Below are positions 1-64,000 of a stretch of 64,000 nucleotides of DNA, one piece after another; positions within the stretch are counted from its first letter, which is position 1, and each line of letters begins with the position of its first letter. The DNA comes from Bacillota bacterium (GTDB taxonomy: Bacteria; Bacillota; Clostridia; Peptostreptococcales; Anaerovoracaceae): NCBI GenBank assembly GCA_030536355.1, contig JAUNQD010000005.1, positions 1 to 64,000 on the forward strand, read 5' to 3'. Both the position numbers and the translations under genes were made by a program. A model generated the notes under the pieces. The model worked only from the letters and a program-made list of their open reading frames with translations, searched no databases and was not told the DNA's origin.

Positions 1-54
1 AGCTCAGCTAACGGATTTACAGTCCGCCCCCTTTGGCCACTCGGGAATCCCTCG
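1..54 (-). tRNA. tRNA-Tyr (GTA), 3' part cut off by the window edge
   Basis: Read on the minus strand this begins with a 7-base acceptor strand (CGAGGGA), a D arm and an anticodon loop CTGTAAATC, so the anticodon is GTA (tyrosine). The segment after the anticodon starts a long variable arm, as in class II tRNA-Tyr, and is then lost at position 1. It is the last visible gene of a leftward tRNA operon. Confidence 0.9.
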
Positions 55-122
55 ATATTGTCTGTGCTTTGCTATTTTAGCATAAGCTTTCATAAATGTC
101 CAGAAGTTTTTCTTCAGACATT

Positions 123-197
123 TGGAGCTGGTGGAGGGAATCGAACCCCCAACCTGCTGATTACAAATCAGCTGCTCTACCGTTGAGCCACACCAGC
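123..197 (-). tRNA. tRNA-Thr (TGT)
   Basis: The acceptor strand GCTGGTG pairs with CACCAGC, the anticodon loop TTTGTAA gives anticodon TGT, the T loop is GGTTCGATTCC, and the 3' CCA is encoded. It lies between tRNA-Asp and tRNA-Tyr in the same leftward operon. Confidence 0.95.
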
Positions 198-221
198 ATA
201 TTCATGTGAAGAAGATAAAAT

Positions 222-298
222 TGGCGATCCGGAACGGGCTCGAACCGTCGACCTCCAGCGTGACAGGCTGGCATTCTAACCAACTGAACTACCGGACC
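222..298 (-). tRNA. tRNA-Asp (GTC)
   Basis: The acceptor strand GGTCCGG pairs with CCGGATC (one G-T pair). The anticodon arm CCTGTCACG gives anticodon GTC, the T arm is canonical (GGTTCGAGCC) and CCA is encoded. It is 77 nt long and the second gene of the operon. Confidence 0.96.
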
Positions 299-323
299 GC
301 GTTCTGCCCATTGGACAGGTTTA

Positions 324-399
324 TGGTGGGCGCAATAGGGCTCGAACCTATGACCCCCTGCTTGTAAGGCAGGTGCTCTCCCAGCTGAGCTATGCGCCC
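324..399 (-). tRNA. tRNA-Val (TAC)
   Basis: The acceptor strand GGGCGCA pairs with TGCGCCC, the anticodon loop CTTACAA gives anticodon TAC, the T arm is GGTTCGAGCC and CCA is encoded. It is the promoter-proximal gene, 32 bp downstream of a consensus promoter. Confidence 0.96.
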
Positions 400-431
400 G
401 CATACCATTTATCTTCTCGGCACATTTACAA

Positions 432-460
432 AGTATACAGGAGTATGTACCTCCTGTCAA
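432..460 (-). promoter_or_regulatory. Promoter of the tRNA operon (TTGACA-17-TATACT)
   Basis: The minus strand has a perfect -35 (TTGACA, 460-455), a 17-nt spacer and a -10 of TATACT (437-432), followed after 32 bp by tRNA-Val. An inverted repeat ACAGGAG/CTCCTGT overlaps the inner edges of both promoter elements, so this could be a regulated or just a strong stable-RNA promoter. Confidence 0.85.
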
Positions 461-502
461 GAGTTTTTTTATTTTATTTTTTTAATTTTTTTATATGCAG
501 CG

Positions 503-1150
503 TTACACCTTTTCTGTGACGATTTCCTGCGATAATATTTCTGCACTTCCCGATGTCATATTAGCCAATAAAGCCGTCAATTCTTCAGCCTTTTCAGGAA
601 ATGTCATCATACTCAACACCACTTTATCAGTATACTGTATATCCTTTATAACGAACTTAATGGAATCTTCTTCATCGCCCAGAACATCGCTCGCCATATT
701 CTGAAGCTTTGATAAATATGTATAGTCGGCCTTGATTTCCAAGGAGCAAACTTCTCTGACACTGCAGATCCCTGCTGCTTCAAGGCCCAGCTTGGCACTT
801 CCTGTATATGCCCTTACAAGCCCGCCTGTCCCAAGCTTTATCCCTCCGAAGTATCTGGTAACTACTATGGCTACATTGGTTATTCCTTCCTTCACCAACA
901 TCTGTACCATCGGTGCTCCTGATGTCCCTTGAGGTTCTCCGTCATCACTTGCCCACTGGATCTGGAATTTATCTCCGATGACCATCGCAGGCACATTATG
1001 GGTAGCATCCTTGTACTTACCCTTTATTTCGGCAACGAAAGCATCGGCCTCCTCCTTGGATGAGACCGGTCTTACGTGGGCAATAAATCTGGATTTTTCT
1101 ATGATATTCGTCGCTTCAGCTTCGCTTCTGACAGTCTTATAAAGCTCCAT
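503..1150 (-). CDS. YigZ/IMPACT family protein
   Basis: A 215-residue protein of the YigZ (UPF0029/IMPACT) family. The family signature region is clear: DATHNVPAMVIG, then SDDGEPQGTSGAPM, then TRYFGGIKLGTGGLVRAY. The N-terminal domain resembles IMPACT regulators of translation stress kinases and the C-terminal part has an EF-G-like ferredoxin fold; the cellular role in bacteria is unsettled. I chose the ATG at 1150 because GGAAGG lies about 10 nt upstream of it, while the ATG at 1159 is only 1 nt from that site. The gene overlaps the 3' end of hflX by 14 bp, so the two are probably co-transcribed and translationally coupled. Confidence 0.88.
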   Translation of the reverse strand: MELYKTVRSEAEATNIIEKSRFIAHVRPVSSKEEADAFVAEIKGKYKDATHNVPAMVIGDKFQIQWASDDGEPQGTSGAPMVQMLVKEGITNVAIVVTRYFGGIKLGTGGLVRAYTGSAKLGLEAAGICSVREVCSLEIKADYTYLSKLQNMASDVLGDEEDSIKFVIKDIQYTDKVVLSMMTFPEKAEELTALLANMTSGSAEILSQEIVTEKV

Positions 1151-2417
1151 ACTTCTCATACCTTCCGTAATCTTCAGCGGAGAAATAACCTTCTATCAAC
1201 GTTCCGTCTGCAGTATATTCCGTAGATATTATCTCTGCATTCTCACACAGATAGGACGTGATGCTGCCCTTATCATAAGGTATCAGTAAGCTGGCATGTA
1301 TCCTGCTTCCAAACAGCTTGTCCTTGATGACAGCTATAAGCTGGTCCATATTATCGCCTGTAAGGGCAGAAATGTAGACCGCATCGTTCCCTGTTGCGTC
1401 GAGAGGCTTTTCCGAGGCAATATCCATCTTGTTATATGCCATCACCTTTTCTTTCGCCCCCGCTCCTATCTGGTTGATTACATTGTTGGTCACATCTATC
1501 TGAAAATCGCGCTCTTCATATGCAGCGTCTACCACATGGATCAAAAGATCCGCATATTTAACTTCATCTAGAGTGGATTTGAACGCCTCCACCAAACTAT
1601 GAGGCAGCTTGCTGACAAACCCTACAGTATCTATAAGGATGAATTCCGCTCCGGGCTCAAGAGAGATCTTCCTGTGCTGAGTATCCAAAGTAGCAAACAG
1701 CATGTCCTGAGATTTAACTGTCTTCTCTTCCTTCTCTGTCATTTCCAGCAGCTTGTTCATCACAGCCGACTTACCTGAATTGGTATATCCCATAAGGGCA
1801 ACAACAGGTATGCTGCTCTTCTCTCTTCCTGCCCTTTGGACCGCCCTGTTCTTACTCATTTTCTTCAGCTCGGCCTTGATATCGTCTATTCTGCCCGCAA
1901 TATGTCTTCTGTCCGTTTCCAGTTTCTTTTCACCGGGACCTCTTGTTCCTATCCCGCCGCCCAATCTGGACAGAGATTTACCAAAGCCTGTAAGCCTCGG
2001 CATCCTGTACTGGAGCTGAGCCAGTTCCACCTGCAGCTTACCTTCCCTGGAAGTCGCTCTGTCGGCAAAGATGTCCAGGATCAATATCGTTCTGTCGATG
2101 ACTCTCACACCAACAGCTTCTTCAAGGTTCCTGAGCTGAACGCCCGAAAGCTCATCGTTAAAAATAACGGTATCAGCCTCCATATTGGCACACATTTCAG
2201 CCAGTTCTTCAACCTTCCCTTTGCCTATAAAGGTTGCAGTGTTTGGTCTTTCCAGTGACTGGATCACTCTGCCGATGACTTCCACGCCATCAGCTTCCGC
2301 CAGTCCTTCCAGTTCGTCCATTGAATGAGTGATGTCTTCTCTTGTCTGAAGACCTACCAATATGGCCCTATATTCTTCTTCTCTAATTATCTCGTTGTTT
2401 TCATCAAATCTAATCAT
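1137..2417 (-). CDS. hflX: GTPase HflX
   Basis: A 426-residue ribosome-associated GTPase. The N-terminal HflX domain ends in the glycine-rich loop GGGIGTRGPGEKKLETDRR (about residues 153-171). The GTPase domain follows with P-loop GYTNSGKS (210-217), DTVGF (G3) and NKMD (G4). HflX proteins bind the 50S subunit and split or rescue stalled ribosomes under heat or antibiotic stress. Upstream of the ATG there is only a poor ribosome-binding site in an A/T-rich stretch. It is followed by yigZ with an overlap and preceded by yunB with a 22-bp gap. Confidence 0.95.
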   Translation of the reverse strand: MIRFDENNEIIREEEYRAILVGLQTREDITHSMDELEGLAEADGVEVIGRVIQSLERPNTATFIGKGKVEELAEMCANMEADTVIFNDELSGVQLRNLEEAVGVRVIDRTILILDIFADRATSREGKLQVELAQLQYRMPRLTGFGKSLSRLGGGIGTRGPGEKKLETDRRHIAGRIDDIKAELKKMSKNRAVQRAGREKSSIPVVALMGYTNSGKSAVMNKLLEMTEKEEKTVKSQDMLFATLDTQHRKISLEPGAEFILIDTVGFVSKLPHSLVEAFKSTLDEVKYADLLIHVVDAAYEERDFQIDVTNNVINQIGAGAKEKVMAYNKMDIASEKPLDATGNDAVYISALTGDNMDQLIAVIKDKLFGSRIHASLLIPYDKGSITSYLCENAEIISTEYTADGTLIEGYFSAEDYGRYEKYGAL

Positions 2418-2439
2418 AACATTAATATTTTACCACATT

Positions 2440-3111
2440 TTATTCTTCTGTAACATCTAAAATATCTTCTTTGGGAACTTGAACGAAACTATGGGGAACT
2501 TCCCCCAGTATCACGGCTTCTGCGATAGGTATGGTTCCTCGTATATCAAATGTCTCTGATGAAAAAGGCGCTAGGACTCGCACCCGGCACTTATGTTCTA
2601 TGTATATCCTATATTTGGTCTGGTTGATCCCCTGCGTCTCAAATTCACTTCTAAAATCCATCGATGAAACTGTCATTGGTATTATTCTCACAAGCACAGA
2701 AGGCCCCAACTGCGAAAACATCTTGCTTCCGAAAAGAGACCCGACCGGCACTTCGTAATGTTCTTCTTCCATCTCTTTGAACTTTTCCTGCATCCGCACC
2801 GATAATTCTGTCTTGAGCAGATTGATCTTCATCGAATCTGCCTGCACCATATCCATAGTTCCCGATGCGTCTTTTTTGATCATTATCAAATCATAATTTT
2901 CTCTTTTTTCGGCGAACTCTTCAGCCAAAGCCTTATTTATAGTCCTTGATACTACAGCCTCCGCTCTTATCCTGGCAACATTCTCAAGATTTGGCTCTAT
3001 AAGAAACTTCGCTGCCGCGAATATCGTCATACTGCAAATGGCACAAAATATCGCCAGCACGAAGCATGCATTCTTAAAAACATTCTTTATGCGCCTTTTG
3101 CACCTTCTCAT
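2440..3111 (-). CDS. yunB: Sporulation protein YunB
   Basis: A 223-residue protein with a basic N-terminus, one transmembrane segment (about residues 13-36) and an extracytoplasmic domain. The stretch from the membrane anchor on (for example AEAVVSRTINKALAE, and a PVGSLFGSKMFSQLGP segment) matches the YunB family, which in Bacillus is expressed in the mother cell under SigE and is needed for normal spores. It is the clearest sign in the window that the organism sporulates. A good ribosome-binding site (GGAAGGGGAG) precedes the ATG. The family role is genetic rather than biochemical. Confidence 0.85.
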   Translation of the reverse strand: MRRCKRRIKNVFKNACFVLAIFCAICSMTIFAAAKFLIEPNLENVARIRAEAVVSRTINKALAEEFAEKRENYDLIMIKKDASGTMDMVQADSMKINLLKTELSVRMQEKFKEMEEEHYEVPVGSLFGSKMFSQLGPSVLVRIIPMTVSSMDFRSEFETQGINQTKYRIYIEHKCRVRVLAPFSSETFDIRGTIPIAEAVILGEVPHSFVQVPKEDILDVTEE

Positions 3112-3149
3112 CCCGCTCCCCTTCCGACCTTGATCGTCTTTTTCAATGC

Positions 3150-3194
3150 AAAAAATATAAAACTCCTGCTTCTCATTATATGAAAAGCAGGAGC
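3150..3194 (-). terminator. Intrinsic terminator after codY
   Basis: On the minus strand a 9-bp stem CTCCTGCTT/AAGCAGGAG (outer pairs 3163-3193) is followed by a T-rich run (TTTTATATTTTTT). It lies about 40 bp past the codY stop and separates codY from yunB. Confidence 0.85.
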
Positions 3195-3232
3195 CTCAGG
3201 TTCATTATGTGATTATAAGCATATGTTATTGT

Positions 3233-4009
3233 TTACATTTCCATTTTTCCCAGTTCTTCCTTAAACTTGGAATTGATGATCTTGATCCTTGTTCCCTTCA
3301 TTCCCAGCGATCTAGATTCTATAACACCGGCACTTTCAAGTTTTCTCAGAGCATTTACGATCACTGATCTTGTTATACCTGATCTGTCTGCGATCTTGCT
3401 GGCAACAAGAAGACCTTCGTTGCCATCCAGCTCTGCGAAAATCTGCTGAACAGCTTCTACTTCGGAATATGAAAGAGTTCCGATCGCCATCTGTACCATA
3501 GCGATCTGTCTTTCTTCCTCTTCTTCCTCAACAGACTTCTTTCTCTGGATCTCCATACCGATTACGGTAGCACCATATTCTCCCAATACGAGATCTTCAT
3601 CGCTGAATTCAGGGCTGTATCTTGTAAGGATCAATGTTCCCCAGCGCTTGCCTCCTCCCAGAATAGGAATTATAGTGTGCAGCTTGTCCGAGGTATCATA
3701 ATCATATTTGAATACTTTGAGCGCTTCTTCGCCTGTAAAGTTAGCAGTTGTTTCCTTCACCTTCATGAACTCTTCGTTATATTCTCCCGGAAATACTTCT
3801 GCATGAGTTTCAGGATCTGATATTGTAGCGCTGTCAGACTTGATCTTATAGCTAACGCCGATAACCTTACCTCTGTTGTTGGCAACATATACATTGGCAT
3901 CCATCATATCACTAAGTATCGAACACATCTCATCAAAAGAAAAAGCCCCTGTTGTACTTTCCTGGAAGAGCCAATTAAGTTTTCTTACTTTTGTTAAAAT
4001 ATCACTCAT
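3233..4009 (-). CDS. codY: Global transcriptional regulator CodY
   Basis: A 258-residue protein, the same size as Bacillus CodY (259). The N-terminal GAF domain (about 1-155) binds branched-chain amino acids; a linker and a C-terminal winged helix-turn-helix (about 185-258, with SKIADRSGITRSVIVNALRK) contact DNA. CodY senses isoleucine/valine and GTP and represses nutrient-acquisition genes when nutrients are plentiful. I chose the ATG at 4009 over an in-frame ATG at 4027 because CGAGG lies 6 nt upstream and the product length then fits the family. It lies just downstream of hslU, as in many Firmicutes, but has its own promoter and terminators on both sides. A good CodY-box candidate lies upstream of the NCS1 transporter at 34.5 kb. 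Confidence 0.97.
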   Translation of the reverse strand: MSDILTKVRKLNWLFQESTTGAFSFDEMCSILSDMMDANVYVANNRGKVIGVSYKIKSDSATISDPETHAEVFPGEYNEEFMKVKETTANFTGEEALKVFKYDYDTSDKLHTIIPILGGGKRWGTLILTRYSPEFSDEDLVLGEYGATVIGMEIQRKKSVEEEEEERQIAMVQMAIGTLSYSEVEAVQQIFAELDGNEGLLVASKIADRSGITRSVIVNALRKLESAGVIESRSLGMKGTRIKIINSKFKEELGKMEM

Positions 4010-4083
4010 AGTATACCTCGTTTGCATTAATCGAAATAATTATAAAATTTAAAATTATTTACATTTTCTGTATAAGATACTTT

Positions 4084-4112
4084 ATTATAAATGGTTTTTG
4101 GTCATAAAACAA
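4084..4112 (-). promoter_or_regulatory. Probable codY promoter (TTGTTT-17-TATAAT)
   Basis: The minus strand shows -35 TTGTTT (4112-4107), a 17-nt spacer and -10 TATAAT (4089-4084), 75 bp before the codY ATG and just after the hslU terminator. An inverted repeat AAATGGTT/AACCATTT (outer bases 4090-4117) covers the -35 and spacer and could be an operator. Confidence 0.6.
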
Positions 4113-4130
4113 CCATTTTTTTGATTTTTC

Positions 4131-4180
4131 AAAAAACTCCATGATTTTCACACAATTTGGTGAAACCCATGGAGTTTTGT
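4131..4180 (-). terminator. Intrinsic terminator after hslU
   Basis: An 11-bp stem AAAACTCCATG/CATGGAGTTTT (4133-4143 with 4168-4178) contains a second internal stem (TTTCACC/TGTGAAA) and is followed on the minus strand by a T run. It starts 15 bp past the hslU stop. Confidence 0.85.
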
Positions 4181-4194
4181 TGTTATATTTGTTG

Positions 4195-5628
4195 TTATAA
4201 GATATATTTGTCGATGTCTTCCGGATGGATCTTTTCCTCAAACTTTTCTTTCACATATCCCTGATCGATCACGATTTTTTCTTCTTCCATATCAGGAATA
4301 TTGAACGAAATATCTTCAAGAAGCTTTTCCAGGATAGTGTGGAGTCTTCTTGCCCCGATATTTTCTGTCTGTTCATTCATCAGGAATGCCATTGTGGCGA
4401 TCTCATCTATGGCTTCATCTGTGAATTCGATACCGACACCTTCAGTTTCCAAAAGCGCCTTATGCTGTTTCAGCATAGCGTTTTCAGGAACAGTCAGGAT
4501 CTTAACAAAAGTATCCTTGTCCAGATTTTCAAGTTCTACTCTTATAGGGAAACGTCCCTGAAGTTCAGGTATCAGATCCGTAGGCTTAGCTGTATGGAAA
4601 GCCCCTGCTCCGATGAACAGGATATGGTCTGTCTTGACAGGACCATGTTTAGTGTTGATAACGCTTCCTTCTACGATAGGCAGAATGTCTCGCTGAACAC
4701 CTTCTCTTGAAACATCGGCGCTTCTGTAGTTGGAGCCGGATGCGATCTTGTCGATTTCATCTATGAAGATGATACCGTTCTGTTCCGCGTTTTCCAGAGC
4801 ATCATCAGTCACCTGGTCCATATCGATCAGATTCTGAGCTTCTTCTTCTCTCAAGATCTTTCTGGCATCCTTGACTTTCACTCTCTTGTTTTTCTTTTTC
4901 TTAGGAGCCATATCACCGAATATGTTTCCGATGGCAATGCTCATGCCTTCATTACCCATATCCAGATTGTTGGTTTTAGGAGCATCTGTGATCTGGATCT
5001 CTATATACTGCTCTTCAAGCAGTCCTTCACGCAGCTGCTGTCTTACCTGTTCTCTAGCCAGATCCACATCCATACCATTTGATGCTTCTGCCTGCTGTGC
5101 CTGCTGCTGTTCATACTGTTCTTTCTGGCTTACATAACCTGCATTGCCAAGAAGGAAATCAAAAGGTCCTCTGTTCTTGCTTGTCGCAGCATTCTTCTTG
5201 TTGCCCGGGATTATCGCTTCGATGATCCTTTCTTCAACAAGTTCGTCAGCAATGGAGTACTTCTCTTCCAGCATCTGCTGCTTAGTGATCCTGATGGATG
5301 CTTCCACCAGATCTCTTACCATTGAGTCGACGTCTCTTCCTACATAGCCCACTTCTGTGAACTTGGTAGCTTCAACCTTAACGAAAGGCGCGTCCATGAG
5401 TTTAGCGAGACGTCTTGCGATTTCTGTCTTACCGCATCCTGTCGGTCCCATCATCAGGATGTTCTTAGGGGTTATTTCTTCTCTCATTTCTTCTGAAAGA
5501 AGACTTCTTCTATATCTGTTTCTCAGTGCAATGGCAACTGATTTCTTCGCTTCGTCCTGACCGATGATATACTTATCAAGTTCCTGGACGATTTCTTTAG
5601 GAGTCATCTGATAAAGTTTATTAGCCAT
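4195..5628 (-). CDS. hslU: ATP-dependent protease ATPase subunit HslU (ClpY)
   Basis: A 477-residue AAA+ unfoldase that pairs with the HslV peptidase to degrade proteins in the cytoplasm. Visible are the N-terminal QDEAKKSVAIALRNR box, Walker A GPTGCGKT, the GYVGRDVDSMVRDL pore segment, a variable I-domain (with an acidic and glutamine-rich stretch), Walker B GIIFIDEIDKIA and sensor region TENIGARRLHTILEK. The start ATG at 5628 is chosen because AGGAGGT lies 6 nt upstream; the open frame extends further upstream without family similarity. Only 10 bp separate it from hslV, whose stop codon lies within the ribosome-binding site. It is the last gene of the yraN-yifB-dprA-topA-hslV-hslU run. Confidence 0.97.
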   Translation of the reverse strand: MANKLYQMTPKEIVQELDKYIIGQDEAKKSVAIALRNRYRRSLLSEEMREEITPKNILMMGPTGCGKTEIARRLAKLMDAPFVKVEATKFTEVGYVGRDVDSMVRDLVEASIRITKQQMLEEKYSIADELVEERIIEAIIPGNKKNAATSKNRGPFDFLLGNAGYVSQKEQYEQQQAQQAEASNGMDVDLAREQVRQQLREGLLEEQYIEIQITDAPKTNNLDMGNEGMSIAIGNIFGDMAPKKKKNKRVKVKDARKILREEEAQNLIDMDQVTDDALENAEQNGIIFIDEIDKIASGSNYRSADVSREGVQRDILPIVEGSVINTKHGPVKTDHILFIGAGAFHTAKPTDLIPELQGRFPIRVELENLDKDTFVKILTVPENAMLKQHKALLETEGVGIEFTDEAIDEIATMAFLMNEQTENIGARRLHTILEKLLEDISFNIPDMEEEKIVIDQGYVKEKFEEKIHPEDIDKYIL

Positions 5629-5638
5629 CCTGCACCTC

Positions 5639-6178
5639 CTATAATTTTTCCACTGAAATATGATCATTGGTATAAACGCAGATAGAAGCCGCGATTTCCA
5701 ATGACTTTCTAACGATATCTTCAGCACATAAATCTGTATTGTTGTACAGTGCATTGGCAGCAGAATATGCATAGTTGCCGCCTGAACCGATCGCAACGAA
5801 AGGCTGGTCAGGTTCGATGACTTCACCTGTACCACTAAGCACCAGCATATCATCCTTATCGGCTACTATCATAAGAGCTTCGAGATTTCTCATAGCCTTA
5901 TCCTGACGCCAAAGCTGAGCCAATGCCACAGCCGCCCTTTTCAGATTGCCGCCGTGTTCATCAAGCTTTGCCTCAAATTTTTCTGTAAGGGAAAAAGCAT
6001 CCGCTACTGAACCTGCGAATCCTGTTACTACAGTATTTTTATATATCTTCTTGACCTTTTTTGCCCCATTCTTCATTATTGCAGTTTCGCCCATAGTTAC
6101 CTGGCCGTCACCACCGATACAAATATCATCGGGACCTCTTCTTACTGCACAGATCGTTGTTGCATGAAATTGCACCAT
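5639..6178 (-). CDS. hslV: ATP-dependent protease peptidase subunit HslV (ClpQ)
   Basis: A 179-residue proteasome-beta-like N-terminal nucleophile hydrolase, the proteolytic core of HslUV. The body starts [10 protein letters not shown] and keeps GDGQVTMG, the FAGSVADAF segment and [12 protein letters not shown]. In most HslV the nucleophile threonine is residue 2; here it is Thr7 behind MVQFHA, so a six-residue propeptide would have to be removed. A strong AAAGGAGGT site lies 5 nt before the ATG, which supports this start. It is followed by hslU. Confidence 0.96.
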
Positions 6179-6214
6179 ATTTTACCTCCTTTTTCTCATT
6201 ACAACTAAATCCCA

Positions 6215-8269
6215 TTACTCAATATAGTCACATTCATTGTTCGAACATGCATATTTGCTGTCTTTGCCCTTCTTCTCAACGAGAAGCTGCCCGCATTTAG
6301 GACATTCCTTATTTATAGGCTTGTTCCAGTATGACTGATCACATGCCGGATATCCACTGCAGCCATAAAAGACTCTGCCCTTCTTGCTTCTTCTTACAAC
6401 GATATCTTTACCGCACTTAGGGCACTTGACTCCTGTCGCCTGCACCAGCGGTTTAGTGTTCTTACATTCAGGATATCCCGTACATGCTGCAAATGATCCG
6501 AATCTGCCGTATTTGATGGCCATAGGCTTACCGCATATTTCACATGTTTCTCCGGTAAGTTCTGCTTCAAATTCTACTTTCTCGATTTCTTTATCTGCAA
6601 CGTCCAGTTCTTCCTTGAGAGTTCCATAGAAGTTTTCTACTACTGACTTCCAGTTTACTCCTTTTATTTCTATGTCGTCAAGGTCATCTTCCATCTGCGC
6701 CGTGAAACCTACATCTACGATTTCTTTAAAATACTGCACCATCATGTCTGTAACGATGAATCCCAGTTCCGTAGGCACCATGGATTTCTTATCTTTCGAT
6801 ATATATTTTCTATCCAGCAGTGTCGCAACGATAGGAGCATACGTACTTGGACGACCTATATTTTTATCTTCCAGTTCTTTTACCAGGCTAGCTTCCGTAA
6901 ATCTGGCAGGCGGCTGTGTAAAATTCTGTTCGCCTTCCACCTTGACAAGTTCCAGTTCCTCTCCTTCTTTGATGTCAGGAAGTATTTTATCTTCTTCCTT
7001 TTCCTTAGCAGAACTGTATATCTTAAGGAAACCGTCAAAGAGCAGTTTTGATCCTGTCGTTTTGAAATCATAATCGCCATTGGCGATAACTGCATTTACA
7101 GCCTTGAACTTGGCAGGAGCCATCTGGCTGGCAATGAATCTGTTCCAGATCAGTTTATATAAATTGTACTGATCCTTAGTAACGGAATCCTTGATCATGT
7201 CAGGTTCCAGATCGGCATAGCTGGGACGTATAGCTTCATGTGCATCCTGCACGTCTTTTTTCTTATTGGAATATATGCCGCCGCCATAATAATCAGAGCC
7301 CAGCTTGTCAATTATGAATTCTTTAGCTGCATCTCTTGCTTCTTCCGATATTCTAACAGAGTCAGTTCTGATATATGATACGAGACCCACAGTCCCTCTG
7401 CCTTTGATCTCAACACCTTCATAAAGCTGCTGTGCAACCATCATAGTTTTTCTTGTGGAAAAGTTCAGTTTATTGGCAGCTTCCTGCTGCAGGCTGCTTG
7501 TGGTGAATGGTGCAGCAGCCTTTCTCATTCTGTCTTTTTCTTCCATAGAGCGAACGACATACTTGCCGCCATCAAGTTCTTTGATGATGGCATCGTTCTG
7601 CTCCTTGTTTTCTACCGATATTTTTTTGCCTTTGTATTCTGTAAGCTTTGCTGTAAAAGACTTTCCTTTTTCAAACTCCGCAACTATATTCCAGAACTCT
7701 TCAGGTTTGAATCCCTTTATTTCATTCTCTCTGTCACAAAGGATCTTGAGTGCTGCAGACTGTACTCTGCCTGCAGAAAGCCCTCTTCTTACTTTTCTCC
7801 AAAGCAGCGGGCTGATCTGATATCCTACCAATCTGTCCACCACTCTTCTTGCCTGCTGCGCGTCTACCAGATCTATATCTATAGGTCTTGGATTCTTGAC
7901 TGCCGCCTTGATTGTTTTTTCAGTGATTTCATTGAATACTATCCTGCAAGGAGTATTGATGTCTATTCCCAGCAAAAATGCTAAATGCCAAGATATTGCT
8001 TCACCTTCTCTATCAGGGTCAGTTGCTAGATAGACTTTTGTTGCATTCTTGGCCTCTCTCTTAAGTTCTTTTATTATATCTCCCTTGCCCCTTATTGATA
8101 TATACTGAGGTTCAAAGTCGTTTTCAACATCTATTCCCAGCTTACTTTTTGGAAGATCGCGTACATGTCCCACGGATGCCATAACCTTGTAATGACCACC
8201 TAAAAACTTGCCTATTGTTTTAGCTTTTGATGGTGATTCCACGATTACTAATGCTTTTTTAGCTGCCAT
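6215..8269 (-). CDS. topA: DNA topoisomerase I (type IA)
   Basis: A 684-residue enzyme that relaxes negative supercoils through a 5'-phosphotyrosine intermediate. The N-terminal Toprim domain starts KALVIVESPSKAKTIGKFLG and has the acidic triad region ATDPDREGEAI. The active-site tyrosine is in SYIRTDSVRIS, about residue 300. Three C-terminal four-cysteine zinc ribbons follow (CEICGKP..C..C, CPKCGKD..C..C, CPKCGQL..C..C). The AAAGGAGGA site supports the chosen start. Its position between dprA and hslVU is common in Firmicutes, but the usual neighbours trmFO and xerC are absent. Confidence 0.97.
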   Translation of the reverse strand: MAAKKALVIVESPSKAKTIGKFLGGHYKVMASVGHVRDLPKSKLGIDVENDFEPQYISIRGKGDIIKELKREAKNATKVYLATDPDREGEAISWHLAFLLGIDINTPCRIVFNEITEKTIKAAVKNPRPIDIDLVDAQQARRVVDRLVGYQISPLLWRKVRRGLSAGRVQSAALKILCDRENEIKGFKPEEFWNIVAEFEKGKSFTAKLTEYKGKKISVENKEQNDAIIKELDGGKYVVRSMEEKDRMRKAAAPFTTSSLQQEAANKLNFSTRKTMMVAQQLYEGVEIKGRGTVGLVSYIRTDSVRISEEARDAAKEFIIDKLGSDYYGGGIYSNKKKDVQDAHEAIRPSYADLEPDMIKDSVTKDQYNLYKLIWNRFIASQMAPAKFKAVNAVIANGDYDFKTTGSKLLFDGFLKIYSSAKEKEEDKILPDIKEGEELELVKVEGEQNFTQPPARFTEASLVKELEDKNIGRPSTYAPIVATLLDRKYISKDKKSMVPTELGFIVTDMMVQYFKEIVDVGFTAQMEDDLDDIEIKGVNWKSVVENFYGTLKEELDVADKEIEKVEFEAELTGETCEICGKPMAIKYGRFGSFAACTGYPECKNTKPLVQATGVKCPKCGKDIVVRRSKKGRVFYGCSGYPACDQSYWNKPINKECPKCGQLLVEKKGKDSKYACSNNECDYIE

Positions 8270-8326
8270 GAAAACTCCTCCTTTTTACTCAAGTTTAACT
8301 TCTAGTAACTGATTATATGTAGATTT

Positions 8327-9187
8327 TTACCCTTTTGCAATAAAAATTTTTCCAAGCGCAGTGAAAATGACTCCCTTAAGTTCCATAACAGTTACTATAC
8401 TGCTTACATATCCGGGAGGTTTGTCAAGTATCAGACAAAGCTCATCCACAGTAGTTTCCCCTTTATCAATAAGCAGTGAGAAAATTCTATTCTCAGTGTC
8501 ACTCAAAAGCCTTTCTGCTGCTTTTTCATCCACGCCGGCAAGCCCCATTATCTCCATCACATCCGCTATGCTGGCTATTGGATGTGCTCCATCTTTTATC
8601 AATTTATTGCCGCCCAAACTATACTGACTATCTATATTGCCCGGGATCGCACAAACATCCCTTCCTTGAGATGCGGCTAATTCTGCCGTTATCAATGCTC
8701 CGCTCTCATTCCTTGCCTGAACCACTATCGTCACCTCAGACAACCCGCTTATTATCCTGTTTCTCTGAGGGAAATGATATGTCTTAGCCTCTGTTCCCGG
8801 AGGATATTCGGATATGACCACACCTTTCTCTTCGATCCTTTTTTTCAGTTCTCTGTTGTCGCTTGGATAGCATACATCGACTCCGCACCCTAACACAGCC
8901 ACTGTACTTCCACCAACCTTAAGGGCACCCCTGTGAGCACATGTATCTATCCCCCTTGCCATGCCACTTACTATAACTATGTCTTTTTCTGCCAATCTAG
9001 ATGCAACATCTACAGCCGTACTTCGTCCATATTGATTAGTATTTCGCGATCCAACTATTGCCGCGCATCTCTTATTCAACAAATCGATATTTCCTATATA
9101 ATAAAGTTCCTTCGGATGATCCTTTATTTCTTTCAGCAATGCCGGGTATCCCGGTTCTCCCGATCTGAGAATATTTATTTCTGTCAT
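8327..9187 (-). CDS. dprA: DNA processing protein DprA
   Basis: A 286-residue Rossmann-like protein that protects incoming single-stranded DNA and loads RecA in natural transformation. The family motifs GSRNTNQYGR, SGMARGIDTCAHRGAL, GCGVDVCYP and FPQRNRIISGLS are all present, followed by GALITAELAASQGRDVCAIPG and a C-terminal winged-helix-like tail (about 225-286). Its ATG overlaps the yifB stop as ATGA, so it is probably translationally coupled. DprA, a ComM-type ATPase and ComF all occur in this window, so a DNA-uptake role is possible, though these genes are widespread in non-competent Clostridia. Confidence 0.95.
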   Translation of the reverse strand: MTEINILRSGEPGYPALLKEIKDHPKELYYIGNIDLLNKRCAAIVGSRNTNQYGRSTAVDVASRLAEKDIVIVSGMARGIDTCAHRGALKVGGSTVAVLGCGVDVCYPSDNRELKKRIEEKGVVISEYPPGTEAKTYHFPQRNRIISGLSEVTIVVQARNESGALITAELAASQGRDVCAIPGNIDSQYSLGGNKLIKDGAHPIASIADVMEIMGLAGVDEKAAERLLSDTENRIFSLLIDKGETTVDELCLILDKPPGYVSSIVTVMELKGVIFTALGKIFIAKG

Positions 9188-10716
9188 ATATGTATCCCCC
9201 TTTCCCCATCTGATATCCTATACATCAATGCCTCGGCCATGTGCTGATGCGTGATATCCTTGCTTTCTTCCACATCCGCTATGGTTCTCGCCACCTTTAT
9301 CATCCTATTACAGGCTCTCATAGAAAGCCCCAGCTTGTCGTAGGCTGCCTCCAAAACACTCTTGCATGGATCATCCAGCTTGCAGTATCGTTCTATGCCC
9401 TTTTCGTCCAGATCGCCATTGGTACGATATTTCGTTCCGTCATATCTGTTTCTTTGTACCTTCACTGCATTTTCTACCTGCCGCCTCATCACGTTGGAGT
9501 CCATCGCCGATCGACGATGTCTATCATCACCCAGCAGCATCTTATCGACAGGCAGCATTTTTATATGCATATCTATCCTGTCCGAAAAAGGGCCATTAAG
9601 CTTTCTCATATAATTCTCTATCTGACCATGTGAACAAGTGCATATCTTTCGTTCATCCCAAAGATGTCCGCACTTACATGGATTGGCGGCTGCCACCAAC
9701 ATGACTTCCGAAGGGAAAACAACTTCCCTGTTGTTCCTCGTTATCCTAATGACACCCTCTTCTGCCGGCTGTCGCATGGCGTCGATAGTCCTATTATCGA
9801 ATTCTCCCAGCTCATCCAAAAAAAGAACACCCCTATGTGCAAGGGACATTTCGCCCGGTCTGGGTTTTATCCCTCCTCCGAGAAGTCCTGCCGACGATAT
9901 GGTATGGTGCGGACTTCTAAAGGGTCTTCTGTCTATCACCGGCACCGCTTCGGTCAAGCAGCCTGCCACACTATATATGCCCGTCACTTCCAACATTTCC
10001 TCATAGGTCATTTCCGGAAGTATCGTAGGTATCCTTCTGGCGATCATAGTTTTACCGCATCCGGGACCGCCCATCAGCAATATCCCATGGTTTCCTGCAG
10101 CACCGATCACCACTGCTCTTTTCACCTGCTCCTGACCGATCACCTGGGAAAAATCCACATCCCATCCAGAGCGGGAGTTTTTTTTCTTTCCTTTATATAT
10201 ACTCAATGTTCCTTTACCGGTCACATGATCTATGACCTGCTTCAGATCCTTCGCAGCCATGATCTCCATATCTTTTATAACAGCTGCCTCTTCTGCATTT
10301 CCAACCGGTATAACAACACGTTTTATACCTTGATTTCTCAAACACATCACAAGGGGCAGTGCCCCTTTGATACTGTTCAATCTGCCATCAAGGGACAATT
10401 CTCCCAAAAAAGCAGTATCGGTCAAAGCTTCGGATGCCCATCCCTGAGTCACCAAACCAACTGCTATAGGAAGATCAAAGTGGGTCCCTTCCTTTGGTTT
10501 CCCTGCAGGCGCCAGATTGACCGTCACTCTCTCATCAGGGAAATCATATCCGGAATTCAACACTGCAGGTTTTATCCTGCTGCATGCTTCTCTTATAGTC
10601 GTATCTGCAAGCCCGACCACAGTGAATGCAGGCATGCCACGTCTCAAATCAGTTTCTACCGTTACAAAAGTCCCTTCCACACCATCGAGCGTGGCCGTCT
10701 TTACCTTTGTCAACAT
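9184..10716 (-). CDS. YifB/ComM-family magnesium-chelatase-like AAA+ ATPase
   Basis: A 510-residue protein. The N-terminal ChlI-associated domain (about 1-120, with VNLAPAGKPKEGTHFDLPIA) is followed by a Mg-chelatase type AAA+ module with Walker A GGPGCGKT, Walker B GVLFLDELGEF, and the FRSPHHTISSAGLLGGG loop. The C-terminal domain (RACNRMIKVARTIADVE) is typical of the family. ComM homologues are branch-migration helicases that help integrate transformed DNA. I chose the ATG at 10716, preceded by GGGGGAGG, over the in-frame ATG at 10740. The stop overlaps dprA by 4 bp; yraN lies immediately upstream. Confidence 0.94.
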   Translation of the reverse strand: MLTKVKTATLDGVEGTFVTVETDLRRGMPAFTVVGLADTTIREACSRIKPAVLNSGYDFPDERVTVNLAPAGKPKEGTHFDLPIAVGLVTQGWASEALTDTAFLGELSLDGRLNSIKGALPLVMCLRNQGIKRVVIPVGNAEEAAVIKDMEIMAAKDLKQVIDHVTGKGTLSIYKGKKKNSRSGWDVDFSQVIGQEQVKRAVVIGAAGNHGILLMGGPGCGKTMIARRIPTILPEMTYEEMLEVTGIYSVAGCLTEAVPVIDRRPFRSPHHTISSAGLLGGGIKPRPGEMSLAHRGVLFLDELGEFDNRTIDAMRQPAEEGVIRITRNNREVVFPSEVMLVAAANPCKCGHLWDERKICTCSHGQIENYMRKLNGPFSDRIDMHIKMLPVDKMLLGDDRHRRSAMDSNVMRRQVENAVKVQRNRYDGTKYRTNGDLDEKGIERYCKLDDPCKSVLEAAYDKLGLSMRACNRMIKVARTIADVEESKDITHQHMAEALMYRISDGERGIHI

Positions 10717-10740
10717 TATGCCTCCCCCTTTTATCCTCAT

Positions 10741-11079
10741 CTAAAAAGCACTTTCTATATGTTCTGCCGTTATTTCCATCACATCGAAGGATATTTTCCT
10801 CGGTATATATCCCATCTTCTCCATTTCCTTCAAATAACATACTGCTGCGTCTTTGATATGTTTTTGTTTTGTCGTGCCTATAGATTCACATGGTCTTCCA
10901 TATGCACGGCTCCTTCTGGTCTTGACTTCTATGAAGCTTATCTTCACTCCCTTGGCAGCGATGATATCCACTTCTCCTCGGCTGCACCTGTAATTTCTTC
11001 TTAATATTTTATATCCGTTTCCCCTAAGTATTTCGGCCGCCGTTTCCTCTCCTATACGTCCAAGTTCAACATTATCCAT
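10741..11079 (-). CDS. YraN family (UPF0102) endonuclease-fold protein
   Basis: A 112-residue protein with the family pattern GRIGEETAAEILRGNGYKIL, then RGEVDIIA, then FIEVKTRR, then a DVMEI end. The residues E, D, ExK form a PD-(D/E)XK nuclease-like core. The family is widely conserved with no settled role; a link to recombination is inferred from its usual place beside yifB/dprA, as here. The stop is 24 bp before the yifB start. Confidence 0.92.
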   Translation of the reverse strand: MDNVELGRIGEETAAEILRGNGYKILRRNYRCSRGEVDIIAAKGVKISFIEVKTRRSRAYGRPCESIGTTKQKHIKDAAVCYLKEMEKMGYIPRKISFDVMEITAEHIESAF

Positions 11080-11169
11080 ATCTCACGTCCCCTTTCCATA
11101 TTTTTACATTTATAATAATATGGAAATATTTTCCTGTCAAGTCCAGCAGGGCAATTCACCGCAGAAAAC

Positions 11170-11207
11170 ACAAAAAAATAAAACGATGCATACAAATATG
11201 CATCGCT
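11170..11207 (-). terminator. Intrinsic terminator after the HAD phosphatase
   Basis: A 9-bp stem CGATGCATA/TATGCATCG (11184-11192 with 11197-11205) with loop CAAA is followed on the minus strand by TTTTATTTTTTT. Confidence 0.85.
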
Positions 11208-11240
11208 TATCATCAATATGATGTGATCGCACCCCTCTAT

Positions 11241-12074
11241 TTATTCAATTTCATGAAGCACGAATCTCTCCACTGCATCAGCGACTCCATCCTCATGATT
11301 TGTCGGGGCTATGTATTTGGCTATTGCCTTGACTTCATCAAGAGCGTTGCCAACTGCTATAGGAAGCCCGCACACAGACAACATCGCCATATCATTGGGG
11401 CTGTCGCCCATCGCCATCATTTCTTCCGGTTCCACACCAAGCAATTTGCCCATCTGGATAAGCGCTTCCGCCTTACTGGTAGTTGCCCCGCCGATTTCCA
11501 GATTATGAGGGAATGAACTTGTTATGGTCGTTTCAGGTATCATGAGTAATTCTTCCTTCATTGCCGGCTTTTCATCAATGTTCTCAAAGTTAACATTTAT
11601 ATTCTCTATATGTCCTTTATTCTCAAGCATGAATCCATAAATGTCTTCCACCGGTTTTCTGGTGTTTAAAATATATTCCACATCTCTGAAACTCATGCCG
11701 GTTTTCTCGATCTCATGAAAATACGGACCATCTATGTAAGCAATACCGTCAACAAAACATTCGATTATGTAGTCATGCTCCTTAAGCAGCTCCACTGCCT
11801 TTTCTGTAGCCAGTGGAGAAAGACAATTTTCATAAAAAGCTTTATTTTCTTTTAGATCAGTGATCCGCGCTCCGTTTGACGTAAGAACATACCTTATGGC
11901 ATCTATCTCAAAGACATCCTCCGGCAAGGCACAATAAGGTCTTCCCGTTGCTATCACTATGTTTACGCCCTTATCTGCCGCCTTTTGCAAAGCGCACCTG
12001 TTCCTCTCGCTTATGACTCTGTCGTTGTTTATGGTAGTCCCATCAAGGTCCAATGCTATCAATTTTATTGCCAT
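11241..12074 (-). CDS. Cof-type HAD-superfamily phosphatase
   Basis: A 277-residue haloacid-dehalogenase hydrolase of the Cof (IIB) type. Motif I is IALDLDGTTIN, motif II TSNGA, motif III lysine region TTSKAEALIQMGKLLG, motif IV MGDSPNDMAMLSVCG. Such enzymes dephosphorylate sugar phosphates, flavin or cofactor intermediates; the substrate cannot be read from sequence. The ATG at 12074 is preceded by AGAGGTGG; the next upstream in-frame start is a GTG inside that site. It lies between the MBL hydrolase and yraN, and has its own terminator. Confidence 0.92.
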   Translation of the reverse strand: MAIKLIALDLDGTTINNDRVISERNRCALQKAADKGVNIVIATGRPYCALPEDVFEIDAIRYVLTSNGARITDLKENKAFYENCLSPLATEKAVELLKEHDYIIECFVDGIAYIDGPYFHEIEKTGMSFRDVEYILNTRKPVEDIYGFMLENKGHIENINVNFENIDEKPAMKEELLMIPETTITSSFPHNLEIGGATTSKAEALIQMGKLLGVEPEEMMAMGDSPNDMAMLSVCGLPIAVGNALDEVKAIAKYIAPTNHEDGVADAVERFVLHEIE

Positions 12075-12115
12075 TATATCCACCTCTTATCGACCGCACA
12101 TACGGCTGTTCTCAT

Positions 12116-12724
12116 TTATCGTTTATTAACGATATCATTAAATTCAGTATTTATCTGTCTTACTTTTTTCATGGTACATCCATCCCCATGACCGGGATAT
12201 ATCATGATGTCATTTGGCCACTTATCTATGATATTCAAAATACTGTCGACCATTTCTTCCTCGGATCCGCCTTCAAGATCTGTCCTGCCGAGATCGACAT
12301 TGAATATGGTGTCGCCTGTAAAGCAGACCTTGCTCTTATCACTCATGAAACATACGCCGCCTCCTGTATGACCCGGTGTATGGATCACGCTGATCTCTTC
12401 TCCCTCAAGGTCGAACACATCACCGTCTTCCATGTAAATATCAGCATTTCTCTTGAATTCTTTGAAGTAAATATCGCAGTCTCGTCTATGAAGATATATA
12501 GGGCAGTCAAATGCTGCTTTGACTCTGTCAGCAACCCCTGAATGATCATAATGATGATGAGTAAGCAGTATCCCTTTGAGAGAAAAACCGTGCTCCTTTA
12601 TATATTCGATAAATACTTTGGAATTATATCCGGGATCTATGAGGTAGGCATCCCCGCCATCCTTCTGGTATATAATGTACCCGTTGCTCTCAAGCAACCC
12701 ACCGATGAATCTCTTTATCTTCAT
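12116..12724 (-). CDS. Metallo-beta-lactamase-fold hydrolase (glyoxalase II-like)
   Basis: A 202-residue MBL-fold protein. The metal-binding motif THHHYDHSG (HxHxDH), a later HTPGHTGGGVCF, TGDTIFNVDLGRTD and YPGHGDGCT give the full set of ligands of the hydroxyacylglutathione hydrolase-like branch. It probably hydrolyses a thioester; the natural substrate is unknown, and as these bacteria usually lack glutathione a bacillithiol-, CoA- or other thioester is as likely. I chose the ATG at 12724, preceded by GAGGAG; the open frame continues upstream without family similarity. It is divergent from trkA. Confidence 0.9.
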   Translation of the reverse strand: MKIKRFIGGLLESNGYIIYQKDGGDAYLIDPGYNSKVFIEYIKEHGFSLKGILLTHHHYDHSGVADRVKAAFDCPIYLHRRDCDIYFKEFKRNADIYMEDGDVFDLEGEEISVIHTPGHTGGGVCFMSDKSKVCFTGDTIFNVDLGRTDLEGGSEEEMVDSILNIIDKWPNDIMIYPGHGDGCTMKKVRQINTEFNDIVNKR

Positions 12725-12831
12725 TTTATATATACTCCTCATCTGTATTTTTAGTATTTTAGCACTATCTTGCGGGTTATTTTCATCTACTGAACATTTT
12801 AATCTATTTGATGCTATCTTGCAATTAGATG

Positions 12832-12859
12832 TTGAATTTCCAACAATTAGTGGTAAAAT
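12832..12859 (+). promoter_or_regulatory. Candidate trkA promoter (TTGAAT-16-TAAAAT)
   Basis: A -35 of TTGAAT (12832-12837) and a -10 of TAAAAT (12854-12859) with a 16-nt spacer lie about 50 bp upstream of the trkA start. It is the best match in the divergent intergenic region. Confidence 0.5.
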
Positions 12860-12908
12860 TATTGTGTTTGGACAATATAACTTTATGGAGCAAAAGAGGA
12901 ATATAGAA

Positions 12909-14276
12909 ATGAAAGTTGTTATCGTAGGCGCAGGCAAACTGGGAATGAAAGTTGCGGATGCACTTCTGGGTGGAGATCACGCAGTTACCATCATCGACAC
13001 CGATGATCAGCTGCTCCAGAAAATAAGCTCACACTTGGATGTAATGACCATCAATGCCAACGCTAAGGAAACAAAAACATTAAAAAGAATAAACATCTCA
13101 TCTTACGATTATCTTATTGCTGTAACAGGTAACGATGAGGCTAATATCGTTATAGCATCTTTCGCCAAGAAGCTGGGCTGCAATAAAGTCATTGCCAGAG
13201 TCCGTGACCCTGAACATATGCAGCAGATAAACTTCATCAAGGATACTATGGGAATCGACCATATCGTCAACCCTGACCAAGGTATCACTGTAGAGATCTA
13301 TAAGTACCTGGCCGAGAAATATTCCCTCAGTAACGGTATCTTCTCCAGCGGTAAGGTATCTCTTGTGGAATTCGACGTAGAAAAATACAAGCAGCTGATT
13401 GGCCTTACAATGACTGATATCCCTAAGATACTTCCGGAAATGCTGGTAGTCGCTGTTTCCAGAAACGGTAAGGTAATCATCCCTCACGGCGGCTTTGTTA
13501 TCCAGGAAGACGACGTTCTTTATGTAATAGGAAAGAAAGGTCCTATCCAGAAGCTGAATTCCAAAGTACATGAAAAGGGCAAGTACACAGACCTTCAGAA
13601 AGTAATGATCCTAGGAGGCGGCAAAACCGGCTTCTATCTGGCGGAAATGCTTGAAGAATTCGGTGCTGCTGTCAAGATCATCGAAATGGATAAAGAAAGA
13701 TGTCACTATCTGTCAACTCACCTTGAAGACACTATGGTCCTTCACGGCGATGCTACAGACCTGACGCTTCTGGAAGAAGAAAATATCGATATGATGGATG
13801 CCGTAGTAACAGCTACAGGTTTCGACGAAGACAATCTGCTGCTGGCGCTCACTGCCAAGCAGCGCGGCATAGAAGACGTTATCGCTAAGGTCAGCAGAGA
13901 AAGTTATGTAGAGATCATCTCGGCAATGGGCGTAGACATGGCACTAAATCCGCTTGATATCACTACTACCAACATCATGCGTTTCGTACAAGGGTCCAAG
14001 AAGGTCCTGTCATCGCAGCTTATCCAGGGTCAGGCAGAACTGATGGAAATCATCGCGACTGCCAATATGGATATCCTGGAAACTCCGCTCAAAGAGCTGG
14101 ATCTGCCTGACGGCGTCATCTTCGCAGCTATCCACAGAGGCAACGATGTCATCATCCCTAACGGAGATACCGAGATCCTGGAAGATGACAGAGTTATCAT
14201 GCTCAGCCTCTTAAGTGATATATACGAAACAGAACAGCTTCTGAAGGACAACACCAGAAGAGGTATCTTCAGATAA
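12909..14276 (+). CDS. trkA: Trk system potassium uptake protein TrkA
   Basis: A 455-residue cytosolic, nucleotide-gated regulator of TrkH channels. It is a duplicated RCK protein: the first Rossmann domain starts VVIVGAGKLGMKVADALLGG with an acidic TIIDTD end, followed by a TrkA-C domain. The second half repeats the plan with MILGGGKTGFYLAEMLEE and IIEMD. Two NAD(H)/ATP sites per chain therefore look intact. The ATG at 12909 has AAGAGGA upstream; the frame is open further upstream but without similarity. It is followed after 43 bp by two trkH genes, so one TrkA may gate both. Confidence 0.95.
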   Translation: MKVVIVGAGKLGMKVADALLGGDHAVTIIDTDDQLLQKISSHLDVMTINANAKETKTLKRINISSYDYLIAVTGNDEANIVIASFAKKLGCNKVIARVRDPEHMQQINFIKDTMGIDHIVNPDQGITVEIYKYLAEKYSLSNGIFSSGKVSLVEFDVEKYKQLIGLTMTDIPKILPEMLVVAVSRNGKVIIPHGGFVIQEDDVLYVIGKKGPIQKLNSKVHEKGKYTDLQKVMILGGGKTGFYLAEMLEEFGAAVKIIEMDKERCHYLSTHLEDTMVLHGDATDLTLLEEENIDMMDAVVTATGFDEDNLLLALTAKQRGIEDVIAKVSRESYVEIISAMGVDMALNPLDITTTNIMRFVQGSKKVLSSQLIQGQAELMEIIATANMDILETPLKELDLPDGVIFAAIHRGNDVIIPNGDTEILEDDRVIMLSLLSDIYETEQLLKDNTRRGIFR

Positions 14277-14319
14277 ATATTTCAAATAACATCAACAGTA
14301 ACAAGTAACAGGTGTTCTT

Positions 14320-15783
14320 ATGAATTTAAGTATAAGTTCCATGTGCAGAATAACAGGCGTAGTATTGGTGGTAATTGGCGTGTCCATGTTACCATCAATT
14401 TTAGTGTCTGTAATTTACGATGGATTTGATGTGTTCATGCCATTCATATACACTATGGTCATCACTGTCATACTGGGCTTGTCTCTTACTAAATTCTTTG
14501 TCCACGACTCTTTTAAGCTAAAAGTACGCGATGGTTTCCTGATTGTTTCATTATGCTGGATATTATCCTGTTTCGTCGGCGCTGTCCCGTTCATGGTAAC
14601 GGGAGCAATACCAAACTTGGCAGACGCTTTCTTCGAAAGCTGTTCAGGTTTTTCTACAACAGGAGCGTCTATACTTTCTGATATCGAAGCTTTGCCAAGA
14701 GGTCTGCTTTTCTGGCGTTCATTCACCCATTGGATCGGAGGTCTGGGAATACTGGTCATCACTATAGCTCTGCTTCCTTCTCTGGGTATCGGCGGTCAGA
14801 ATATAGCAGTGTCCGAAACTCCGGGTCCTGCTCTTGATAAGATCACACCTAAAATGTCCGATACAGCAAAAACTCTTTTAGTTATTTATATAATGTTCAC
14901 TGTAGTCGAAACTATACTTCTGATGTTCGGCGGTATGGATCTCTTCGATGCACTGATCCATACTTTCGGAACTGTAGGCACCGGAGGATTTTCCAACTAC
15001 AATACCAGCGTTGCTCACTTTGACAGCACATATATAAGGATAGTTATCACAGCTTTCATGTTCCTGTGCGGAGTCAACTTCAATTTATTCTACTTTTCCG
15101 TAACGCGCGGACCTAAGGTGTTCTTCGAAGACTCTGAATTCAAGCTTTATCTGATGTTCTTCGGCGGCACAGCTATCTTCTTGTTTGCCGTACTCATGAT
15201 AAGCAATACTTACGGTTCATTTGGTGAAGCTGCTGTAGACTCGGCATTCCAAACTGCTTCGATACTGACGACCACAGGTTTTGCATCAGCTGACTATGAA
15301 ACATGGCCTATGATATGTCAAATGGCTATCCTTATTCTAATGTTCATGGGCGGATGTTCATCATCTACATCCGGAGGAATAAAAATCGTACGTATCTACG
15401 TTATACTCCAGCTGATCAGACGCGGTGTTGCAACGAGACTGCACCCTAATGTAGTTGAAAACATCAAACTCAATGGCAAAAATATGCCAAGCGATACTGT
15501 ATCAGCTATCGCCAACCACATGTTCCTCTATATCGCCATGGTATTCGTTGGAGCATTTCTTATCGCTTTTGAAAATACAGACCTTATGACATGTTTTTCA
15601 TCTGTCATAACGTGTCTTGGAAATATTGGACCGGGCTTCGGAACTATAGGCCCTTCTGAAAACTTCTCAGCAATGGCAGATTTTTCGAAGTATCTGCTGT
15701 CGTTTTATATGATAGCAGGAAGACTTGAACTATACACTCTGTTCATCCTGCTGACACCAAAATTCTGGAGCAGAAATTATTAA
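14320..15783 (+). CDS. trkH: Potassium transporter TrkH, copy 1
   Basis: A 487-residue SKT-superfamily membrane protein with the four repeated membrane-pore-membrane units. The pore loops are visible as SGFSTTGAS, GTVGTGGFSNYN, TTTGFASADYETWP and GNIGPGFGTIGP, each with its selectivity-filter glycine. The stretch MGGCSSSTSGGIKIVRI is the intramembrane loop of the family. It would bring potassium into the cell with TrkA on the cytosolic face. It ends 13 bp before a second trkH gene; the two proteins are clearly paralogous but differ substantially in the pore loops. Confidence 0.95.
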   Translation: MNLSISSMCRITGVVLVVIGVSMLPSILVSVIYDGFDVFMPFIYTMVITVILGLSLTKFFVHDSFKLKVRDGFLIVSLCWILSCFVGAVPFMVTGAIPNLADAFFESCSGFSTTGASILSDIEALPRGLLFWRSFTHWIGGLGILVITIALLPSLGIGGQNIAVSETPGPALDKITPKMSDTAKTLLVIYIMFTVVETILLMFGGMDLFDALIHTFGTVGTGGFSNYNTSVAHFDSTYIRIVITAFMFLCGVNFNLFYFSVTRGPKVFFEDSEFKLYLMFFGGTAIFLFAVLMISNTYGSFGEAAVDSAFQTASILTTTGFASADYETWPMICQMAILILMFMGGCSSSTSGGIKIVRIYVILQLIRRGVATRLHPNVVENIKLNGKNMPSDTVSAIANHMFLYIAMVFVGAFLIAFENTDLMTCFSSVITCLGNIGPGFGTIGPSENFSAMADFSKYLLSFYMIAGRLELYTLFILLTPKFWSRNY

Positions 15784-15796
15784 GGAGCATCCCTAA

Positions 15797-17269
15797 ATGG
15801 CAATCAACATAAGAATCAACTACAAAGCCATCGTGAGGATCCTTGGCATCATATTGTTTATCATCGGCCTTTCGATGGTGATCCCCTGGATATACGCAGA
15901 AGCGACAGGGGATGTTTCTGCTGCCTGGGCTTTTAGAAAATGTGCTCCGCCTACTATTGTTATAGGCGGATTGGCATCATTTGTCCTCAGAGCTCCCGAC
16001 GCCAGGTTCAGAGCACGCGAAGGCTACATCGTTGTAGCTGCCAGCTGGGTGCTGGCAACTCTTGTAGGTGCTTTCCCTTATTTCCTTTCGGATTTCACCT
16101 CCAGCTACGTAGATGCCATCTTTGAGTCTGCTTCAGGCTTTACTACTACAGGCTGCACGGCAGTAGCAAATGCCTTTCTTTCCAAAAGCCTGATGCTTTG
16201 GAAAGCTATCTCTCACTGGCTGGGCGGAATGGGTATCCTGGTATTCGTCATTTCGCTGCTTCCTGCACTTGGTATAAACGGTCAGATGATAGCTAGAGCG
16301 GAAACCCCAGGACCTGTTATGGAAAAAATGACTGTAAGGATGAGTGACTCGGCAAAAGTTCTTTATGTCACTTATTTATCCCTTACCATATTTGAATTTC
16401 TGATGCTTATAGCATCTGAAAAGATGTCCGTCTTCGATGCCGTGGTAAATACACTGGGAAGTATCAGTACAGGAGGACTTATGGTCCATCCTGAAGGCAT
16501 AGCATATTATGACAGCATGTATATAGAAATCATTATTTCTACCTTCTGCATACTGTCGTCCATCAACTTCATCCTGTATCACTATGCTGCAACAGGCAAG
16601 TTCTCGTATGTACTCAAGGATATCGAGCTGAGAGCATATCTGATAATAATCGGAGGATCCATCGCCATATGCACTATCGGTCTGGCACTTCAGAGCGATT
16701 TGGCCTTCGGTGAAGCTCTGCGAGAATCTTTCTTCCAAGTAATAAGCATGGCTACCACATCAGGATACACCAGATCACCTTATACCATATGGCCTGCCGT
16801 ATGCCAAATGACACTTATCACACTTATGTTCATCGGAGGCTGCGCCGCATCAACATCGGGCGGAATCAAGATGGTCAGAGTACTGGTAATGCTGAAACTT
16901 ATCTGGAGAGGCTGTACTAAGAGGATACATCCTCGATCAGTAGTTGCCGTCAAAGTCGGTGGCAGTGCGATTTCCGCTCCTGTCGTATCTCAGATTACAG
17001 TATTCATCCTGATGTACATGATGATATTCCTGATGTCATGTCTCATCGTATCTCTTCAGGGCCTTGATATGGAAACTACCGTAACTACAACCTTGGCAAT
17101 GATATCAAATACAGGTGCAGGTTTTGGAGAGGCCGCTTCGCTAGGCAACTTCTCCATGTTCCATCCGGCGCTCAAGCTTTATCTAAGCGCACTTATGATC
17201 GTCGGAAGACTTGAGCTTTTCACTATAATAATTCTTTTCACAAGAAATTTCTGGGGCAGAGACAGATAG
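15797..17269 (+). CDS. trkH: Potassium transporter TrkH, copy 2
   Basis: A 490-residue paralogue of the preceding gene. Pore loops are SGFTTTGCT, GSISTGGLMVHP, ATTSGYTRSPYTIWP and SNTGAGFGEAASL: all four filter glycines remain, but loop 3 reads TTSGY instead of TTTGF and loop 2 GSIST instead of GTVGT, which may tune affinity or Na+/K+ preference. The intramembrane loop GGCAASTSGGIKMVRV is kept. AAGGAG precedes the start. Its stop codon lies inside the stem of the operon terminator. Confidence 0.95.
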   Translation: MAINIRINYKAIVRILGIILFIIGLSMVIPWIYAEATGDVSAAWAFRKCAPPTIVIGGLASFVLRAPDARFRAREGYIVVAASWVLATLVGAFPYFLSDFTSSYVDAIFESASGFTTTGCTAVANAFLSKSLMLWKAISHWLGGMGILVFVISLLPALGINGQMIARAETPGPVMEKMTVRMSDSAKVLYVTYLSLTIFEFLMLIASEKMSVFDAVVNTLGSISTGGLMVHPEGIAYYDSMYIEIIISTFCILSSINFILYHYAATGKFSYVLKDIELRAYLIIIGGSIAICTIGLALQSDLAFGEALRESFFQVISMATTSGYTRSPYTIWPAVCQMTLITLMFIGGCAASTSGGIKMVRVLVMLKLIWRGCTKRIHPRSVVAVKVGGSAISAPVVSQITVFILMYMMIFLMSCLIVSLQGLDMETTVTTTLAMISNTGAGFGEAASLGNFSMFHPALKLYLSALMIVGRLELFTIIILFTRNFWGRDR

Positions 17270-17287
17270 AGTCTCTGCTCTTTTTTA
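17256..17287 (+). terminator. Intrinsic terminator of the trk operon
   Basis: The stem GCAGAGAC/GTCTCTGC (17256-17263 with 17271-17278) is followed by TCTTTTTT. The hairpin includes the end of trkH copy 2, so the stop codon is in the loop. Confidence 0.9.
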
Positions 17288-17362
17288 TGCAAAGTTGCAC
17301 TTTGCATATATTCCCTTTTATTTTTGGCAATCCTAATAATAAATACTTTTAAGGAGACCAAT

Positions 17363-17782
17363 ATGAAAGTTAAAGAATTGATGAGCACGAATATAACTTG
17401 TGTTAATGAAAGTACTCCGGCAGACCAAATAGCCGGTCACATGAGAAAAAACGATGTGGGAAGTATCCCTGTATGTGATGATGCAGGCCACATCAAAGGT
17501 ATCGTTACTGACAGGGATCTTGTTTTGCGAGTTATGGCCCGCGAAACTCATAACCCTACTGCCGGTGAGATAATGACACTGGACCCCATTACCGTATCCC
17601 CCGATCAGAACATCCACGATGCGGCATTGCTTTTTTCTGCACATAAAATAAGAAGGCTCCCTGTTACGGAAGCCTCCCGAATCGTCGGTATGCTGTCTCT
17701 CGGTGATGTGGCCGTCAAACCGGTCTATATAGATGAAGCAGGAGATGCTCTGTCATCCATCAGTGTAAATCAGTCAGTATGA
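17363..17782 (+). CDS. CBS-domain protein
   Basis: A 139-residue protein made only of two CBS domains in tandem (a Bateman module): MKVKELMSTNITCVN..DVGSIPVCDDAGHIKGIVTDRDLVLRV, then AGEIMTLDPITVSPDQNIHDAA..RRLPVTEASRIVGMLSLGDVA. Such modules bind adenine nucleotides (AMP, ATP, SAM, c-di-AMP) and act as stand-alone sensors. No effector domain is attached, so the target is unknown. AAGGAGA precedes the ATG at 17363. It follows the trk terminator and converges on rnr with only 5 bp between the stop codons. Confidence 0.9.
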   Translation: MKVKELMSTNITCVNESTPADQIAGHMRKNDVGSIPVCDDAGHIKGIVTDRDLVLRVMARETHNPTAGEIMTLDPITVSPDQNIHDAALLFSAHKIRRLPVTEASRIVGMLSLGDVAVKPVYIDEAGDALSSISVNQSV

Positions 17783-17787
17783 CCGAA

Positions 17788-19740
17788 TTATATCGAATGA
17801 TGATCTGCAAGCAGGAAATCGATTTCCCTGCGCTCAATATCAACATGATCGACGAATATCGTCACTTCATCACCCAGTTTATATGTTTTACCTGTACGCC
17901 TTCCAATGAGGGCGTATTTTTCTTTGATATGATCGTAATAATCATCATTCAAAGCATCGATGCGAACCATCCCTTCAATGGTATTAGGCAGCTGGACATA
18001 TATGCCGAATCCCGTCACACCGCTGATGATACCATCAAAGATTTCTCCCACATGGCAGCTCATATATTCAGCTTTTTTCAGCTTCTCCACTTCTCTTTCC
18101 GCTTCTACAGCCTGTCTTTCGGATGCGGAATTCAGCTCTGCGGCTTCGGCAGTCCTTTTCTTGAAATGTTTTGCCAGCTTGCCGGGGTCTTCTCCATGGA
18201 GCCACTTCTTGATTATCCTATGGATCATCAAATCAGGATATCTTCTTATAGGAGATGTAAAATGGCAGTAATACTTCAGCGAAAGACCGAAGTGCCCCTC
18301 ACAGCTCGTGCTGTAAAAAGCTTTTTGCATGGATCTCAAGGTCACTGAGTTCACTACATTCTCTATTGGTCTGCCTTTAGCCTGCTCCAACACAGCCCTT
18401 ACAGCCTTCGGATGGATACTGTCTGCATTACCCTTAATCAGTATGCCCATGGTCCTCAGGAATGTTCTCAGCTGCTCTATTTTATCTGTCGTAGGCTTTT
18501 CATGGACTCTGTAGACGAATGGGCTGTCCATCCAGTAAAAATGCTCCGCGACCGTTTCATTGGCCAGCAGCATAAACTCTTCGATCAGCTTGTTGGCAGT
18601 TCTTCTCTCCGATATTCCGATATGAGCGGGAAGACCTTGTTCATCGAGAGTGATGTACGCTTCATCCAGATCGAAGTCGAGACTTCCTCTGTTCTCTCGA
18701 TTCTTTCTAAGAGTAACAGCCAGATTGTTCATCATATAAAGGTCGTCTTTTATATGTGCATACTTTTCTGCCATGGTTTGGTCATTCTTCTCCAGCAAGT
18801 CGGAAACATCGTCGTATACCAGGCGTTCCTTAGAGTTGATAACGCTCTCATATATCTCATGGCTTACTACCACGCCCGCAGGAGTTACTTCCATATCTAT
18901 GGAAAGTGTCAGGCGGTCTTTTCCCGGGTTCAAGCTGCAAATATCATTGCTGAGTGCCTTCGGAAGCATAGGGATCACCTGATCTATCAAGTATACGCTT
19001 GTCCCTCTCTTGAGAGCTTCCTTATCAAGCGGACCGTCCTCTTTCACATAATGCGCAACGTCTGCTATATGGACACCAAGAAGATAATTGCCATTTTCGA
19101 GGATCTCGATAGATACTGCATCGTCGAAGTCCTTGGAGTCAGCACCATCGATGGTGAATATCATCTTATCCCTAAGATCTTTTCTGCCTGCGATATCTTC
19201 TTCAGTCACGCCTTTCTTCCTCACAGCTTTAGCTTCTGCCGAAGCTCTTGATGGGAAGGTCTCACGCATACCATAACTTCTTGCTATCGCCTTGATATCT
19301 CCTCCCGGCTGACCGGCACGGCTTATTATCTCAGTGATCTTTCCTTCTGCACTGTTATATCTGTCAGGATATTTGGTTATCTGTACGACGACTTTATCGC
19401 CTCTCTGTGCACCTGAGAAGTCCTTTTTCTTAACGAAGATATCTTCCTTGTATTTCTTACTTTCGGGCACCACAAATCCGAACTGCTTACTCTTCTGAAA
19501 AGTTCCGACAACCTCCGTCATCTTCCTGTTTATGACCTTGGTTATTATAGCTTCAGGAGAACTGCGCCATAAATAGCTTGGGATAAGATCCACTTCAACA
19601 GTATCACCATCCATAGCACTGCCCATTGAATCCGGTGCTATGAATATATCCTGATCTATCTCATCACACGTAACAAAGCCGAAGCCCTTCCTGTGCTTCG
19701 ACAATATCCCGGTAAGTACATATCTCTTATTCTTCTTCAT
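17788..19740 (-). CDS. rnr: Ribonuclease R
   Basis: A 650-residue 3'-5' exoribonuclease. Cold-shock domains occupy the N-terminal 200 residues (KHRKGFGFV..), then the RNB catalytic domain with TIDGADSKDFDDAVSI and the downstream acidic residues, YCHFTSPIRRYPDLMIHR, and a C-terminal S1 domain ending the chain. It degrades structured RNA and helps process or turn over rRNA and tmRNA-tagged messages. GGGGAGGG precedes the ATG at 19740. In many Firmicutes rnr follows secG and precedes smpB; here secG is 5.5 kb away and no smpB is beside it, so the usual cluster is broken. Confidence 0.96.
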   Translation of the reverse strand: MKKNKRYVLTGILSKHRKGFGFVTCDEIDQDIFIAPDSMGSAMDGDTVEVDLIPSYLWRSSPEAIITKVINRKMTEVVGTFQKSKQFGFVVPESKKYKEDIFVKKKDFSGAQRGDKVVVQITKYPDRYNSAEGKITEIISRAGQPGGDIKAIARSYGMRETFPSRASAEAKAVRKKGVTEEDIAGRKDLRDKMIFTIDGADSKDFDDAVSIEILENGNYLLGVHIADVAHYVKEDGPLDKEALKRGTSVYLIDQVIPMLPKALSNDICSLNPGKDRLTLSIDMEVTPAGVVVSHEIYESVINSKERLVYDDVSDLLEKNDQTMAEKYAHIKDDLYMMNNLAVTLRKNRENRGSLDFDLDEAYITLDEQGLPAHIGISERRTANKLIEEFMLLANETVAEHFYWMDSPFVYRVHEKPTTDKIEQLRTFLRTMGILIKGNADSIHPKAVRAVLEQAKGRPIENVVNSVTLRSMQKAFYSTSCEGHFGLSLKYYCHFTSPIRRYPDLMIHRIIKKWLHGEDPGKLAKHFKKRTAEAAELNSASERQAVEAEREVEKLKKAEYMSCHVGEIFDGIISGVTGFGIYVQLPNTIEGMVRIDALNDDYYDHIKEKYALIGRRTGKTYKLGDEVTIFVDHVDIERREIDFLLADHHSI

Positions 19741-19799
19741 AAAATCCCTCCCCACCAACTAGCCTATGTATGTCGATGGTCACTTACTATTTTACAGCA

Positions 19800-19824
19800 T
19801 AAAAGGTGGCATTGCCACCTTTTA
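19800..19824 (-). terminator. Hairpin terminator after the lipoprotein gene
   Basis: The stem AAAAGGTGGC/GCCACCTTTT with a 3-nt loop lies 12 bp past the lipoprotein stop and is followed on the minus strand by TTTTATGC. The same hairpin sits upstream of rnr. Confidence 0.7.
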
Positions 19825-19835
19825 CTTATCCGACA

Positions 19836-20159
19836 TTATTGACCTACGTTTGACTCTTTAGCATTATTGCTTCTGCTGTTGTCTTTGGAGCCGTCTCTAA
19901 TACTGTCTGATGCATCCTTAGCATCTCTTTCAAGACCATCCACCATGTCCTCGGCGCCTCTTTCCATGTCATCCATCATCGAATCATCGCCGTTTTTCTC
20001 ATCAGAAGCATCAGTATCACCCTTGTCCATGTCGGTGCTTTCTTCTGTTATAGTGCCGTTCTCCGCATTACCATCTGTATTGCCCTCTTCGCCGCATCCT
20101 ACGAAAGTCAGCAAAGATACACACAGCACTGCTGCCAGAAGGATCCTTAATCTACTCAT
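19836..20159 (-). CDS. Small acidic lipoprotein, unknown function
   Basis: A 107-residue predicted lipoprotein. A basic N-terminus (MSRLRI) and hydrophobic core end in TFVGC, a lipobox with Cys about residue 21. The mature part is low-complexity, dominated by D, E, S, N and G, with a heptad-like acidic/amphipathic stretch (MMDDMERGAEDMVDGLERDA). It would be anchored on the outer face of the membrane. The start at 20159 has AGAGGAG upstream. No family is recognised; similar short acidic lipoproteins occur in many Clostridia. A CodY-box-like sequence lies about 70 bp upstream (20226-20240). Confidence 0.75.
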   Translation of the reverse strand: MSRLRILLAAVLCVSLLTFVGCGEEGNTDGNAENGTITEESTDMDKGDTDASDEKNGDDSMMDDMERGAEDMVDGLERDAKDASDSIRDGSKDNSRSNNAKESNVGQ

Positions 20160-20225
20160 CTTCTTTTTTTCTCCTCTCTTGTATTCATTCATATTGTTTG
20201 TTGTTTAGGAGAAATGTTGCGTGTT

Positions 20226-20240
20226 AATTTTTTGAAAATG
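20226..20240 (-). promoter_or_regulatory. CodY-box-like sequence upstream of the lipoprotein gene
   Basis: AATTTTTTGAAAATG matches 13 of 15 positions of the CodY consensus AATTTTCWGAAAATT; the central C is one of the two mismatches. It lies 67 bp before the lipoprotein start. Confidence 0.35.
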
Positions 20241-20264
20241 AATGATCGACTATGATGTACATTT

Positions 20265-20297
20265 AAAAACTGTCCCGCACTAATCGAGACAGTTTCT
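20265..20297 (-). terminator. Intrinsic terminator after the Rpn-type gene
   Basis: On the minus strand AAACTGTC/GACAGTTT pair around a 13-nt loop, followed by TTTTTAAATG. It starts 24 bp past the stop codon. Confidence 0.75.
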
Positions 20298-20320
20298 TTT
20301 TATCTACTATAATATCCAAT

Positions 20321-21220
20321 TTACATTTTTTCTACTTCTTCTAAACTGAGACCTGTATTCTCTGCTATGACATCTAGTGGTATTCCTGCGTTCTTTAACT
20401 TTGCTGCAATTTCACGATTTTCCTCTGCACGTCCTACTGCACTTCCTTCTGCACGACCCTCTTCTAAACCATGCTTATATCTGTTTTCCATGTGAAGCTT
20501 ATCACGCAGAAACTTCTCTCGTGCCAGCGCTCTTTCCCTGAGTATTTCTTCCTCAGTTGCTTTTCTTAAGATTTCCTGTGCCATTTCTAAATCCTTTCCT
20601 CCCCTGCGAATAAGTTCATTAACATATTCGCTTCCTTTCTCATCTGCACACCTAAGATATTCTAAACAGATTTCAAGTTGTGAAAGTTCTTCAGGCTTCC
20701 TGTTATCAGGGTTGACTTTCGGCAGTTCGATACAGCAGATCTTAGTAATGTCAGAGAAAGCAAAATGCTCATCTTTCTCCATAAAGAAAAAGTTGCTCAA
20801 GAATCTATCTGTCTCTTTAAAGCCTTCTGAATCTATGATGCAGATAGTTATTGTTTGCTTCATTTTATCATAGTCTTCACCCTTCTGCAATGATTCCCGC
20901 AAGAGCCCTCCATGGTAATAAAGCAACCTTGCCGGCATATCTTTGTTCCACACTATCTGCATCTCTATATCTATAAGTTCTTTCTTGTTAGTCTCTGCCT
21001 TGATATCAAGGATCGACTCTTTCTCATCTACACATTCATCAATACTGAATGGATTTTTATACTCAATAGAAACTATTGGATCGTCTTCTCTATCTAGTAT
21101 TTTGTTCAGCAAAGATTTCAATATAAATTTTGACTCTTTCGTATCACTTCCATATACGCTTTTGAACAACACATCATTAGTTAGCTTTAATGTAGGTTCA
21201 TTCTTTTCTTTGTTCGTCAT
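20321..21220 (-). CDS. Rpn-family recombination-promoting nuclease / PD-(D/E)XK transposase-like protein
   Basis: A 299-residue protein of the Rpn/YhgA-like (PD-(D/E)XK family transposase) group. The N-terminal segment LKLTNDVLFKSVYGSD is the family hallmark; the catalytic core is ILDIKAETNKKELIDIEMQ (D, then ExQ in place of ExK). The C-terminal third is charged and ends with a helical GRAEGSAVGRAEENREIAA repeat and an amphipathic tail typical of the family. Family members cut DNA and raise RecA-independent recombination; they are often laterally acquired and multi-copy. AAGGAGG precedes the ATG at 21220. It neighbours the surface-protein gene and the inverted-repeat region. Confidence 0.88.
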   Translation of the reverse strand: MTNKEKNEPTLKLTNDVLFKSVYGSDTKESKFILKSLLNKILDREDDPIVSIEYKNPFSIDECVDEKESILDIKAETNKKELIDIEMQIVWNKDMPARLLYYHGGLLRESLQKGEDYDKMKQTITICIIDSEGFKETDRFLSNFFFMEKDEHFAFSDITKICCIELPKVNPDNRKPEELSQLEICLEYLRCADEKGSEYVNELIRRGGKDLEMAQEILRKATEEEILRERALAREKFLRDKLHMENRYKHGLEEGRAEGSAVGRAEENREIAAKLKNAGIPLDVIAENTGLSLEEVEKM

Positions 21221-21337
21221 AACATTTTCCCTCCTTAGTATTCTCATTAACCTCAAGCTCCAATACCCACTTATCAGCTTCCATTTTATGGAAGTCTACC
21301 ACACAAAAGATCTCATGTCAATATTTTCCACACAGCA

Positions 21338-21367
21338 AAAAGAGATGGTCGAAACCATCTCTTTCTG
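21338..21367 (-). terminator. Intrinsic terminator after the surface-protein gene
   Basis: The stem AGAGATGGT/ACCATCTCT with a CGAA loop (21341-21362) is flanked by A/T runs, so on the minus strand it ends in TTTTTGC. It lies about 85 bp past the surface-protein stop. Confidence 0.8.
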
Positions 21368-21447
21368 CTAATGTATTATGCCTCAAACTATCTCACGAAA
21401 ATGCGAAGTGAGAAGTACGATGCCATAATATTGTATGTAATAATGTA

Positions 21448-22545
21448 TTAATTTTCTCTTCTTCTAGTAGCAACTACAGCTGCCATTGCTGCCAGAGCAA
21501 TACCCGCGATAGCGAATGGAACTACGCTGTTATCGCCAGTGTTAGGGGATTTTTCTGGCGTAGCTGGAGCTGTTGGTGTTGTTGGAATTACTAATTCAGA
21601 TGTGTCTATCAACTTTGATGCATCTGTTCCACTATCTACAACAACGTTATCATATGTAACATTTGATTCTCCCTTAATGGTCAATGGCAGATCTGCTTTA
21701 AATCTAATACTACCTTCTCCCATATTTGAAATTTTTACAGTTGAGTCTTCAATTGTCACAGGACATTTTTCAAGTGTTATACCACGACCTGAACCGTCAC
21801 TAATAGTCACGTCAGAACCATTTATAATTTGAAGCTTTGAACCGTTAAACCCATTATCACCACCTGTGATAGTCACCTTAGTATTATCAAGGGTAATGTC
21901 GTTGTGCACGGATCCTCTAACAACATTAGTAAAGCTCAACGTTGCGTCATTAATTATTACTTTAGTACCGCAAGTACTACCAGTGCCATAAAACACTGAA
22001 CCATTTGACGTATTATTCTTAAGTGTCATAGATCCTCCATTGACAGTAAGAGTACTTTGACCTTGGTAAAGCATAAACACTCCACCATTATCACCAGTGC
22101 CAAAATTTTCGCCGACAACACTAACGTTATTCAAAACCATATGTCCGGTAGTCGCATGTCCTGATGTGGCACCGCCCACAGCAAAAATACCTTTATTAGA
22201 CGTCCCAGTTATGTCAACACCAGAAATATCTATAGTACCGTTTTTAATAGTCAATGTTGAATTATTACATACAACATTATAGTTAGTTGTAACAGCCAGT
22301 GTCTTTCCATTCAAGTCAAGTGTAACATTAATATCATCTTTATTCAGATAAAAGCTTGTGCTTAATGTCACATTTTCTTGTAACACAATAGTGTCGCCAT
22401 TAACTGCCGCATTAAGAGCGTTCTGCAACGTATCATACTCTGTGCTGCCAATTTTAGCAACATTAGACGCAGCAAACACCATACTTGGCATCATAGCAAC
22501 CACCATCGCTGCAGTAGCTATAATAGCTAATAATCTTTTTCGCAT
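21448..22545 (-). CDS. Sortase-anchored surface protein with beta-helix-like repeats
   Basis: A 365-residue exported protein. The N-terminus (MRKRLLAIIATAAMVVAMM.. ending VFA|AS) is a Sec signal peptide. The mature region has repeated short valine/threonine/asparagine-rich units (LDLNGKTLAV, LTIKNGTIDISG, LTVNGGSMTLKNN), the pattern of a right-handed beta-helix. The C-terminus has SPNTG (about 333-337), a hydrophobic stretch and ATRRREN, a sortase sorting signal with S in place of the usual L. The ATG at 22545 has AAAGGAG upstream; the open frame extends further but starts with non-signal sequence. Codon use is more A/T-rich than its neighbours. It is probably an adhesin or cell-wall component; no enzymatic motif is seen. 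Expression may be phase-variable (see 22611-22781). Confidence 0.85.
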   Translation of the reverse strand: MRKRLLAIIATAAMVVAMMPSMVFAASNVAKIGSTEYDTLQNALNAAVNGDTIVLQENVTLSTSFYLNKDDINVTLDLNGKTLAVTTNYNVVCNNSTLTIKNGTIDISGVDITGTSNKGIFAVGGATSGHATTGHMVLNNVSVVGENFGTGDNGGVFMLYQGQSTLTVNGGSMTLKNNTSNGSVFYGTGSTCGTKVIINDATLSFTNVVRGSVHNDITLDNTKVTITGGDNGFNGSKLQIINGSDVTISDGSGRGITLEKCPVTIEDSTVKISNMGEGSIRFKADLPLTIKGESNVTYDNVVVDSGTDASKLIDTSELVIPTTPTAPATPEKSPNTGDNSVVPFAIAGIALAAMAAVVATRRREN

Positions 22546-22610
22546 TATTCTTCTCCTTTTCTTTCGTACTCTAATGACACAAATGTGTCTATAAACACTC
22601 TCTTTGAAAT

Positions 22611-22781
22611 ACAACGTAATAACTGTTATGTTGTAAAAAGTGAGGAAAAGTGAACATGCCTAGGGTTAAATTTCAAAAATTTAGTTGAATTATTTGTCAA
22701 AATAAGTGATAATATGGGTGTATGTAATTATCAAATACTCTTTATATGAAAAATTTGACAACATAACAGTTATTATGTCGT
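22611..22781. repeat. Putative invertible promoter segment (inverton) bounded by two inverted recombination-like sites
   Basis: The left site (22611-22634) reads ACAACGTAA, core TAACTG, TTATGTTGT. The right site (22758-22781) reads ACAACATAA, core CAGTTA, TTATGTCGT. Each is a dyad of 9-bp arms around 6 bp, as in tyrosine-recombinase crossover sites. The asymmetric cores are exact reverse complements, so the sites are inversely oriented; the two sites agree at 22 of 24 positions. Recombination would invert the 123 bp between them, which carry a promoter. The left site is 66 bp from the surface-protein start. Size and arrangement resemble the invertible switches known in Clostridioides difficile (about 21-bp repeats, 150-200 bp). 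No recombinase gene is in the window. Function is inferred. Confidence 0.75.
22685..22713 (+). promoter_or_regulatory. Promoter inside the invertible segment (TTGAAT-17-GATAAT), pointing away from the surface gene
   Basis: The -35 TTGAAT (22685-22690) and -10 GATAAT (22708-22713) have a 17-nt spacer on the plus strand. In the present orientation transcription would run into the terminator at 22789-22814, giving an RNA of about 90 nt. After inversion it would face the surface gene with a leader of about 125 nt. I see no comparable minus-strand promoter in the segment. A 12-of-15 CodY-box-like sequence (22668-22682) abuts the -35. Confidence 0.6.
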
Positions 22782-22788
22782 ATACAGT

Positions 22789-22814
22789 CGATGCATTCAG
22801 CATCGTTTTTTATT
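22789..22814 (+). terminator. Intrinsic terminator just beyond the invertible segment
   Basis: The stem CGATGC/GCATCG (22789-22794 with 22800-22805) is followed by TTTTTT. It starts 8 bp after the right recombination-like site and no coding gene precedes it on this strand, so it appears to serve only the promoter inside the invertible segment. Confidence 0.75.
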
Positions 22815-23030
22815 GTAGAAAAGGCCGGATTTGTGGCTGTGTGGTTTCCGCAAGAACAGATGTGATCATACGCGAAGTGAAAATAAAGAATAGCTAAATC
22901 TCGGGAACTGTTTGAATGTCTGAAAGACATGAGTTTTCCCGAGATTCTATTCTTTCTGAACAAGCGTATATGATCGCCTGTGATGAGGACTTAACACAGC
23001 CACAAATCCGGCCTTTTGGCAAATAAAAAA
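22806..23030. repeat. Large imperfect palindrome (about 225 bp), possible MITE or structured RNA
   Basis: A 24-bp perfect inverted repeat (22819-22842 with 22994-23017; outer part AAAAGGCCGG) extends outward with 3 mismatches in 21 positions to the T and A runs at both ends. Inside, further pairs match with small bulges (GATCATA at 22864-22870 with 22969-22975; AAAGAATAG with CTATTCTTT; an 11-bp AATCTCGGGAA stem at 22897-22907 with 22936-22946). The apex is a small hairpin ATGTCT-GAA-AGACAT (22916-22930). The whole sequence can fold into one long hairpin. It lies between a rightward and a leftward terminator, so neither neighbour transcribes it. No protein-coding signal is seen. Confidence 0.75.
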
Positions 23031-23053
23031 GTGCGGTATTTCTACCGCACTTT
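23023..23053 (-). terminator. Intrinsic terminator after hppA
   Basis: The stem AAAGTGCGGTA/TACCGCACTTT (23029-23053) with a short TTTC-type loop is followed on the minus strand by TTTTTTATTT. It ends the rpoN-glycolysis-secG-hppA run. Confidence 0.9.
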
Positions 23054-23074
23054 AAATCTTTATCTTATTTGATC

Positions 23075-25093
23075 TTAGAATACCAGCAGACCGCCGATGG
23101 ATACGAACAGTGGTGCGAATACCAGTGATACGATTGTCATCAGCTTGATCAGGATATTGATTGAAGGACCGGATGTATCCTTGAATGGGTCACCTACAGT
23201 GTCCCCAACAACTGCAGCCTTGTGAGGGTCTGAGCCCTTGCCACCGAAGTGTCCTTCTTCGATGTACTTCTTAGCGTTGTCCCAAGCGCCACCTGCGTTA
23301 GCCATCATGAGAGCCAGCAGTACGCCTGATGACAGTGCTCCGCCCAGGAGTCCGCCCAGAGCTTCAACGCCCAGGAGGATACCTACAGCCAGTGGAGCCA
23401 GGATAGCCATGAGACCAGGAACTACCATTTCCTTAAGAGCAGCCTTAGTTGAGATGTCTACGCAGTTAGCATAGTCAGGCTTGGATGTTCCTTCCATGAT
23501 TCCCTTATCTTCTCTGAACTGTCTTCTTACTTCTTCGATCATCTGGTTAGCAGCTCTACCTACGGAGTTCATTGTCATAGCTGAGAACAGGAATGGCAGC
23601 ATAGCTCCGATGAACAGACCGATGATAACGATTGGTGACAGCAGATCGATAGCGCTCAGCTGAGCAACTTCTGCGAATGATACGAACAGAGCCAGTGCAG
23701 TCAGGGCAGCTGAACCGATAGCGAAGCCCTTACCGATAGCTGCAGTAGTGTTACCTACAGCATCCAGCTTGTCTGTGATTTCTCTTACTCCGCCAGGCAG
23801 TTCTGACATTTCTGCGATACCGCCGGCATTGTCGGATACAGGACCGTAAGCGTCAACAGCTACTGTCATACCTGTAGTTGACAGCATACCTACTGCTGCG
23901 AGAGCGATTCCGTATACGCCTGCTGCATAGTAAGCTGCGAAGATAGCAACTGCGATGCAGAGGATAGGCCACAGTGTTGACATCATACCAACGCCGAGAC
24001 CACTGATGATAGTAGTAGCTGAACCAGTCTGTGACTGTTCTGCGATCTTCTTAACTGAAGCATAGTCTCCTGAAGTATAAACTTCTGTAATCTTACCGAT
24101 AGCAATACCAACTACGAGACCTGCGATGATAGCGATAGCATAGCTGAATCCGCCCAGCATAACCTTTGACAGGATCAGTGTAGCGATTACTACGATGATC
24201 CCTGCTACGTAAGTACCCATGTTCAGAGCGTTAGCAGGGTTTGAACCTTCCTTGCCCTTAACCATGAAGATACCGATCAGTGAAGCTACGATACCGATAG
24301 CTGAAAGGATCAGTGGGAATAATGCTGCTGTAGTTTCGTCGAACATTCCGCCTGAGTTTACTGCAGCTACTGCAGCCAGAGTTACTGCGGAGATGATTGA
24401 ACCAACATATGATTCGAACAGGTCGGAACCCATACCTGCAACGTCACCTACGTTGTCGCCTACGTTGTCAGCGATAACTGCAGGGTTTCTAGGGTCGTCT
24501 TCAGGGATTCCTGCTTCAACCTTACCAACCAGGTCAGCACCAACGTCAGCAGCCTTAGTGTAGATACCACCGCCAACACGTCCGAACAGAGCCATTGATG
24601 AAGCTCCGAGACCGAAACCTGTTACACATTCGATTACTGTTGCCAGATCAAGAGCACAGATGATAACGCCAAGACCCAGAAGTCCGAGACCTGTTACAGC
24701 CAGACCCATAACAGCACCTGATCTGAAAGCAACCTTCAGAGCCAGGTTCATACCGGATTTTTCTGCTGCAGCAGCAGTTCTTACGTTACCCAGTGTAGCA
24801 ACCTTCATACCAAAGAAGCCTGCCAGTACTGATAACAGAGCTCCGCATACGTACAGAACAGCTGAGATCCAGTTGATAAAAAGTCCAATAAGTACGAACA
24901 GTACTACGATAACGATAACCATTATCTTGTACTCTCTCTTCAGGAACGCCATAGCACCCTCTCTGATGTATCCGGCGATTTCCTTCATTCTGTCAGTACC
25001 TTCTTCCTGCTTACCGATCCATGAAGCAAGGCCGATAGCAACTGCCAGACCAATTATTGCTGCGATTACAGCAACGATTGCTAAAACATTCAT
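23075..25093 (-). CDS. hppA: Membrane-bound ion-pumping pyrophosphatase
   Basis: A 672-residue, roughly 16-helix integral membrane enzyme that couples pyrophosphate hydrolysis to H+ or Na+ export. The substrate-binding signatures [20 protein letters not shown] and [20 protein letters not shown] are present, as is the C-terminal [15 protein letters not shown]. The residue in [10 protein letters not shown] is alanine, which marks the K+-dependent subfamily (lysine there removes K+ need); Na+ versus H+ pumping cannot be settled by eye. The ATG at 25093 has GAGGGAGG upstream. K+ dependence fits the nearby Trk systems. It recovers energy from biosynthetic pyrophosphate, common in anaerobes. Confidence 0.97.
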
Positions 25094-25132
25094 TTGATGA
25101 TACCTCCCTCTCATGTCAATTCTTTAACTTGA

Positions 25133-25158
25133 TAAGAGGCGTCAATGACACCTCTTAA
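25133..25158. repeat. Hairpin in the secG-hppA gap
   Basis: AAGAGGCGTCA and TGACACCTCTT form an 11-bp inverted repeat with one G-T pair. There is no T run on the minus strand, so it is more likely an mRNA-stabilising or processing stem in the hppA leader than a terminator. Confidence 0.5.
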
Positions 25159-25237
25159 ATTTTTGACATGAAATATTAAATTGAATCAATAAATAAAAAA
25201 CTTAAACGACACCTTGTTTATATACAGGCAGTCCGGA

Positions 25238-25468
25238 TTATTCCAGAGCTACCAGAACAAGCGATAATACTATGAACAGTACAGCTGTAACAGTTGCGAC
25301 CTTGCTGAGGATAGCATCGTATCCCTGGCTTCTCTTCTTGCCAAAAAGCTGTTCAGCGCCGCCGCCGATGGAACCGGACAGACCCGCACTGTTACTGGAC
25401 TGCAGTAAAATACTTATGATCAAGATCACACTTACTAAAGCAAGTACTATTTTCAGAGCAATACTCAT
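25238..25468 (-). CDS. secG: Preprotein translocase subunit SecG
   Basis: A 76-residue protein with two transmembrane helices (about 3-22 and 53-73) and the central cytoplasmic segment SSNSAGLSGSIGGGAEQLFGKKRSQG that is diagnostic of SecG. It assists SecYEG in protein export. It lies between eno and hppA; eno-secG is a common Firmicute pairing, and rnr, which usually comes next, is displaced to 17.8 kb. Confidence 0.95.
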   Translation of the reverse strand: MSIALKIVLALVSVILIISILLQSSNSAGLSGSIGGGAEQLFGKKRSQGYDAILSKVATVTAVLFIVLSLVLVALE

Positions 25469-25578
25469 ATTAATCTTCCTCCTTATACTCTAACCACTAG
25501 AGTTTATCATAGCACCTGCCAAAAATCAATAAGTTTGATTTCGTATTTATGCTATTTTTATGCTGTTTATTTGCCGTT

Positions 25579-27634
<2,056 letters not shown>

Positions 27635-27635
<1 letters not shown>

Positions 27636-28819
27636 TATTTTTCCTCCAAACATTCGATGCCCGGCAAAGCTTTGCCCTCCAAGAATTCCAGAGAAGCGCC
27701 GCCGCCTGTTGAAATATGTGTCATTTTGTCAGCATATCCGAACTGCTCTACTGCAGCTGCCGAATCGCCGCCGCCGATGATTGTCACTGCATCGCTTGCT
27801 GCCAATGCCGCTGCAACAGCCTTGGTTCCTTCTGCGAAATTAGGCATTTCGAATACTCCGCAAGGTCCGTTCCATACGATAGTCTTGGCATCAGCGATAG
27901 CTTCTTTATATATTTCGATGGTCTTAGGACCAATGTCCATTCCCATCATATCAGCCGGGATCTTATCTTTGTCGAATACAGCTTTTTTACTGTCGTTGCT
28001 GAATTCTTCAGCACATACCGCATCGACAGGAAGCAGAAGTTTCACTCCGTGTTCTTCTGCCTTTTTTATAAGTTCAGGAGCAAGAGACAGGCTGGCTTCA
28101 TCAAGGATAGATGTTCCGATTTCATGACCCATGGCCTTGAAGAATGTATAGCTCATGCCTCCTCCGATAATGAGGCAGTCCACCTTCTTGAGAAGATTTT
28201 CTATAACAGGGATCTTGTCTCCCACCTTGGCGCCGCCCATGATGGCAACGAAAGGTCTTGCAGGATCCTCGAGAGCATCACCCAGGAATTTCACTTCCTT
28301 TTCGATGAGGAATCCGGAAACGCTTGGCATATATTCTGCCAGTCCTGCAGTGGAGCAATGTGCTCTGTGGGCAGTTCCGAAAGCATCATTTACGAAGATC
28401 TCACCCAGTGAAGCAAGTTGGCCTGTGAAAGGCTCTTCGTTCTTAGTTTCTTCCTTACGATATCTCACGTTTTCCAGAAGTGCCACGTCCCCATCCTGAA
28501 GACTTTCAACCGCTGCCTTGACGGAATCATCCACAACTACGTCTGAAGCTGCGAATATAACGTCCTTGCCGAGAAGCTGCGCGAGTCTGTCGGCTACAGG
28601 CTTAAGGGAATACTCAGGCTTGGCTTCTCCCTTAGGTCTTCCCATATGTGACATGAGTATCACCTTGGCTCCGTTTTCCATGAGATAATTGATCGTAGGA
28701 AGTGCAGAAGTGATCCTGATATCATCTGTGATCTCACCGTCTTTCATAGGAACGTTGAAGTCACATCTCACCAGAACTTTTTTACCTACAACATTGATGT
28801 CTCTAACTGTTTTTTTCAT
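27635..28819 (-). CDS. pgk: Phosphoglycerate kinase
   Basis: A 394-residue two-domain kinase that makes ATP from 1,3-bisphosphoglycerate. The N-terminal [22 protein letters not shown] signature, SHMGRPKG, the hinge region [16 protein letters not shown], and the C-terminal nucleotide loop [30 protein letters not shown] are all present. It lies between gapA (67-bp gap) and tpiA (1-bp overlap). Confidence 0.98.
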
Positions 28820-28886
28820 TTGAAAACCCTCTCTTAAAACAAATTATCGGCAGCCGGAATCCTCCGGCCGCCTCATTATATACTCA

Positions 28887-29903
28887 TTATGCGTGGTCTA
28901 CGCTGTACATATGCTGGATCAGTTCAAGAACCTTCTTGGAATATCCGTATTCATTGTCATAGAATGCCAGGAACTTGAAGAACTTATTGTTCAGCTGGAT
29001 ACCTTCTCTTGCGTCGAAGATCGAAGTGTGCGGATCTCCAACGAAGTCCAGTGATACTACTTCATCATCTACGTATTCGATGATTCCCTTCATTGGTCCT
29101 TCTGACGCTTCCTTGACTTTAGCGCAGATTTCTTCATAAGTAGTTTCTGTCTTAGTCATGATGTTCAGGTCGATCATTGATACGTCTGATGTAGGTACTC
29201 TGTAAGCGATACCTGTCATTTTACCTTCCAGTGAAGGGATAACCAGTGACACTGCCTTGGCAGCTCCTGTTGAAGTAGGGATGATGTTGTTGAATACTGA
29301 TCTTCCTGTTCTCCAGTCCTTCATTGAACGAGCATCTACTACCTTCTGCTTAGCTGTAGCAGCGTGGATAGTTGACATGAGACCCTGATCGATCCCGAAA
29401 TTATCTTCTATTACTTTCGCCAGCGGTGCCAGACAGTTAGTTGTACATGAAGCATTGGAAACAACGTTCATTGAGCTTTCGTACTTGTCGTGGTTTACAC
29501 CCATAACGAATGTAGGTGTTTCTTTATCCTTGGCAGGTGCAGTAATGATAACTTTCTTAGCACCCTGATCGATATGCACCTGTGCTTTTTCAGTAGTATT
29601 GTAAGCACCTGTACCTTCAACGATATATTCAGCGCCGCATTCTCCCCAAGGAATCTTTGATGCATCGCTTTCACTGTAAACAGGAACCTTCTTACCGTCG
29701 ATGATCAGACCGTTTTCATAATAATCCAGTTCTTTAGGGAATCTGCCGAATGTTGAGTCATATTTCAGCATGTATACCATATATTCAAGATCTGCATTTC
29801 TTACATTGATGCCTGCGATCTCGATGTCATCTTCGAACATTGCTGCTCTGATAACTACTCTTGAAATACGACCGAATCCGCTTATACCGATTTTGATTGC
29901 CAT
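28887..29903 (-). CDS. gapA: Glyceraldehyde-3-phosphate dehydrogenase, type I, with altered cofactor site
   Basis: A 338-residue enzyme. The catalytic SNASCTTNCLAPL (Cys152) and the downstream STGAAKAV segment are canonical. Two cofactor-site features differ from the usual enzyme: the dinucleotide loop reads GFGRISR (residues 9-15) instead of GFGRIGR, and the acidic residue after IN (normally IND, binding the adenosine ribose) is replaced by INVR (32-35). Loss of that carboxylate with a nearby arginine suggests NADP or dual cofactor use. The C-terminal motif is YDNEYGYSKK. It heads the gapA-pgk-tpiA-eno group; no cggR repressor gene is upstream. Confidence 0.93.
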   Translation of the reverse strand: MAIKIGISGFGRISRVVIRAAMFEDDIEIAGINVRNADLEYMVYMLKYDSTFGRFPKELDYYENGLIIDGKKVPVYSESDASKIPWGECGAEYIVEGTGAYNTTEKAQVHIDQGAKKVIITAPAKDKETPTFVMGVNHDKYESSMNVVSNASCTTNCLAPLAKVIEDNFGIDQGLMSTIHAATAKQKVVDARSMKDWRTGRSVFNNIIPTSTGAAKAVSLVIPSLEGKMTGIAYRVPTSDVSMIDLNIMTKTETTYEEICAKVKEASEGPMKGIIEYVDDEVVSLDFVGDPHTSIFDAREGIQLNNKFFKFLAFYDNEYGYSKKVLELIQHMYSVDHA

Positions 29904-29997
29904 TTTTCTTACTCCTCTCGAATCATAATAGCGTTCAATAATAAATAAACAATATATATCAACCCCGGAAGCTCTCTCCCTCGCTTCCTTTATGGGA

Positions 29998-31428
29998 TCA
30001 ATAACGTCTTCTCTTGGATGATGAAAGTATATTCATCTCATCCCTATATTTTGCGACCGTTCTTCTGGAAATATTTATTCCTTTCTCCCTAAGGACCTCC
30101 ACCATGTACTGATCGCTGCAAGGCGCTTTTGGATCCTCCTCATCAACGATTTCTTTGATGAATTCCTTGATGCTCATGGAAGATATCCCTTCTCCCTCAC
30201 TTCCCGACACACCTGCCGAGAAGAAATACTTTATCTCGAAAACTCCTCTAGGGCATTGCAGATACTTGCCGTTTATGGATCTTGATACTGTAGATTCATG
30301 TATTCCCACTTCTTCTGCAATATCCTTTAAAGTAAGCGTCTTCATGTACTTACTTCCCTTGTCCAGAAATTCTTTCTGATGTTTCACAACGGCAGTTACT
30401 ACATTATATATAGTCTGTTTTCTCTGTTCTATGCTCTTGATGAGCCATAATGCCGAATTGACACGATCTGACAGGTACTTATTCAGATCATCATCTTTAT
30501 CTGCTTCCTTGAGCAGCTTCTGATAATATGAGCTTACCATCAGCCGCGGTGTGCTGCTTTCATTGATAGTAACGATATACTCATCGTCAACACGTTCTAC
30601 CAATACGTCAGGTACGATATACCTGTTATCTGTCTGTGCCGCAAAACCTCTTCCAGGCTTCGGTTCGAGGGTCCTTATAAGATCACTCATGTCCTGGGCT
30701 GTTTTAGTTGATATTCCTGTACATCTGGCGATTATATTCAGTCTGTTGCCTGCCAGATCTTCCAGATGCTCATTTATAACAGTCTCAAAAGCTTCAGTAA
30801 GCAACCCCATCTGCCTTAGCTGTATGGTCAGACACTCGGCTAAATCTTTAGCCCCTACTCCTGCCGGATCAAAAGTATGTATAATGTCCAAGACTTCTTC
30901 GATCATTTCTTCATCGGCACCGGTCGCTTCTGCTATCTCGCCCACTGAAGATGTCATATATCCATTTTCGTCAAGGGATTCGATTATATATTTTCCGATC
31001 TTGCGATATTCTTTTTTAGGTGCAGCAAACTGCAGCTGAAACATGAGGTGTTCCGGCAGCGTGACATCTGAAGACGAAACGTACTGCTCATAATTATTTT
31101 CCTTCTCTTCAGAGTCTTTACTGCTCATATTCCCATAGCTTATATCATCATATTGTCTGTCTCTGACGTATTCCTTCCAGTCGAAGTCATCGTCCTTCCG
31201 ACTGTCTTTCTTTTCCTGCACATGTTCCTGCTCATGAAGTTCCGCATGTTCAGGCTGTTCAGGCTGAGACTGTTCCAGGACAGGGTTAACCAGAAGCTGT
31301 TCCTCTACATAGGTTTCCAGCTCCTGTGTATTGAACTGCAAAATCTGTATTGCCTGTATCAATTCAGGGGTCATCACCAGTTTTTGCTGTTGTTCTATTG
31401 TCAGGTCATATCCCAGCTTCATACTCAT
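29998..31428 (-). CDS. rpoN: RNA polymerase sigma-54 factor
   Basis: A 476-residue sigma-54. Region I is glutamine-rich (LTIEQQQKLVMTPELIQAIQILQ), followed by an acidic region II, the core-binding domain (about 120-320) and the RpoN box at the C-terminus, here SRRTVAKYRDEMNI in place of the textbook ARRTVAKYR, with a preceding helix-turn-helix around HESTVSRSINGKYL. Of three possible starts (31434, 31428, 31422) the ATG at 31428 has the best spacing (7 nt) to AGAGG. It lies upstream of gapA; in several Clostridia rpoN is next to cggR-gapA, and here cggR is missing. Partner enhancer-binding proteins are not in the window. Confidence 0.95.
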   Translation of the reverse strand: MSMKLGYDLTIEQQQKLVMTPELIQAIQILQFNTQELETYVEEQLLVNPVLEQSQPEQPEHAELHEQEHVQEKKDSRKDDDFDWKEYVRDRQYDDISYGNMSSKDSEEKENNYEQYVSSSDVTLPEHLMFQLQFAAPKKEYRKIGKYIIESLDENGYMTSSVGEIAEATGADEEMIEEVLDIIHTFDPAGVGAKDLAECLTIQLRQMGLLTEAFETVINEHLEDLAGNRLNIIARCTGISTKTAQDMSDLIRTLEPKPGRGFAAQTDNRYIVPDVLVERVDDEYIVTINESSTPRLMVSSYYQKLLKEADKDDDLNKYLSDRVNSALWLIKSIEQRKQTIYNVVTAVVKHQKEFLDKGSKYMKTLTLKDIAEEVGIHESTVSRSINGKYLQCPRGVFEIKYFFSAGVSGSEGEGISSMSIKEFIKEIVDEEDPKAPCSDQYMVEVLREKGINISRRTVAKYRDEMNILSSSKRRRY

Positions 31429-31520
31429 GTGCATACCTCTGTTTTGATTTTACCATATTGCAAGTTTTTTGCCAACGTCAGATTTTTTCGAATTTTTGAA
31501 TCATTATTTAATCAATAAAT

Positions 31521-31991
31521 CTATCTGAGATCCGGAAAATCCAGTTGTCTCAATGCTTCAAACAAGATTATATTTGCCGAATTGCTAAGGTTCAAAGAAC
31601 GCAGGCGCGTATCTTTGCTCATGGGTATCCTGATGGCGCTTTCCTTATGCTCCTCGATAAAATCTCTCGGAAGACCGGCTGTCTCCTTTCCGAACAGGAT
31701 CATGTCCTCATCCTGGAATGCTATATCTGTATAGAGGCTGCCGCCTTTGGTGGTAGCCAGAAACATACGGTGCCCTTTGCATTCTTCCAGAAAATCCTTG
31801 AGGCTTTCGTGGACCCTGACATCTACGTACGGCCAGTAATCAAGTCCCGCTCTCTTGAGACTCTTATCATCTATCGAAAACCCAAGGGGTTTAACAAGAT
31901 GTAGCGCCGCTCCCGTAGCCGCGCAGCTCCTCGCTATATTCCCTGTGTTCGGCGGTATCTCGGGTTCAACAAGTACTATATGTATAGCCAT
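31521..31991 (-). CDS. trmL: tRNA (cytidine/uridine-34 2'-O)-methyltransferase, TrmL type
   Basis: A 156-residue SpoU-family (SPOUT knot) methyltransferase. Motif 1 is EPEIPPNTGNIARSCAATG, motif 2 LFGKETAGLPRDFI, motif 3 IRIPMSKDTRLRSLNLSNSANIILFE, forming the knotted SAM site. TrmL modifies the wobble base of leucine tRNAs. The minimal length matches TrmL rather than longer SpoU enzymes. It is leftward, 92 bp upstream of rpoN, and divergent from hom. Confidence 0.92.
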   Translation of the reverse strand: MAIHIVLVEPEIPPNTGNIARSCAATGAALHLVKPLGFSIDDKSLKRAGLDYWPYVDVRVHESLKDFLEECKGHRMFLATTKGGSLYTDIAFQDEDMILFGKETAGLPRDFIEEHKESAIRIPMSKDTRLRSLNLSNSANIILFEALRQLDFPDLR

Positions 31992-32055
31992 TTCTTCATT
32001 CTCCTTTCGCTATATCATATTGTACTTCCTGCAAACCAAAAAGTGAAGACAAACC

Positions 32056-32123
32056 GTTGAAAATCGTTGAAATTCCAGTTGAAGTCCCATGGCAAGGTAT
32101 GATATTATGGTTAGACTGGAATT
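32056..32123 (+). promoter_or_regulatory. hom upstream region: GTTGAA repeats and a dyad
   Basis: Three GTTGAA copies (32056, 32066 and 32078) lie one helical turn apart. A 9-bp inverted repeat AATTCCAGT/ACTGGAATT (32071-32079 with 32115-32123) surrounds a candidate promoter TTGAAG-16-GATATT (32079-32106). This could be an operator array or an RNA leader element; it matches no riboswitch I know. Confidence 0.35.
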
Positions 32124-32140
32124 ATTATGGAGGTTTACCA

Positions 32141-33115
32141 ATGAAAACAATAAAAATCGGATTACTGGGAATGGGTAACATCGGAACAGGAACTTACAAA
32201 ACCCTCGAAATGAACAGAGCAGAAGTCGAGTCAACTCTTGGAACAAAAGTTGAGATCGTTAAAATACTTGAAAAGGACGTTACAAGAGACAGAGGTATCG
32301 AAGTACCTATGGACAAGTTCACTCAGGACCCTGACGTGATCTTCAACGATCCTGAAATCGACATCGTTATCGAACTGCTGGGCGGTATCGAGCCTGCATC
32401 ATCATTCATGCTGAAGGCTATGGAAAACGGCAAGCACGTGGTTACTGCCAACAAGGCTGCTGTAGCTGCCAACTATCACAAGCTGATGGAAACAGCTAAG
32501 GCCAACAACATCATCTTCAAATTCGAAGCCAGCGTAGGCGGCGGCATCCCTATCCTGGGAACACTGACAGGCCCGCTGAGAGCTAACAAGTTTGAAGAAG
32601 TTATGGGTATCCTCAACGGAACTACCAACTACATCCTGCACATGATGACAAAGGAAGGCTGGAGCTATGACGAAGCCCTGAAGGATGCGCAGGCTCTGGG
32701 CTTTGCAGAAGCAGATCCTACTGCAGACGTTGAAGGTGTCGACGCAGCCAACAAGCTGTCCATCCTGATGGCTCTCATGTTCGATCACTATGTACCGCCA
32801 ACAGAGATCCCTACAACAGGTATCACTGAGATCACTAAAGAAAAGATCGAAGAAGCACGTTCAAACAAGTGCAAGATCAAGCTGATCGCTCACGCTAAGA
32901 AAGAAGAAGACGGCAGCATCTTCTACGAAGTACGTCCTATGTACATCAGCGAAACTCATCCTCTGGCTAACATCAACAAGGAATTCAACGCTGTATTCGT
33001 AAAGGGCAATGCAGTAGACGATCTGATGTTCTACGGTAAGGGCGCAGGTCCTCTCCCTACAGGAAGTGCAGTTATGGGAGACGTTATCGAAATCTCAAGA
33101 ACTATCTTAAGATAA
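32141..33115 (+). CDS. hom: Homoserine dehydrogenase, short form without ACT domain
   Basis: A 324-residue enzyme reducing aspartate semialdehyde to homoserine, the branch toward threonine, methionine and isoleucine. The Rossmann domain begins IKIGLLGMGNIGTGTYKTL; the catalytic domain has VTANKAAVAANYHKLM, EASVGGGIPILGTL, GILNGTTNYILHMM and AEADPTADVEGVDAANKL. It ends right after GAGPLPTGSAVMGDV, where most Firmicute homologues continue with a roughly 90-residue ACT domain for threonine feedback; that domain is missing. TATGGAGG precedes the ATG at 32141. The stop is clean, so this looks like a genuine short form. Confidence 0.95.
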   Translation: MKTIKIGLLGMGNIGTGTYKTLEMNRAEVESTLGTKVEIVKILEKDVTRDRGIEVPMDKFTQDPDVIFNDPEIDIVIELLGGIEPASSFMLKAMENGKHVVTANKAAVAANYHKLMETAKANNIIFKFEASVGGGIPILGTLTGPLRANKFEEVMGILNGTTNYILHMMTKEGWSYDEALKDAQALGFAEADPTADVEGVDAANKLSILMALMFDHYVPPTEIPTTGITEITKEKIEEARSNKCKIKLIAHAKKEEDGSIFYEVRPMYISETHPLANINKEFNAVFVKGNAVDDLMFYGKGAGPLPTGSAVMGDVIEISRTILR

Positions 33116-33168
33116 ACCGGCCGGGCCGTGACCCGGATCATTATCCATATATACAGGAGGTTATATAA

Positions 33169-33666
33169 ATGACTTTATATGAACAATGGAAAGAACTGAT
33201 CGAAAACCAGACAGAAGAAACATTTGAAGAATTCTGGGAAGAATATGCAGGAGCTGAAACTAAGCTTTACAGTGCTATCCTGGACGATCCTGCTAAGAAG
33301 ATCGAAGGAACACTCGGCGAGCTGGCAGCTGAAAACGAAATCAGACCTGTTATCTACATGGGATTCCTCGATGGCATCGATACAAGCCTGAAGAAGAGCC
33401 AGGATTTCCAGAGTTTCGATGAAAACTCAAAGGTTGAGATCGAGATCGAACCTGAAACACTCTTCTACAACATGCTGGCTGCAGGAGCTGACTATCTCTA
33501 CGGTCTGCCTCAGTGGGAAGATATCCTGGGTCTTGATAAGATGAAGGAAATCGCTAAGAAATACAAGCAGTCAAAGACCGTAGTCAAAGAAAAGAAGATC
33601 GGAAGAAACGAACCGTGTCCATGCGGATCAGGCAAGAAATATAAGCACTGCTGTGGCAGGAATTAG
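33169..33666 (+). CDS. SEC-C motif protein
   Basis: A 165-residue protein ending in a SEC-C zinc motif, [19 protein letters not shown] (C-x-C...CC), the module also found at the C-terminus of SecA where it binds zinc and contacts SecB or ribosomes. The N-terminal 130 residues are acidic and helical and match no family I recognise. CAGGAGG precedes the start. It follows hom by 53 bp and may be co-transcribed. It could act in translation or protein quality control, but this is only inferred from the motif. Confidence 0.85.
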
Positions 33667-33694
33667 TTTTCTCGGCGCACTGAAAACTATTCAA

Positions 33695-33736
33695 AAAAAC
33701 GAGCCCGTACCTCTCATTGAGATTCGGGCTTTCTTT
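33695..33736. terminator. Bidirectional terminator between the SEC-C gene and nth
   Basis: AGCCCG (33702-33707) pairs with CGGGCT (33725-33730), with A and T runs on either side. It separates the convergent SEC-C and nth genes. Confidence 0.75.
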
Positions 33737-33744
33737 ATGCTTTT

Positions 33745-34377
33745 CTATACTCCGACTTTCTTGCACAGATCTTTGATCGCACATTCTTCGCACTTTGGAT
33801 TTCTGGCACTGCAGCAGTTCCTGCCATGGAAGATCAGGCTGTGATGAGCTTCCGACCACCTGTCTTCAGGCAATACTTTCATCAGCCCCAGCTCTGTCTT
33901 AAGAACGTCTTTTTCCGAAACAAAGCCTATGCGGTTGCTGACTCTGAACACATGGGTATCCACTGCTATCCTCTGCTGTCCGAATCCCACAGATAAAACT
34001 ACATTGGCCGTCTTTCTGCCTACTCCGGGCAGAGCCACAAGAGCATCGTAATCTTCCGGCACTTGTCCGCCGTGCTTCTCGACAAGCTGCTTCGCCAGTG
34101 CAATTATGTTCTTCGACTTGGTCTTATACATACCTATCGTCTTGATATATTCTATCACATCTTCCTGATCAGCCGCAGCCAAAGAAGCCGCGTCAGGATA
34201 TGCCTCAAATAATGCCGGCGACACCTTGTTGACGCTCTTATCGGTCGTCTGCGCAGAAAGTGCTACCGCGATGATCAGCTCGTATGTATTCTTATGATGC
34301 AAAGCGCACTCCGCATCAGGATATTCAGTTCTCAATCTATCTAGGATCTCTGTCGTTTTCTTCTTGGAAAAAGCCAT
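33745..34377 (-). CDS. nth: Endonuclease III
   Basis: A 210-residue DNA glycosylase/AP lyase that removes oxidised pyrimidines. The helix-hairpin-helix LPGVGRKTANVVLSVGF carries the catalytic lysine, VDTHVFRVSNRIG has the catalytic aspartate, and the C-terminal C-x6-C-x2-C-x5-C binds a 4Fe-4S cluster. Length matches the family. It is convergent with the SEC-C gene and divergent from the NCS1 transporter. Confidence 0.97.
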   Translation of the reverse strand: MAFSKKKTTEILDRLRTEYPDAECALHHKNTYELIIAVALSAQTTDKSVNKVSPALFEAYPDAASLAAADQEDVIEYIKTIGMYKTKSKNIIALAKQLVEKHGGQVPEDYDALVALPGVGRKTANVVLSVGFGQQRIAVDTHVFRVSNRIGFVSEKDVLKTELGLMKVLPEDRWSEAHHSLIFHGRNCCSARNPKCEECAIKDLCKKVGV

Positions 34378-34499
34378 AAGTTCACCTCCGTCGTAATATT
34401 AATTATATATAAAGGTAGTGATTTTGCAAATACTGATTTTGAGACCCTATATATAGCGGTCTTTATCCGAAGTTTATACCATTTGAATAGGTTTCTATT

Positions 34500-34514
34500 A
34501 TTTTTCAGAAAATA
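34500..34514 (+). promoter_or_regulatory. CodY box upstream of the NCS1 transporter
   Basis: ATTTTTCAGAAAATA matches the CodY consensus AATTTTCWGAAAATT at 13 of 15 positions with the centre TTTTCAGAAAA perfect. It lies 25 bp upstream of the -35 of the promoter at 34539. CodY is encoded at 3.2 kb in this window. Confidence 0.6.
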
Positions 34515-34538
34515 ATAACAAAACTGAGAAAAAACTAG

Positions 34539-34567
34539 TTACATTTTCGAATGACTTGTAGTATAAT
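34539..34567 (+). promoter_or_regulatory. Promoter of the NCS1 transporter (TTACAT-17-TATAAT)
   Basis: The -35 TTACAT (34539-34544) and perfect -10 TATAAT (34562-34567) are 17 nt apart. The -10 lies inside an inverted repeat GTAGTA/TACTAC (34558-34573), a possible further operator. The coding start is at 34618. Confidence 0.65.
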
Positions 34568-34617
34568 TACTACGTTATAATTTATTCAATTATATAAATC
34601 TTTAATGGAGGTGTTTT

Positions 34618-36189
34618 ATGTCAACGTACACACAAGTTGAAAAGGGCGGCCTGTTCGAATTAACAGATGCGGCTCGTGCGGAACTGGTGTCATCAAAGTA
34701 CTACAATGAAGACCTGGCTCCTACATCAGTTTCACAGAGAAACTGGACTACATACAGCATCACTATGCTGTGGGTTGGAATGTCAATTTGTATTCCATCA
34801 TTATCACTTTCATCCGGACTTATCGGTATGGGCGTATCCCCATGGCTGGCAGTACTGAACGTAGCACTGGGTAACTTGATCATCCTGATCCCTATCCAGC
34901 TGAACTCACAGATCGGTACTAAGTACGGTATCCCATTCCCTCTGTTCGCAAGACTGACTTTCGGTACTAGAGGTGCTCAGCTCCCAGCTATCCTGAGAGC
35001 GATCACTGCCTGCGGTTGGACTTCTGTACAGGCATGGGTAGGCGGCGGCGCTGTTGCAGCTATCATCAGCCTCGTTGCTCCTAAGTTCCTCGATGCTACT
35101 TGGACAATCGGACTCCCTTCATGGGGCGGAATCCAGACTGTAGCAATGGGACAGTTCATTGGTTACGTTATCTTCATCCTGTTCATCGCTTGGATCGCAT
35201 ACACTGGTATGGACCAGATCAAGTGGGTTCAGGACATCGGTGGTCCTATCCTCGTAGTAGTTATGATCGCTCTGCTGATCTGGGCAGCTGGTCTGGCTAA
35301 GGACGCTGGATACGGATTCTGGGAAGTAATGGCTCAGCCTAACGACTCAGCTCTGATCGAAGCATCAGGCGGTATGTGGAACGTATACATGGGCGGCCTG
35401 ATGGGTAACATCGCATTCTGGGCTACAATGGCTCTGAACATCCCTGACTTCTCAAGATATGCTAAGTCACAGAAAGACCAGTTCAGAGGTCAGCTCTACG
35501 GAATGCCGCTGCCAATGGCAATCTGCGCATTCATCGGAGCTTACTTCGCACAGGCTACTAAGCTGGCTCTGGGAACAGCAATGTTCGACCCAACTGGCGT
35601 ATTCTACTACATCGACAGCAAGCTGGCTGTAATCATCTCAGCTATCGGAGTTGTTATGGCTACAGTAACTACTTGCGTAGCTGCTAACGTAGTAGCACCT
35701 GCTAACGGAATCTCCAACATCAACCCTAAGAAGATCAGCTACAAGATGGGCGTTATCATCACAATCATCATCGCATTCTTCATCCTGCAGGCTTGGTGGA
35801 TCTATGGTTCCGGTGGCGCATACTTCACATGGATGAACGCTTACGGAACAATCCTGGCTCCTATCGCAGCTATCTTCATCGCAGACTACTTCGTTTGCAA
35901 GCAGAAGAGAGTTGACGTTGCAGGTCTGTTCGTAGGAGAAGGCGGCAAGTACTGGTACTCAAACGGTATCAACTGGGCAGCTATCATCGCATGGATTGCA
36001 GCATTTATCCTGCCTCTGCTGGTATACTTCGGAGTATCCGGAGCATTCATCGGATTCATCAACTCAATCAACTATGTATGGTCATTCGTAGTAGGTTTCG
36101 TAGTATACGTAATCCTGATGAAGACTTCACTGGCTGGAAAGTCATTCGTAACTGAAGAAGAACACGAAGCTTTCACAGAAAGAGCTTAA
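34618..36189 (+). CDS. NCS1-family nucleobase/hydantoin:cation symporter
   Basis: A 523-residue, about 12-helix transporter of the NCS1 family (Mhp1, CodB, PucI relatives). The N-terminal soluble stretch leads into NEDLAPTSVSQRNWTTYSI..WVGMS, the family entry motif, then GIPFPLFARLTFGTRGAQLPAILRA and GWTSVQAWVGG, where the substrate-stacking tryptophans lie. Candidate substrates are hydantoins, allantoin, uracil or cytosine. The next gene, a hydantoinase/dihydropyrimidinase, argues for hydantoin or dihydropyrimidine uptake. AATGGAGGT precedes the start. A CodY box and a consensus promoter lie upstream, so nitrogen-related control is likely. Confidence 0.93.
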   Translation: MSTYTQVEKGGLFELTDAARAELVSSKYYNEDLAPTSVSQRNWTTYSITMLWVGMSICIPSLSLSSGLIGMGVSPWLAVLNVALGNLIILIPIQLNSQIGTKYGIPFPLFARLTFGTRGAQLPAILRAITACGWTSVQAWVGGGAVAAIISLVAPKFLDATWTIGLPSWGGIQTVAMGQFIGYVIFILFIAWIAYTGMDQIKWVQDIGGPILVVVMIALLIWAAGLAKDAGYGFWEVMAQPNDSALIEASGGMWNVYMGGLMGNIAFWATMALNIPDFSRYAKSQKDQFRGQLYGMPLPMAICAFIGAYFAQATKLALGTAMFDPTGVFYYIDSKLAVIISAIGVVMATVTTCVAANVVAPANGISNINPKKISYKMGVIITIIIAFFILQAWWIYGSGGAYFTWMNAYGTILAPIAAIFIADYFVCKQKRVDVAGLFVGEGGKYWYSNGINWAAIIAWIAAFILPLLVYFGVSGAFIGFINSINYVWSFVVGFVVYVILMKTSLAGKSFVTEEEHEAFTERA

Positions 36190-36261
36190 TTCTATAAAAA
36201 CTTTATAGAACATTGATATCACGGAAATCTCAACAGAGACATTCCTACATATTAAAAACAC

Positions 36262-36288
36262 AGGAGCCTTTGAGACCCAAAGGCTCCT
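36262..36288 (+). other. Intercistronic hairpin, NCS1 to hydantoinase
   Basis: An 11-bp perfect stem AGGAGCCTTTG/CAAAGGCTCCT with a 5-nt loop is followed by ACTATTATC rather than a T run. It may stabilise or process the transcript, or attenuate the second gene. Confidence 0.6.
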
Positions 36289-36321
36289 ACTATTATCAAA
36301 ATAAAAAAGGAGGAATAAGTT

Positions 36322-37749
36322 ATGGATTTATTGATCAAAGGCGGCACAGTCGTAACAGCTAAAGCGTCATTCAAAGCTGACGTAGCAGTTAAGAACGGTA
36401 AAATCAGTGCCATCGGTACTAACCTGAAGCCTGGAAAGAAGACAGAAGTTGTAGATGCAAAAGGTAAGATGATCCTTCCTGGCGCAATCGATGGTCATAC
36501 TCACTTAGCAATGCCTTTCGGTGGAACTATAGCTACAGATGACTATCACACAGGAACTAGAGCTGCTGCTTGCGGCGGTACTACTACAGTATTTGACTTC
36601 GTACTCCAGGGTGTTGGCGAACCAATGGACGCTGCACTGGCTAGAAGAGATGCTATCTGTAAGGAACAAGGTCCTGCTATCGACTACTCATATCACATCG
36701 GAGTAGGTGATGTTACAACTCCTGAAATGCTGGCTTCAATGGATGAATGCGTTAAGCAGGGAATCACTTCCTTCAAGGTATTCATGGTTTACGACTTCGG
36801 CGTAGACGATGGCCAGTTCTATGAAACATTACAGCATGCTGCTAAGATCGGCGCTCTCGTAGGAGTTCACGCTGAAAACAAGCATGTAAATGATTCACTG
36901 ATCAAGAAGTGTCTGGCTGAAGGTAAGACTGAAGCTTGGTGGCACTATGTAACTAAGAACGAAGACGTTGCAGGCGAAGCTTGTGTAAGAGCAGTAAACC
37001 TGGCTAAGATGGCAGGCGCTTCACTGTACATCGTTCACCTGGACAACGAACAGGGCGTTAAGGCTGTTGCTGATGCAAGAGCAGAAGGTTATCCTATCTT
37101 CGCAGAAACTTGCCCTCAGTACCTGTCACTGACTAAGGACGTTTACAAGAACGGAATCCCTGAAAATGGACTTAGAGCTCGCGACTTCGTATGCTCACCT
37201 CCAATGAAGGGTAAGGCTTCCCAGGATGCTCTGTGGAACGGAATCAAGACTGGTGCTGTATCAACTCTGGCTACAGACCACTGCCCATTCTTACAGTCAG
37301 AAAAAGACTGGGGAATCACTAAGAAAGACGGAACTCCTGGTAACTTCACAACAATCCCTAACGGATGTGCTGGTATCGAAAACATGTACCCTTACATCCT
37401 GTCAGAAGCTAACAAGGGAAGAATCTCCTTCGAAAAGGCAGTAGAAATCTCCGCTACTAACCCAGCTAAGCTGTTTGGTATCGACTACTGCAAGGGCGCT
37501 ATCGAAGTTGGCCTGGATGCTGACATCGTTATCTACGACCCTAAGAAGAAGTTCGTTGTTAAGAACGCTGAAAATCAGCACGGTGCTCTCGACCACACTG
37601 TATGGGAAAACGTTGAATTCAAGGGATATCCTGTTGCTACTTACTCAAGAGGTAAGCTGGTATTCGACGGTAAGGACTACGTTGGTCAGGCCGGCGACGG
37701 TCAGTTCGTTAAGTGTAAGAAAGTTAAGTTCAAGAGCCCAGAATTCTAA
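36322..37749 (+). CDS. Dihydropyrimidinase / D-hydantoinase
   Basis: A 475-residue cyclic amidohydrolase. The metal ligands GHTHL (His59, His61), the carboxylated lysine SFKVFMVYD (Lys152), VHAEN and VHLDN histidines and the ATDHCPF aspartate are all present, giving the binuclear zinc site. It opens the ring of 5,6-dihydrouracil/dihydrothymine or 5-substituted hydantoins to N-carbamoyl amino acids. The N-terminal beta-sandwich starts MDLLIKGGTVVTAKASF. AAAGGAGGA precedes the start. No carbamoylase gene and no dihydropyrimidine dehydrogenase are nearby, so the downstream step is encoded elsewhere or absent. Confidence 0.93.
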   Translation: MDLLIKGGTVVTAKASFKADVAVKNGKISAIGTNLKPGKKTEVVDAKGKMILPGAIDGHTHLAMPFGGTIATDDYHTGTRAAACGGTTTVFDFVLQGVGEPMDAALARRDAICKEQGPAIDYSYHIGVGDVTTPEMLASMDECVKQGITSFKVFMVYDFGVDDGQFYETLQHAAKIGALVGVHAENKHVNDSLIKKCLAEGKTEAWWHYVTKNEDVAGEACVRAVNLAKMAGASLYIVHLDNEQGVKAVADARAEGYPIFAETCPQYLSLTKDVYKNGIPENGLRARDFVCSPPMKGKASQDALWNGIKTGAVSTLATDHCPFLQSEKDWGITKKDGTPGNFTTIPNGCAGIENMYPYILSEANKGRISFEKAVEISATNPAKLFGIDYCKGAIEVGLDADIVIYDPKKKFVVKNAENQHGALDHTVWENVEFKGYPVATYSRGKLVFDGKDYVGQAGDGQFVKCKKVKFKSPEF

Positions 37750-37778
37750 ATCGAGTTTTGAGACTGAAACTGACATTA

Positions 37779-37810
37779 ACTCGGGTGCGAAAGCACCCGG
37801 GTTTTTTATT
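37779..37810 (+). terminator. Intrinsic terminator after the hydantoinase gene
   Basis: CGGGTGC and GCACCCG form a GAAA-loop hairpin (37782-37799), followed by GGTTTTTTATT. Confidence 0.92.
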
Positions 37811-37812
37811 GC

Positions 37813-37848
37813 ATAAAAAAGGACCGATACATAATGTATCAGTCCTTC
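37813..37848 (-). terminator. Intrinsic terminator after ferritin
   Basis: AAGGACYGATAC/GTATCRGTCCTT (37819-37830 with 37836-37847, one mismatched pair) is followed on the minus strand by TTTTTTATGC. It converges on the hydantoinase terminator. Confidence 0.85.
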
Positions 37849-37890
37849 GCTTGCTAAATATTATTCTGCATGGGCACTGCCCTTTGCATT

Positions 37891-38406
37891 TTAGCCGATA
37901 ACCAGTGATGGTGCAGTGTAAACTCTTGCAGCCATTTCCAGATCCAGTTCATAAAGGCTTCTGCTGTCGCCTCCGAACAGTTCGAATTTCTTAACGTTGT
38001 CATCAGCATTGTCTTCTTCTTCTGCCTGTTCCTTAACGAACCAGTCGAGGAACTGCATAGTTCTGAAGTCTTTTTCTTCATATGCCACTGCATAGATATC
38101 ATTGATCAGTGCAGTTACTACTCTTTCGTGTTCTGCTCCTGCCTTCAGCGGATCGATGAATTCCTTGAATTCCTTGTCAGGCTTAGCGATAGCATCCAGT
38201 ACTACTGCTTCGCCATTCTGCTGCAGGTATTCCATGAACAGAACTGCGTGGTCTCTTTCTTCCTGAGCCTGGATCTTGTACCAGTTGAAGTATCCATCGA
38301 GACCTTCGTCTTTATAATAATTTGCCATGTCCAGATAGAGATAAGCTGAGTAGAATTCAGCGTTTACCTGTGCATTGAGCATTTCTACGATCTTCTTTGA
38401 TAACAT
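37891..38406 (-). CDS. ftnA: Ferritin
   Basis: A 171-residue four-helix iron-storage protein of the non-haem FtnA type. Ferroxidase residues are recognisable in NAEFYSAYLYLDMANYY (Glu), QEERDHAVLFMEYL (Glu, His) and FVKEQAEEEDNADD (Glu, Gln). It sequesters Fe(II) as ferric mineral and detoxifies iron. The ATG at 38406 has AAGGAGGG upstream. It has its own promoter (38509-38537) and terminator, so it is a single-gene unit. Confidence 0.96.
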   Translation of the reverse strand: MLSKKIVEMLNAQVNAEFYSAYLYLDMANYYKDEGLDGYFNWYKIQAQEERDHAVLFMEYLQQNGEAVVLDAIAKPDKEFKEFIDPLKAGAEHERVVTALINDIYAVAYEEKDFRTMQFLDWFVKEQAEEEDNADDNVKKFELFGGDSRSLYELDLEMAARVYTAPSLVIG

Positions 38407-38508
38407 GTTATTACCCTCCTTCATGTTTAAAACGTTCTTATTTGATTTTAATGTCTGCAGAGATCATTATTTATCTCCGTTAATATCTACATTTCTTTTG
38501 TTGAGTTA

Positions 38509-38537
38509 ATTATACCACGTAGTGAATCAATTGTCCA
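38509..38537 (-). promoter_or_regulatory. Ferritin promoter (TGGACA-17-TATAAT)
   Basis: On the minus strand the -35 TGGACA (38537-38532) and -10 TATAAT (38514-38509) are 17 nt apart, about 100 bp before the ferritin start. The leader contains a GGAGAT/ATCTC hairpin. Confidence 0.75.
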
Positions 38538-38596
38538 TAATTATTTTTACCTTTTTAGTCCAGTATATGTATTTTCATACTTTTCTTATCGGCTGA

Positions 38597-39382
38597 CTAT
38601 ATCCATTCGATATCCGCCCTTTTGATCCTTTCAGGTATGTGCATGTACTCCTCATCCTTAGGATATCCCATCATGAATGCGCCATAAAAGCTATGTGCTC
38701 TTGGCAGTTTTGGCAGAAGTGCCTTTATCTCCGGAACTGCATTACACATCCTCTTGAAATAACCTGCCCAGCATGTACCTACACCCTTTGACTGGAGATA
38801 CAGCTCCGCAGTTGTCATGGCAATAGCAGTGTCTGTTTCAGGTGAGATAGCATAGTCTGAAGCATACGCCAGGAGCATTGTTGGCGCTGTACCCATCACA
38901 ACGTTATTGCCTGCAGCATATTCCGATATTATTTCAGGTGAGATATTGTTTTCCTCAGCGTATTTCAATATATGCGCCATTATTTCTTTGATAACTTTAT
39001 CGTCATCTATTATGATCCATTTTGTCGGATGCTGATTCTTGGCACTTGGTGCCCATGAGGCAAGTTCCAGCGCTTCCTCGATCAGTTTTCTGTCCACCTT
39101 CTCACTGCTGAAATGTCTGTAAGATCTTCTTCTCAAAATATGATCCTTGAGGTCATCACTGAACCCTTCAGAGATCTGCGGAAGTGCCCTTTGCATGATA
39201 GCATCCTGCTCTCCGAAGGAGATCGCCTTTTCCGGGCAGGCAGCAGCACAATGCATGCATGCCATACAGCTCTTACCTTCGGCAAGCTGCGGCTTTCCAT
39301 CAACTTCTTCAAGGACCGTGAACGGACATACAGACAGACATGTGAGGCAGCCTGTACATTTTTCTTTATCTATGGTTATCAT
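38597..39382 (-). CDS. Ferredoxin-nitroreductase fusion protein
   Basis: A 261-residue fusion. The N-terminal 60 residues hold two 4Fe-4S motifs (CTGCLTCLSVCP and CMACMHCAAACP); the rest is a nitroreductase FMN domain (RRSYRHFSSEKVD, WAPSAKNQHPTKWI, GVGTCWAGYFKRM). Such fusions are common in anaerobes and pass electrons from ferredoxin to FMN to reduce nitro or quinone compounds; the natural substrate is unknown. It has a consensus promoter at 39415-39443 and is divergent from the cadC-cadA operon. Confidence 0.92.
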   Translation of the reverse strand: MITIDKEKCTGCLTCLSVCPFTVLEEVDGKPQLAEGKSCMACMHCAAACPEKAISFGEQDAIMQRALPQISEGFSDDLKDHILRRRSYRHFSSEKVDRKLIEEALELASWAPSAKNQHPTKWIIIDDDKVIKEIMAHILKYAEENNISPEIISEYAAGNNVVMGTAPTMLLAYASDYAISPETDTAIAMTTAELYLQSKGVGTCWAGYFKRMCNAVPEIKALLPKLPRAHSFYGAFMMGYPKDEEYMHIPERIKRADIEWI

Positions 39383-39414
39383 TTTTATAATCCCTTTCTG
39401 TTTTCTTAGATATT

Positions 39415-39443
39415 ATCATATTAAATCGCCTGACTTTCGTCAA
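39415..39443 (-). promoter_or_regulatory. Promoter of the ferredoxin-nitroreductase gene (TTGACG-17-TATGAT)
   Basis: On the minus strand the -35 TTGACG (39443-39438) and the -10 TATGAT (39420-39415) are separated by 17 nt, about 33 bp before the ATG. Confidence 0.7.
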
Positions 39444-39496
39444 TATTTAGCCGGGAATATATTAAGTATGGTTCTTCGACAATTTTTGATATAGGC

Positions 39497-39573
39497 TTGA
39501 CAGTTGCACAACTATTCAACTATAATGACAACGATTGATATAATTGAATTTCTGTGCAACTATAGTTCGATAT
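39497..39573 (+). promoter_or_regulatory. cadC-cadA promoter (TTGACA-18-TATAAT) with ArsR-type operator candidates
   Basis: A perfect -35 (39497-39502) and a perfect -10 (39521-39526) are 18 nt apart. The spacer reads TTGCACAACTATTCAAC and a related TGTGCAACTATAGTTC follows at about 39553-39570; both contain the AACTAT element typical of metal-sensing ArsR-family operators. CadC bound there would block transcription until Cd/Zn/Pb is present. Confidence 0.75.
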
Positions 39574-39604
39574 TATTTATCTGTACCGTAAGAAAGGAGT
39601 TACG

Positions 39605-39961
39605 ATGGGAAAGAATGAAATATGCTGCGACTGCAGCGCAATACATGAAGAAACGATAACTTATGTCCGTCAGGATATTTCTTCTGACGATCAGCTGACT
39701 GCAATGTCCAAGCTATTCAAGGTGTTCGGTGACAGCACACGCATCAATATACTTGCTGCACTCAACTGTCATGAAATGTGTGTGTGCGATCTAGCTGTTT
39801 TGATGGATATGACGAAGTCGGCAGTCTCACATCAGCTAAGAGTCCTTCGCGACAACAACCTGGTGAAATTTGAAAAGAAAGGAAAGCATGCTTACTATTC
39901 TCTTGCAGATGATCATGTGAAAGAAATACTGGACATAGCACTGGAACATATCAATGAATAA
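39605..39961 (+). CDS. cadC: ArsR-family metal-responsive repressor, CadC-like
   Basis: A 118-residue winged-helix repressor. The CadC metal site is recognisable: N-terminal cysteines (Cys7, Cys8, Cys10) and CVC at 59-61 (MCVCDLAVLM). The recognition helix is MTKSAVSHQLRVLRDNNLV. In the family, Cd(II), Pb(II) or Zn(II) binding releases the DNA. AAAGGAG precedes the start. It overlaps cadA by 8 bp and has a perfect promoter, so it is autoregulated with the pump it controls. Confidence 0.95.
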   Translation: MGKNEICCDCSAIHEETITYVRQDISSDDQLTAMSKLFKVFGDSTRINILAALNCHEMCVCDLAVLMDMTKSAVSHQLRVLRDNNLVKFEKKGKHAYYSLADDHVKEILDIALEHINE

Positions 39962-42287
39962 AACATACATATTAGAAAATCTCGGCTGTGCCAATTGTGC
40001 AGCTAAAATGGAGCGAAAGATACAAGATATTCCGGGAGTAGAGTCAGCCTCTATTATTTTTGCTACTAAGCAGCTTAGGATAGAAGCAGTGGATCCTGAA
40101 GCTTTGGTCGGCGATATCCAATCTATTTGTCAATCGATCGAAGGTGAAGTTCTGGTTGTTGAAAGAGGAGCAGGACCAAAGAGCCGCGAAAGCTCCTCAT
40201 CCAACTCTGGCAGCAAAGCGAAAAACGGCTTTTTCAGCGGGCATAAAGCCGATATCATAACTTTGGTCATTGGTGCGGTTTTGTTCGCTGTAGGAGTGAT
40301 TTTAGAGCATGTATGGGGTTATGATATGTGGTTCGCAGGTGGAGGAAGGATCGTCATCCTCACCTTCATTATTTTCGCTGCAGCATACATTTTTCTCGGC
40401 CGTGAAGTGCTGATAACGGCAGCGCGCAATATCTGTCACGGACAGGTGTTTGACGAGAATTTCCTCATGTCTATTGCTACCTTAGCGGCATTTTGTATCG
40501 GCGAATTTGCTGAAGGTGCCGGAGTTATGCTCTTCTATCGTATAGGTGAGCTGTTTGAAGATATCGCTGTAGAACGCAGCCGGTCACAGATTATGGATGC
40601 TGTGGATATGCGTCCTGAGACTGTAACCCTTGTTTCAGAAGAAGCACATGACCATCATGACCATGAGCACGACCGTGACTGTCATTGCGGGTGCGAACAT
40701 GATCACGATCACCCTGAGCATCATCACGAGCATTGTCATCATGAGCACCATGAATCGACCCGCATCATCCCTGCAGGCGAAGCTAAACCGGGAGATATCC
40801 TTCTTGTTCGTCCGGGAGACCGCATACCTCTTGATGGCATAGTTATTGAAGGCGAAAGCCGTATAGATACTTCCCCTGTTACAGGTGAGCCTGTCCCTGT
40901 CAGCGCTCGTCCGGGAAGTGAAGTTATTTCCGGCTGCATCAACGAACAAGGTGTCCTGAAGATCCGCGTTACAAAACCATTGTCTGAATCCATGGTAACA
41001 CGTATCCTCGACTCCGTAGAAAATGCAGCTGCCGGCAAACCAAAAATAGATAAATTCATCACTAAATTCGCAAAAGTATATACACCGATAGTTGTTGCTC
41101 TGGCTGTACTGACAGCAGTGATCCCATCTCTCATTACAGGAGACTGGGCGCTTTGGATCGAAACAGCCATCACCTTCCTGGTTATCAGCTGCCCTTGCGC
41201 ACTGGTGATCAGCGTGCCGCTGGCGTTCTTTTCCGGCATCGGTGCCGCTTCTAAACTGGGTATCCTCTTTAAAGGAGGCCTCGCCATCGAAGCTCTTAAG
41301 AATATCAAAGCCGTTGTTATGGATAAGACAGGAACTATCACTAAAGGTGTGTTTGTTGTAGACAGTATATCGACATTTAACGATACGTCTCAACATGAAG
41401 TACTCGCCATCGCCGCCGCCTGCGAATCTGCATCTTCCCACCCTATCGCAGCGAGCATTTTAGCGAAGCATAGTGAGACTGAACACCATGAACACTGCGA
41501 GTGCGGCCACCATGAACATGATGATCATTGTGAGTGCGGCCACCATGACCTTCAAGCGCCACATGCGATTTCCATAGAAGAAATCGCCGGCATGGGTGTC
41601 AAAGCCCAGCTTGCCGAAGGCACTGCCCTTTGCGGTAATAGAAAACTTATGCATGAATTCAGCATCGAGCTTCCTGCACTGGTTGAATCGACAGGCACAG
41701 AAGTTTTAGTTGCATTTGACAATAAATTGATCGGCCGTATCATCATCTCAGACCAGCTGAAAGACGATTCTGTAAGAGCCATCAATCGACTAAAGTCTAT
41801 AGGGCTCGCCCCTGCTATTCTTACAGGCGATAACATCGAAAGCGCTACAGCTGTTGCTTCAGCAAGCGGCATCCCTAAGGTCCGTGCAGGTCTGCTGCCG
41901 GAAGACAAGTTGAGTGCTTTGAATGAACTGCGTGACGAGTTGGGCGCGGTTATGTTTGTAGGTGACGGCATCAACGATGCACCGGTATTGGCAGGAGCCG
42001 ATGTTGGAGCTGCCATGGGTTCGGGTGCCGATGCTGCCATCGAAGCCGCTGACGTCGTATTCATGACATCTTCCCTTGAAGCCGTACCACAATCCGTGGA
42101 AATCGCACGTTATACCGGCAGGATCGCTATGCAGAATATCATATTCGCACTGGCTGTAAAGCTTCTGGTGATACTTCTCGGAATGGTTGGTTTCGCCAAC
42201 ATCTGGGCAGCTGTATTTGCCGACACCGGTGTAGCAATGCTCTGTATCCTCAATTCACTGAGAGTATTGTGGAGGAAGTATTCGTGA
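39954..42287 (+). CDS. cadA: Heavy-metal (Cd/Zn/Pb) P1B-type ATPase with two His-rich insertions
   Basis: A 777-residue metal-exporting ATPase. An N-terminal HMA domain has GCANC (residues 11-15). The transmembrane metal site is CPC (413-415), the phosphorylation site DKTGT (Asp457), then SSHP, TGDN and GDGINDAP. Two metal-binding insertions stand out: residues 232-266 at the start of the actuator domain (17 histidines and 4 cysteines) and 506-532 in the nucleotide domain, where EHCECGHH is nearly duplicated. They may bind zinc or cadmium and regulate turnover. The gene is coupled to cadC by an 8-bp overlap and followed by a terminator. Confidence 0.95.
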   Translation: MNKTYILENLGCANCAAKMERKIQDIPGVESASIIFATKQLRIEAVDPEALVGDIQSICQSIEGEVLVVERGAGPKSRESSSSNSGSKAKNGFFSGHKADIITLVIGAVLFAVGVILEHVWGYDMWFAGGGRIVILTFIIFAAAYIFLGREVLITAARNICHGQVFDENFLMSIATLAAFCIGEFAEGAGVMLFYRIGELFEDIAVERSRSQIMDAVDMRPETVTLVSEEAHDHHDHEHDRDCHCGCEHDHDHPEHHHEHCHHEHHESTRIIPAGEAKPGDILLVRPGDRIPLDGIVIEGESRIDTSPVTGEPVPVSARPGSEVISGCINEQGVLKIRVTKPLSESMVTRILDSVENAAAGKPKIDKFITKFAKVYTPIVVALAVLTAVIPSLITGDWALWIETAITFLVISCPCALVISVPLAFFSGIGAASKLGILFKGGLAIEALKNIKAVVMDKTGTITKGVFVVDSISTFNDTSQHEVLAIAAACESASSHPIAASILAKHSETEHHEHCECGHHEHDDHCECGHHDLQAPHAISIEEIAGMGVKAQLAEGTALCGNRKLMHEFSIELPALVESTGTEVLVAFDNKLIGRIIISDQLKDDSVRAINRLKSIGLAPAILTGDNIESATAVASASGIPKVRAGLLPEDKLSALNELRDELGAVMFVGDGINDAPVLAGADVGAAMGSGADAAIEAADVVFMTSSLEAVPQSVEIARYTGRIAMQNIIFALAVKLLVILLGMVGFANIWAAVFADTGVAMLCILNSLRVLWRKYS

Positions 42288-42317
42288 TCTGGTTAGAATG
42301 ATCATAGTTAGATATTA

Positions 42318-42384
42318 TGGAAGGCATTTTGATGAAAACTATAGTTTTAGCAGGCTATTTCGTCAAAATGTCTTCCTTTTTTAT
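42318..42384 (+). terminator. Intrinsic terminator after cadA
   Basis: GGAAG-CATTTTGA-GAAA pairs with TTTC-TCAAAATG-CTTCC through a long stem with small mismatches, followed by TTTTTTATA. Confidence 0.8.
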
Positions 42385-42481
42385 ACTTTATCGTCATACT
42401 TTTTACGAAACAGGCTATTATCTAGTCACTTTCGTCAAATTGCACTAAACATCAGCGACATTTAATCTGTATTTTGACGAA
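42324..42481. repeat. Clustered TTTCGTCAAAATG-like repeats downstream of cadA
   Basis: Related copies of TTTCGTCAAAATG lie at 42324-42337 (inverted, one change), 42358-42370 (direct), 42430-42442 (direct, one change) and 42471-42481 (inverted, partial). CAGGCTATT precedes two of them (42351 and 42411). The 313-bp gap between cadA and the next gene holds the cadA terminator, these repeats and a promoter; no coding sequence is seen. Confidence 0.55.
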
Positions 42482-42538
42482 CCACCTACCATAAATATAA
42501 TTTTTCGTTAAAACAGCTTCGATATTCACCTCATATCC

Positions 42539-42567
42539 TTGACCGCCGCCCATGCTATTGGTAAAAT
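42539..42567 (+). promoter_or_regulatory. Promoter of the nuclease-like gene (TTGACC-17-TAAAAT)
   Basis: The -35 TTGACC (42539-42544) and -10 TAAAAT (42562-42567) have a 17-nt spacer; the gene starts 33 bp downstream. Confidence 0.65.
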
Positions 42568-42600
42568 ATTCCATATATTAGAATAGGAAGGATATATTGG

Positions 42601-43410
42601 ATGAGAGATAATGATTATAGCCGTTGCGATATCCGATTTCAAAGGGACATCAATACGTTATTATTGAAAGTTACAACGGAATTGACACAACTTAACAATG
42701 AATTGAAGTCACTGCGAGGCGGAACTCTATACACTAAAAAATATAAATCCAATAATATTTTTACCGAGTACTATAAAGGAAAAGAACGAAGTATTGGCAA
42801 GAATAAAGATAGAATTCACATGTTGGCTCGAAAAAAATATGTGAGTTCTCTTATCAAGAGTATGACCCCTTACCATAAGTCATTGAAACGTCTCGCTAAA
42901 GATATTAAGGAGTCGAATAGTATCGACAATATAAATAAACTGCTGACTGAATATTCATCCCTTAATCTCGACATGTCCAAGATCCTCTTCTCTCACAGCG
43001 AGCAACAATGGCTCAGCCAGCCATATGAACGAAATCCCGCTTACCCCGAAGAACTCAAATTCAGCACGACCAATGAAGTCCTCATGCGTACCAAGTCTGA
43101 GCTGATCATTGCCAATCGCCTCGAACATTACAATATCCCCTATCTCCCGGAAATGCCGCTATGGTTTACCTACAACCTTCGCCCCAAATATCCGGACTTC
43201 ACTATCCTCAAACCCAACGGCGAAATCATCATTTGGGAACATATGGGCCGTATGGACAAGGAAGATTATTTTATCAAGAACAGCAGAAAAATCGTTGAAT
43301 ACCGTCAGAACGGCTACAGCCAGAACACCAACCTGATCATCACCTTTGAAGAAGATATCATTGAGCCGGGAATGATCGACCATATCATAGAAACTCGTAT
43401 CTTGCTCTAA
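42601..43410 (+). CDS. Uncharacterised protein with a PD-(D/E)XK nuclease-like C-terminal domain
   Basis: A 269-residue protein of no named function. The N-terminal 130 residues are basic and helical, with a coiled-coil-like start (LLKVTTELTQLNNELKSL). The C-terminal half carries RTKSELIIANRLEHYNIPYLP, then KYPDFTILKPNGEIIIWEHMG: an E, a D and a WEH arranged like a PD-(D/E)XK nuclease core (E...PD...ExH). Similar unnamed proteins occur singly in Clostridia. A/T-rich codons in the first half and flanking repeats suggest acquisition. GGAAGGA precedes the ATG, and it has its own promoter. The nuclease assignment is an inference from the residue pattern. Confidence 0.6.
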   Translation: MRDNDYSRCDIRFQRDINTLLLKVTTELTQLNNELKSLRGGTLYTKKYKSNNIFTEYYKGKERSIGKNKDRIHMLARKKYVSSLIKSMTPYHKSLKRLAKDIKESNSIDNINKLLTEYSSLNLDMSKILFSHSEQQWLSQPYERNPAYPEELKFSTTNEVLMRTKSELIIANRLEHYNIPYLPEMPLWFTYNLRPKYPDFTILKPNGEIIIWEHMGRMDKEDYFIKNSRKIVEYRQNGYSQNTNLIITFEEDIIEPGMIDHIIETRILL

Positions 43411-43653
43411 TGTGCAAAGAGCACTCTTTCTGCAAAGCAAGGTATCGCACTAGCGCTATGCTGCCGCAGGACTCCCTTAAAAAGTCCTACGCGGCAGCTT
43501 TAGCGGTTGCACCGCCGCCTGATTCTTGATAGAATATACTGGGATGAAAGGGGCATAATGTCGGTACCAATACATCCCGTAGATTTCGTAAATCACATTT
43601 CTTAATTTCAACGAAAGGAGCCGGCCCACCGCGGTCCGGAGCATACACAAAAC
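43411..43653 (+). promoter_or_regulatory. gltX upstream region with two GC-rich hairpins
   Basis: A stem GCTGCCGC-AGGACT / AGTCCT-GCGGCAGC (43460-43473 with 43483-43498) follows the nuclease-like gene and may be its terminator, though the tail is only CTTTAG. A second GC-rich palindromic patch containing ACCGCGGT (about 43621-43637) lies between an AAAGGAG and the ATG. There is no T-box specifier or antiterminator pattern. Confidence 0.4.
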
Positions 43654-45312
43654 ATGGACTACAACAAACTGGCGGAACTGTTATTCCCGCATATAGACAA
43701 AACTCCTGAAGATTACGAGGTAATGTTCCCACAGAGAGACCTTCCTGAAGGCGCTATGGTAACAAGACTTGGACCAAGCCCTACAGGCTTCATCCACTTA
43801 GGAAACCTCTACGGAGCATTCGTAGACGAAAGACTTGCACACCAGTCAGGCGGTACATTCTTCCTTAGAATAGAAGATACTGACGACAAGAGATACGTTG
43901 AAGGTGCAGTAGAAACCATCATCTCCTCTCTTAAGTTCTTCGACATCAACTTCGACGAAGGCGCTCTGCTGGACGGCGATATGGGTGATTACGGCCCTTA
44001 TTATCAGAGCAAGAGAGGCGAGATCTATCAGTGCTTCGTCAAGAAGCTGGTAAGCGAAGGACAGGCATACCCTTGCTTCCTCACAGAAGAAGAACTGGCA
44101 GCCATCAGAGAAGAGCAGGAAGCTAATAAGGAAACTACAGGTATCTACGGCAAGTATGCTGTAAGCCGTAACCTGACGATGGAAGAGATCGAAGCTAATA
44201 TCGCAGCGGGCAAGCCTTACGTAGTAAGACTCAAGTCCACAGGCAATCACGACCTTCCGTCAGAAGAAATCAAATATATCAAAGTGCAGGACGCCATCAG
44301 AGGCGAACTGTCAATGCCTGAAAACAACCAGGACGTTATCATCCTCAAGGCTACAGGCATCCCAACATATCACTTTGCACACGTTATCGATGACTACTTC
44401 ATGAGAACTACTCACGTTGTAAGAGGCGAAGAATGGCTCATGTCACTGCCTATCCACGTTGAACTTTTCGAAAAGCTTGGATTCCCTATGCCAACTTACT
44501 GCCATACAGCAGTACTGATGAAGCTGGACGAAGGCAACAAGCGTAAGCTGTCCAAGAGAAAGGACCCTGAACTGTCACTTGACTACTACAGACAGGAAGG
44601 CTACCACCCACAGGCAGTCAAGGAATATCTGCTGACTATCCTCAACTCCAACTTCGAAGAATGGCGTATCGAAAATCCTGATGCTCCTATCGACGACTTC
44701 AAGTTCACTACAGAGAAAATGTCAAGTGGCGGCGCGCTGTTCGACCTGAACAAGCTCAACGATATCTCAAAGGACGTTCTCGTTAAGATCCCGGCATCAG
44801 AACTCACTAAGTTCATGACTGAATGGGCAAGAGAATTCGCTCCTGAAAAACTGCCGCTGTTCGAAGGCAACGAAGAATACATCGAAAAAGTCCTGGATCT
44901 GGGAAGAGACGGCAACAAGCCTAGAAAAGACCTTGTATACGCTAAGCAGATCTTCGACTTCATCAGCTACTTCTTCGATGACTACTTCAAGATCGAAGAT
45001 ACCATCCCTGAAAATGTGAGCGATGAAGACGCGGTACAGATCCTGACCAAGTATCTGGAAACTTACGACCACAGCGATGATCAGAGCCAGTGGTTCGATA
45101 AAGTAAGAGAAATCGGTACTGAAATGGGCTACGCTGCCAAGCCAAAGGATTTCAAAAAGAATCCTGACGACTACAAGGGTCACGTTGGTCACGTAAGTAC
45201 AGTAATCAGAATCGCTCTCATGGGACGCAGCCAGTCACCTGACATCTGGGAGATCCAGCAGATCCTGGGCGAAGAAAGAACAAGAGAAAGAATAAGCGCA
45301 CTGATCGTGTAA
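43654..45312 (+). CDS. gltX: Glutamyl-tRNA synthetase
   Basis: A 552-residue class I aminoacyl-tRNA synthetase charging tRNA-Glu. The HIGH motif is in RLGPSPTGFIHLGNLYGAF, followed by RIEDTDDKRYVEG; the KMSKS motif is KLSKRKDP. It is longer than the common 470-500-residue bacterial enzyme, with about 35 extra residues before the Rossmann fold and a longer anticodon-binding region. Whether it is discriminating, or also charges tRNA-Gln, cannot be judged here. A bidirectional terminator follows 38 bp past the stop. Confidence 0.96.
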   Translation: MDYNKLAELLFPHIDKTPEDYEVMFPQRDLPEGAMVTRLGPSPTGFIHLGNLYGAFVDERLAHQSGGTFFLRIEDTDDKRYVEGAVETIISSLKFFDINFDEGALLDGDMGDYGPYYQSKRGEIYQCFVKKLVSEGQAYPCFLTEEELAAIREEQEANKETTGIYGKYAVSRNLTMEEIEANIAAGKPYVVRLKSTGNHDLPSEEIKYIKVQDAIRGELSMPENNQDVIILKATGIPTYHFAHVIDDYFMRTTHVVRGEEWLMSLPIHVELFEKLGFPMPTYCHTAVLMKLDEGNKRKLSKRKDPELSLDYYRQEGYHPQAVKEYLLTILNSNFEEWRIENPDAPIDDFKFTTEKMSSGGALFDLNKLNDISKDVLVKIPASELTKFMTEWAREFAPEKLPLFEGNEEYIEKVLDLGRDGNKPRKDLVYAKQIFDFISYFFDDYFKIEDTIPENVSDEDAVQILTKYLETYDHSDDQSQWFDKVREIGTEMGYAAKPKDFKKNPDDYKGHVGHVSTVIRIALMGRSQSPDIWEIQQILGEERTRERISALIV

Positions 45313-45348
45313 AGGGCACGTTCTTGCAAAGTGCACATATATGCAATA

Positions 45349-45380
45349 AAAAATGCGATGGTGAATAACCATCGCATTTA
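45349..45380. terminator. Bidirectional terminator between gltX and the small conserved gene
   Basis: AAATGCGATGGT and ACCATCGCATTT (45351-45362 with 45368-45379) pair around GAATA; A and T runs lie on both sides, so it can end both converging transcripts. Confidence 0.9.
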
Positions 45381-45398
45381 TATTTTTTGTATATAATA

Positions 45399-45641
45399 TT
45401 ATTTGTTTTCTTCCAGCTTAGCCGCCTCTTCCGGAGTCATCAGTCTGAACATCAATCCTGAGAATACTGCTATTATACCTCTCTCTGCGAAGTAGTCTTC
45501 TATAGCTTTTTGTACTTCCGGTGTATGATTCTCCAGATTAAAGAACTGTGCTCCGCACTGATCATGGAAGTGCACATATTCTCCGTATTTTTCCATGATT
45601 TCCTTTTTGAATGGAATCACGTCGTTGAAGCTTATTATCAT
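45399..45641 (-). CDS. Small conserved protein, possibly RDAC-like
   Basis: An 80-residue protein with EYVHFHDQCGAQFFNLE near its middle, which resembles the short His/Cys-containing RDAC-family pattern seen in Clostridia, followed by a helix and an acidic tail. A strong GGAGGG site lies upstream of the ATG, which supports a real gene. No function is known; a conserved HxHDxCG could bind a metal. It follows ahcY on the same strand by 40 bp and is probably in the same operon. Confidence 0.65.
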   Translation of the reverse strand: MIISFNDVIPFKKEIMEKYGEYVHFHDQCGAQFFNLENHTPEVQKAIEDYFAERGIIAVFSGLMFRLMTPEEAAKLEENK

Positions 45642-45681
45642 CCTATTCCCTCCGTAAGTTCATTATCATCCATGCCGCAAG

Positions 45682-46929
45682 TTATAGCTGCCAGCTGTCC
45701 AGATAGTTTTTTTGTTCTTCTGTCAATTCGTCGATCTCGATTCCCCATGCAGCAAGTCTTCTGCGAGCGATCACATCGTCGATCTCATCAGATACGTCGA
45801 TGACTTTGTTGCCCAGCTTGTCATGATTTTCCTTGATATAAAGTGCTGACATGGCCTGTACTGCAAAGCTCAGGTCCATGATCTCTGCAGGGTGTCCATC
45901 TGCTGCTGCGATATTGGCAAGCTTACCTTCCCCGATAACGTTGATTATCTTACCGTTAGGCAATTCATATCCTGTGATGTTAGCACGCATTTCACCTGAT
46001 GATACTGCAGCTTCTTCAAGTCCCGCCATGTCGATCTCAACGTTGAAATGACCTGCATTGGCCAGGATAGCTCTATCCTTCATGGTCATCATATGGTCAA
46101 CAGTTATAGTATGCTTGCAGCCTGTTGCTGTCACGAAGATATCTCCGAGAGGTGCTGCCTGCTCCATCCTCATAACATCATATCCATCCATCTTGGCTTC
46201 CATAGCCTTAACAGGGTCGATCTCTGTAACGATGACTTTAGCTCCGAGGGCAGCTGCTCTCATGGCGATACCTCTGCTGCACCAGCCGTAGCCCACTACA
46301 ACTACTGTCTTGGATGCCACGATCAGGTTAGTATTCCTCATGATGCTGTCCCAAACGGACTGACCTGTGCCGTATCTGTTGTCAAACAAGTGCTTACATT
46401 TAGCATCGTTAACAGCCACCATAGGGAACTGCAGAATGCCTTCGCGTTCCATAGCCTTCAGTCTGATAACGCCTGTAGTTGTTTCTTCACATCCACCGAT
46501 TACTTCTGTTCTGAGATCAGGGCGCTTGTTGTGAAGCATTTCGACCAGGTCGCCGCCATCGTCTATGATGATGTTAGGCTTATGTTCTAGACACATCTCG
46601 ATGTGTCTGAAGTATTCTTCTTCTGTCGCTCTGTGATATGCGAATACTACAAGGCCTGAATCAGCCAGTGCTGCTGCAACATCATCCTGAGTTGACAATG
46701 TGTTGCTGCCTGTTACTGACATCTGGGCTCCGCCCGCTGCCAGCACGAGGCACAGGTAGGCAGTTTTGGCTTCCAGATGAACTGACAAGCTGATTTTCAT
46801 GCCTTCGAACGGTTTAGTTTCCTTGAATTCATCTTCCAGTGTTCTAAGGAGCGGCATGTTGTTTCTGACCCACTCGATCTTACGATGGCCGGAAGGAGCA
46901 AGATTTATATCTCTAATATCGTAATTCAT
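45682..46929 (-). CDS. ahcY: S-adenosylhomocysteine hydrolase
   Basis: A 415-residue NAD-dependent enzyme that splits S-adenosylhomocysteine to adenosine and homocysteine in the methyl cycle. Substrate residues are in SVHLEAKTAYL (catalytic His), NTLSTQDDVAAAL, and VNDAKCKHLFDNRYGTGQS; the NAD loop is VVVGYGWCSRGIAMRAAALGA. It lacks the roughly 40-residue insertion of eukaryotic and proteobacterial forms and ends in NYLDSWQL, like the short thermophile/archaeal type. Most Firmicutes use Pfs/LuxS instead, so its presence is notable. The ATG at 46929 has GAGAGGA upstream. A palindromic hairpin separates it from glmS. Confidence 0.95.
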   Translation of the reverse strand: MNYDIRDINLAPSGHRKIEWVRNNMPLLRTLEDEFKETKPFEGMKISLSVHLEAKTAYLCLVLAAGGAQMSVTGSNTLSTQDDVAAALADSGLVVFAYHRATEEEYFRHIEMCLEHKPNIIIDDGGDLVEMLHNKRPDLRTEVIGGCEETTTGVIRLKAMEREGILQFPMVAVNDAKCKHLFDNRYGTGQSVWDSIMRNTNLIVASKTVVVVGYGWCSRGIAMRAAALGAKVIVTEIDPVKAMEAKMDGYDVMRMEQAAPLGDIFVTATGCKHTITVDHMMTMKDRAILANAGHFNVEIDMAGLEEAAVSSGEMRANITGYELPNGKIINVIGEGKLANIAAADGHPAEIMDLSFAVQAMSALYIKENHDKLGNKVIDVSDEIDDVIARRRLAAWGIEIDELTEEQKNYLDSWQL

Positions 46930-46946
46930 AATTTTCCTCTCATGTA

Positions 46947-46969
46947 AAGCCCGGTCATTGACCGGGCTT
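46947..46969 (-). terminator. Hairpin between glmS and ahcY
   Basis: AAGCCCGGTCA and TGACCGGGCTT form a perfect 11-bp stem around one base, starting 5 bp past the glmS stop. The following TTTACATG is weak for termination, so read-through into ahcY is likely. Confidence 0.6.
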
Positions 46970-46973
46970 CTCA

Positions 46974-48803
46974 TTATTCTACAGTTACTGATTTAGCCAG
47001 ATTCTTAGGCTTATCGATATTACAGTTCCTTTCTTTAGCTACATAGTATGCGAAGATCTGCAGCGGGATAACTGCCAGTACAGGAGCCACTTCGTCCATG
47101 CACTGCGGTACATAGATCACTTCGTCTGAAACGTTTTCGATCTCTGTCTTGCCATCCTTGGATACGCCGATGATGCGTGCTCCTCTTGCTCTGATTTCTT
47201 CTACGTTGGATACCATCTTTTCATATAGGAAGTCCTGAGTTGCCAGTGCGAATACCAGTGTATCAGGTTCCATCAGTGCGATAGTTCCATGCTTCAATTC
47301 ACCTGCTGCGATGGCAAATGAGTTGATGTATGAGATTTCCTTCAGCTTAAGTGAGCCTTCGTATGATACTCCGCTGTCCAGACCTCTTCCGATGTAGAAT
47401 ACGTCTTCCTTGCGGTGATACTTCTTAGCCAATGCTGCGATCTCAGTTTCCTTATCAAGGATCTGTTCAACCTTTTCAGGGAGAGCTTTCAGTTCTTCAA
47501 GAACCTTGCCATAGTATTCCTTATCGATAGTTCCCTTGGTGCTTCCCATGTACAGACCGATCAGGTACATGCAGATCAGCTGTGTAGTGTAAGCCTTGGT
47601 TGATGCTACTGCTATCTCAGGGCCTGCCCATGTGTAGAATACATCATCTGATTCACGAGCTACAGATGAGCCTACAACATTTACTACGGAGAGAACACGT
47701 GCACCTTTGCGCTTAGCTTCTCTGAGAGCTGCCAGAGTATCCAGAGTTTCTCCTGACTGCGAGATGGCGATGAATAATGTATTTTCATCCACGAACGGAT
47801 CTCTGTATCTGAATTCTGATGCGATATCAACTTCTACAGGAACTCTTGCCATCTTCTCGATAACCAGTTTTCCCACGAGACCTGCATGATATGCAGTACC
47901 GCATGCTACGATGTATACCTTATTGAAACCTTCGATATCTTCCTTAGTCATGGAGATACCGTCCAGGTTGATGCTTCCGTCTTCGTTGATACGTCTAAGA
48001 AGAGTTTCGCTGATTCCCTTAGGCTGTTCATGGATCTCCTTCAGCATGAAGTGATCGTAGCCTTCTTTTTCTGCTGCGTCAGCATCCCAAGTCACGTTGA
48101 ATACTTCTCTCTTGACTTTATCGCCATGTTCGTTGTAGATAACGATATCGTCCTTAGTCAGTACTACTGTTTCGTTGTTTTCGATCAGGTATACCTGTCT
48201 TACGTATTTCAGCAGAGCAGGGATGTCTGATGCGATGAAGTTGAAGCCCTTGCCGATACCTGCTACCAGCGGAGCGTCTTTTCTTACCGCTACCATCTTG
48301 TCAGGTTCATCTGCTGCGATGGCACAGATAGCATAAGCTCCTCTCATTTCTTCAACAGCCTTGTTCACTGCTGCCAGGAGATCTCCATCATAATAGATGC
48401 CGATCAGGTGAGCGATGACTTCTGTATCAGTTTCAGACTTGAATACTACGCCGTATTCCTTGATGAGCCATTCTTTGATTTCCTGATAGTTTTCGATGAT
48501 ACCGTTATGTACGATGGCGATGGAATTATCCATATTGCCGTGAGGATGTGAATTCACATCTGATGGTGCTCCGTGTGTAGCCCATCTTGTATGTCCGATA
48601 CCTACTGAACTGTCAAATTCAGGTTCACCTATGATCTTTTCGAGATTTTTGATCTCGCCTACATGTTTTCTGATCTCGATCTTGCCATTGATTGGCAGAG
48701 CGATACCGGCAGAGTCATATCCTCTGTATTCCAGTCTTTTAAGACCATCTATTACTTTTTCTTTAGCGTGATCGCTTCCTATGTATCCAACTATTCCGCA
48801 CAT
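46974..48803 (-). CDS. glmS: Glutamine-fructose-6-phosphate aminotransferase (isomerizing)
   Basis: A 609-residue enzyme making glucosamine-6-phosphate. The N-terminal glutaminase begins MCGIVGYIGSD with Cys2 as nucleophile and keeps RWATHGAPSDVNSHPH; two SIS domains follow (SQSGETLDTLAALREAKRKGA; GRGLDSGVSYEGSLKLKEISY) and the chain ends AKSVTVE as in the family. It lies 21 bp downstream of glmM, whose product uses glucosamine-6-phosphate next. There is no room for a glmS ribozyme in that gap. Confidence 0.98.
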   Translation of the reverse strand: MCGIVGYIGSDHAKEKVIDGLKRLEYRGYDSAGIALPINGKIEIRKHVGEIKNLEKIIGEPEFDSSVGIGHTRWATHGAPSDVNSHPHGNMDNSIAIVHNGIIENYQEIKEWLIKEYGVVFKSETDTEVIAHLIGIYYDGDLLAAVNKAVEEMRGAYAICAIAADEPDKMVAVRKDAPLVAGIGKGFNFIASDIPALLKYVRQVYLIENNETVVLTKDDIVIYNEHGDKVKREVFNVTWDADAAEKEGYDHFMLKEIHEQPKGISETLLRRINEDGSINLDGISMTKEDIEGFNKVYIVACGTAYHAGLVGKLVIEKMARVPVEVDIASEFRYRDPFVDENTLFIAISQSGETLDTLAALREAKRKGARVLSVVNVVGSSVARESDDVFYTWAGPEIAVASTKAYTTQLICMYLIGLYMGSTKGTIDKEYYGKVLEELKALPEKVEQILDKETEIAALAKKYHRKEDVFYIGRGLDSGVSYEGSLKLKEISYINSFAIAAGELKHGTIALMEPDTLVFALATQDFLYEKMVSNVEEIRARGARIIGVSKDGKTEIENVSDEVIYVPQCMDEVAPVLAVIPLQIFAYYVAKERNCNIDKPKNLAKSVTVE

Positions 48804-48824
48804 TTTGCCGTCCTCCTATACCTA

Positions 48825-50174
48825 TTAACCAAACCTCTTGGTCAGCAGCACTGCCAGATCTTCTGCCAGCTTAGTGATATGACCTACATCCTGTCCTTCC
48901 AGCATTACACGTACCAGCGGTTCTGTTCCGGAAGGTCTGATAAGAACTCTGCCAAGACCTTCAAGCTCTTTTTCAGTCGCTTCGATGGCAGCCATGATAT
49001 CCTTATCTGATTTGTATTTTTCTTTGTTTTCATTCTTCACTCTGGCATTTTTAAGTACCTGAGGGAAGATCTCGATTTCGTCGCTAAGTTCGGACGGTTT
49101 CTTACCGCTCAGCAGGATCGCCTGCAAAAGCTGCAGTGATGAGAGGATGCCGTCTCCTGTAGTAGTATGGTTCAGGAAGATGATATGTCCTGATTGTTCT
49201 CCTCCGATGGTGCATCCTGTCTGGAGCATTCTTTCGAGAACGTATCTGTCTCCTACTGAAGTAACGTCTACTGAGCATCCCATTCCTTCCACATACTTGT
49301 GGAATCCGATGTTGCTCATTACTGTGGCAGTTACCTTATCTCCCGGCAGCTGACCTTTTTCTTTCATCATCTTGGCACAGATGCAGATCAGTTTATCTCC
49401 GTCGATTATTCTGCCCTTTTCATCTACGGCGATCAGTCTGTCAGCATCGCCGTCGTAAGCCAGACCCAGGAACGCGCCTTGCTTCACAACTTCTTCCTGA
49501 AGTTTTTCAGGGTGTGTGGATCCGCATTTGTCATTGATATTCACACCGTCAGGCTTATTTCCTATTACTGTGATATCGGCGCCCAGATCTGTATATACCA
49601 TCTCGGCGATCTTGTATGCCGCTCCGTTGGCACAGTCGAGAACCAGTTTGATTCCCTTGATGTCCACATCTATAGTATCTTCAAGGAATGCTGCGTATCT
49701 GTCAGCAGCATCATCATCTGCTTCGAGACATCTTCCCAGTTTTTCGCCTGTAATATGACTGTTTACATCGATATCTCTTAAGATTATATCTTCTATCTGA
49801 TCTTCGATATCGTCATCCAGCTTGAATCCTTCCCCGTTGAAGAACTTGATTCCATTGTATTCGAATGGGTTATGTGATGCAGAGATAACTACTCCCGCAT
49901 CTGCCTTGTAAGCCTTGACAAGGTATGCTATGGCAGGCGTAGGCAGGACCCCTACCTTGATAACGTTGCCTCCTACAGCCAGGATACCTGCGCTGAGAGC
50001 GTCTTCCAGCATATCTCCCGAAAGTCTTGTATCCTTGCCTATAAGCACTACAGGTCTCTTCTTATTCTTGCTGAGAACGTGAGCTCCGGCTTTACCCAGC
50101 TTGAATGCCAGTTCCGGTGTAAGCTCTGAGTTTGCCACGCCTCTCACTCCATCAGTTCCAAATAATCTTCCCAT
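48825..50174 (-). CDS. glmM: Phosphoglucosamine mutase
   Basis: A 449-residue alpha-D-phosphohexomutase converting glucosamine-6-phosphate to the 1-phosphate for UDP-GlcNAc and peptidoglycan. The N-terminus MGRLFGTDGVRGVAN, phosphoserine loop GVVISASHNPFEYNGIKF, metal loop AYDGDADRLIAVD, sugar loop GGEQSGHII and phosphate loop IRPSGTEPLVRVM are all present. It overlaps cdaR by 23 bp. GlmM in other Firmicutes directly inhibits CdaA, and the gene order here keeps the three together. Confidence 0.98.
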   Translation of the reverse strand: MGRLFGTDGVRGVANSELTPELAFKLGKAGAHVLSKNKKRPVVLIGKDTRLSGDMLEDALSAGILAVGGNVIKVGVLPTPAIAYLVKAYKADAGVVISASHNPFEYNGIKFFNGEGFKLDDDIEDQIEDIILRDIDVNSHITGEKLGRCLEADDDAADRYAAFLEDTIDVDIKGIKLVLDCANGAAYKIAEMVYTDLGADITVIGNKPDGVNINDKCGSTHPEKLQEEVVKQGAFLGLAYDGDADRLIAVDEKGRIIDGDKLICICAKMMKEKGQLPGDKVTATVMSNIGFHKYVEGMGCSVDVTSVGDRYVLERMLQTGCTIGGEQSGHIIFLNHTTTGDGILSSLQLLQAILLSGKKPSELSDEIEIFPQVLKNARVKNENKEKYKSDKDIMAAIEATEKELEGLGRVLIRPSGTEPLVRVMLEGQDVGHITKLAEDLAVLLTKRFG

Positions 50175-51066
50175 TTTCTTCTCCTATCATGATAAATACG
50201 TTTGTCGGCAATTCAGTGTCTATATATACCTTGCCGTTTTCCTCAGTAACGATGCCTTCTACGGTTGAGATCGATTTGATTGCATCTTTAGTTCCTACGA
50301 TCCTTATCTGATCTGTAACATTGATTTCGTCAGGATCTATACTTCCGTCTTCCCCGGTCAGTTCAAGTTCGACCGTCTTGACTGACAGCTCCCTTATCTC
50401 TGCCTTGGCTGTATCTGAATTGAGTCTTACATTGAATATCTGATGACCCTTACTGTCAACGGCAGCCAGCGGTACATCTACCCATTTGCTTTCATCACGA
50501 ACAGCCTCGCCTGGTTCTATTGTTCCGACAAGTTCCTTGACCTTGTTCACAGAACTTTCGGCTCCTGAAACAGTTATGACTTCAGGTGATGTCGCCAGCA
50601 CCCAAGGAGTAGTTTCGCCTATGGTTTCACCTGACGAATTGGCCTGTAAAAATCCTATCATTACCGGCTTTGATTCATATACCAGTGTTTCCACGTCAAA
50701 TGTCAGCGATGACTCGGATACGTTCTCCAGATTCAGTCCTACCGGCAAGTTGACCACGATCTTTCTTGTGTTTTCACCCAGATCACAATCTGCAACCTCT
50801 ACGGATGCTGTAAGTCCATTCTTCTTGACTTCATTCACGTCGGAACGCTTCCCGCTTATTGTAGCGCTTACTGCAAGTTGTTCATCATATGCCACTGCCA
50901 TACCTTCACCGGCCAGTTCTTCGGTACCGATGAAGTTCACGGGTATGTTTGTGATCTTCGTTCTCGTATCAGGGTCGACTTCTCCCATGACATACAGCCA
51001 GAGGATGATCGCTGCCAGAAGCGAGATTATTTTCAGTGATGTGTTCTTATTATCGATCTTAAACAT
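50152..51066 (-). CDS. cdaR: CdaA regulator CdaR (YbbR-domain protein)
   Basis: A 304-residue membrane-anchored protein. A single N-terminal transmembrane helix (about 10-27, SLLAAIILWLYVMG) is followed by four YbbR-like repeats facing outward (start EVDPDTRTKITNIPVNF; later repeats near 85, 165 and 240). It controls the membrane diadenylate cyclase. Its ATG overlaps the cdaA stop by one base (TAATG) and its end overlaps glmM by 23 bp, so the three genes are tightly coupled. Confidence 0.93.
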   Translation of the reverse strand: MFKIDNKNTSLKIISLLAAIILWLYVMGEVDPDTRTKITNIPVNFIGTEELAGEGMAVAYDEQLAVSATISGKRSDVNEVKKNGLTASVEVADCDLGENTRKIVVNLPVGLNLENVSESSLTFDVETLVYESKPVMIGFLQANSSGETIGETTPWVLATSPEVITVSGAESSVNKVKELVGTIEPGEAVRDESKWVDVPLAAVDSKGHQIFNVRLNSDTAKAEIRELSVKTVELELTGEDGSIDPDEINVTDQIRIVGTKDAIKSISTVEGIVTEENGKVYIDTELPTNVFIMIGEENGKIIWN

Positions 51067-51908
51067 TATTTATCACCCCTTATCTTACTTATGAACCTAG
51101 GGATGATGGCCATGGTTCCTGTTACTTCGCCTGTATTGAGATACATGTTGAGCAAAGTTTTTTCAACAGTTTTGATATCCAGGAATCTGGAGAGATGACC
51201 TTCGCTGGCCATGGAAATGATTCCGGTCTCTTCCGAAACGATCAGCACCAAGGCATCCGAATGCTCCGTAACACCGATGCCGGCTCTGTGTCTCGTTCCA
51301 AGCTCCTTGCTTATTTCATTACTTCTTGTAAGCGGCAGAACGCATCCTGCTGCACATACTCTGCCATCTTTTATGATAACTGCACCATCGTGGAGCGGCG
51401 CACCTTCATAGAATATGTTACCGAGGATCTGCTCGGAGATCTCCGCATCTATAACAGTGCCGCTTTCTACTATATCAGTGAGGTTTGTTTCTTTTTCAAA
51501 AACGATGAGAGCACCCACTCTGTCCTTGGAGAAAGCTTCCACAGCTTTAACGATATGGGCTGTGATCTTCTTGCCCTTTTCCTTATCCATCTGACTGAGC
51601 GGCGCTTTGACGATCTTGCTTCTTCCCAAATACTCAAGGGCTCTTCTGAGCTCCGGCTGGAACACTACTATTATGGCTACAGCCCCGAGGGAAACAGCAC
51701 CCTTGAGAATCCAGTTTATGGTATGCAAATTAAGCAGACCTGTAAGTCCTGTAGCCACCACCAGAAGGATAACGCCCTTCAGCAGCTGCTCAGCTCTTGT
51801 CTGCTTGATCAGCTTCAGCAACTGATAGAATACGAAGGCAACTATCAGTATGTCTATGATATCGGCAATACCGACGCCTGAAAAAACATTTTCAAAAAAC
51901 TTCTGCAT
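51066..51908 (-). CDS. cdaA: Diadenylate cyclase CdaA
   Basis: A 280-residue membrane enzyme making c-di-AMP from two ATP. Three N-terminal transmembrane helices (about 14-95) lead to the DAC domain with LHDGAVII (DGA motif) and GTRHRAGIG (RHR motif). c-di-AMP controls potassium uptake, osmolyte balance and cell-wall integrity, so it links functionally to the Trk genes and CBS protein at 12.9-17.8 kb. The ATG at 51908 has TGGGAG upstream; the frame is open further but unconserved. A consensus promoter lies at 51946-51974. Confidence 0.97.
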   Translation of the reverse strand: MQKFFENVFSGVGIADIIDILIVAFVFYQLLKLIKQTRAEQLLKGVILLVVATGLTGLLNLHTINWILKGAVSLGAVAIIVVFQPELRRALEYLGRSKIVKAPLSQMDKEKGKKITAHIVKAVEAFSKDRVGALIVFEKETNLTDIVESGTVIDAEISEQILGNIFYEGAPLHDGAVIIKDGRVCAAGCVLPLTRSNEISKELGTRHRAGIGVTEHSDALVLIVSEETGIISMASEGHLSRFLDIKTVEKTLLNMYLNTGEVTGTMAIIPRFISKIRGDK

Positions 51909-51945
51909 CAATCTGCTCCCATTTAAACATAAAAATCCACATTTT

Positions 51946-51974
51946 ATTTTACAGAAAAATCCGCTTTTTTTCAA
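51946..51974 (-). promoter_or_regulatory. cdaA operon promoter (TTGAAA-17-TAAAAT)
   Basis: On the minus strand the -35 TTGAAA (51974-51969) and the -10 TAAAAT (51951-51946) are 17 nt apart, 37 bp before the cdaA ATG. It would drive cdaA-cdaR-glmM-glmS and probably ahcY. Confidence 0.75.
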
Positions 51975-52009
51975 TAGGAAACGGAATAAATCACGCAGGC
52001 TTCACAAAT

Positions 52010-52031
52010 CGAAGCACTCACGAAGCACTCA
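52010..52031. repeat. Perfect 11-bp tandem duplication
   Basis: CGAAGCACTCA is repeated twice head to tail between the cdaA promoter and the hpf terminator. No function is evident. Confidence 0.8.
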
Positions 52032-52062
52032 TAAAAAAGGCGGAGCATATGCTCCGCCTTGA
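52032..52062 (-). terminator. Intrinsic terminator after hpf
   Basis: AAGGCGGAGCA and TGCTCCGCCTT (52037-52047 with 52050-52060) form a perfect 11-bp stem, followed on the minus strand by TTTTTTATGAG. Confidence 0.92.
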
Positions 52063-52080
52063 TTTTATGTCTTATATTTA

Positions 52081-52614
52081 TCAATATGTGGTTTCAAGTA
52101 AGCCATAATCCTTGTCGTTTCTCTTATATACGACATTTACAGCATCTGTTTCGATGTTGAGGAAGATGAAGAAATCATGTTCAACAAGTTCCATCTGCAG
52201 GATAGCTTCATCTACAGTCATCGGTGTCAGTTCGAATTTCTTCTTCTTAACGATCTTGCTCTGTTCTTCTTCAGGAAGATCCTCATATACAGGAAGATCT
52301 GCGAACATAACTTCCTTATGACCCTTATGCTTCTTCTGCAGTTTAGTCTTATACTTAGACATCTGATTTGACAGCTTGTCTATGATTCTATCAACGCCAT
52401 CATAAGGATCATCTTCCTTGACTTCCGCTCTGAAGATAGTGCCCTTAGCATTGATAGTAGCCTCCATCTTGTAACCACCCTTTTCTCTGATTACCATGAT
52501 GTTGCCTGTGATATCATCGGAAAAATACTTATCAAGCTTCTCGAACTTCTTGCTTACAGTCTTTTTCAGGTTATCACTTGGTGTATAATTTTTGCCTGTT
52601 ATGTTTGTCTTCAT
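52081..52614 (-). CDS. hpf: Ribosome hibernation promoting factor, long form (HPF/RaiA)
   Basis: A 177-residue long-form HPF. The N-terminal S30AE/RaiA domain (about 1-100) starts MKTNITGKNYTPSDNLKKTV; after a charged linker the C-terminal dimerisation domain reads FELTPMTVDEAILQMELVEHDFFIFLN..VVYKRNDKDYGLLE, which dimerises 70S ribosomes to 100S in resting cells. AAAGGAGGT precedes the ATG at 52614. It lies directly downstream of a raiA-type structured RNA, which is the arrangement that gave that RNA its name. Confidence 0.96.
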   Translation of the reverse strand: MKTNITGKNYTPSDNLKKTVSKKFEKLDKYFSDDITGNIMVIREKGGYKMEATINAKGTIFRAEVKEDDPYDGVDRIIDKLSNQMSKYKTKLQKKHKGHKEVMFADLPVYEDLPEEEQSKIVKKKKFELTPMTVDEAILQMELVEHDFFIFLNIETDAVNVVYKRNDKDYGLLETTY

Positions 52615-52644
52615 AATAACGACCTCCTTTATAGGCTTTTTTCT

Positions 52645-52672
52645 ATTGTACCACATATTGTAGCCAAGTAAA
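52645..52672 (-). promoter_or_regulatory. Candidate hpf promoter (TTTACT-16-TACAAT)
   Basis: On the minus strand TTTACT (52672-52667) and TACAAT (52650-52645) are separated by 16 nt, just upstream of the hpf ribosome-binding site. It would allow hpf expression separate from the upstream RNA. Confidence 0.5.
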
Positions 52673-52711
52673 GCATTTTTACAGAAAAGTCAGAAAATAT
52701 TCCAAAAGACA

Positions 52712-52910
52712 AAAAAATAATACAGGCTGTCCGTATGGCTCACCTGACCTGATCTTTGCCCCCACACCTGCCTTGACCCGGATTTTCCGGAGGACTTACT
52801 TCTAAACTACGCCATGATCACTGCCGCCTTGCGGATCAGCTTACGTGGGACCCTTCGCCCGTAGCTGGCCTGGCCTTTCAATCACAGACATGAGCCATAC
52901 GCACAGCCCG
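52712..52910 (-). ncRNA. raiA-type structured non-coding RNA
   Basis: A GC-rich 190-200-nt block lies in an otherwise A/T-rich gap between comF and hpf. Its ends pair through an 18-bp closing stem (52725-52742 with 52891-52908, one mismatch), and several internal stems are visible (for example TCCGG/CCGGA; a GATCCGC/GCGGCAGTGATC region). On the minus strand the closing stem runs into a T-rich tail (ATTATTTTTTT), so it acts as its own terminator. Size, compactness and position immediately upstream of the raiA/hpf gene match the raiA RNA motif of Firmicutes, reported to affect sporulation and aggregation. The assignment rests on context and structure; no covariance model was run. Confidence 0.72.
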
Positions 52911-52931
52911 ATAAAAAGCTGTACTCGTTAT

Positions 52932-53717
52932 TCAATTATCTGTATCCGGTCTTCTGTTACCGCCTGAAGCCAGTGTCAGCACATAAACTTTGGCTGCTCC
53001 CGCATCAAGAAGGACCTTGGAGCATGTATCCACAGTTGCTCCCGTAGTGAATATATCATCTACCAAAAGCACGGTTTTACCTTTAAGGCGTTCATCTATA
53101 GCCTGCTTGCCGGAGGCAGTGCCCTTTGCATTTATCGCGAAGGCATCAGCTAAAGCTAAACGACGGTCTGCCGGATTGAGACTTCGAAGCAGCCGAGTGT
53201 CTTTTCGTCTGATCAATACTGCCTCGTCTATCGGCACGCCCCAGCGTTTTGAAAGCCTGCTGGCCATCAGCGCCGACTGGTTGTAGCCTCTCTTTTTCAT
53301 ACGCGCTGTGCTTATCGGCACAGGTATTATAACATCAGGCTCGATGGTTTCGCAAGCCATACGATCATAAAGGATATCGCCGAATTTGGCGCCGTAGTAT
53401 CCCTTGCCGTTGTACTTGAGATCCAGCAAAACTTCCCTCTCATGAAGACCGTAGGTGAGGCAGCTGAAGCCTTTCTCGAAAGCATGGTCTATCCGCATAC
53501 AATCATAGCAAAGTCTGCCTCTGTATGTATCCGGCAAAGCCTTGCCGCACTTCTCACAAGTTCTGCCGGTTATCCAGTGGAACTTCTTCACGCAAAGGTC
53601 ACACAGCGCATACGGCCGGCTTCTATCTATGAGGCTGCCGCAGCAAATGCAATATATGTTCGATGGAAAGATCGCCTCGGCGATCCCGTCTTTGATGGTT
53701 TCAAATATTCTCTTCAT
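52932..53717 (-). CDS. comFC: ComF family protein (phosphoribosyltransferase-like)
   Basis: A 261-residue protein. The N-terminal third has paired zinc cysteines (CICCGSLID, CDLCVKKF, CEKCGKALP, LCYDCMR), and the C-terminal part is a type I phosphoribosyltransferase fold with KKRGYNQSALMA, RRKDTRLLRSLNPADRR and the PRPP loop VLLVDDIFTTGATVDTC. It acts in uptake or handling of transforming DNA in competent Firmicutes. It lies 12 bp after recD2 and 22 bp before the raiA RNA. Confidence 0.94.
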   Translation of the reverse strand: MKRIFETIKDGIAEAIFPSNIYCICCGSLIDRSRPYALCDLCVKKFHWITGRTCEKCGKALPDTYRGRLCYDCMRIDHAFEKGFSCLTYGLHEREVLLDLKYNGKGYYGAKFGDILYDRMACETIEPDVIIPVPISTARMKKRGYNQSALMASRLSKRWGVPIDEAVLIRRKDTRLLRSLNPADRRLALADAFAINAKGTASGKQAIDERLKGKTVLLVDDIFTTGATVDTCSKVLLDAGAAKVYVLTLASGGNRRPDTDN

Positions 53718-53729
53718 CCCTTATCCCTT

Positions 53730-55952
53730 TTACATATCATCCATACCGAGAAATCTCTTCAGCCTTACCCCAAGGCCTGAGAATCTCTCACTGATACGGT
53801 CGTTGTCGACCATCCCCTTTAACTTGTTTTCCGAGCCTACCAGAACCACAGCTTTCTTGCCCCTTGTTACCCCTGTGTACAGCAAATTCCTGGTAGCCAG
53901 CATCGGCGGGAACCAGCTTACCGGCATTATCACTACCGGAAATTCGCTTCCCTGGCTCTTATGGACTGTGACAGCGTATGCCAGTTCCAGTTCGTCCAGC
54001 TGGCTGAAATTATATGTGACGTATTTCACTTCATCGTAAACTACCGTTATCTCGTTGAACTCACGGTCTATCTTTTGTATGAATCCCACATCTCCATTGA
54101 AGACGCCTTCACCGTCCGTGAAATCTTCAAGGTTCTTCCACTTCAGCTGATAGTTGTTCTTTATCTGCATCACCTTATCGCCTTCGCGGAAAGTCCGCTC
54201 TCCGAAAACCTTTTCTTCCAGGCTCTTGTTTGGCGGATTCAACACTTCCTGAAGCTCTTTATTGAGATTGATACTTCCCAGCAAACCCTTTCTCACAGGC
54301 GTTAGTATCTGTATATCAGATGTCGGCGATAATTCTTTGTAGTATTCGGGAAGCCTTGTAAGGCAAAGCTCCTTGATAGTGGCCAGCATCTCTTTTTCTG
54401 TAGAACGCCTCAGTAGGAAAAAATCCTTATCCTTGGCATTGCAGTCAGGATATTCTCCTTTGTTTATCCTGTGGGCATTGACTACTATCATGGATTCTCC
54501 TGCCTGACGGAATATCTCCGTAAGACGAGTGCAGTAGATATATTCACTGGCGATGATGTCGCGGAGAACATTGCCTGCACCAACAGACGGCAGCTGATCT
54601 GCATCCCCCACTATGATGAATCTCGTACCCGGTCTTATGGCATTGACAAGTCCATTCATCAGCAGCAGGTCTATCATAGACGCTTCATCTACTATGACTG
54701 CATCGTAGTCCAGAGGATCTTCCTTATTCTTACCGAAACGCATCATGTCCTCGCCTTCGGAATAATAATATTCCAGCAGCCTGTGGATAGTCGATGCATA
54801 GTGTCCGGAAGTTTCTGTTATCCTCTTGGCAGCCCTTCCAGTCGGTGCTGCGATGGCAGTCTTGAGCCCGCTTTCTTCCAGTATGTTTATGATAGTGTTT
54901 ATTATAGTCGTCTTACCTGTTCCAGGGCCTCCCGTGATGACCGATACACCCATGTTAAGAGATGTGGTCACTGCATGCTTCTGGTTTTCCGAAAGATATA
55001 TCCCGGTAGCTTCCTCAGTCCTGGATATTAGGGTATCTATGCTGGCTGCTATTGGCTTCAACTGAGCTGAATTTATCTCACTGAGTGCCCTGCAGACGTT
55101 TTGTTCAGCCATATAATATGCCATTAAGAAGACCACATTCCTGCCGTCCAGATTTTCTATATGGATATTCCCTTCGAATGCCATTCCCACAAGCTGTTCT
55201 TCTATCAAATCTATCGGCAGATCAAGCAGCTGTCCTGTCTTCTCACAAAGTACACTCTGCGGCAGATATGTATTGCCTTCTCCAGCAAAATAACTTAGAG
55301 TGAATTTTATGCCGCTCCTGATCCTGTATTCATCATCGGCTGCTACGCCCATCTTCTCAGCTATCTTATCTGCTTTTTTGAACCCGATCCCGAACACGTC
55401 TTCTACCAGCCTGTAAGGATTTTCTTCAACGGCCTTGATGGTCTCTTCGCCATATACTTGATACAGTTTCATGGCATAGTTGGCACTGATGCCAAACTGC
55501 TGCAGGTATAGTGTGACGTTGGCGAATTCCCTGTGTTTTGCAAAGGCTTCAGCTATCTTATCAGCAGTCTTTTCCCCTATGCCGGAGATTTCCGTAAGCT
55601 TGTCAGGTTCCTCTTCTATGACGCGGAGCGCATCCTTTCCGAATCGAGAAACTATAGCTGCCGCAGTCTTGCGGCCGATACCTTTCATAACCCCGGATGA
55701 CAGGAATTCCCTGATTCCATCTTCTGTAGAAGGCATCACTTCTTCAAAACCTTTGATGCTGAATTGTTCGCCGTAAGTAGGGTGTTCTATGAATTCCCCT
55801 GTAAGGACGTAGCTTCTTCCCACACCAACAGACGGCAGATTTCCCACTGCCGTGAATGCTTCTATTTCAGTTTCAAAAACGGCTACAGTGTAGCCGTTTT
55901 CGTTGTTGTGGAATATTATTTCTACTATCGTACCTTGCTTTTCTTCTAACAT
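53730..55952 (-). CDS. recD2: RecD2-type ATP-dependent DNA helicase
   Basis: A 740-residue SF1B 5'-3' helicase. The N-terminal OB-like and HhH region (GIGRKTAAAIVSRFG; ISGIGEKTADKIAEAF) marks RecD2 of RecBC-lacking bacteria. The motor has Walker A ITGGPGTGKTT, Walker B VDEASMID, GDADQLPSVGAGN, and a C-terminal UvrD-like AVTVHKSQGSEFPVV and YTGVTRGKK. RecD2 acts in mismatch repair and replication-fork maintenance. It lies between the nucleotidyltransferase-like gene (32-bp gap) and comF. Confidence 0.96.
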   Translation of the reverse strand: MLEEKQGTIVEIIFHNNENGYTVAVFETEIEAFTAVGNLPSVGVGRSYVLTGEFIEHPTYGEQFSIKGFEEVMPSTEDGIREFLSSGVMKGIGRKTAAAIVSRFGKDALRVIEEEPDKLTEISGIGEKTADKIAEAFAKHREFANVTLYLQQFGISANYAMKLYQVYGEETIKAVEENPYRLVEDVFGIGFKKADKIAEKMGVAADDEYRIRSGIKFTLSYFAGEGNTYLPQSVLCEKTGQLLDLPIDLIEEQLVGMAFEGNIHIENLDGRNVVFLMAYYMAEQNVCRALSEINSAQLKPIAASIDTLISRTEEATGIYLSENQKHAVTTSLNMGVSVITGGPGTGKTTIINTIINILEESGLKTAIAAPTGRAAKRITETSGHYASTIHRLLEYYYSEGEDMMRFGKNKEDPLDYDAVIVDEASMIDLLLMNGLVNAIRPGTRFIIVGDADQLPSVGAGNVLRDIIASEYIYCTRLTEIFRQAGESMIVVNAHRINKGEYPDCNAKDKDFFLLRRSTEKEMLATIKELCLTRLPEYYKELSPTSDIQILTPVRKGLLGSINLNKELQEVLNPPNKSLEEKVFGERTFREGDKVMQIKNNYQLKWKNLEDFTDGEGVFNGDVGFIQKIDREFNEITVVYDEVKYVTYNFSQLDELELAYAVTVHKSQGSEFPVVIMPVSWFPPMLATRNLLYTGVTRGKKAVVLVGSENKLKGMVDNDRISERFSGLGVRLKRFLGMDDM

Positions 55953-55984
55953 AGTCCCTTCTTATAATCCCCTGATTTGTTTGA

Positions 55985-57253
55985 TTATCTATGCCAGTCT
56001 ACTCCTCTGAGAGCTGTTCTCAGCTTACTCTTACTGAATTGTTTAGCCAGTTTGAGCAATTCTTTTCTTTCGTTCTTCTGCGGCTTCTGATGAATAACTT
56101 CAGGCAGCAAGCTCAACAGTTTCTGTGCCTTTTCAGGGTCGTCTGTGATTCCTGCTTCCATGATATCATTGGCATCTATAGCCAGGTCTTCTTCAAAGAT
56201 CGGCTGTCTTTCGCCAATGATCATCTTGATGAGGTATTCACGACCTTCTATCTTGGCATCGTTATAATCGAATACGATGACCTGTGCTTTACTCAGCTTA
56301 TCGTAGAAGTTGAACTTATCCCAACCGTGCTTATAGATAAACTGCTTGAGCATGACATCCTTACCACAGAAATGGAGATCCTGAGTATATCTGTCAGCAT
56401 CTATCAATATGTCCAGATCTTCTTCACTGTGCGGCAGATAACTAACGATATCGTTATAATGCTTGCCGAAGCACATAGCTACAAGAGCCATTCTTCTCAG
56501 TGGTATCTGTTTAGTCTTATCTATATTGTTCACCAGGATCTCAAATTCTTTGATTGCTCTCTTGCCTGCAGCAGATACTGCCTTCTGGCCGAGAACGCCC
56601 GGAAGAAGTCCCAGATCAGCCATCATCTTAAGAGCCTTACCTGCATTCTCACCTGCGATGATCTGAGTATATTCATAGAGGATCTCATCCTTATCTGCCT
56701 GTATCAGCAGATTGGCATTCCTTCCGATGATATCAGCCAAACTCTTGTGAAGGTCAAAATTATATAATGATACGTATCTGATCGCCTTCAGCATTCTGGA
56801 TGGGTTCTTCTTATATAACATCTCTGCATCAGGAACCGGCTTGAGCAGTTTTGCCTGGACATCTTCTCTGCCGCTATATGGATCTACCGGTGTCTTCTGT
56901 GGATGTTCAGCGATACATTCAACAGTCAGATCATAAACTTTCAGCTGATCTTCGATACTTCCCTGAAGTGTTACGATGTCTGCAATAACACCCTCGAGGT
57001 AGTCTGCCACGTTCAGGTCATCTGATATGATTTCTGTTGTATAGTCAAGTCTTGTTGTTCTCTTGGTGAGAGTTTCTCCTTCAGGAAACATTTCCTGCAG
57101 CTTATCCTGAGGACAATCTGTATAAAGGTCCCAATCCTGTGGATCTTTACCTGCATAGGATGCTGTTACACACTGACCTGCACAATAAACTTCATATCCT
57201 GCAGCTGTCAGCTGGTTGATTATTTTATTGATCTCTTTTGGTCTTTTTATCAT
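55985..57253 (-). CDS. Divergent CCA-adding enzyme/poly(A) polymerase-like nucleotidyltransferase
   Basis: A 422-residue member of the class II nucleotidyltransferase family. The catalytic carboxylates are in DWDLYT (Asp40, Asp42), and the neck reads NPSRMLKAIRYVSLYNFDL, like the DPxRxLRAxRF box of CCA enzymes. The usual GGxVRD nucleotide-binding loop is replaced by AGQCVTASYAG (25-35), with the second glycine and the arginine changed. The long C-terminal helical domain is present. It may be a genuine CCA-adding enzyme with a drifted loop or a paralogue of altered role. GAAAGGTG precedes the start. Neighbours are yhaM (an RNase) and recD2. Confidence 0.75.
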   Translation of the reverse strand: MIKRPKEINKIINQLTAAGYEVYCAGQCVTASYAGKDPQDWDLYTDCPQDKLQEMFPEGETLTKRTTRLDYTTEIISDDLNVADYLEGVIADIVTLQGSIEDQLKVYDLTVECIAEHPQKTPVDPYSGREDVQAKLLKPVPDAEMLYKKNPSRMLKAIRYVSLYNFDLHKSLADIIGRNANLLIQADKDEILYEYTQIIAGENAGKALKMMADLGLLPGVLGQKAVSAAGKRAIKEFEILVNNIDKTKQIPLRRMALVAMCFGKHYNDIVSYLPHSEEDLDILIDADRYTQDLHFCGKDVMLKQFIYKHGWDKFNFYDKLSKAQVIVFDYNDAKIEGREYLIKMIIGERQPIFEEDLAIDANDIMEAGITDDPEKAQKLLSLLPEVIHQKPQKNERKELLKLAKQFSKSKLRTALRGVDWHR

Positions 57254-57296
57254 TTTTTGCTACACCTTTCCTTCATTCTCATTTCTGCAATACCCA

Positions 57297-58256
57297 CTAT
57301 TCAGAAATCCTATATACAGTTCTGTTGTCCAGAGTCCAAACTTTATCGCTGAAACTTCCCGGTTCTGTCTTCTCGATGGCTTCCTGGAAGTCAAACATCT
57401 TAGCATCGATCATATCCAGATAATGGAGCATTTCAGCTTCAGGAAACAATGGTTTCTTAGGGCTTCCGAACTCCGGTTCATAATGATGAGAGAGCATCAT
57501 GTGCTCCAGCATCACTGCCTTTTCCCTAGGCATCTCAAGCTCTTCAGCCAGCTTATCTATTGTCCTGACTCCTTGTACGAGATGTCCCAGCATCTTCCCT
57601 TCGAACGAGTACCCTGAAGCGATCCCCAGCTCATTGGCTTCTATCTCATTGAGCTTTTCCATATCGTGGAGAATCACTCCGGCCATCACCAGTTCCTTAT
57701 TCAGGTTAGTATAAACCTCACAAGCCTTCTCTCCCATCATGAGCATTCTCTTGATGTGATAAAGCAGGCCTGCCATTTCTGCGTGATGATTTTTCTGTGC
57801 AGCCGGATAATACATCAATCTGTCCTTATTAGTATCAAGCTGTCTTGTGCAAATGGCGCGCAGGTCTTTATCCTTAAATGAAGCTGCTTTATTATAGATA
57901 AAATCATACATGGTCGCCGCATCTTCAGGTGCAGCCTTGATGTAGTCCTTCATGTCTATATTATCTTCGGCTGAAGTATGCCTGATCCTGCTTACCCTCA
58001 GCTGCTTCATGCCGTTCCATTCGGTAACGATAGCCTTTACCTTGAGGACGCTGCCTTCCTTGATCTTCTCAAGACCGGGCAATTCTTCATCAGCTATATC
58101 CCATTTCTTCGCCGATATCTCACCCGTACAGTCTGCCAGCAGCAGGTCCAGGTATGCTTTCTTATTGGAGCCCACTTTCACCGCAACTTGCTTGACGATC
58201 AAATACGTTATGATTTCCTGATTCGTCCTTATATCTGAAATATATATATCTTTCAT
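57297..58256 (-). CDS. yhaM: 3'-5' exoribonuclease YhaM family, HD domain
   Basis: A 319-residue protein. The N-terminal OB-fold (about 15-100; AYLDLLLADCTGEISAKKWD) binds nucleic acid; the HD domain starts at about 155 with HHAEMAGLLYHIKRML and GVILHDMEKL, then HMMLSHHY and LHYLDMIDAKM, providing metal ligands. YhaM trims RNA 3' ends and can digest DNA. It lies upstream of the divergent nucleotidyltransferase gene, so the pair may act on RNA 3' ends. Confidence 0.93.
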   Translation of the reverse strand: MKDIYISDIRTNQEIITYLIVKQVAVKVGSNKKAYLDLLLADCTGEISAKKWDIADEELPGLEKIKEGSVLKVKAIVTEWNGMKQLRVSRIRHTSAEDNIDMKDYIKAAPEDAATMYDFIYNKAASFKDKDLRAICTRQLDTNKDRLMYYPAAQKNHHAEMAGLLYHIKRMLMMGEKACEVYTNLNKELVMAGVILHDMEKLNEIEANELGIASGYSFEGKMLGHLVQGVRTIDKLAEELEMPREKAVMLEHMMLSHHYEPEFGSPKKPLFPEAEMLHYLDMIDAKMFDFQEAIEKTEPGSFSDKVWTLDNRTVYRISE

Positions 58257-58555
58257 ATTGTCGTTCCTTTCATGTCCGTTATCTTGTATTGTAACATATT
58301 CCGGTATAGAATTGGCAGAAAAGTTTTAATAGTTTTCTATCACAGTTTGAATACCGCCGGGGAGTGGCGCCGGATTTATGTATATTGACTTACTCTATGA
58401 CTTCATATACATAAATTCACTATAAAAAAACGGTAAAACCAGTTGAATAGCACCGATTTTACCGTTTTTATGTCTTCATTGATCGTTTCTCAAATTATTT
58501 TATGTATATATCCCTTTCACAAGCTTTTATATACATAAAACAAGTCTTGATCTGG
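58257..58555. other. 299-bp intergenic region with a terminator and paired TTTATGTATAT repeats
   Basis: Two dyads use the same arm: TTTATGTATAT/ATATACATAAA at 58375-58385 with 58405-58415, and a 12-bp version at 58499-58510 with 58528-58539. Between them is an ACGGTAAAA/TTTTACCGT terminator (58430-58468). A GC-rich patch CCGCCGGGGAGTGGCGCCGG (58355-58374) precedes the first dyad. No coding sequence is seen. Confidence 0.65.
58424..58471 (-). terminator. Bidirectional terminator after the CoA-transferase gene
   Basis: The stem ACGGTAAAA/TTTTACCGT encloses about 18 nt and is flanked by an A run and a T run, so it can act leftward after the CoA-transferase. Confidence 0.75.
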
Positions 58556-59911
58556 CTATCGTCTGTTGCTCATTCTCCAGATTCCCATCTTTTCTGCATC
58601 CTTGATCAGTTCTTCTCTGAAATCAGGATGTGCGATGGAGATCAGCGCTTCTGCTCTTTCCCATACAGTCAGGCCCTTCAGGATAACCTTGCCGTATTCA
58701 GTTACAACATAGTGAGTGTTAGTTCTTGTATCTGTTACAACTGAACCTGTTGCCAGTGTAGGCTTGATTCTTGACTGCAGGTTGCCTTCCTTATCCTTGA
58801 ATGTTGAAGAAAGACAGATAAAGCTCTTGCCGCCCTTTGACAGGTATGCGCCCAGTACGAAGTCCAGCTGTCCGCCTGCACCTGAGATGTGCTTGATACC
58901 TGCTGATTCAGCTCCAACCTGTCCGAACAGGTCGATGTCTACTGCGTTGTTGATGGAAATGAAGTTGTCCAGTGATGCAACTACTCTGATATCGTTAGTG
59001 TAGTCTACAGGAGCTGACAGACAATCAGGGTTGTCATCCAGGAAGTCATACATTCTCTGTGAACCTGCACCGAATGCATAAGCCATTCTGCCCTTGTCGA
59101 TGTTCTTCTGTGCGCCTGTGATCTTGCCTGCTTCTGCGATGTCAACGAAACCGTCAACGAACATTTCTGTATGAACACCCAGATCCTTCAGGTCTGATTC
59201 TGCGATCATTGAACCTACTGCATTTGGCATACCGCCGATACCCAGCTGGAGGCATGCTCCGTTAGGGATCTCTTCTACGATCAGTTCTGCAACTTTCTTA
59301 TCGATATCGCTTGATGGTGCTGCACCCATAGCTTCCATAGGCTGGTTAGCGCTTTCTACGATAGCGTGAACCTTTGAAAGATGGATCTTTTCACCTTCAG
59401 GGTGTCCGCCAAGGCATACAGGCATGTTTTCGTTTACTTCCAGGATGATGTGCTTCGCTCTGTTGCACATATCTCTTAAGTGTGATGCAGCAGGACCGAA
59501 GTTGAAGAAACCTTCTTTGTCCATTGGTGCTACTCTGATCATTGCTACGTCTACAGGATCAGGAAGATCTCTGTAGTATCTTGGCAGTTCTGAATATCTG
59601 ATAGGTGCGTAGAATGAGAATCCTCTTGCGATCATCTTTCTTTCAACGCCTGTCATATGCCAGCTGTTCCATGAGATATGTTTAGCTGCATCTTCCATCT
59701 TGAAGATTTCCAGTTCTCTCAGTGCGATACCGCCACGGAAATTAACGTCATAAAGATCCTGTTCCTTGATCCACTTAGCTACTGCTGCGTCCAGTTCATA
59801 AGGGATGCCGATAGTCCATCCGAAGTCTACCCAGTCACCTGTTTTAACGACTTTTACCGCTTCTTCAGCTGTAGTAAGCTTGGACTGATACTCTTTCATT
59901 AAATCACGCAT
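58556..59911 (-). CDS. Acetyl-CoA hydrolase/transferase family CoA-transferase, probably butyryl-CoA:acetate type
   Basis: A 451-residue family I CoA-transferase. The CoA-binding [13 protein letters not shown] and the catalytic-glutamate segment [11 protein letters not shown] are clear, as are [19 protein letters not shown] and [15 protein letters not shown]. The pattern is that of butyryl-CoA:acetate (or 4-hydroxybutyrate) CoA-transferases of butyrate-forming anaerobes, which release butyrate and regenerate acetyl-CoA. The exact acyl preference cannot be read from sequence. GGAGG lies 10 nt before the ATG at 59911. It has its own consensus promoter and is transcribed alone. Confidence 0.88.
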
Positions 59912-59953
59912 TGTTTTTCTTCCTCCAACTATAATACTCTAAAATCTTTATAA

Positions 59954-59982
59954 ATTATATCAGCAACGAAGTTGTTACTCAA
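59954..59982 (-). promoter_or_regulatory. CoA-transferase promoter (TTGAGT-17-TATAAT)
   Basis: On the minus strand the -35 TTGAGT (59982-59977) and -10 TATAAT (59959-59954) are 17 nt apart, 42 bp before the ATG. The -35 is immediately adjacent to the 3' end of the upstream gene. Confidence 0.8.
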
Positions 59983-59984
59983 CA

Positions 59985-60992
59985 CTAAATTTTACCAACC
60001 ACTCTGTATAATTCGTCTGCCGACGGCGGTGCGACGTCTATGGCTTCCGAACCTTCTGTCTTCATCAGCTTGATACCAAATTCCTTATCTTCGATCCTTC
60101 CGATTATCCGCGCCGATACTCCTGTCGCTGCCATAGCAGCTTCCATAGCTTCTCTCTTGTCTACAGGAACGATGATCACCATGGAACCGCTTGATATGAG
60201 TCTCAAAGGATCTATATGGAAAAACTCGCAGATCTTCTCTGTTTCAGGCTCCATAGGGATCTTATCCTCCCAGATCTGCACACCTTTGCCTGCGATCTGA
60301 CACATTTCCCAAACAGCACCCAGGATTCCGCCTTCTGTGATATCATGCATGCCGTGAGTACCCACTTTCCCGGCGGCGATACCTTCTGCCACTACGCTGA
60401 CCCTGTCAAGAAAACTTATGGATTTCTGTAGTTCCTCTTCAGTCATGTATCCTTCCAGTTCTTTGCCGTAATCACATGCAATGATGCCTGATCCTTCGAG
60501 GCCTGCCGTCTTGGTCATCATCACGTAGTCACCTGTCTCCATATCATTTCCGCTCTGGGACGCACCACTTACCGCCTTACCTATGGCTGTCGACACTATT
60601 ACCGGCTGTTTTACTGCAGGAGTCACTTCGGTATGTCCGCCGATTATTTCTACCTTTAGCTTCGCTGCAGTTTCTGCCGCCTGTCCCATGATATGTTCCA
60701 CATCTGCAGCAGTCGTTCCTTCCGGAAGCATTACTGCCAGCATTATACCCAATGGCTGCACACCATTTGATGCGATATCATTGCAAGTTATATGTATGGC
60801 CAGCCTTCCTATATCGCTGACCGCTGCAGTTATGGGATCCGTCGACATGATACATTCATAGTTGCCAAAATCCATCACCGCACAGTCTTCACCGATCCCC
60901 GGCCTGACTATGACATCATCGCTTCTGTATTTTATTTTATCGAATACGATGCTCTTCAGCAGTTCGCTGTCTAATTTTCCTGTTTCCAGCAT
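59985..60992 (-). CDS. AIR-synthase-related protein (HypE-like)
   Basis: A 335-residue protein of the PurM/HypE/ThiL fold. The N-terminal nucleotide half has PGIGEDCAVMDF and STDPIT; the middle has AIHITCNDIASNGVQPLGIM and HDITEGGILGAVWEM, the family signatures for binding ATP and a carboxylated or phosphorylated substrate. It lacks the C-terminal PRIC cysteine used by HypE in cyanide-ligand synthesis, and no other hyp genes are near, so it is not a normal hydrogenase maturation factor. Function is unknown. The ATG at 60992 has CAGGAGA upstream. It begins 31 bp past the ligA stop. Confidence 0.85.
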   Translation of the reverse strand: MLETGKLDSELLKSIVFDKIKYRSDDVIVRPGIGEDCAVMDFGNYECIMSTDPITAAVSDIGRLAIHITCNDIASNGVQPLGIMLAVMLPEGTTAADVEHIMGQAAETAAKLKVEIIGGHTEVTPAVKQPVIVSTAIGKAVSGASQSGNDMETGDYVMMTKTAGLEGSGIIACDYGKELEGYMTEEELQKSISFLDRVSVVAEGIAAGKVGTHGMHDITEGGILGAVWEMCQIAGKGVQIWEDKIPMEPETEKICEFFHIDPLRLISSGSMVIIVPVDKREAMEAAMAATGVSARIIGRIEDKEFGIKLMKTEGSEAIDVAPPSADELYRVVGKI

Positions 60993-61023
60993 TCTTTTCT
61001 CCTGTTCAGCTTGTATGCGTATT

Positions 61024-63018
61024 TTACTCGCTATCAAGCATTCCCATGAATTCTTCTTCCGTAATTATAGGTACTCCCAGTTCCTTAGCCTTCTTATTCT
61101 TTGATGAGCCGGAACTTATATCGTTATTGATAAGGTAGTCAGTCTTAGCACTTACCGACGAGGCCGTTTTGCCCCCCGCCGCTTCGATGGCAGCCTTTAC
61201 CGCATCTCTGTTTTCATAGTGGTACACCTTGCCGGTGATGACAAAAGTCTTGCCGCTAAGAGATCCACCTGCGCTTTGGACGAAGGTTTCATCCAGACTC
61301 AACACTTCAAGCAGTTCACTTACTGCTCTGATGTTTTCTTCATCGCGGAAAAAATCCACATATCCTTTAGCCATAACGTCTCCGATACCGTCTATAGATG
61401 TCAATTCTTCCTCAGTGAGCCCTTGTATCTTCGCCCAGATGTTTTGGCATTCCTTGGCAATCATCTTGGCATTGGCTGCTCCTATATTCGGTATTCCCAA
61501 TGCATAGAGAAGTCTTGCCGGCGTAGTATGTGAGGCTGCTGCCGCCGATTCGATCAAGTTGTCGAATGACTTCTGCCCGAAGCCTTCCATGTTTACTATC
61601 TTATCCTGCCATCTTTCCAGCTTGAACAAATCTGCAAAGTCGCAGATCATCCCTTCCCCGGCAAATTTTTCAAGAGTAGCTTCTGAAAGTCCTTCGATGT
61701 TGAGAGCATTCCTGCTCACAAAATGAGTGAAGGCTTTTATCTTCTTAGCAGGACATTCCGGGTTAGGGCAGTGAAGCGTTTCCACTCCGCTGTCATCATG
61801 TATTTCAGTTTCAGCACCACATGCCGGACAGTTTGCCGGCGGTTTGATAGTACCTGATTTTGTCGTGTTTTCTGCTATTTGAGGGATTATCATGTTAGCC
61901 TTGTAGACCTTGATGATGTCTCCCGTTCCAAGAGCAAGGGACTTGACTATGCTCACATTGTGGACCGATGCACGGCTTACTGTCGTCCCTTCAAGTTCCA
62001 CAGGCTCAAAAATCGCAATAGGGTTTATGAGACCTGTTCTCGATGCATTCCACAAAACTTCGATCAGAGCCGTTTCCTTGATCTCATCTTTCCATTTGAA
62101 TGCTATGGAATCCCTCGGGAATTTTGCCGTAGTTCCCAGCGATACTCCGTATTCTATGTCATCATATATCAGAACCAGCCCGTCTGATGGCAGATCGAAT
62201 GTTTCGATCTTTTTCTCAAAATCCAGGACTGCCGCTTCGATGGTCTCTGCTGTGACTATGACACGATCTACAGTATCGAATCCTTGTGCCGCAAGAAAAT
62301 CCATCTGCTGATGACGGAATCGGAAAGATGCACCGGCCTCGTCATTAGCTTCAGCTGTTCCTTGCATCTTGCCGCCTTCTGCCAGCGAGAATGCGTAAAA
62401 CTTCACGTGACGCTGCGCTGTGATCTCGTTGTTGAGCTGTCTTACCGTGCCGCTGCAAAGATTTCTCGGATTCTTATACTTGGCATCCACATCACCGATA
62501 TTCTTATTTATTTCTTCGAAATCGTCATAGCTGATGACTGCTTCGCCGCGGACCACCACTGTATCACGAGCCGGGATAGTCAGCGGGATGTTGTCGAATA
62601 CTTTAGCGTTATTCGTTATGACTTCGCCTGTGACTCCGTCCCCTCTGGTGACAGCCTTAGCCAGCTTGCCATCTTCGTATGTGAGAACTATAGTAAGTCC
62701 GTCAAGCTTCCATGAAAGGATGCCTTCTTTATCACCGAGCCATGACTTGAGATCATCTATGCTCTTAGTCTTATCAAGTGAAAGCATAGGTTTCGGATGA
62801 TCTTCCTTCGGAAGTCCGCTGACTATTTCATAACCTACGTTTACTGTCGGGCTGTTTGACAGTGTGATCCCCAGCTCCTTCTCAAGCGCTTCCAATTCAT
62901 CATAAAGCTGATCATACTCCTGATTGGACATGATCTCATTACTTTCCTGATAATATACTCTGGCAGCCTTGTTAAGCTGTGCCACCAGCTCTTCCATACG
63001 CTTTCTTTTCGCTTCCAT
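61024..63018 (-). CDS. ligA: NAD-dependent DNA ligase
   Basis: A 664-residue ligase joining nicks with NAD+. The domains are the Ia NMN domain, adenylation with SWKLDGLTI (Lys104 nucleophile), OB fold, a four-cysteine zinc finger (CPACGAET..HCPNPECPAKK), HhH repeats (NIEGLSEATLEKF, LGIPNIGAANAK, IDGIGDVMAKG) and a C-terminal BRCT domain (FVITGKVYHYENRDAVKAAI). The KxDG region and the OB segment VYKANMIIPQI are diverged from typical LigA (EPKxDG; RRAGDVIPQ), so it may be a second, non-housekeeping copy. It follows pcrA by 48 bp, the usual pcrA-ligA pair. Confidence 0.94.
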   Translation of the reverse strand: MEAKRKRMEELVAQLNKAARVYYQESNEIMSNQEYDQLYDELEALEKELGITLSNSPTVNVGYEIVSGLPKEDHPKPMLSLDKTKSIDDLKSWLGDKEGILSWKLDGLTIVLTYEDGKLAKAVTRGDGVTGEVITNNAKVFDNIPLTIPARDTVVVRGEAVISYDDFEEINKNIGDVDAKYKNPRNLCSGTVRQLNNEITAQRHVKFYAFSLAEGGKMQGTAEANDEAGASFRFRHQQMDFLAAQGFDTVDRVIVTAETIEAAVLDFEKKIETFDLPSDGLVLIYDDIEYGVSLGTTAKFPRDSIAFKWKDEIKETALIEVLWNASRTGLINPIAIFEPVELEGTTVSRASVHNVSIVKSLALGTGDIIKVYKANMIIPQIAENTTKSGTIKPPANCPACGAETEIHDDSGVETLHCPNPECPAKKIKAFTHFVSRNALNIEGLSEATLEKFAGEGMICDFADLFKLERWQDKIVNMEGFGQKSFDNLIESAAAASHTTPARLLYALGIPNIGAANAKMIAKECQNIWAKIQGLTEEELTSIDGIGDVMAKGYVDFFRDEENIRAVSELLEVLSLDETFVQSAGGSLSGKTFVITGKVYHYENRDAVKAAIEAAGGKTASSVSAKTDYLINNDISSGSSKNKKAKELGVPIITEEEFMGMLDSE

Positions 63019-63066
63019 AATTCTCCTTGTGTGCGTCCTTCGGGGCGCGCACCTGCCCTTTGCATC

Positions 63067-64000
63067 TTAGAGCTTCTTAAGCGGTGCGAATCCCAGTGCC
63101 ATCTTTTTGATGCCGTCCGCAAACTTTACTTCTACTATCTTACCGTCACAGGAAATAACATCTCCTTCACCGAATTTCGGATGGGAGATCCTGTCTCCTG
63201 CATCAAAGCTTGCAGATCCGCCTGCTGCACCCGCTGCAACGTTCTTCTTGGTCTGCTGTCTCGCATACTTCAGCTGGTCGAACGGCTTGAATGGTGTATC
63301 ACTTGATGCACCGTCGATGAATGCGCCCTCAGCCTTATCGCGAGTCTTCTTCTCATATATACCGTCTCCTTCGATGAGCCTCTTGTCAAGCTCTCTAAGG
63401 AACTGTGATTCTCTCGTATAATCAGTCTTGCCGTAGAGAGTACGCCTTTCTGCGCCTGTGAGCCAGAGCCTTTCTCTCGCTCTTGTGATACCTACGTAGC
63501 AAAGTCGTCGCTCTTCTTCGAGCCCGTCTTCTCTGTCAAAAGCTCTCCATCCCGGGAAGAGGCCATCTTCCATGCCAGGCATGAATACGAATGGGAACTC
63601 CAGGCCCTTGGCACTATGCATAGTCATGAGGACTACGGCATTTTCGTCTGCATCGTGGTTGTCCACTTCTGCGAGAAGTGCGATCCTTTCCATGAATTCG
63701 CTGAGTGAGATGTTAGGGTCTTCTTCCTCGTAATCGTATATTACCGATTTGAATTCCATCAGGTTTTCGATACGGCTTTCGGCTTCGAGGGTGTTCTGTT
63801 CTTCCAGCGCCTTCAGGTATCCTGACTTGACCAGCAGACCGTCATACATATCTGATACTCTCAGATTGTCTTTTTCTGCACTGTATGAACTGATAAGCTC
63901 TGTAAATTCATCAAGGTTAGCTGAAGCCTTGGAGGAGAACGAGCTTGTCACTTCCTTGTCCATCATCGTAGCGAAAAGGCTTTCGTTTCTCACTTTCGCC
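63067..64000 (-). CDS. pcrA: ATP-dependent DNA helicase PcrA/UvrD, C-terminal part
   Basis: The frame stays open to the window edge, so the gene continues beyond it; about 310 residues are visible. They comprise the end of motor domain 2 with VLMTMHSAKGLEFPFVFMPG, EEERRLCYVGITRARERLWL (motifs V-VI) and a C-terminal extension with RISHPKFGEGDVI..KFADGIKKM, the Tudor-like RNA-polymerase-binding fold of PcrA. It is a 3'-5' helicase for repair and for clearing RNA polymerase. ligA follows. Confidence 0.95.
   Translation of the reverse strand, partial: AKVRNESLFATMMDKEVTSSFSSKASANLDEFTELISSYSAEKDNLRVSDMYDGLLVKSGYLKALEEQNTLEAESRIENLMEFKSVIYDYEEEDPNISLSEFMERIALLAEVDNHDADENAVVLMTMHSAKGLEFPFVFMPGMEDGLFPGWRAFDREDGLEEERRLCYVGITRARERLWLTGAERRTLYGKTDYTRESQFLRELDKRLIEGDGIYEKKTRDKAEGAFIDGASSDTPFKPFDQLKYARQQTKKNVAAGAAGGSASFDAGDRISHPKFGEGDVISCDGKIVEVKFADGIKKMALGFAPLKKL

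Follow-up and report, generated by a model that had tools for sequence, protein, structure and literature searches.

A probable invertible promoter, one of five predicted switches with private core sequences upstream of paralogous surface proteins in a Bacillota genome

Between positions 22611 and 22781 of the 64,000-nucleotide stretch of DNA analyzed here (the window; C43:1-64000 of a 1.83-Mb genome in 44 contigs) lies a segment that is very probably an invertible promoter, i.e., an inverton, worked by a tyrosine recombinase encoded elsewhere in the genome. A promoter switch inverted by a tyrosine recombinase, as proposed in a preliminary description of this DNA, is by far the best reading of the segment, and is supported by a cognate recombinase family, by recurrent site pairs with matched cores, and by both promoter orientations among homologous loci. 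At the sequence level, the elements on which this reading draws are all present, i.e., sites, cores, promoter, terminator, paralogous targets, linkage of recombinase and sites, and both orientations in relatives; from this anatomy and these relatives, the window locus itself would be expected to flip.

Sites, promoter and target gene of the window locus

The preliminary description had placed two facing 24-bp sites, each with 9-bp arms around a 6-bp core, 123 bp apart, and had noted that the cores TAACTG and CAGTTA are exact reverse complements (Table 1). Both statements were confirmed: the site pair is unique within the window, and 100 dinucleotide shuffles of the window yielded no comparable pair. 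The locus hence has the inverted sites with identical asymmetric crossover cores that define invertons. Each of the two sites contains one arm-to-arm mismatch, and the inverted match extends beyond them to 30-nt arms (22609-22638 and 22754-22783) that are 90% complementary.

Table 1 Features of the window locus (window coordinates) and facing site pairs elsewhere in the genome (contig coordinates)
Feature	Position	Strand	Description
Target gene, 365-aa surface protein	21448..22545	-	Signal peptide MRKRLLAIIATAAMVVAM; C-terminal NTGD/hydrophobic/RRR sorting signal (TIGR01167)
Ribosome binding site AGGAG of target gene	22553..22557	-	AAGGAGAA conserved in five loci
Predicted gene-proximal recombination site	22611..22634	+	ACAACGTAA-TAACTG-TTATGTTGT; 9-bp arms around asymmetric 6-bp core
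Predicted invertible segment, 123 bp	22635..22757	.	Carries promoter; OFF orientation in assembly
Promoter TTGAAT-17-GATAAT, directed away from surface gene	22685..22713	+	-35/-10 conserved in 5/5 switch loci
Conserved block TGTATGTAATTAT just past -10 box	22719..22731	+	Candidate start region or operator; five-locus alignment
Predicted gene-distal recombination site (inverted partner)	22758..22781	+	ACAACATAA-CAGTTA-TTATGTCGT
Intrinsic terminator CGATGC-ATTCA-GCATCG-TTTTTT	22789..22812	+	Stem 22789-22805; would stop outward (OFF) transcript
Facing pair	C13:29302/29450		Core TATACG
Facing pair	C6:40546/40713		Core CACCCA
Facing pair	C10:9481/9667, continuing on C30:4		Core GATGAA
Facing pair	C39:10939/11179		Core GGTAAA

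A promoter scan of the window returned 3 promoter-like sites where 2.7 were expected, i.e., not above chance, and was not counted as evidence on its own; we relied instead on conservation across the five switch loci of the genome. On that basis, the plus-strand promoter proposed earlier, pointing away from the surface gene, was upheld, as was the intrinsic terminator, which begins 8 bp beyond the right-hand site with its stem followed by T6. The same terminator hairpin sits between switch and recombinase on C39 and C30. No promoter was seen between the gene-side site and the start codon of the target. Inversion would bring the end of the -10 box to 133 bp ahead of the ATG at 22545 as computed from the coordinates, close to the distance of about 125 bp given originally. 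The DNA thus holds an internal promoter so placed that its orientation would decide expression of the flanking gene. Past the terminator, the plus strand holds nothing resembling a target; it continues with a 225-nt palindrome and then the 3' end of a 679-aa gene on the opposite strand.

Five predicted switches and two adjoining recombinases

Genome-wide, the shared arms ACAACATAA-N6-TTATGTTGT occur in five facing pairs including that of the window, each with its own 6-bp core, and the site pattern gave 11-12 forward matches compared with 1-2 for a reversed control pattern. A site with 3 mismatches at C28:43208 was taken as a chance match because it is single and unpaired. All five loci share the same order, i.e., terminator, site, outward promoter, site, ribosome binding site and surface gene, and all five are in the OFF orientation in the assembly.

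The five target proteins are paralogous, with a common signal peptide and a common NTGDNSxxPFAxAGLxLAAMAAVVATRRR-like end, while their middles differ. The window protein and several of its paralogs score above the cut-off of TIGR01167 (LPXTG anchor), and a sortase is encoded on C13. In keeping with LPXTG-type wall-anchored proteins, a signal peptide, a sorting motif, a hydrophobic stretch and a basic tail are present, and the ends are conserved in six paralogs; the sorting motif of the window protein is NTGD and not the canonical LPXTG. The sixth paralog (G000:C24, L035 7248-8387, minus strand) has the same signal peptide and anchor without an invertible segment upstream.

In all, the genome yielded five genes for tyrosine recombinases. 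The search for such an enzyme near similar sites, suggested in the preliminary description, identified two, on C39 and on C30 behind the C10/C30 switch. These recombinases, of 280 aa each and 66% identical, adjoin their switches, and their genes each read toward the switch. Both carry the catalytic pattern R, K, H-x-x-R, H, Y as read from the alignment, and in a tree with 85 members they group as sisters (support 99/77). They share the fold family of XerC, XerD and XerA, with the XerC-like 4a8e and XerA 5hxy as best solved relatives, but match the Xer models far below the NCBIfam equivalog cut-offs (138.6 vs 220; 116 vs 329.6), and an identity as XerC, XerD or XerA equivalogs was rejected on that ground.

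No recombinase lies beside the window, C13 or C6 switches, which would therefore be served in trans if they flip; the cognate recombinase of the window inverton would be that of C30 or C39 rather than an adjacent one. The three remaining tyrosine recombinases, with identities read from the sequence, include a 293-aa XerC/D-like protein encoded on C28, separate from the switch recombinases, and a 449-aa phage-type integrase. The third of them, of 377 aa (G000:C33, L038), is encoded between a miaA-like gene and a gene for a 531-aa secreted repeat protein, and showed no link to the switch sites.

The same module and its orientation in other genomes

A homologue scan of 84,980 species genomes identified at least 80 loci with homologous recombinases that are 53-65% identical, nearly all from gut Clostridia among the matches listed. 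In most of the 80 listed loci, no more than 60 bp separate the recombinase stop codon from the first site, whose partner lies ~200-390 bp further on. This second, gene-side site is usually followed after 16-65 bp by the start of a gene that has a ribosome binding site. We evaluated core matching in 69 pairs, i.e., 64 recombinase-linked loci (one counted twice) and the five of the window's genome, with sites picked by their arms alone. Cores were exact reverse complements in 68 of these pairs, and the remaining pair had a single mismatch, while the rate of exact core match between loci was 1.7%; there were 44 distinct cores, none palindromic. Matching asymmetric inverted cores are what inversion by tyrosine recombinases needs, and all but one of the pairs have them.

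The targets of these switches are diverse, and include camelysin-like proteins, a Band 7 protein, helix-turn-helix proteins and repeat-rich secreted proteins. Camelysin-like targets occur at L097 and L118, and Band 7/SHOCT targets at L076, the locus on which Pfam was run, and in look-alikes by sequence at L081, L085 and L136; the module would therefore control more than classical surface proteins. Within the genus of the window's genome, one further site pair (G022:C7, L055 3110-3322) lies ~1.06 kb past the recombinase, before a signal-peptidase-like gene.

Only 3 of 49 genomes of the genus carry the recombinase, and the system is therefore patchy. Among 15 other genomes that were checked, the ratio of switches to recombinases was near one-to-one (2 and 2, 4 and 4, 1 and 1), these switch counts allowing up to 2 mismatches and being lower bounds. 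By contrast, the window's genome counts two such recombinases for five switches. The simplest account of this would be that recombinase-linked switches were duplicated together with their surface gene, and that part of the copies lost the enzyme, or never had it, and rely on action in trans. A DNA search for the window locus in 60 relatives returned no similar DNA at all, two scans of viral contigs (with the gene-side junction and with the double-site pattern) gave no match, and a literature text search for the site sequence found nothing relevant.

Orientation was examined in 68 segments by scoring the best promoter on both strands of each. The promoter pointed away from the gene (OFF) in 54 segments and toward it (ON) in 10, with 4 ties. 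The -10 box lay 30-52 bp from the site edge ahead in 45/54 OFF and 8/10 ON segments, compared with 6/54 and 0/10 on the losing strand. Many homologous segment pairs align strongly only when one is inverted (L088 vs L096: inverted score 100.5, direct 15.0, largest shuffled score 26.5; L085 vs L124: inverted 69, direct 12), and the segment therefore occurs both ways round among relatives. Both orientations are thus present across the family of homologous loci, with the window locus OFF in this assembly; at the one locus compared between the sister isolates An131 and An138, the orientation was the same, i.e., no flip.

Contig ends offer a second, indirect view. The end of C10 and the start of C30 share an identical 55-bp overlap, and C30 starts exactly at the first base common to both orientations of the C10/C30 segment, the point at which a mixture of both orientations would make a de Bruijn graph branch. 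In other genomes, at L065, L102 and L138 (the last from the cultured isolate An131), the contig stops 0-2 bp beyond a site's inner edge (P ~2e-4 under a uniform spread over 350 bp), and in one genome two contigs (L102/L146 and L144), apparently carrying the two sides of a single switch, stop at an identical base. Of the recombinase loci, 13 have a contig end in the 350 bp that follow the recombinase, compared with 3 that have one in the 350 bp preceding it (P = 0.02). Such breaks at site edges are as expected if both orientations had been sequenced, an indirect sign given that assembly breaks can have other causes.

Alternative readings, proposed mechanism and known systems

Could the window locus be a decayed switch, copied from a recombinase-linked one with its sites kept, its inversion lost, and its promoter stuck OFF? 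We consider this unlikely. The locus does lack an adjoining recombinase, has one arm mismatch per site and is OFF in the assembly, and almost every other genome in the survey gives each of its switches a separate neighboring recombinase; but the cores of the window locus are still exact reverse complements, arm mismatches of the same sort occur in recombinase-linked switches, and the promoter, the terminator, the ribosome binding site and an intact 365-aa ORF have all been kept.

Far less probable still are two readings without inversion control of the surface gene. Each site is near-palindromic, and a dimer might bind it or a hairpin form from it, so that the inverted repeats could serve a dimeric regulator for binding, or act as transcript hairpins, and never recombine, but such a role predicts neither cores that match within a locus and differ between loci, nor a tight linkage to tyrosine recombinases, nor homologous segments in opposite orientation, nor contigs that break at the edges of sites; we rejected it on the grounds of the matched cores and of the linkage to recombinases. 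As for an outward orientation that is itself functional, with the promoter making a short RNA that ends at the terminator and does not control the surface gene, 54 of the 68 segments do have a promoter that points outward, and into a terminator at the loci examined. Against this, 10 loci have a gene-facing promoter at the same offset, the gene-side site is followed in most loci, after 16-65 bp, by the start of a gene that has a ribosome binding site, and the window terminator stands only 8 bp past its site, all of which leave this reading very improbable.

Under the preferred reading, an inverton switched by a tyrosine recombinase, the Xer-like 280-aa enzyme of C30 and/or C39 would bind the ACAACATAA/TTATGTTGT arms of both window sites, and strand exchange inside the matching 6-bp cores would invert the 123-bp segment. 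In the assembled orientation, the promoter would fire into the terminator and the surface protein would be OFF; after inversion, transcription from it would cross the gene-side site and enter the surface gene (ON). The four other loci would work likewise on paralogous surface proteins. Both the action in trans on the window switch, including which of the C30 and C39 enzymes performs it, and the ON/OFF effect on expression of the surface protein are predictions from the anatomy and from relatives. Given a private core at each locus, sites should recombine only with their own partner, and the five proteins could therefore switch independently without large rearrangements.

We see an even chance that this reflects a broader, address-coded system, in which the recombinases would accept almost any asymmetric 6-bp core so long as partners match, and one or two enzymes would suffice to operate, in trans, an extendable repertoire of surface-protein switches that act independently; here, recombinase-linked switches would have multiplied into orphan switches over one paralogous family. 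If true, up to 32 coat states would be available to the window's genome. In any case, a single suspected switch becomes a set of five with named candidate recombinases, belonging to a recombinase-site module that is spread through gut Clostridia before secreted, anchored, camelysin-like and other genes. From the rule for the cores, i.e., same within a locus and different from one locus to the next, comes a simple sequence-based test by which switches can be found in assemblies; the rule also predicts which sites can recombine. An assembly of such a species would display one of several possible states of surface-protein expression.

Dispersed invertible promoters of surface structures (capsule) are served in Bacteroides fragilis by a master invertase, Mpi, which is a serine recombinase. 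The likeness lies in dispersed promoters under a master enzyme; here, the enzymes are tyrosine recombinases and the targets single proteins, not capsule operons. This kind of system is already known from the RecV switches of Clostridioides difficile (cwpV, flg, cmr), a comparison made here by description. RecV inverts multiple sequences (PMC8844915), and is therefore a precedent for one recombinase acting on dispersed clostridial switches; its targets are unrelated genes, whereas all five targets in the window's genome are paralogous anchored proteins.

The family of the window switch, with its repeat written as ACAACATAAT-N4-ATTATGTTGT, may well correspond to inverton group 139, to which it is likened here by description. 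According to a 2025 survey (PMC11892184), 32 of the 33 members of this group are from Clostridia, nearly all next to a tyrosine-type invertase of group 35, and the motif is called previously unpublished; in its Clostridium sp. D5 example, 26-bp repeats ~205 bp apart changed orientation during passage. A clostridial host and an adjacent tyrosine-type recombinase are shared with the family, while no recombinase is adjacent at the window locus and 3 of the 5 switches of its genome, this one included, are without an adjacent enzyme. The original suggestion that this sequence and target had not been described therefore holds for the window member and for the five-switch, two-recombinase arrangement, which are new, and does not hold for the clostridial type, which is known and whose inverton group may well have been published in that survey (PMC11892184).

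Two further features of the window were observed. Right after the switch terminator, positions 22806-23030 form the 225-nt near-perfect palindrome, with outer arms of 37 nt that are 89% complementary and, with short flanks, a predicted fold of -117.6 kcal/mol (z = -13.9). An Rfam search of this palindrome gave no match, and its inner part has at least 7 diverged copies in the genome at 69-79% identity (C4, C16, C36, C13, C40, C25, C34); it seems to be a MITE-like or structured repeat. A raiA RNA (RF03072) lies on the minus strand at 52735-52898, with 124.9 bits against a gathering score of 101.3.
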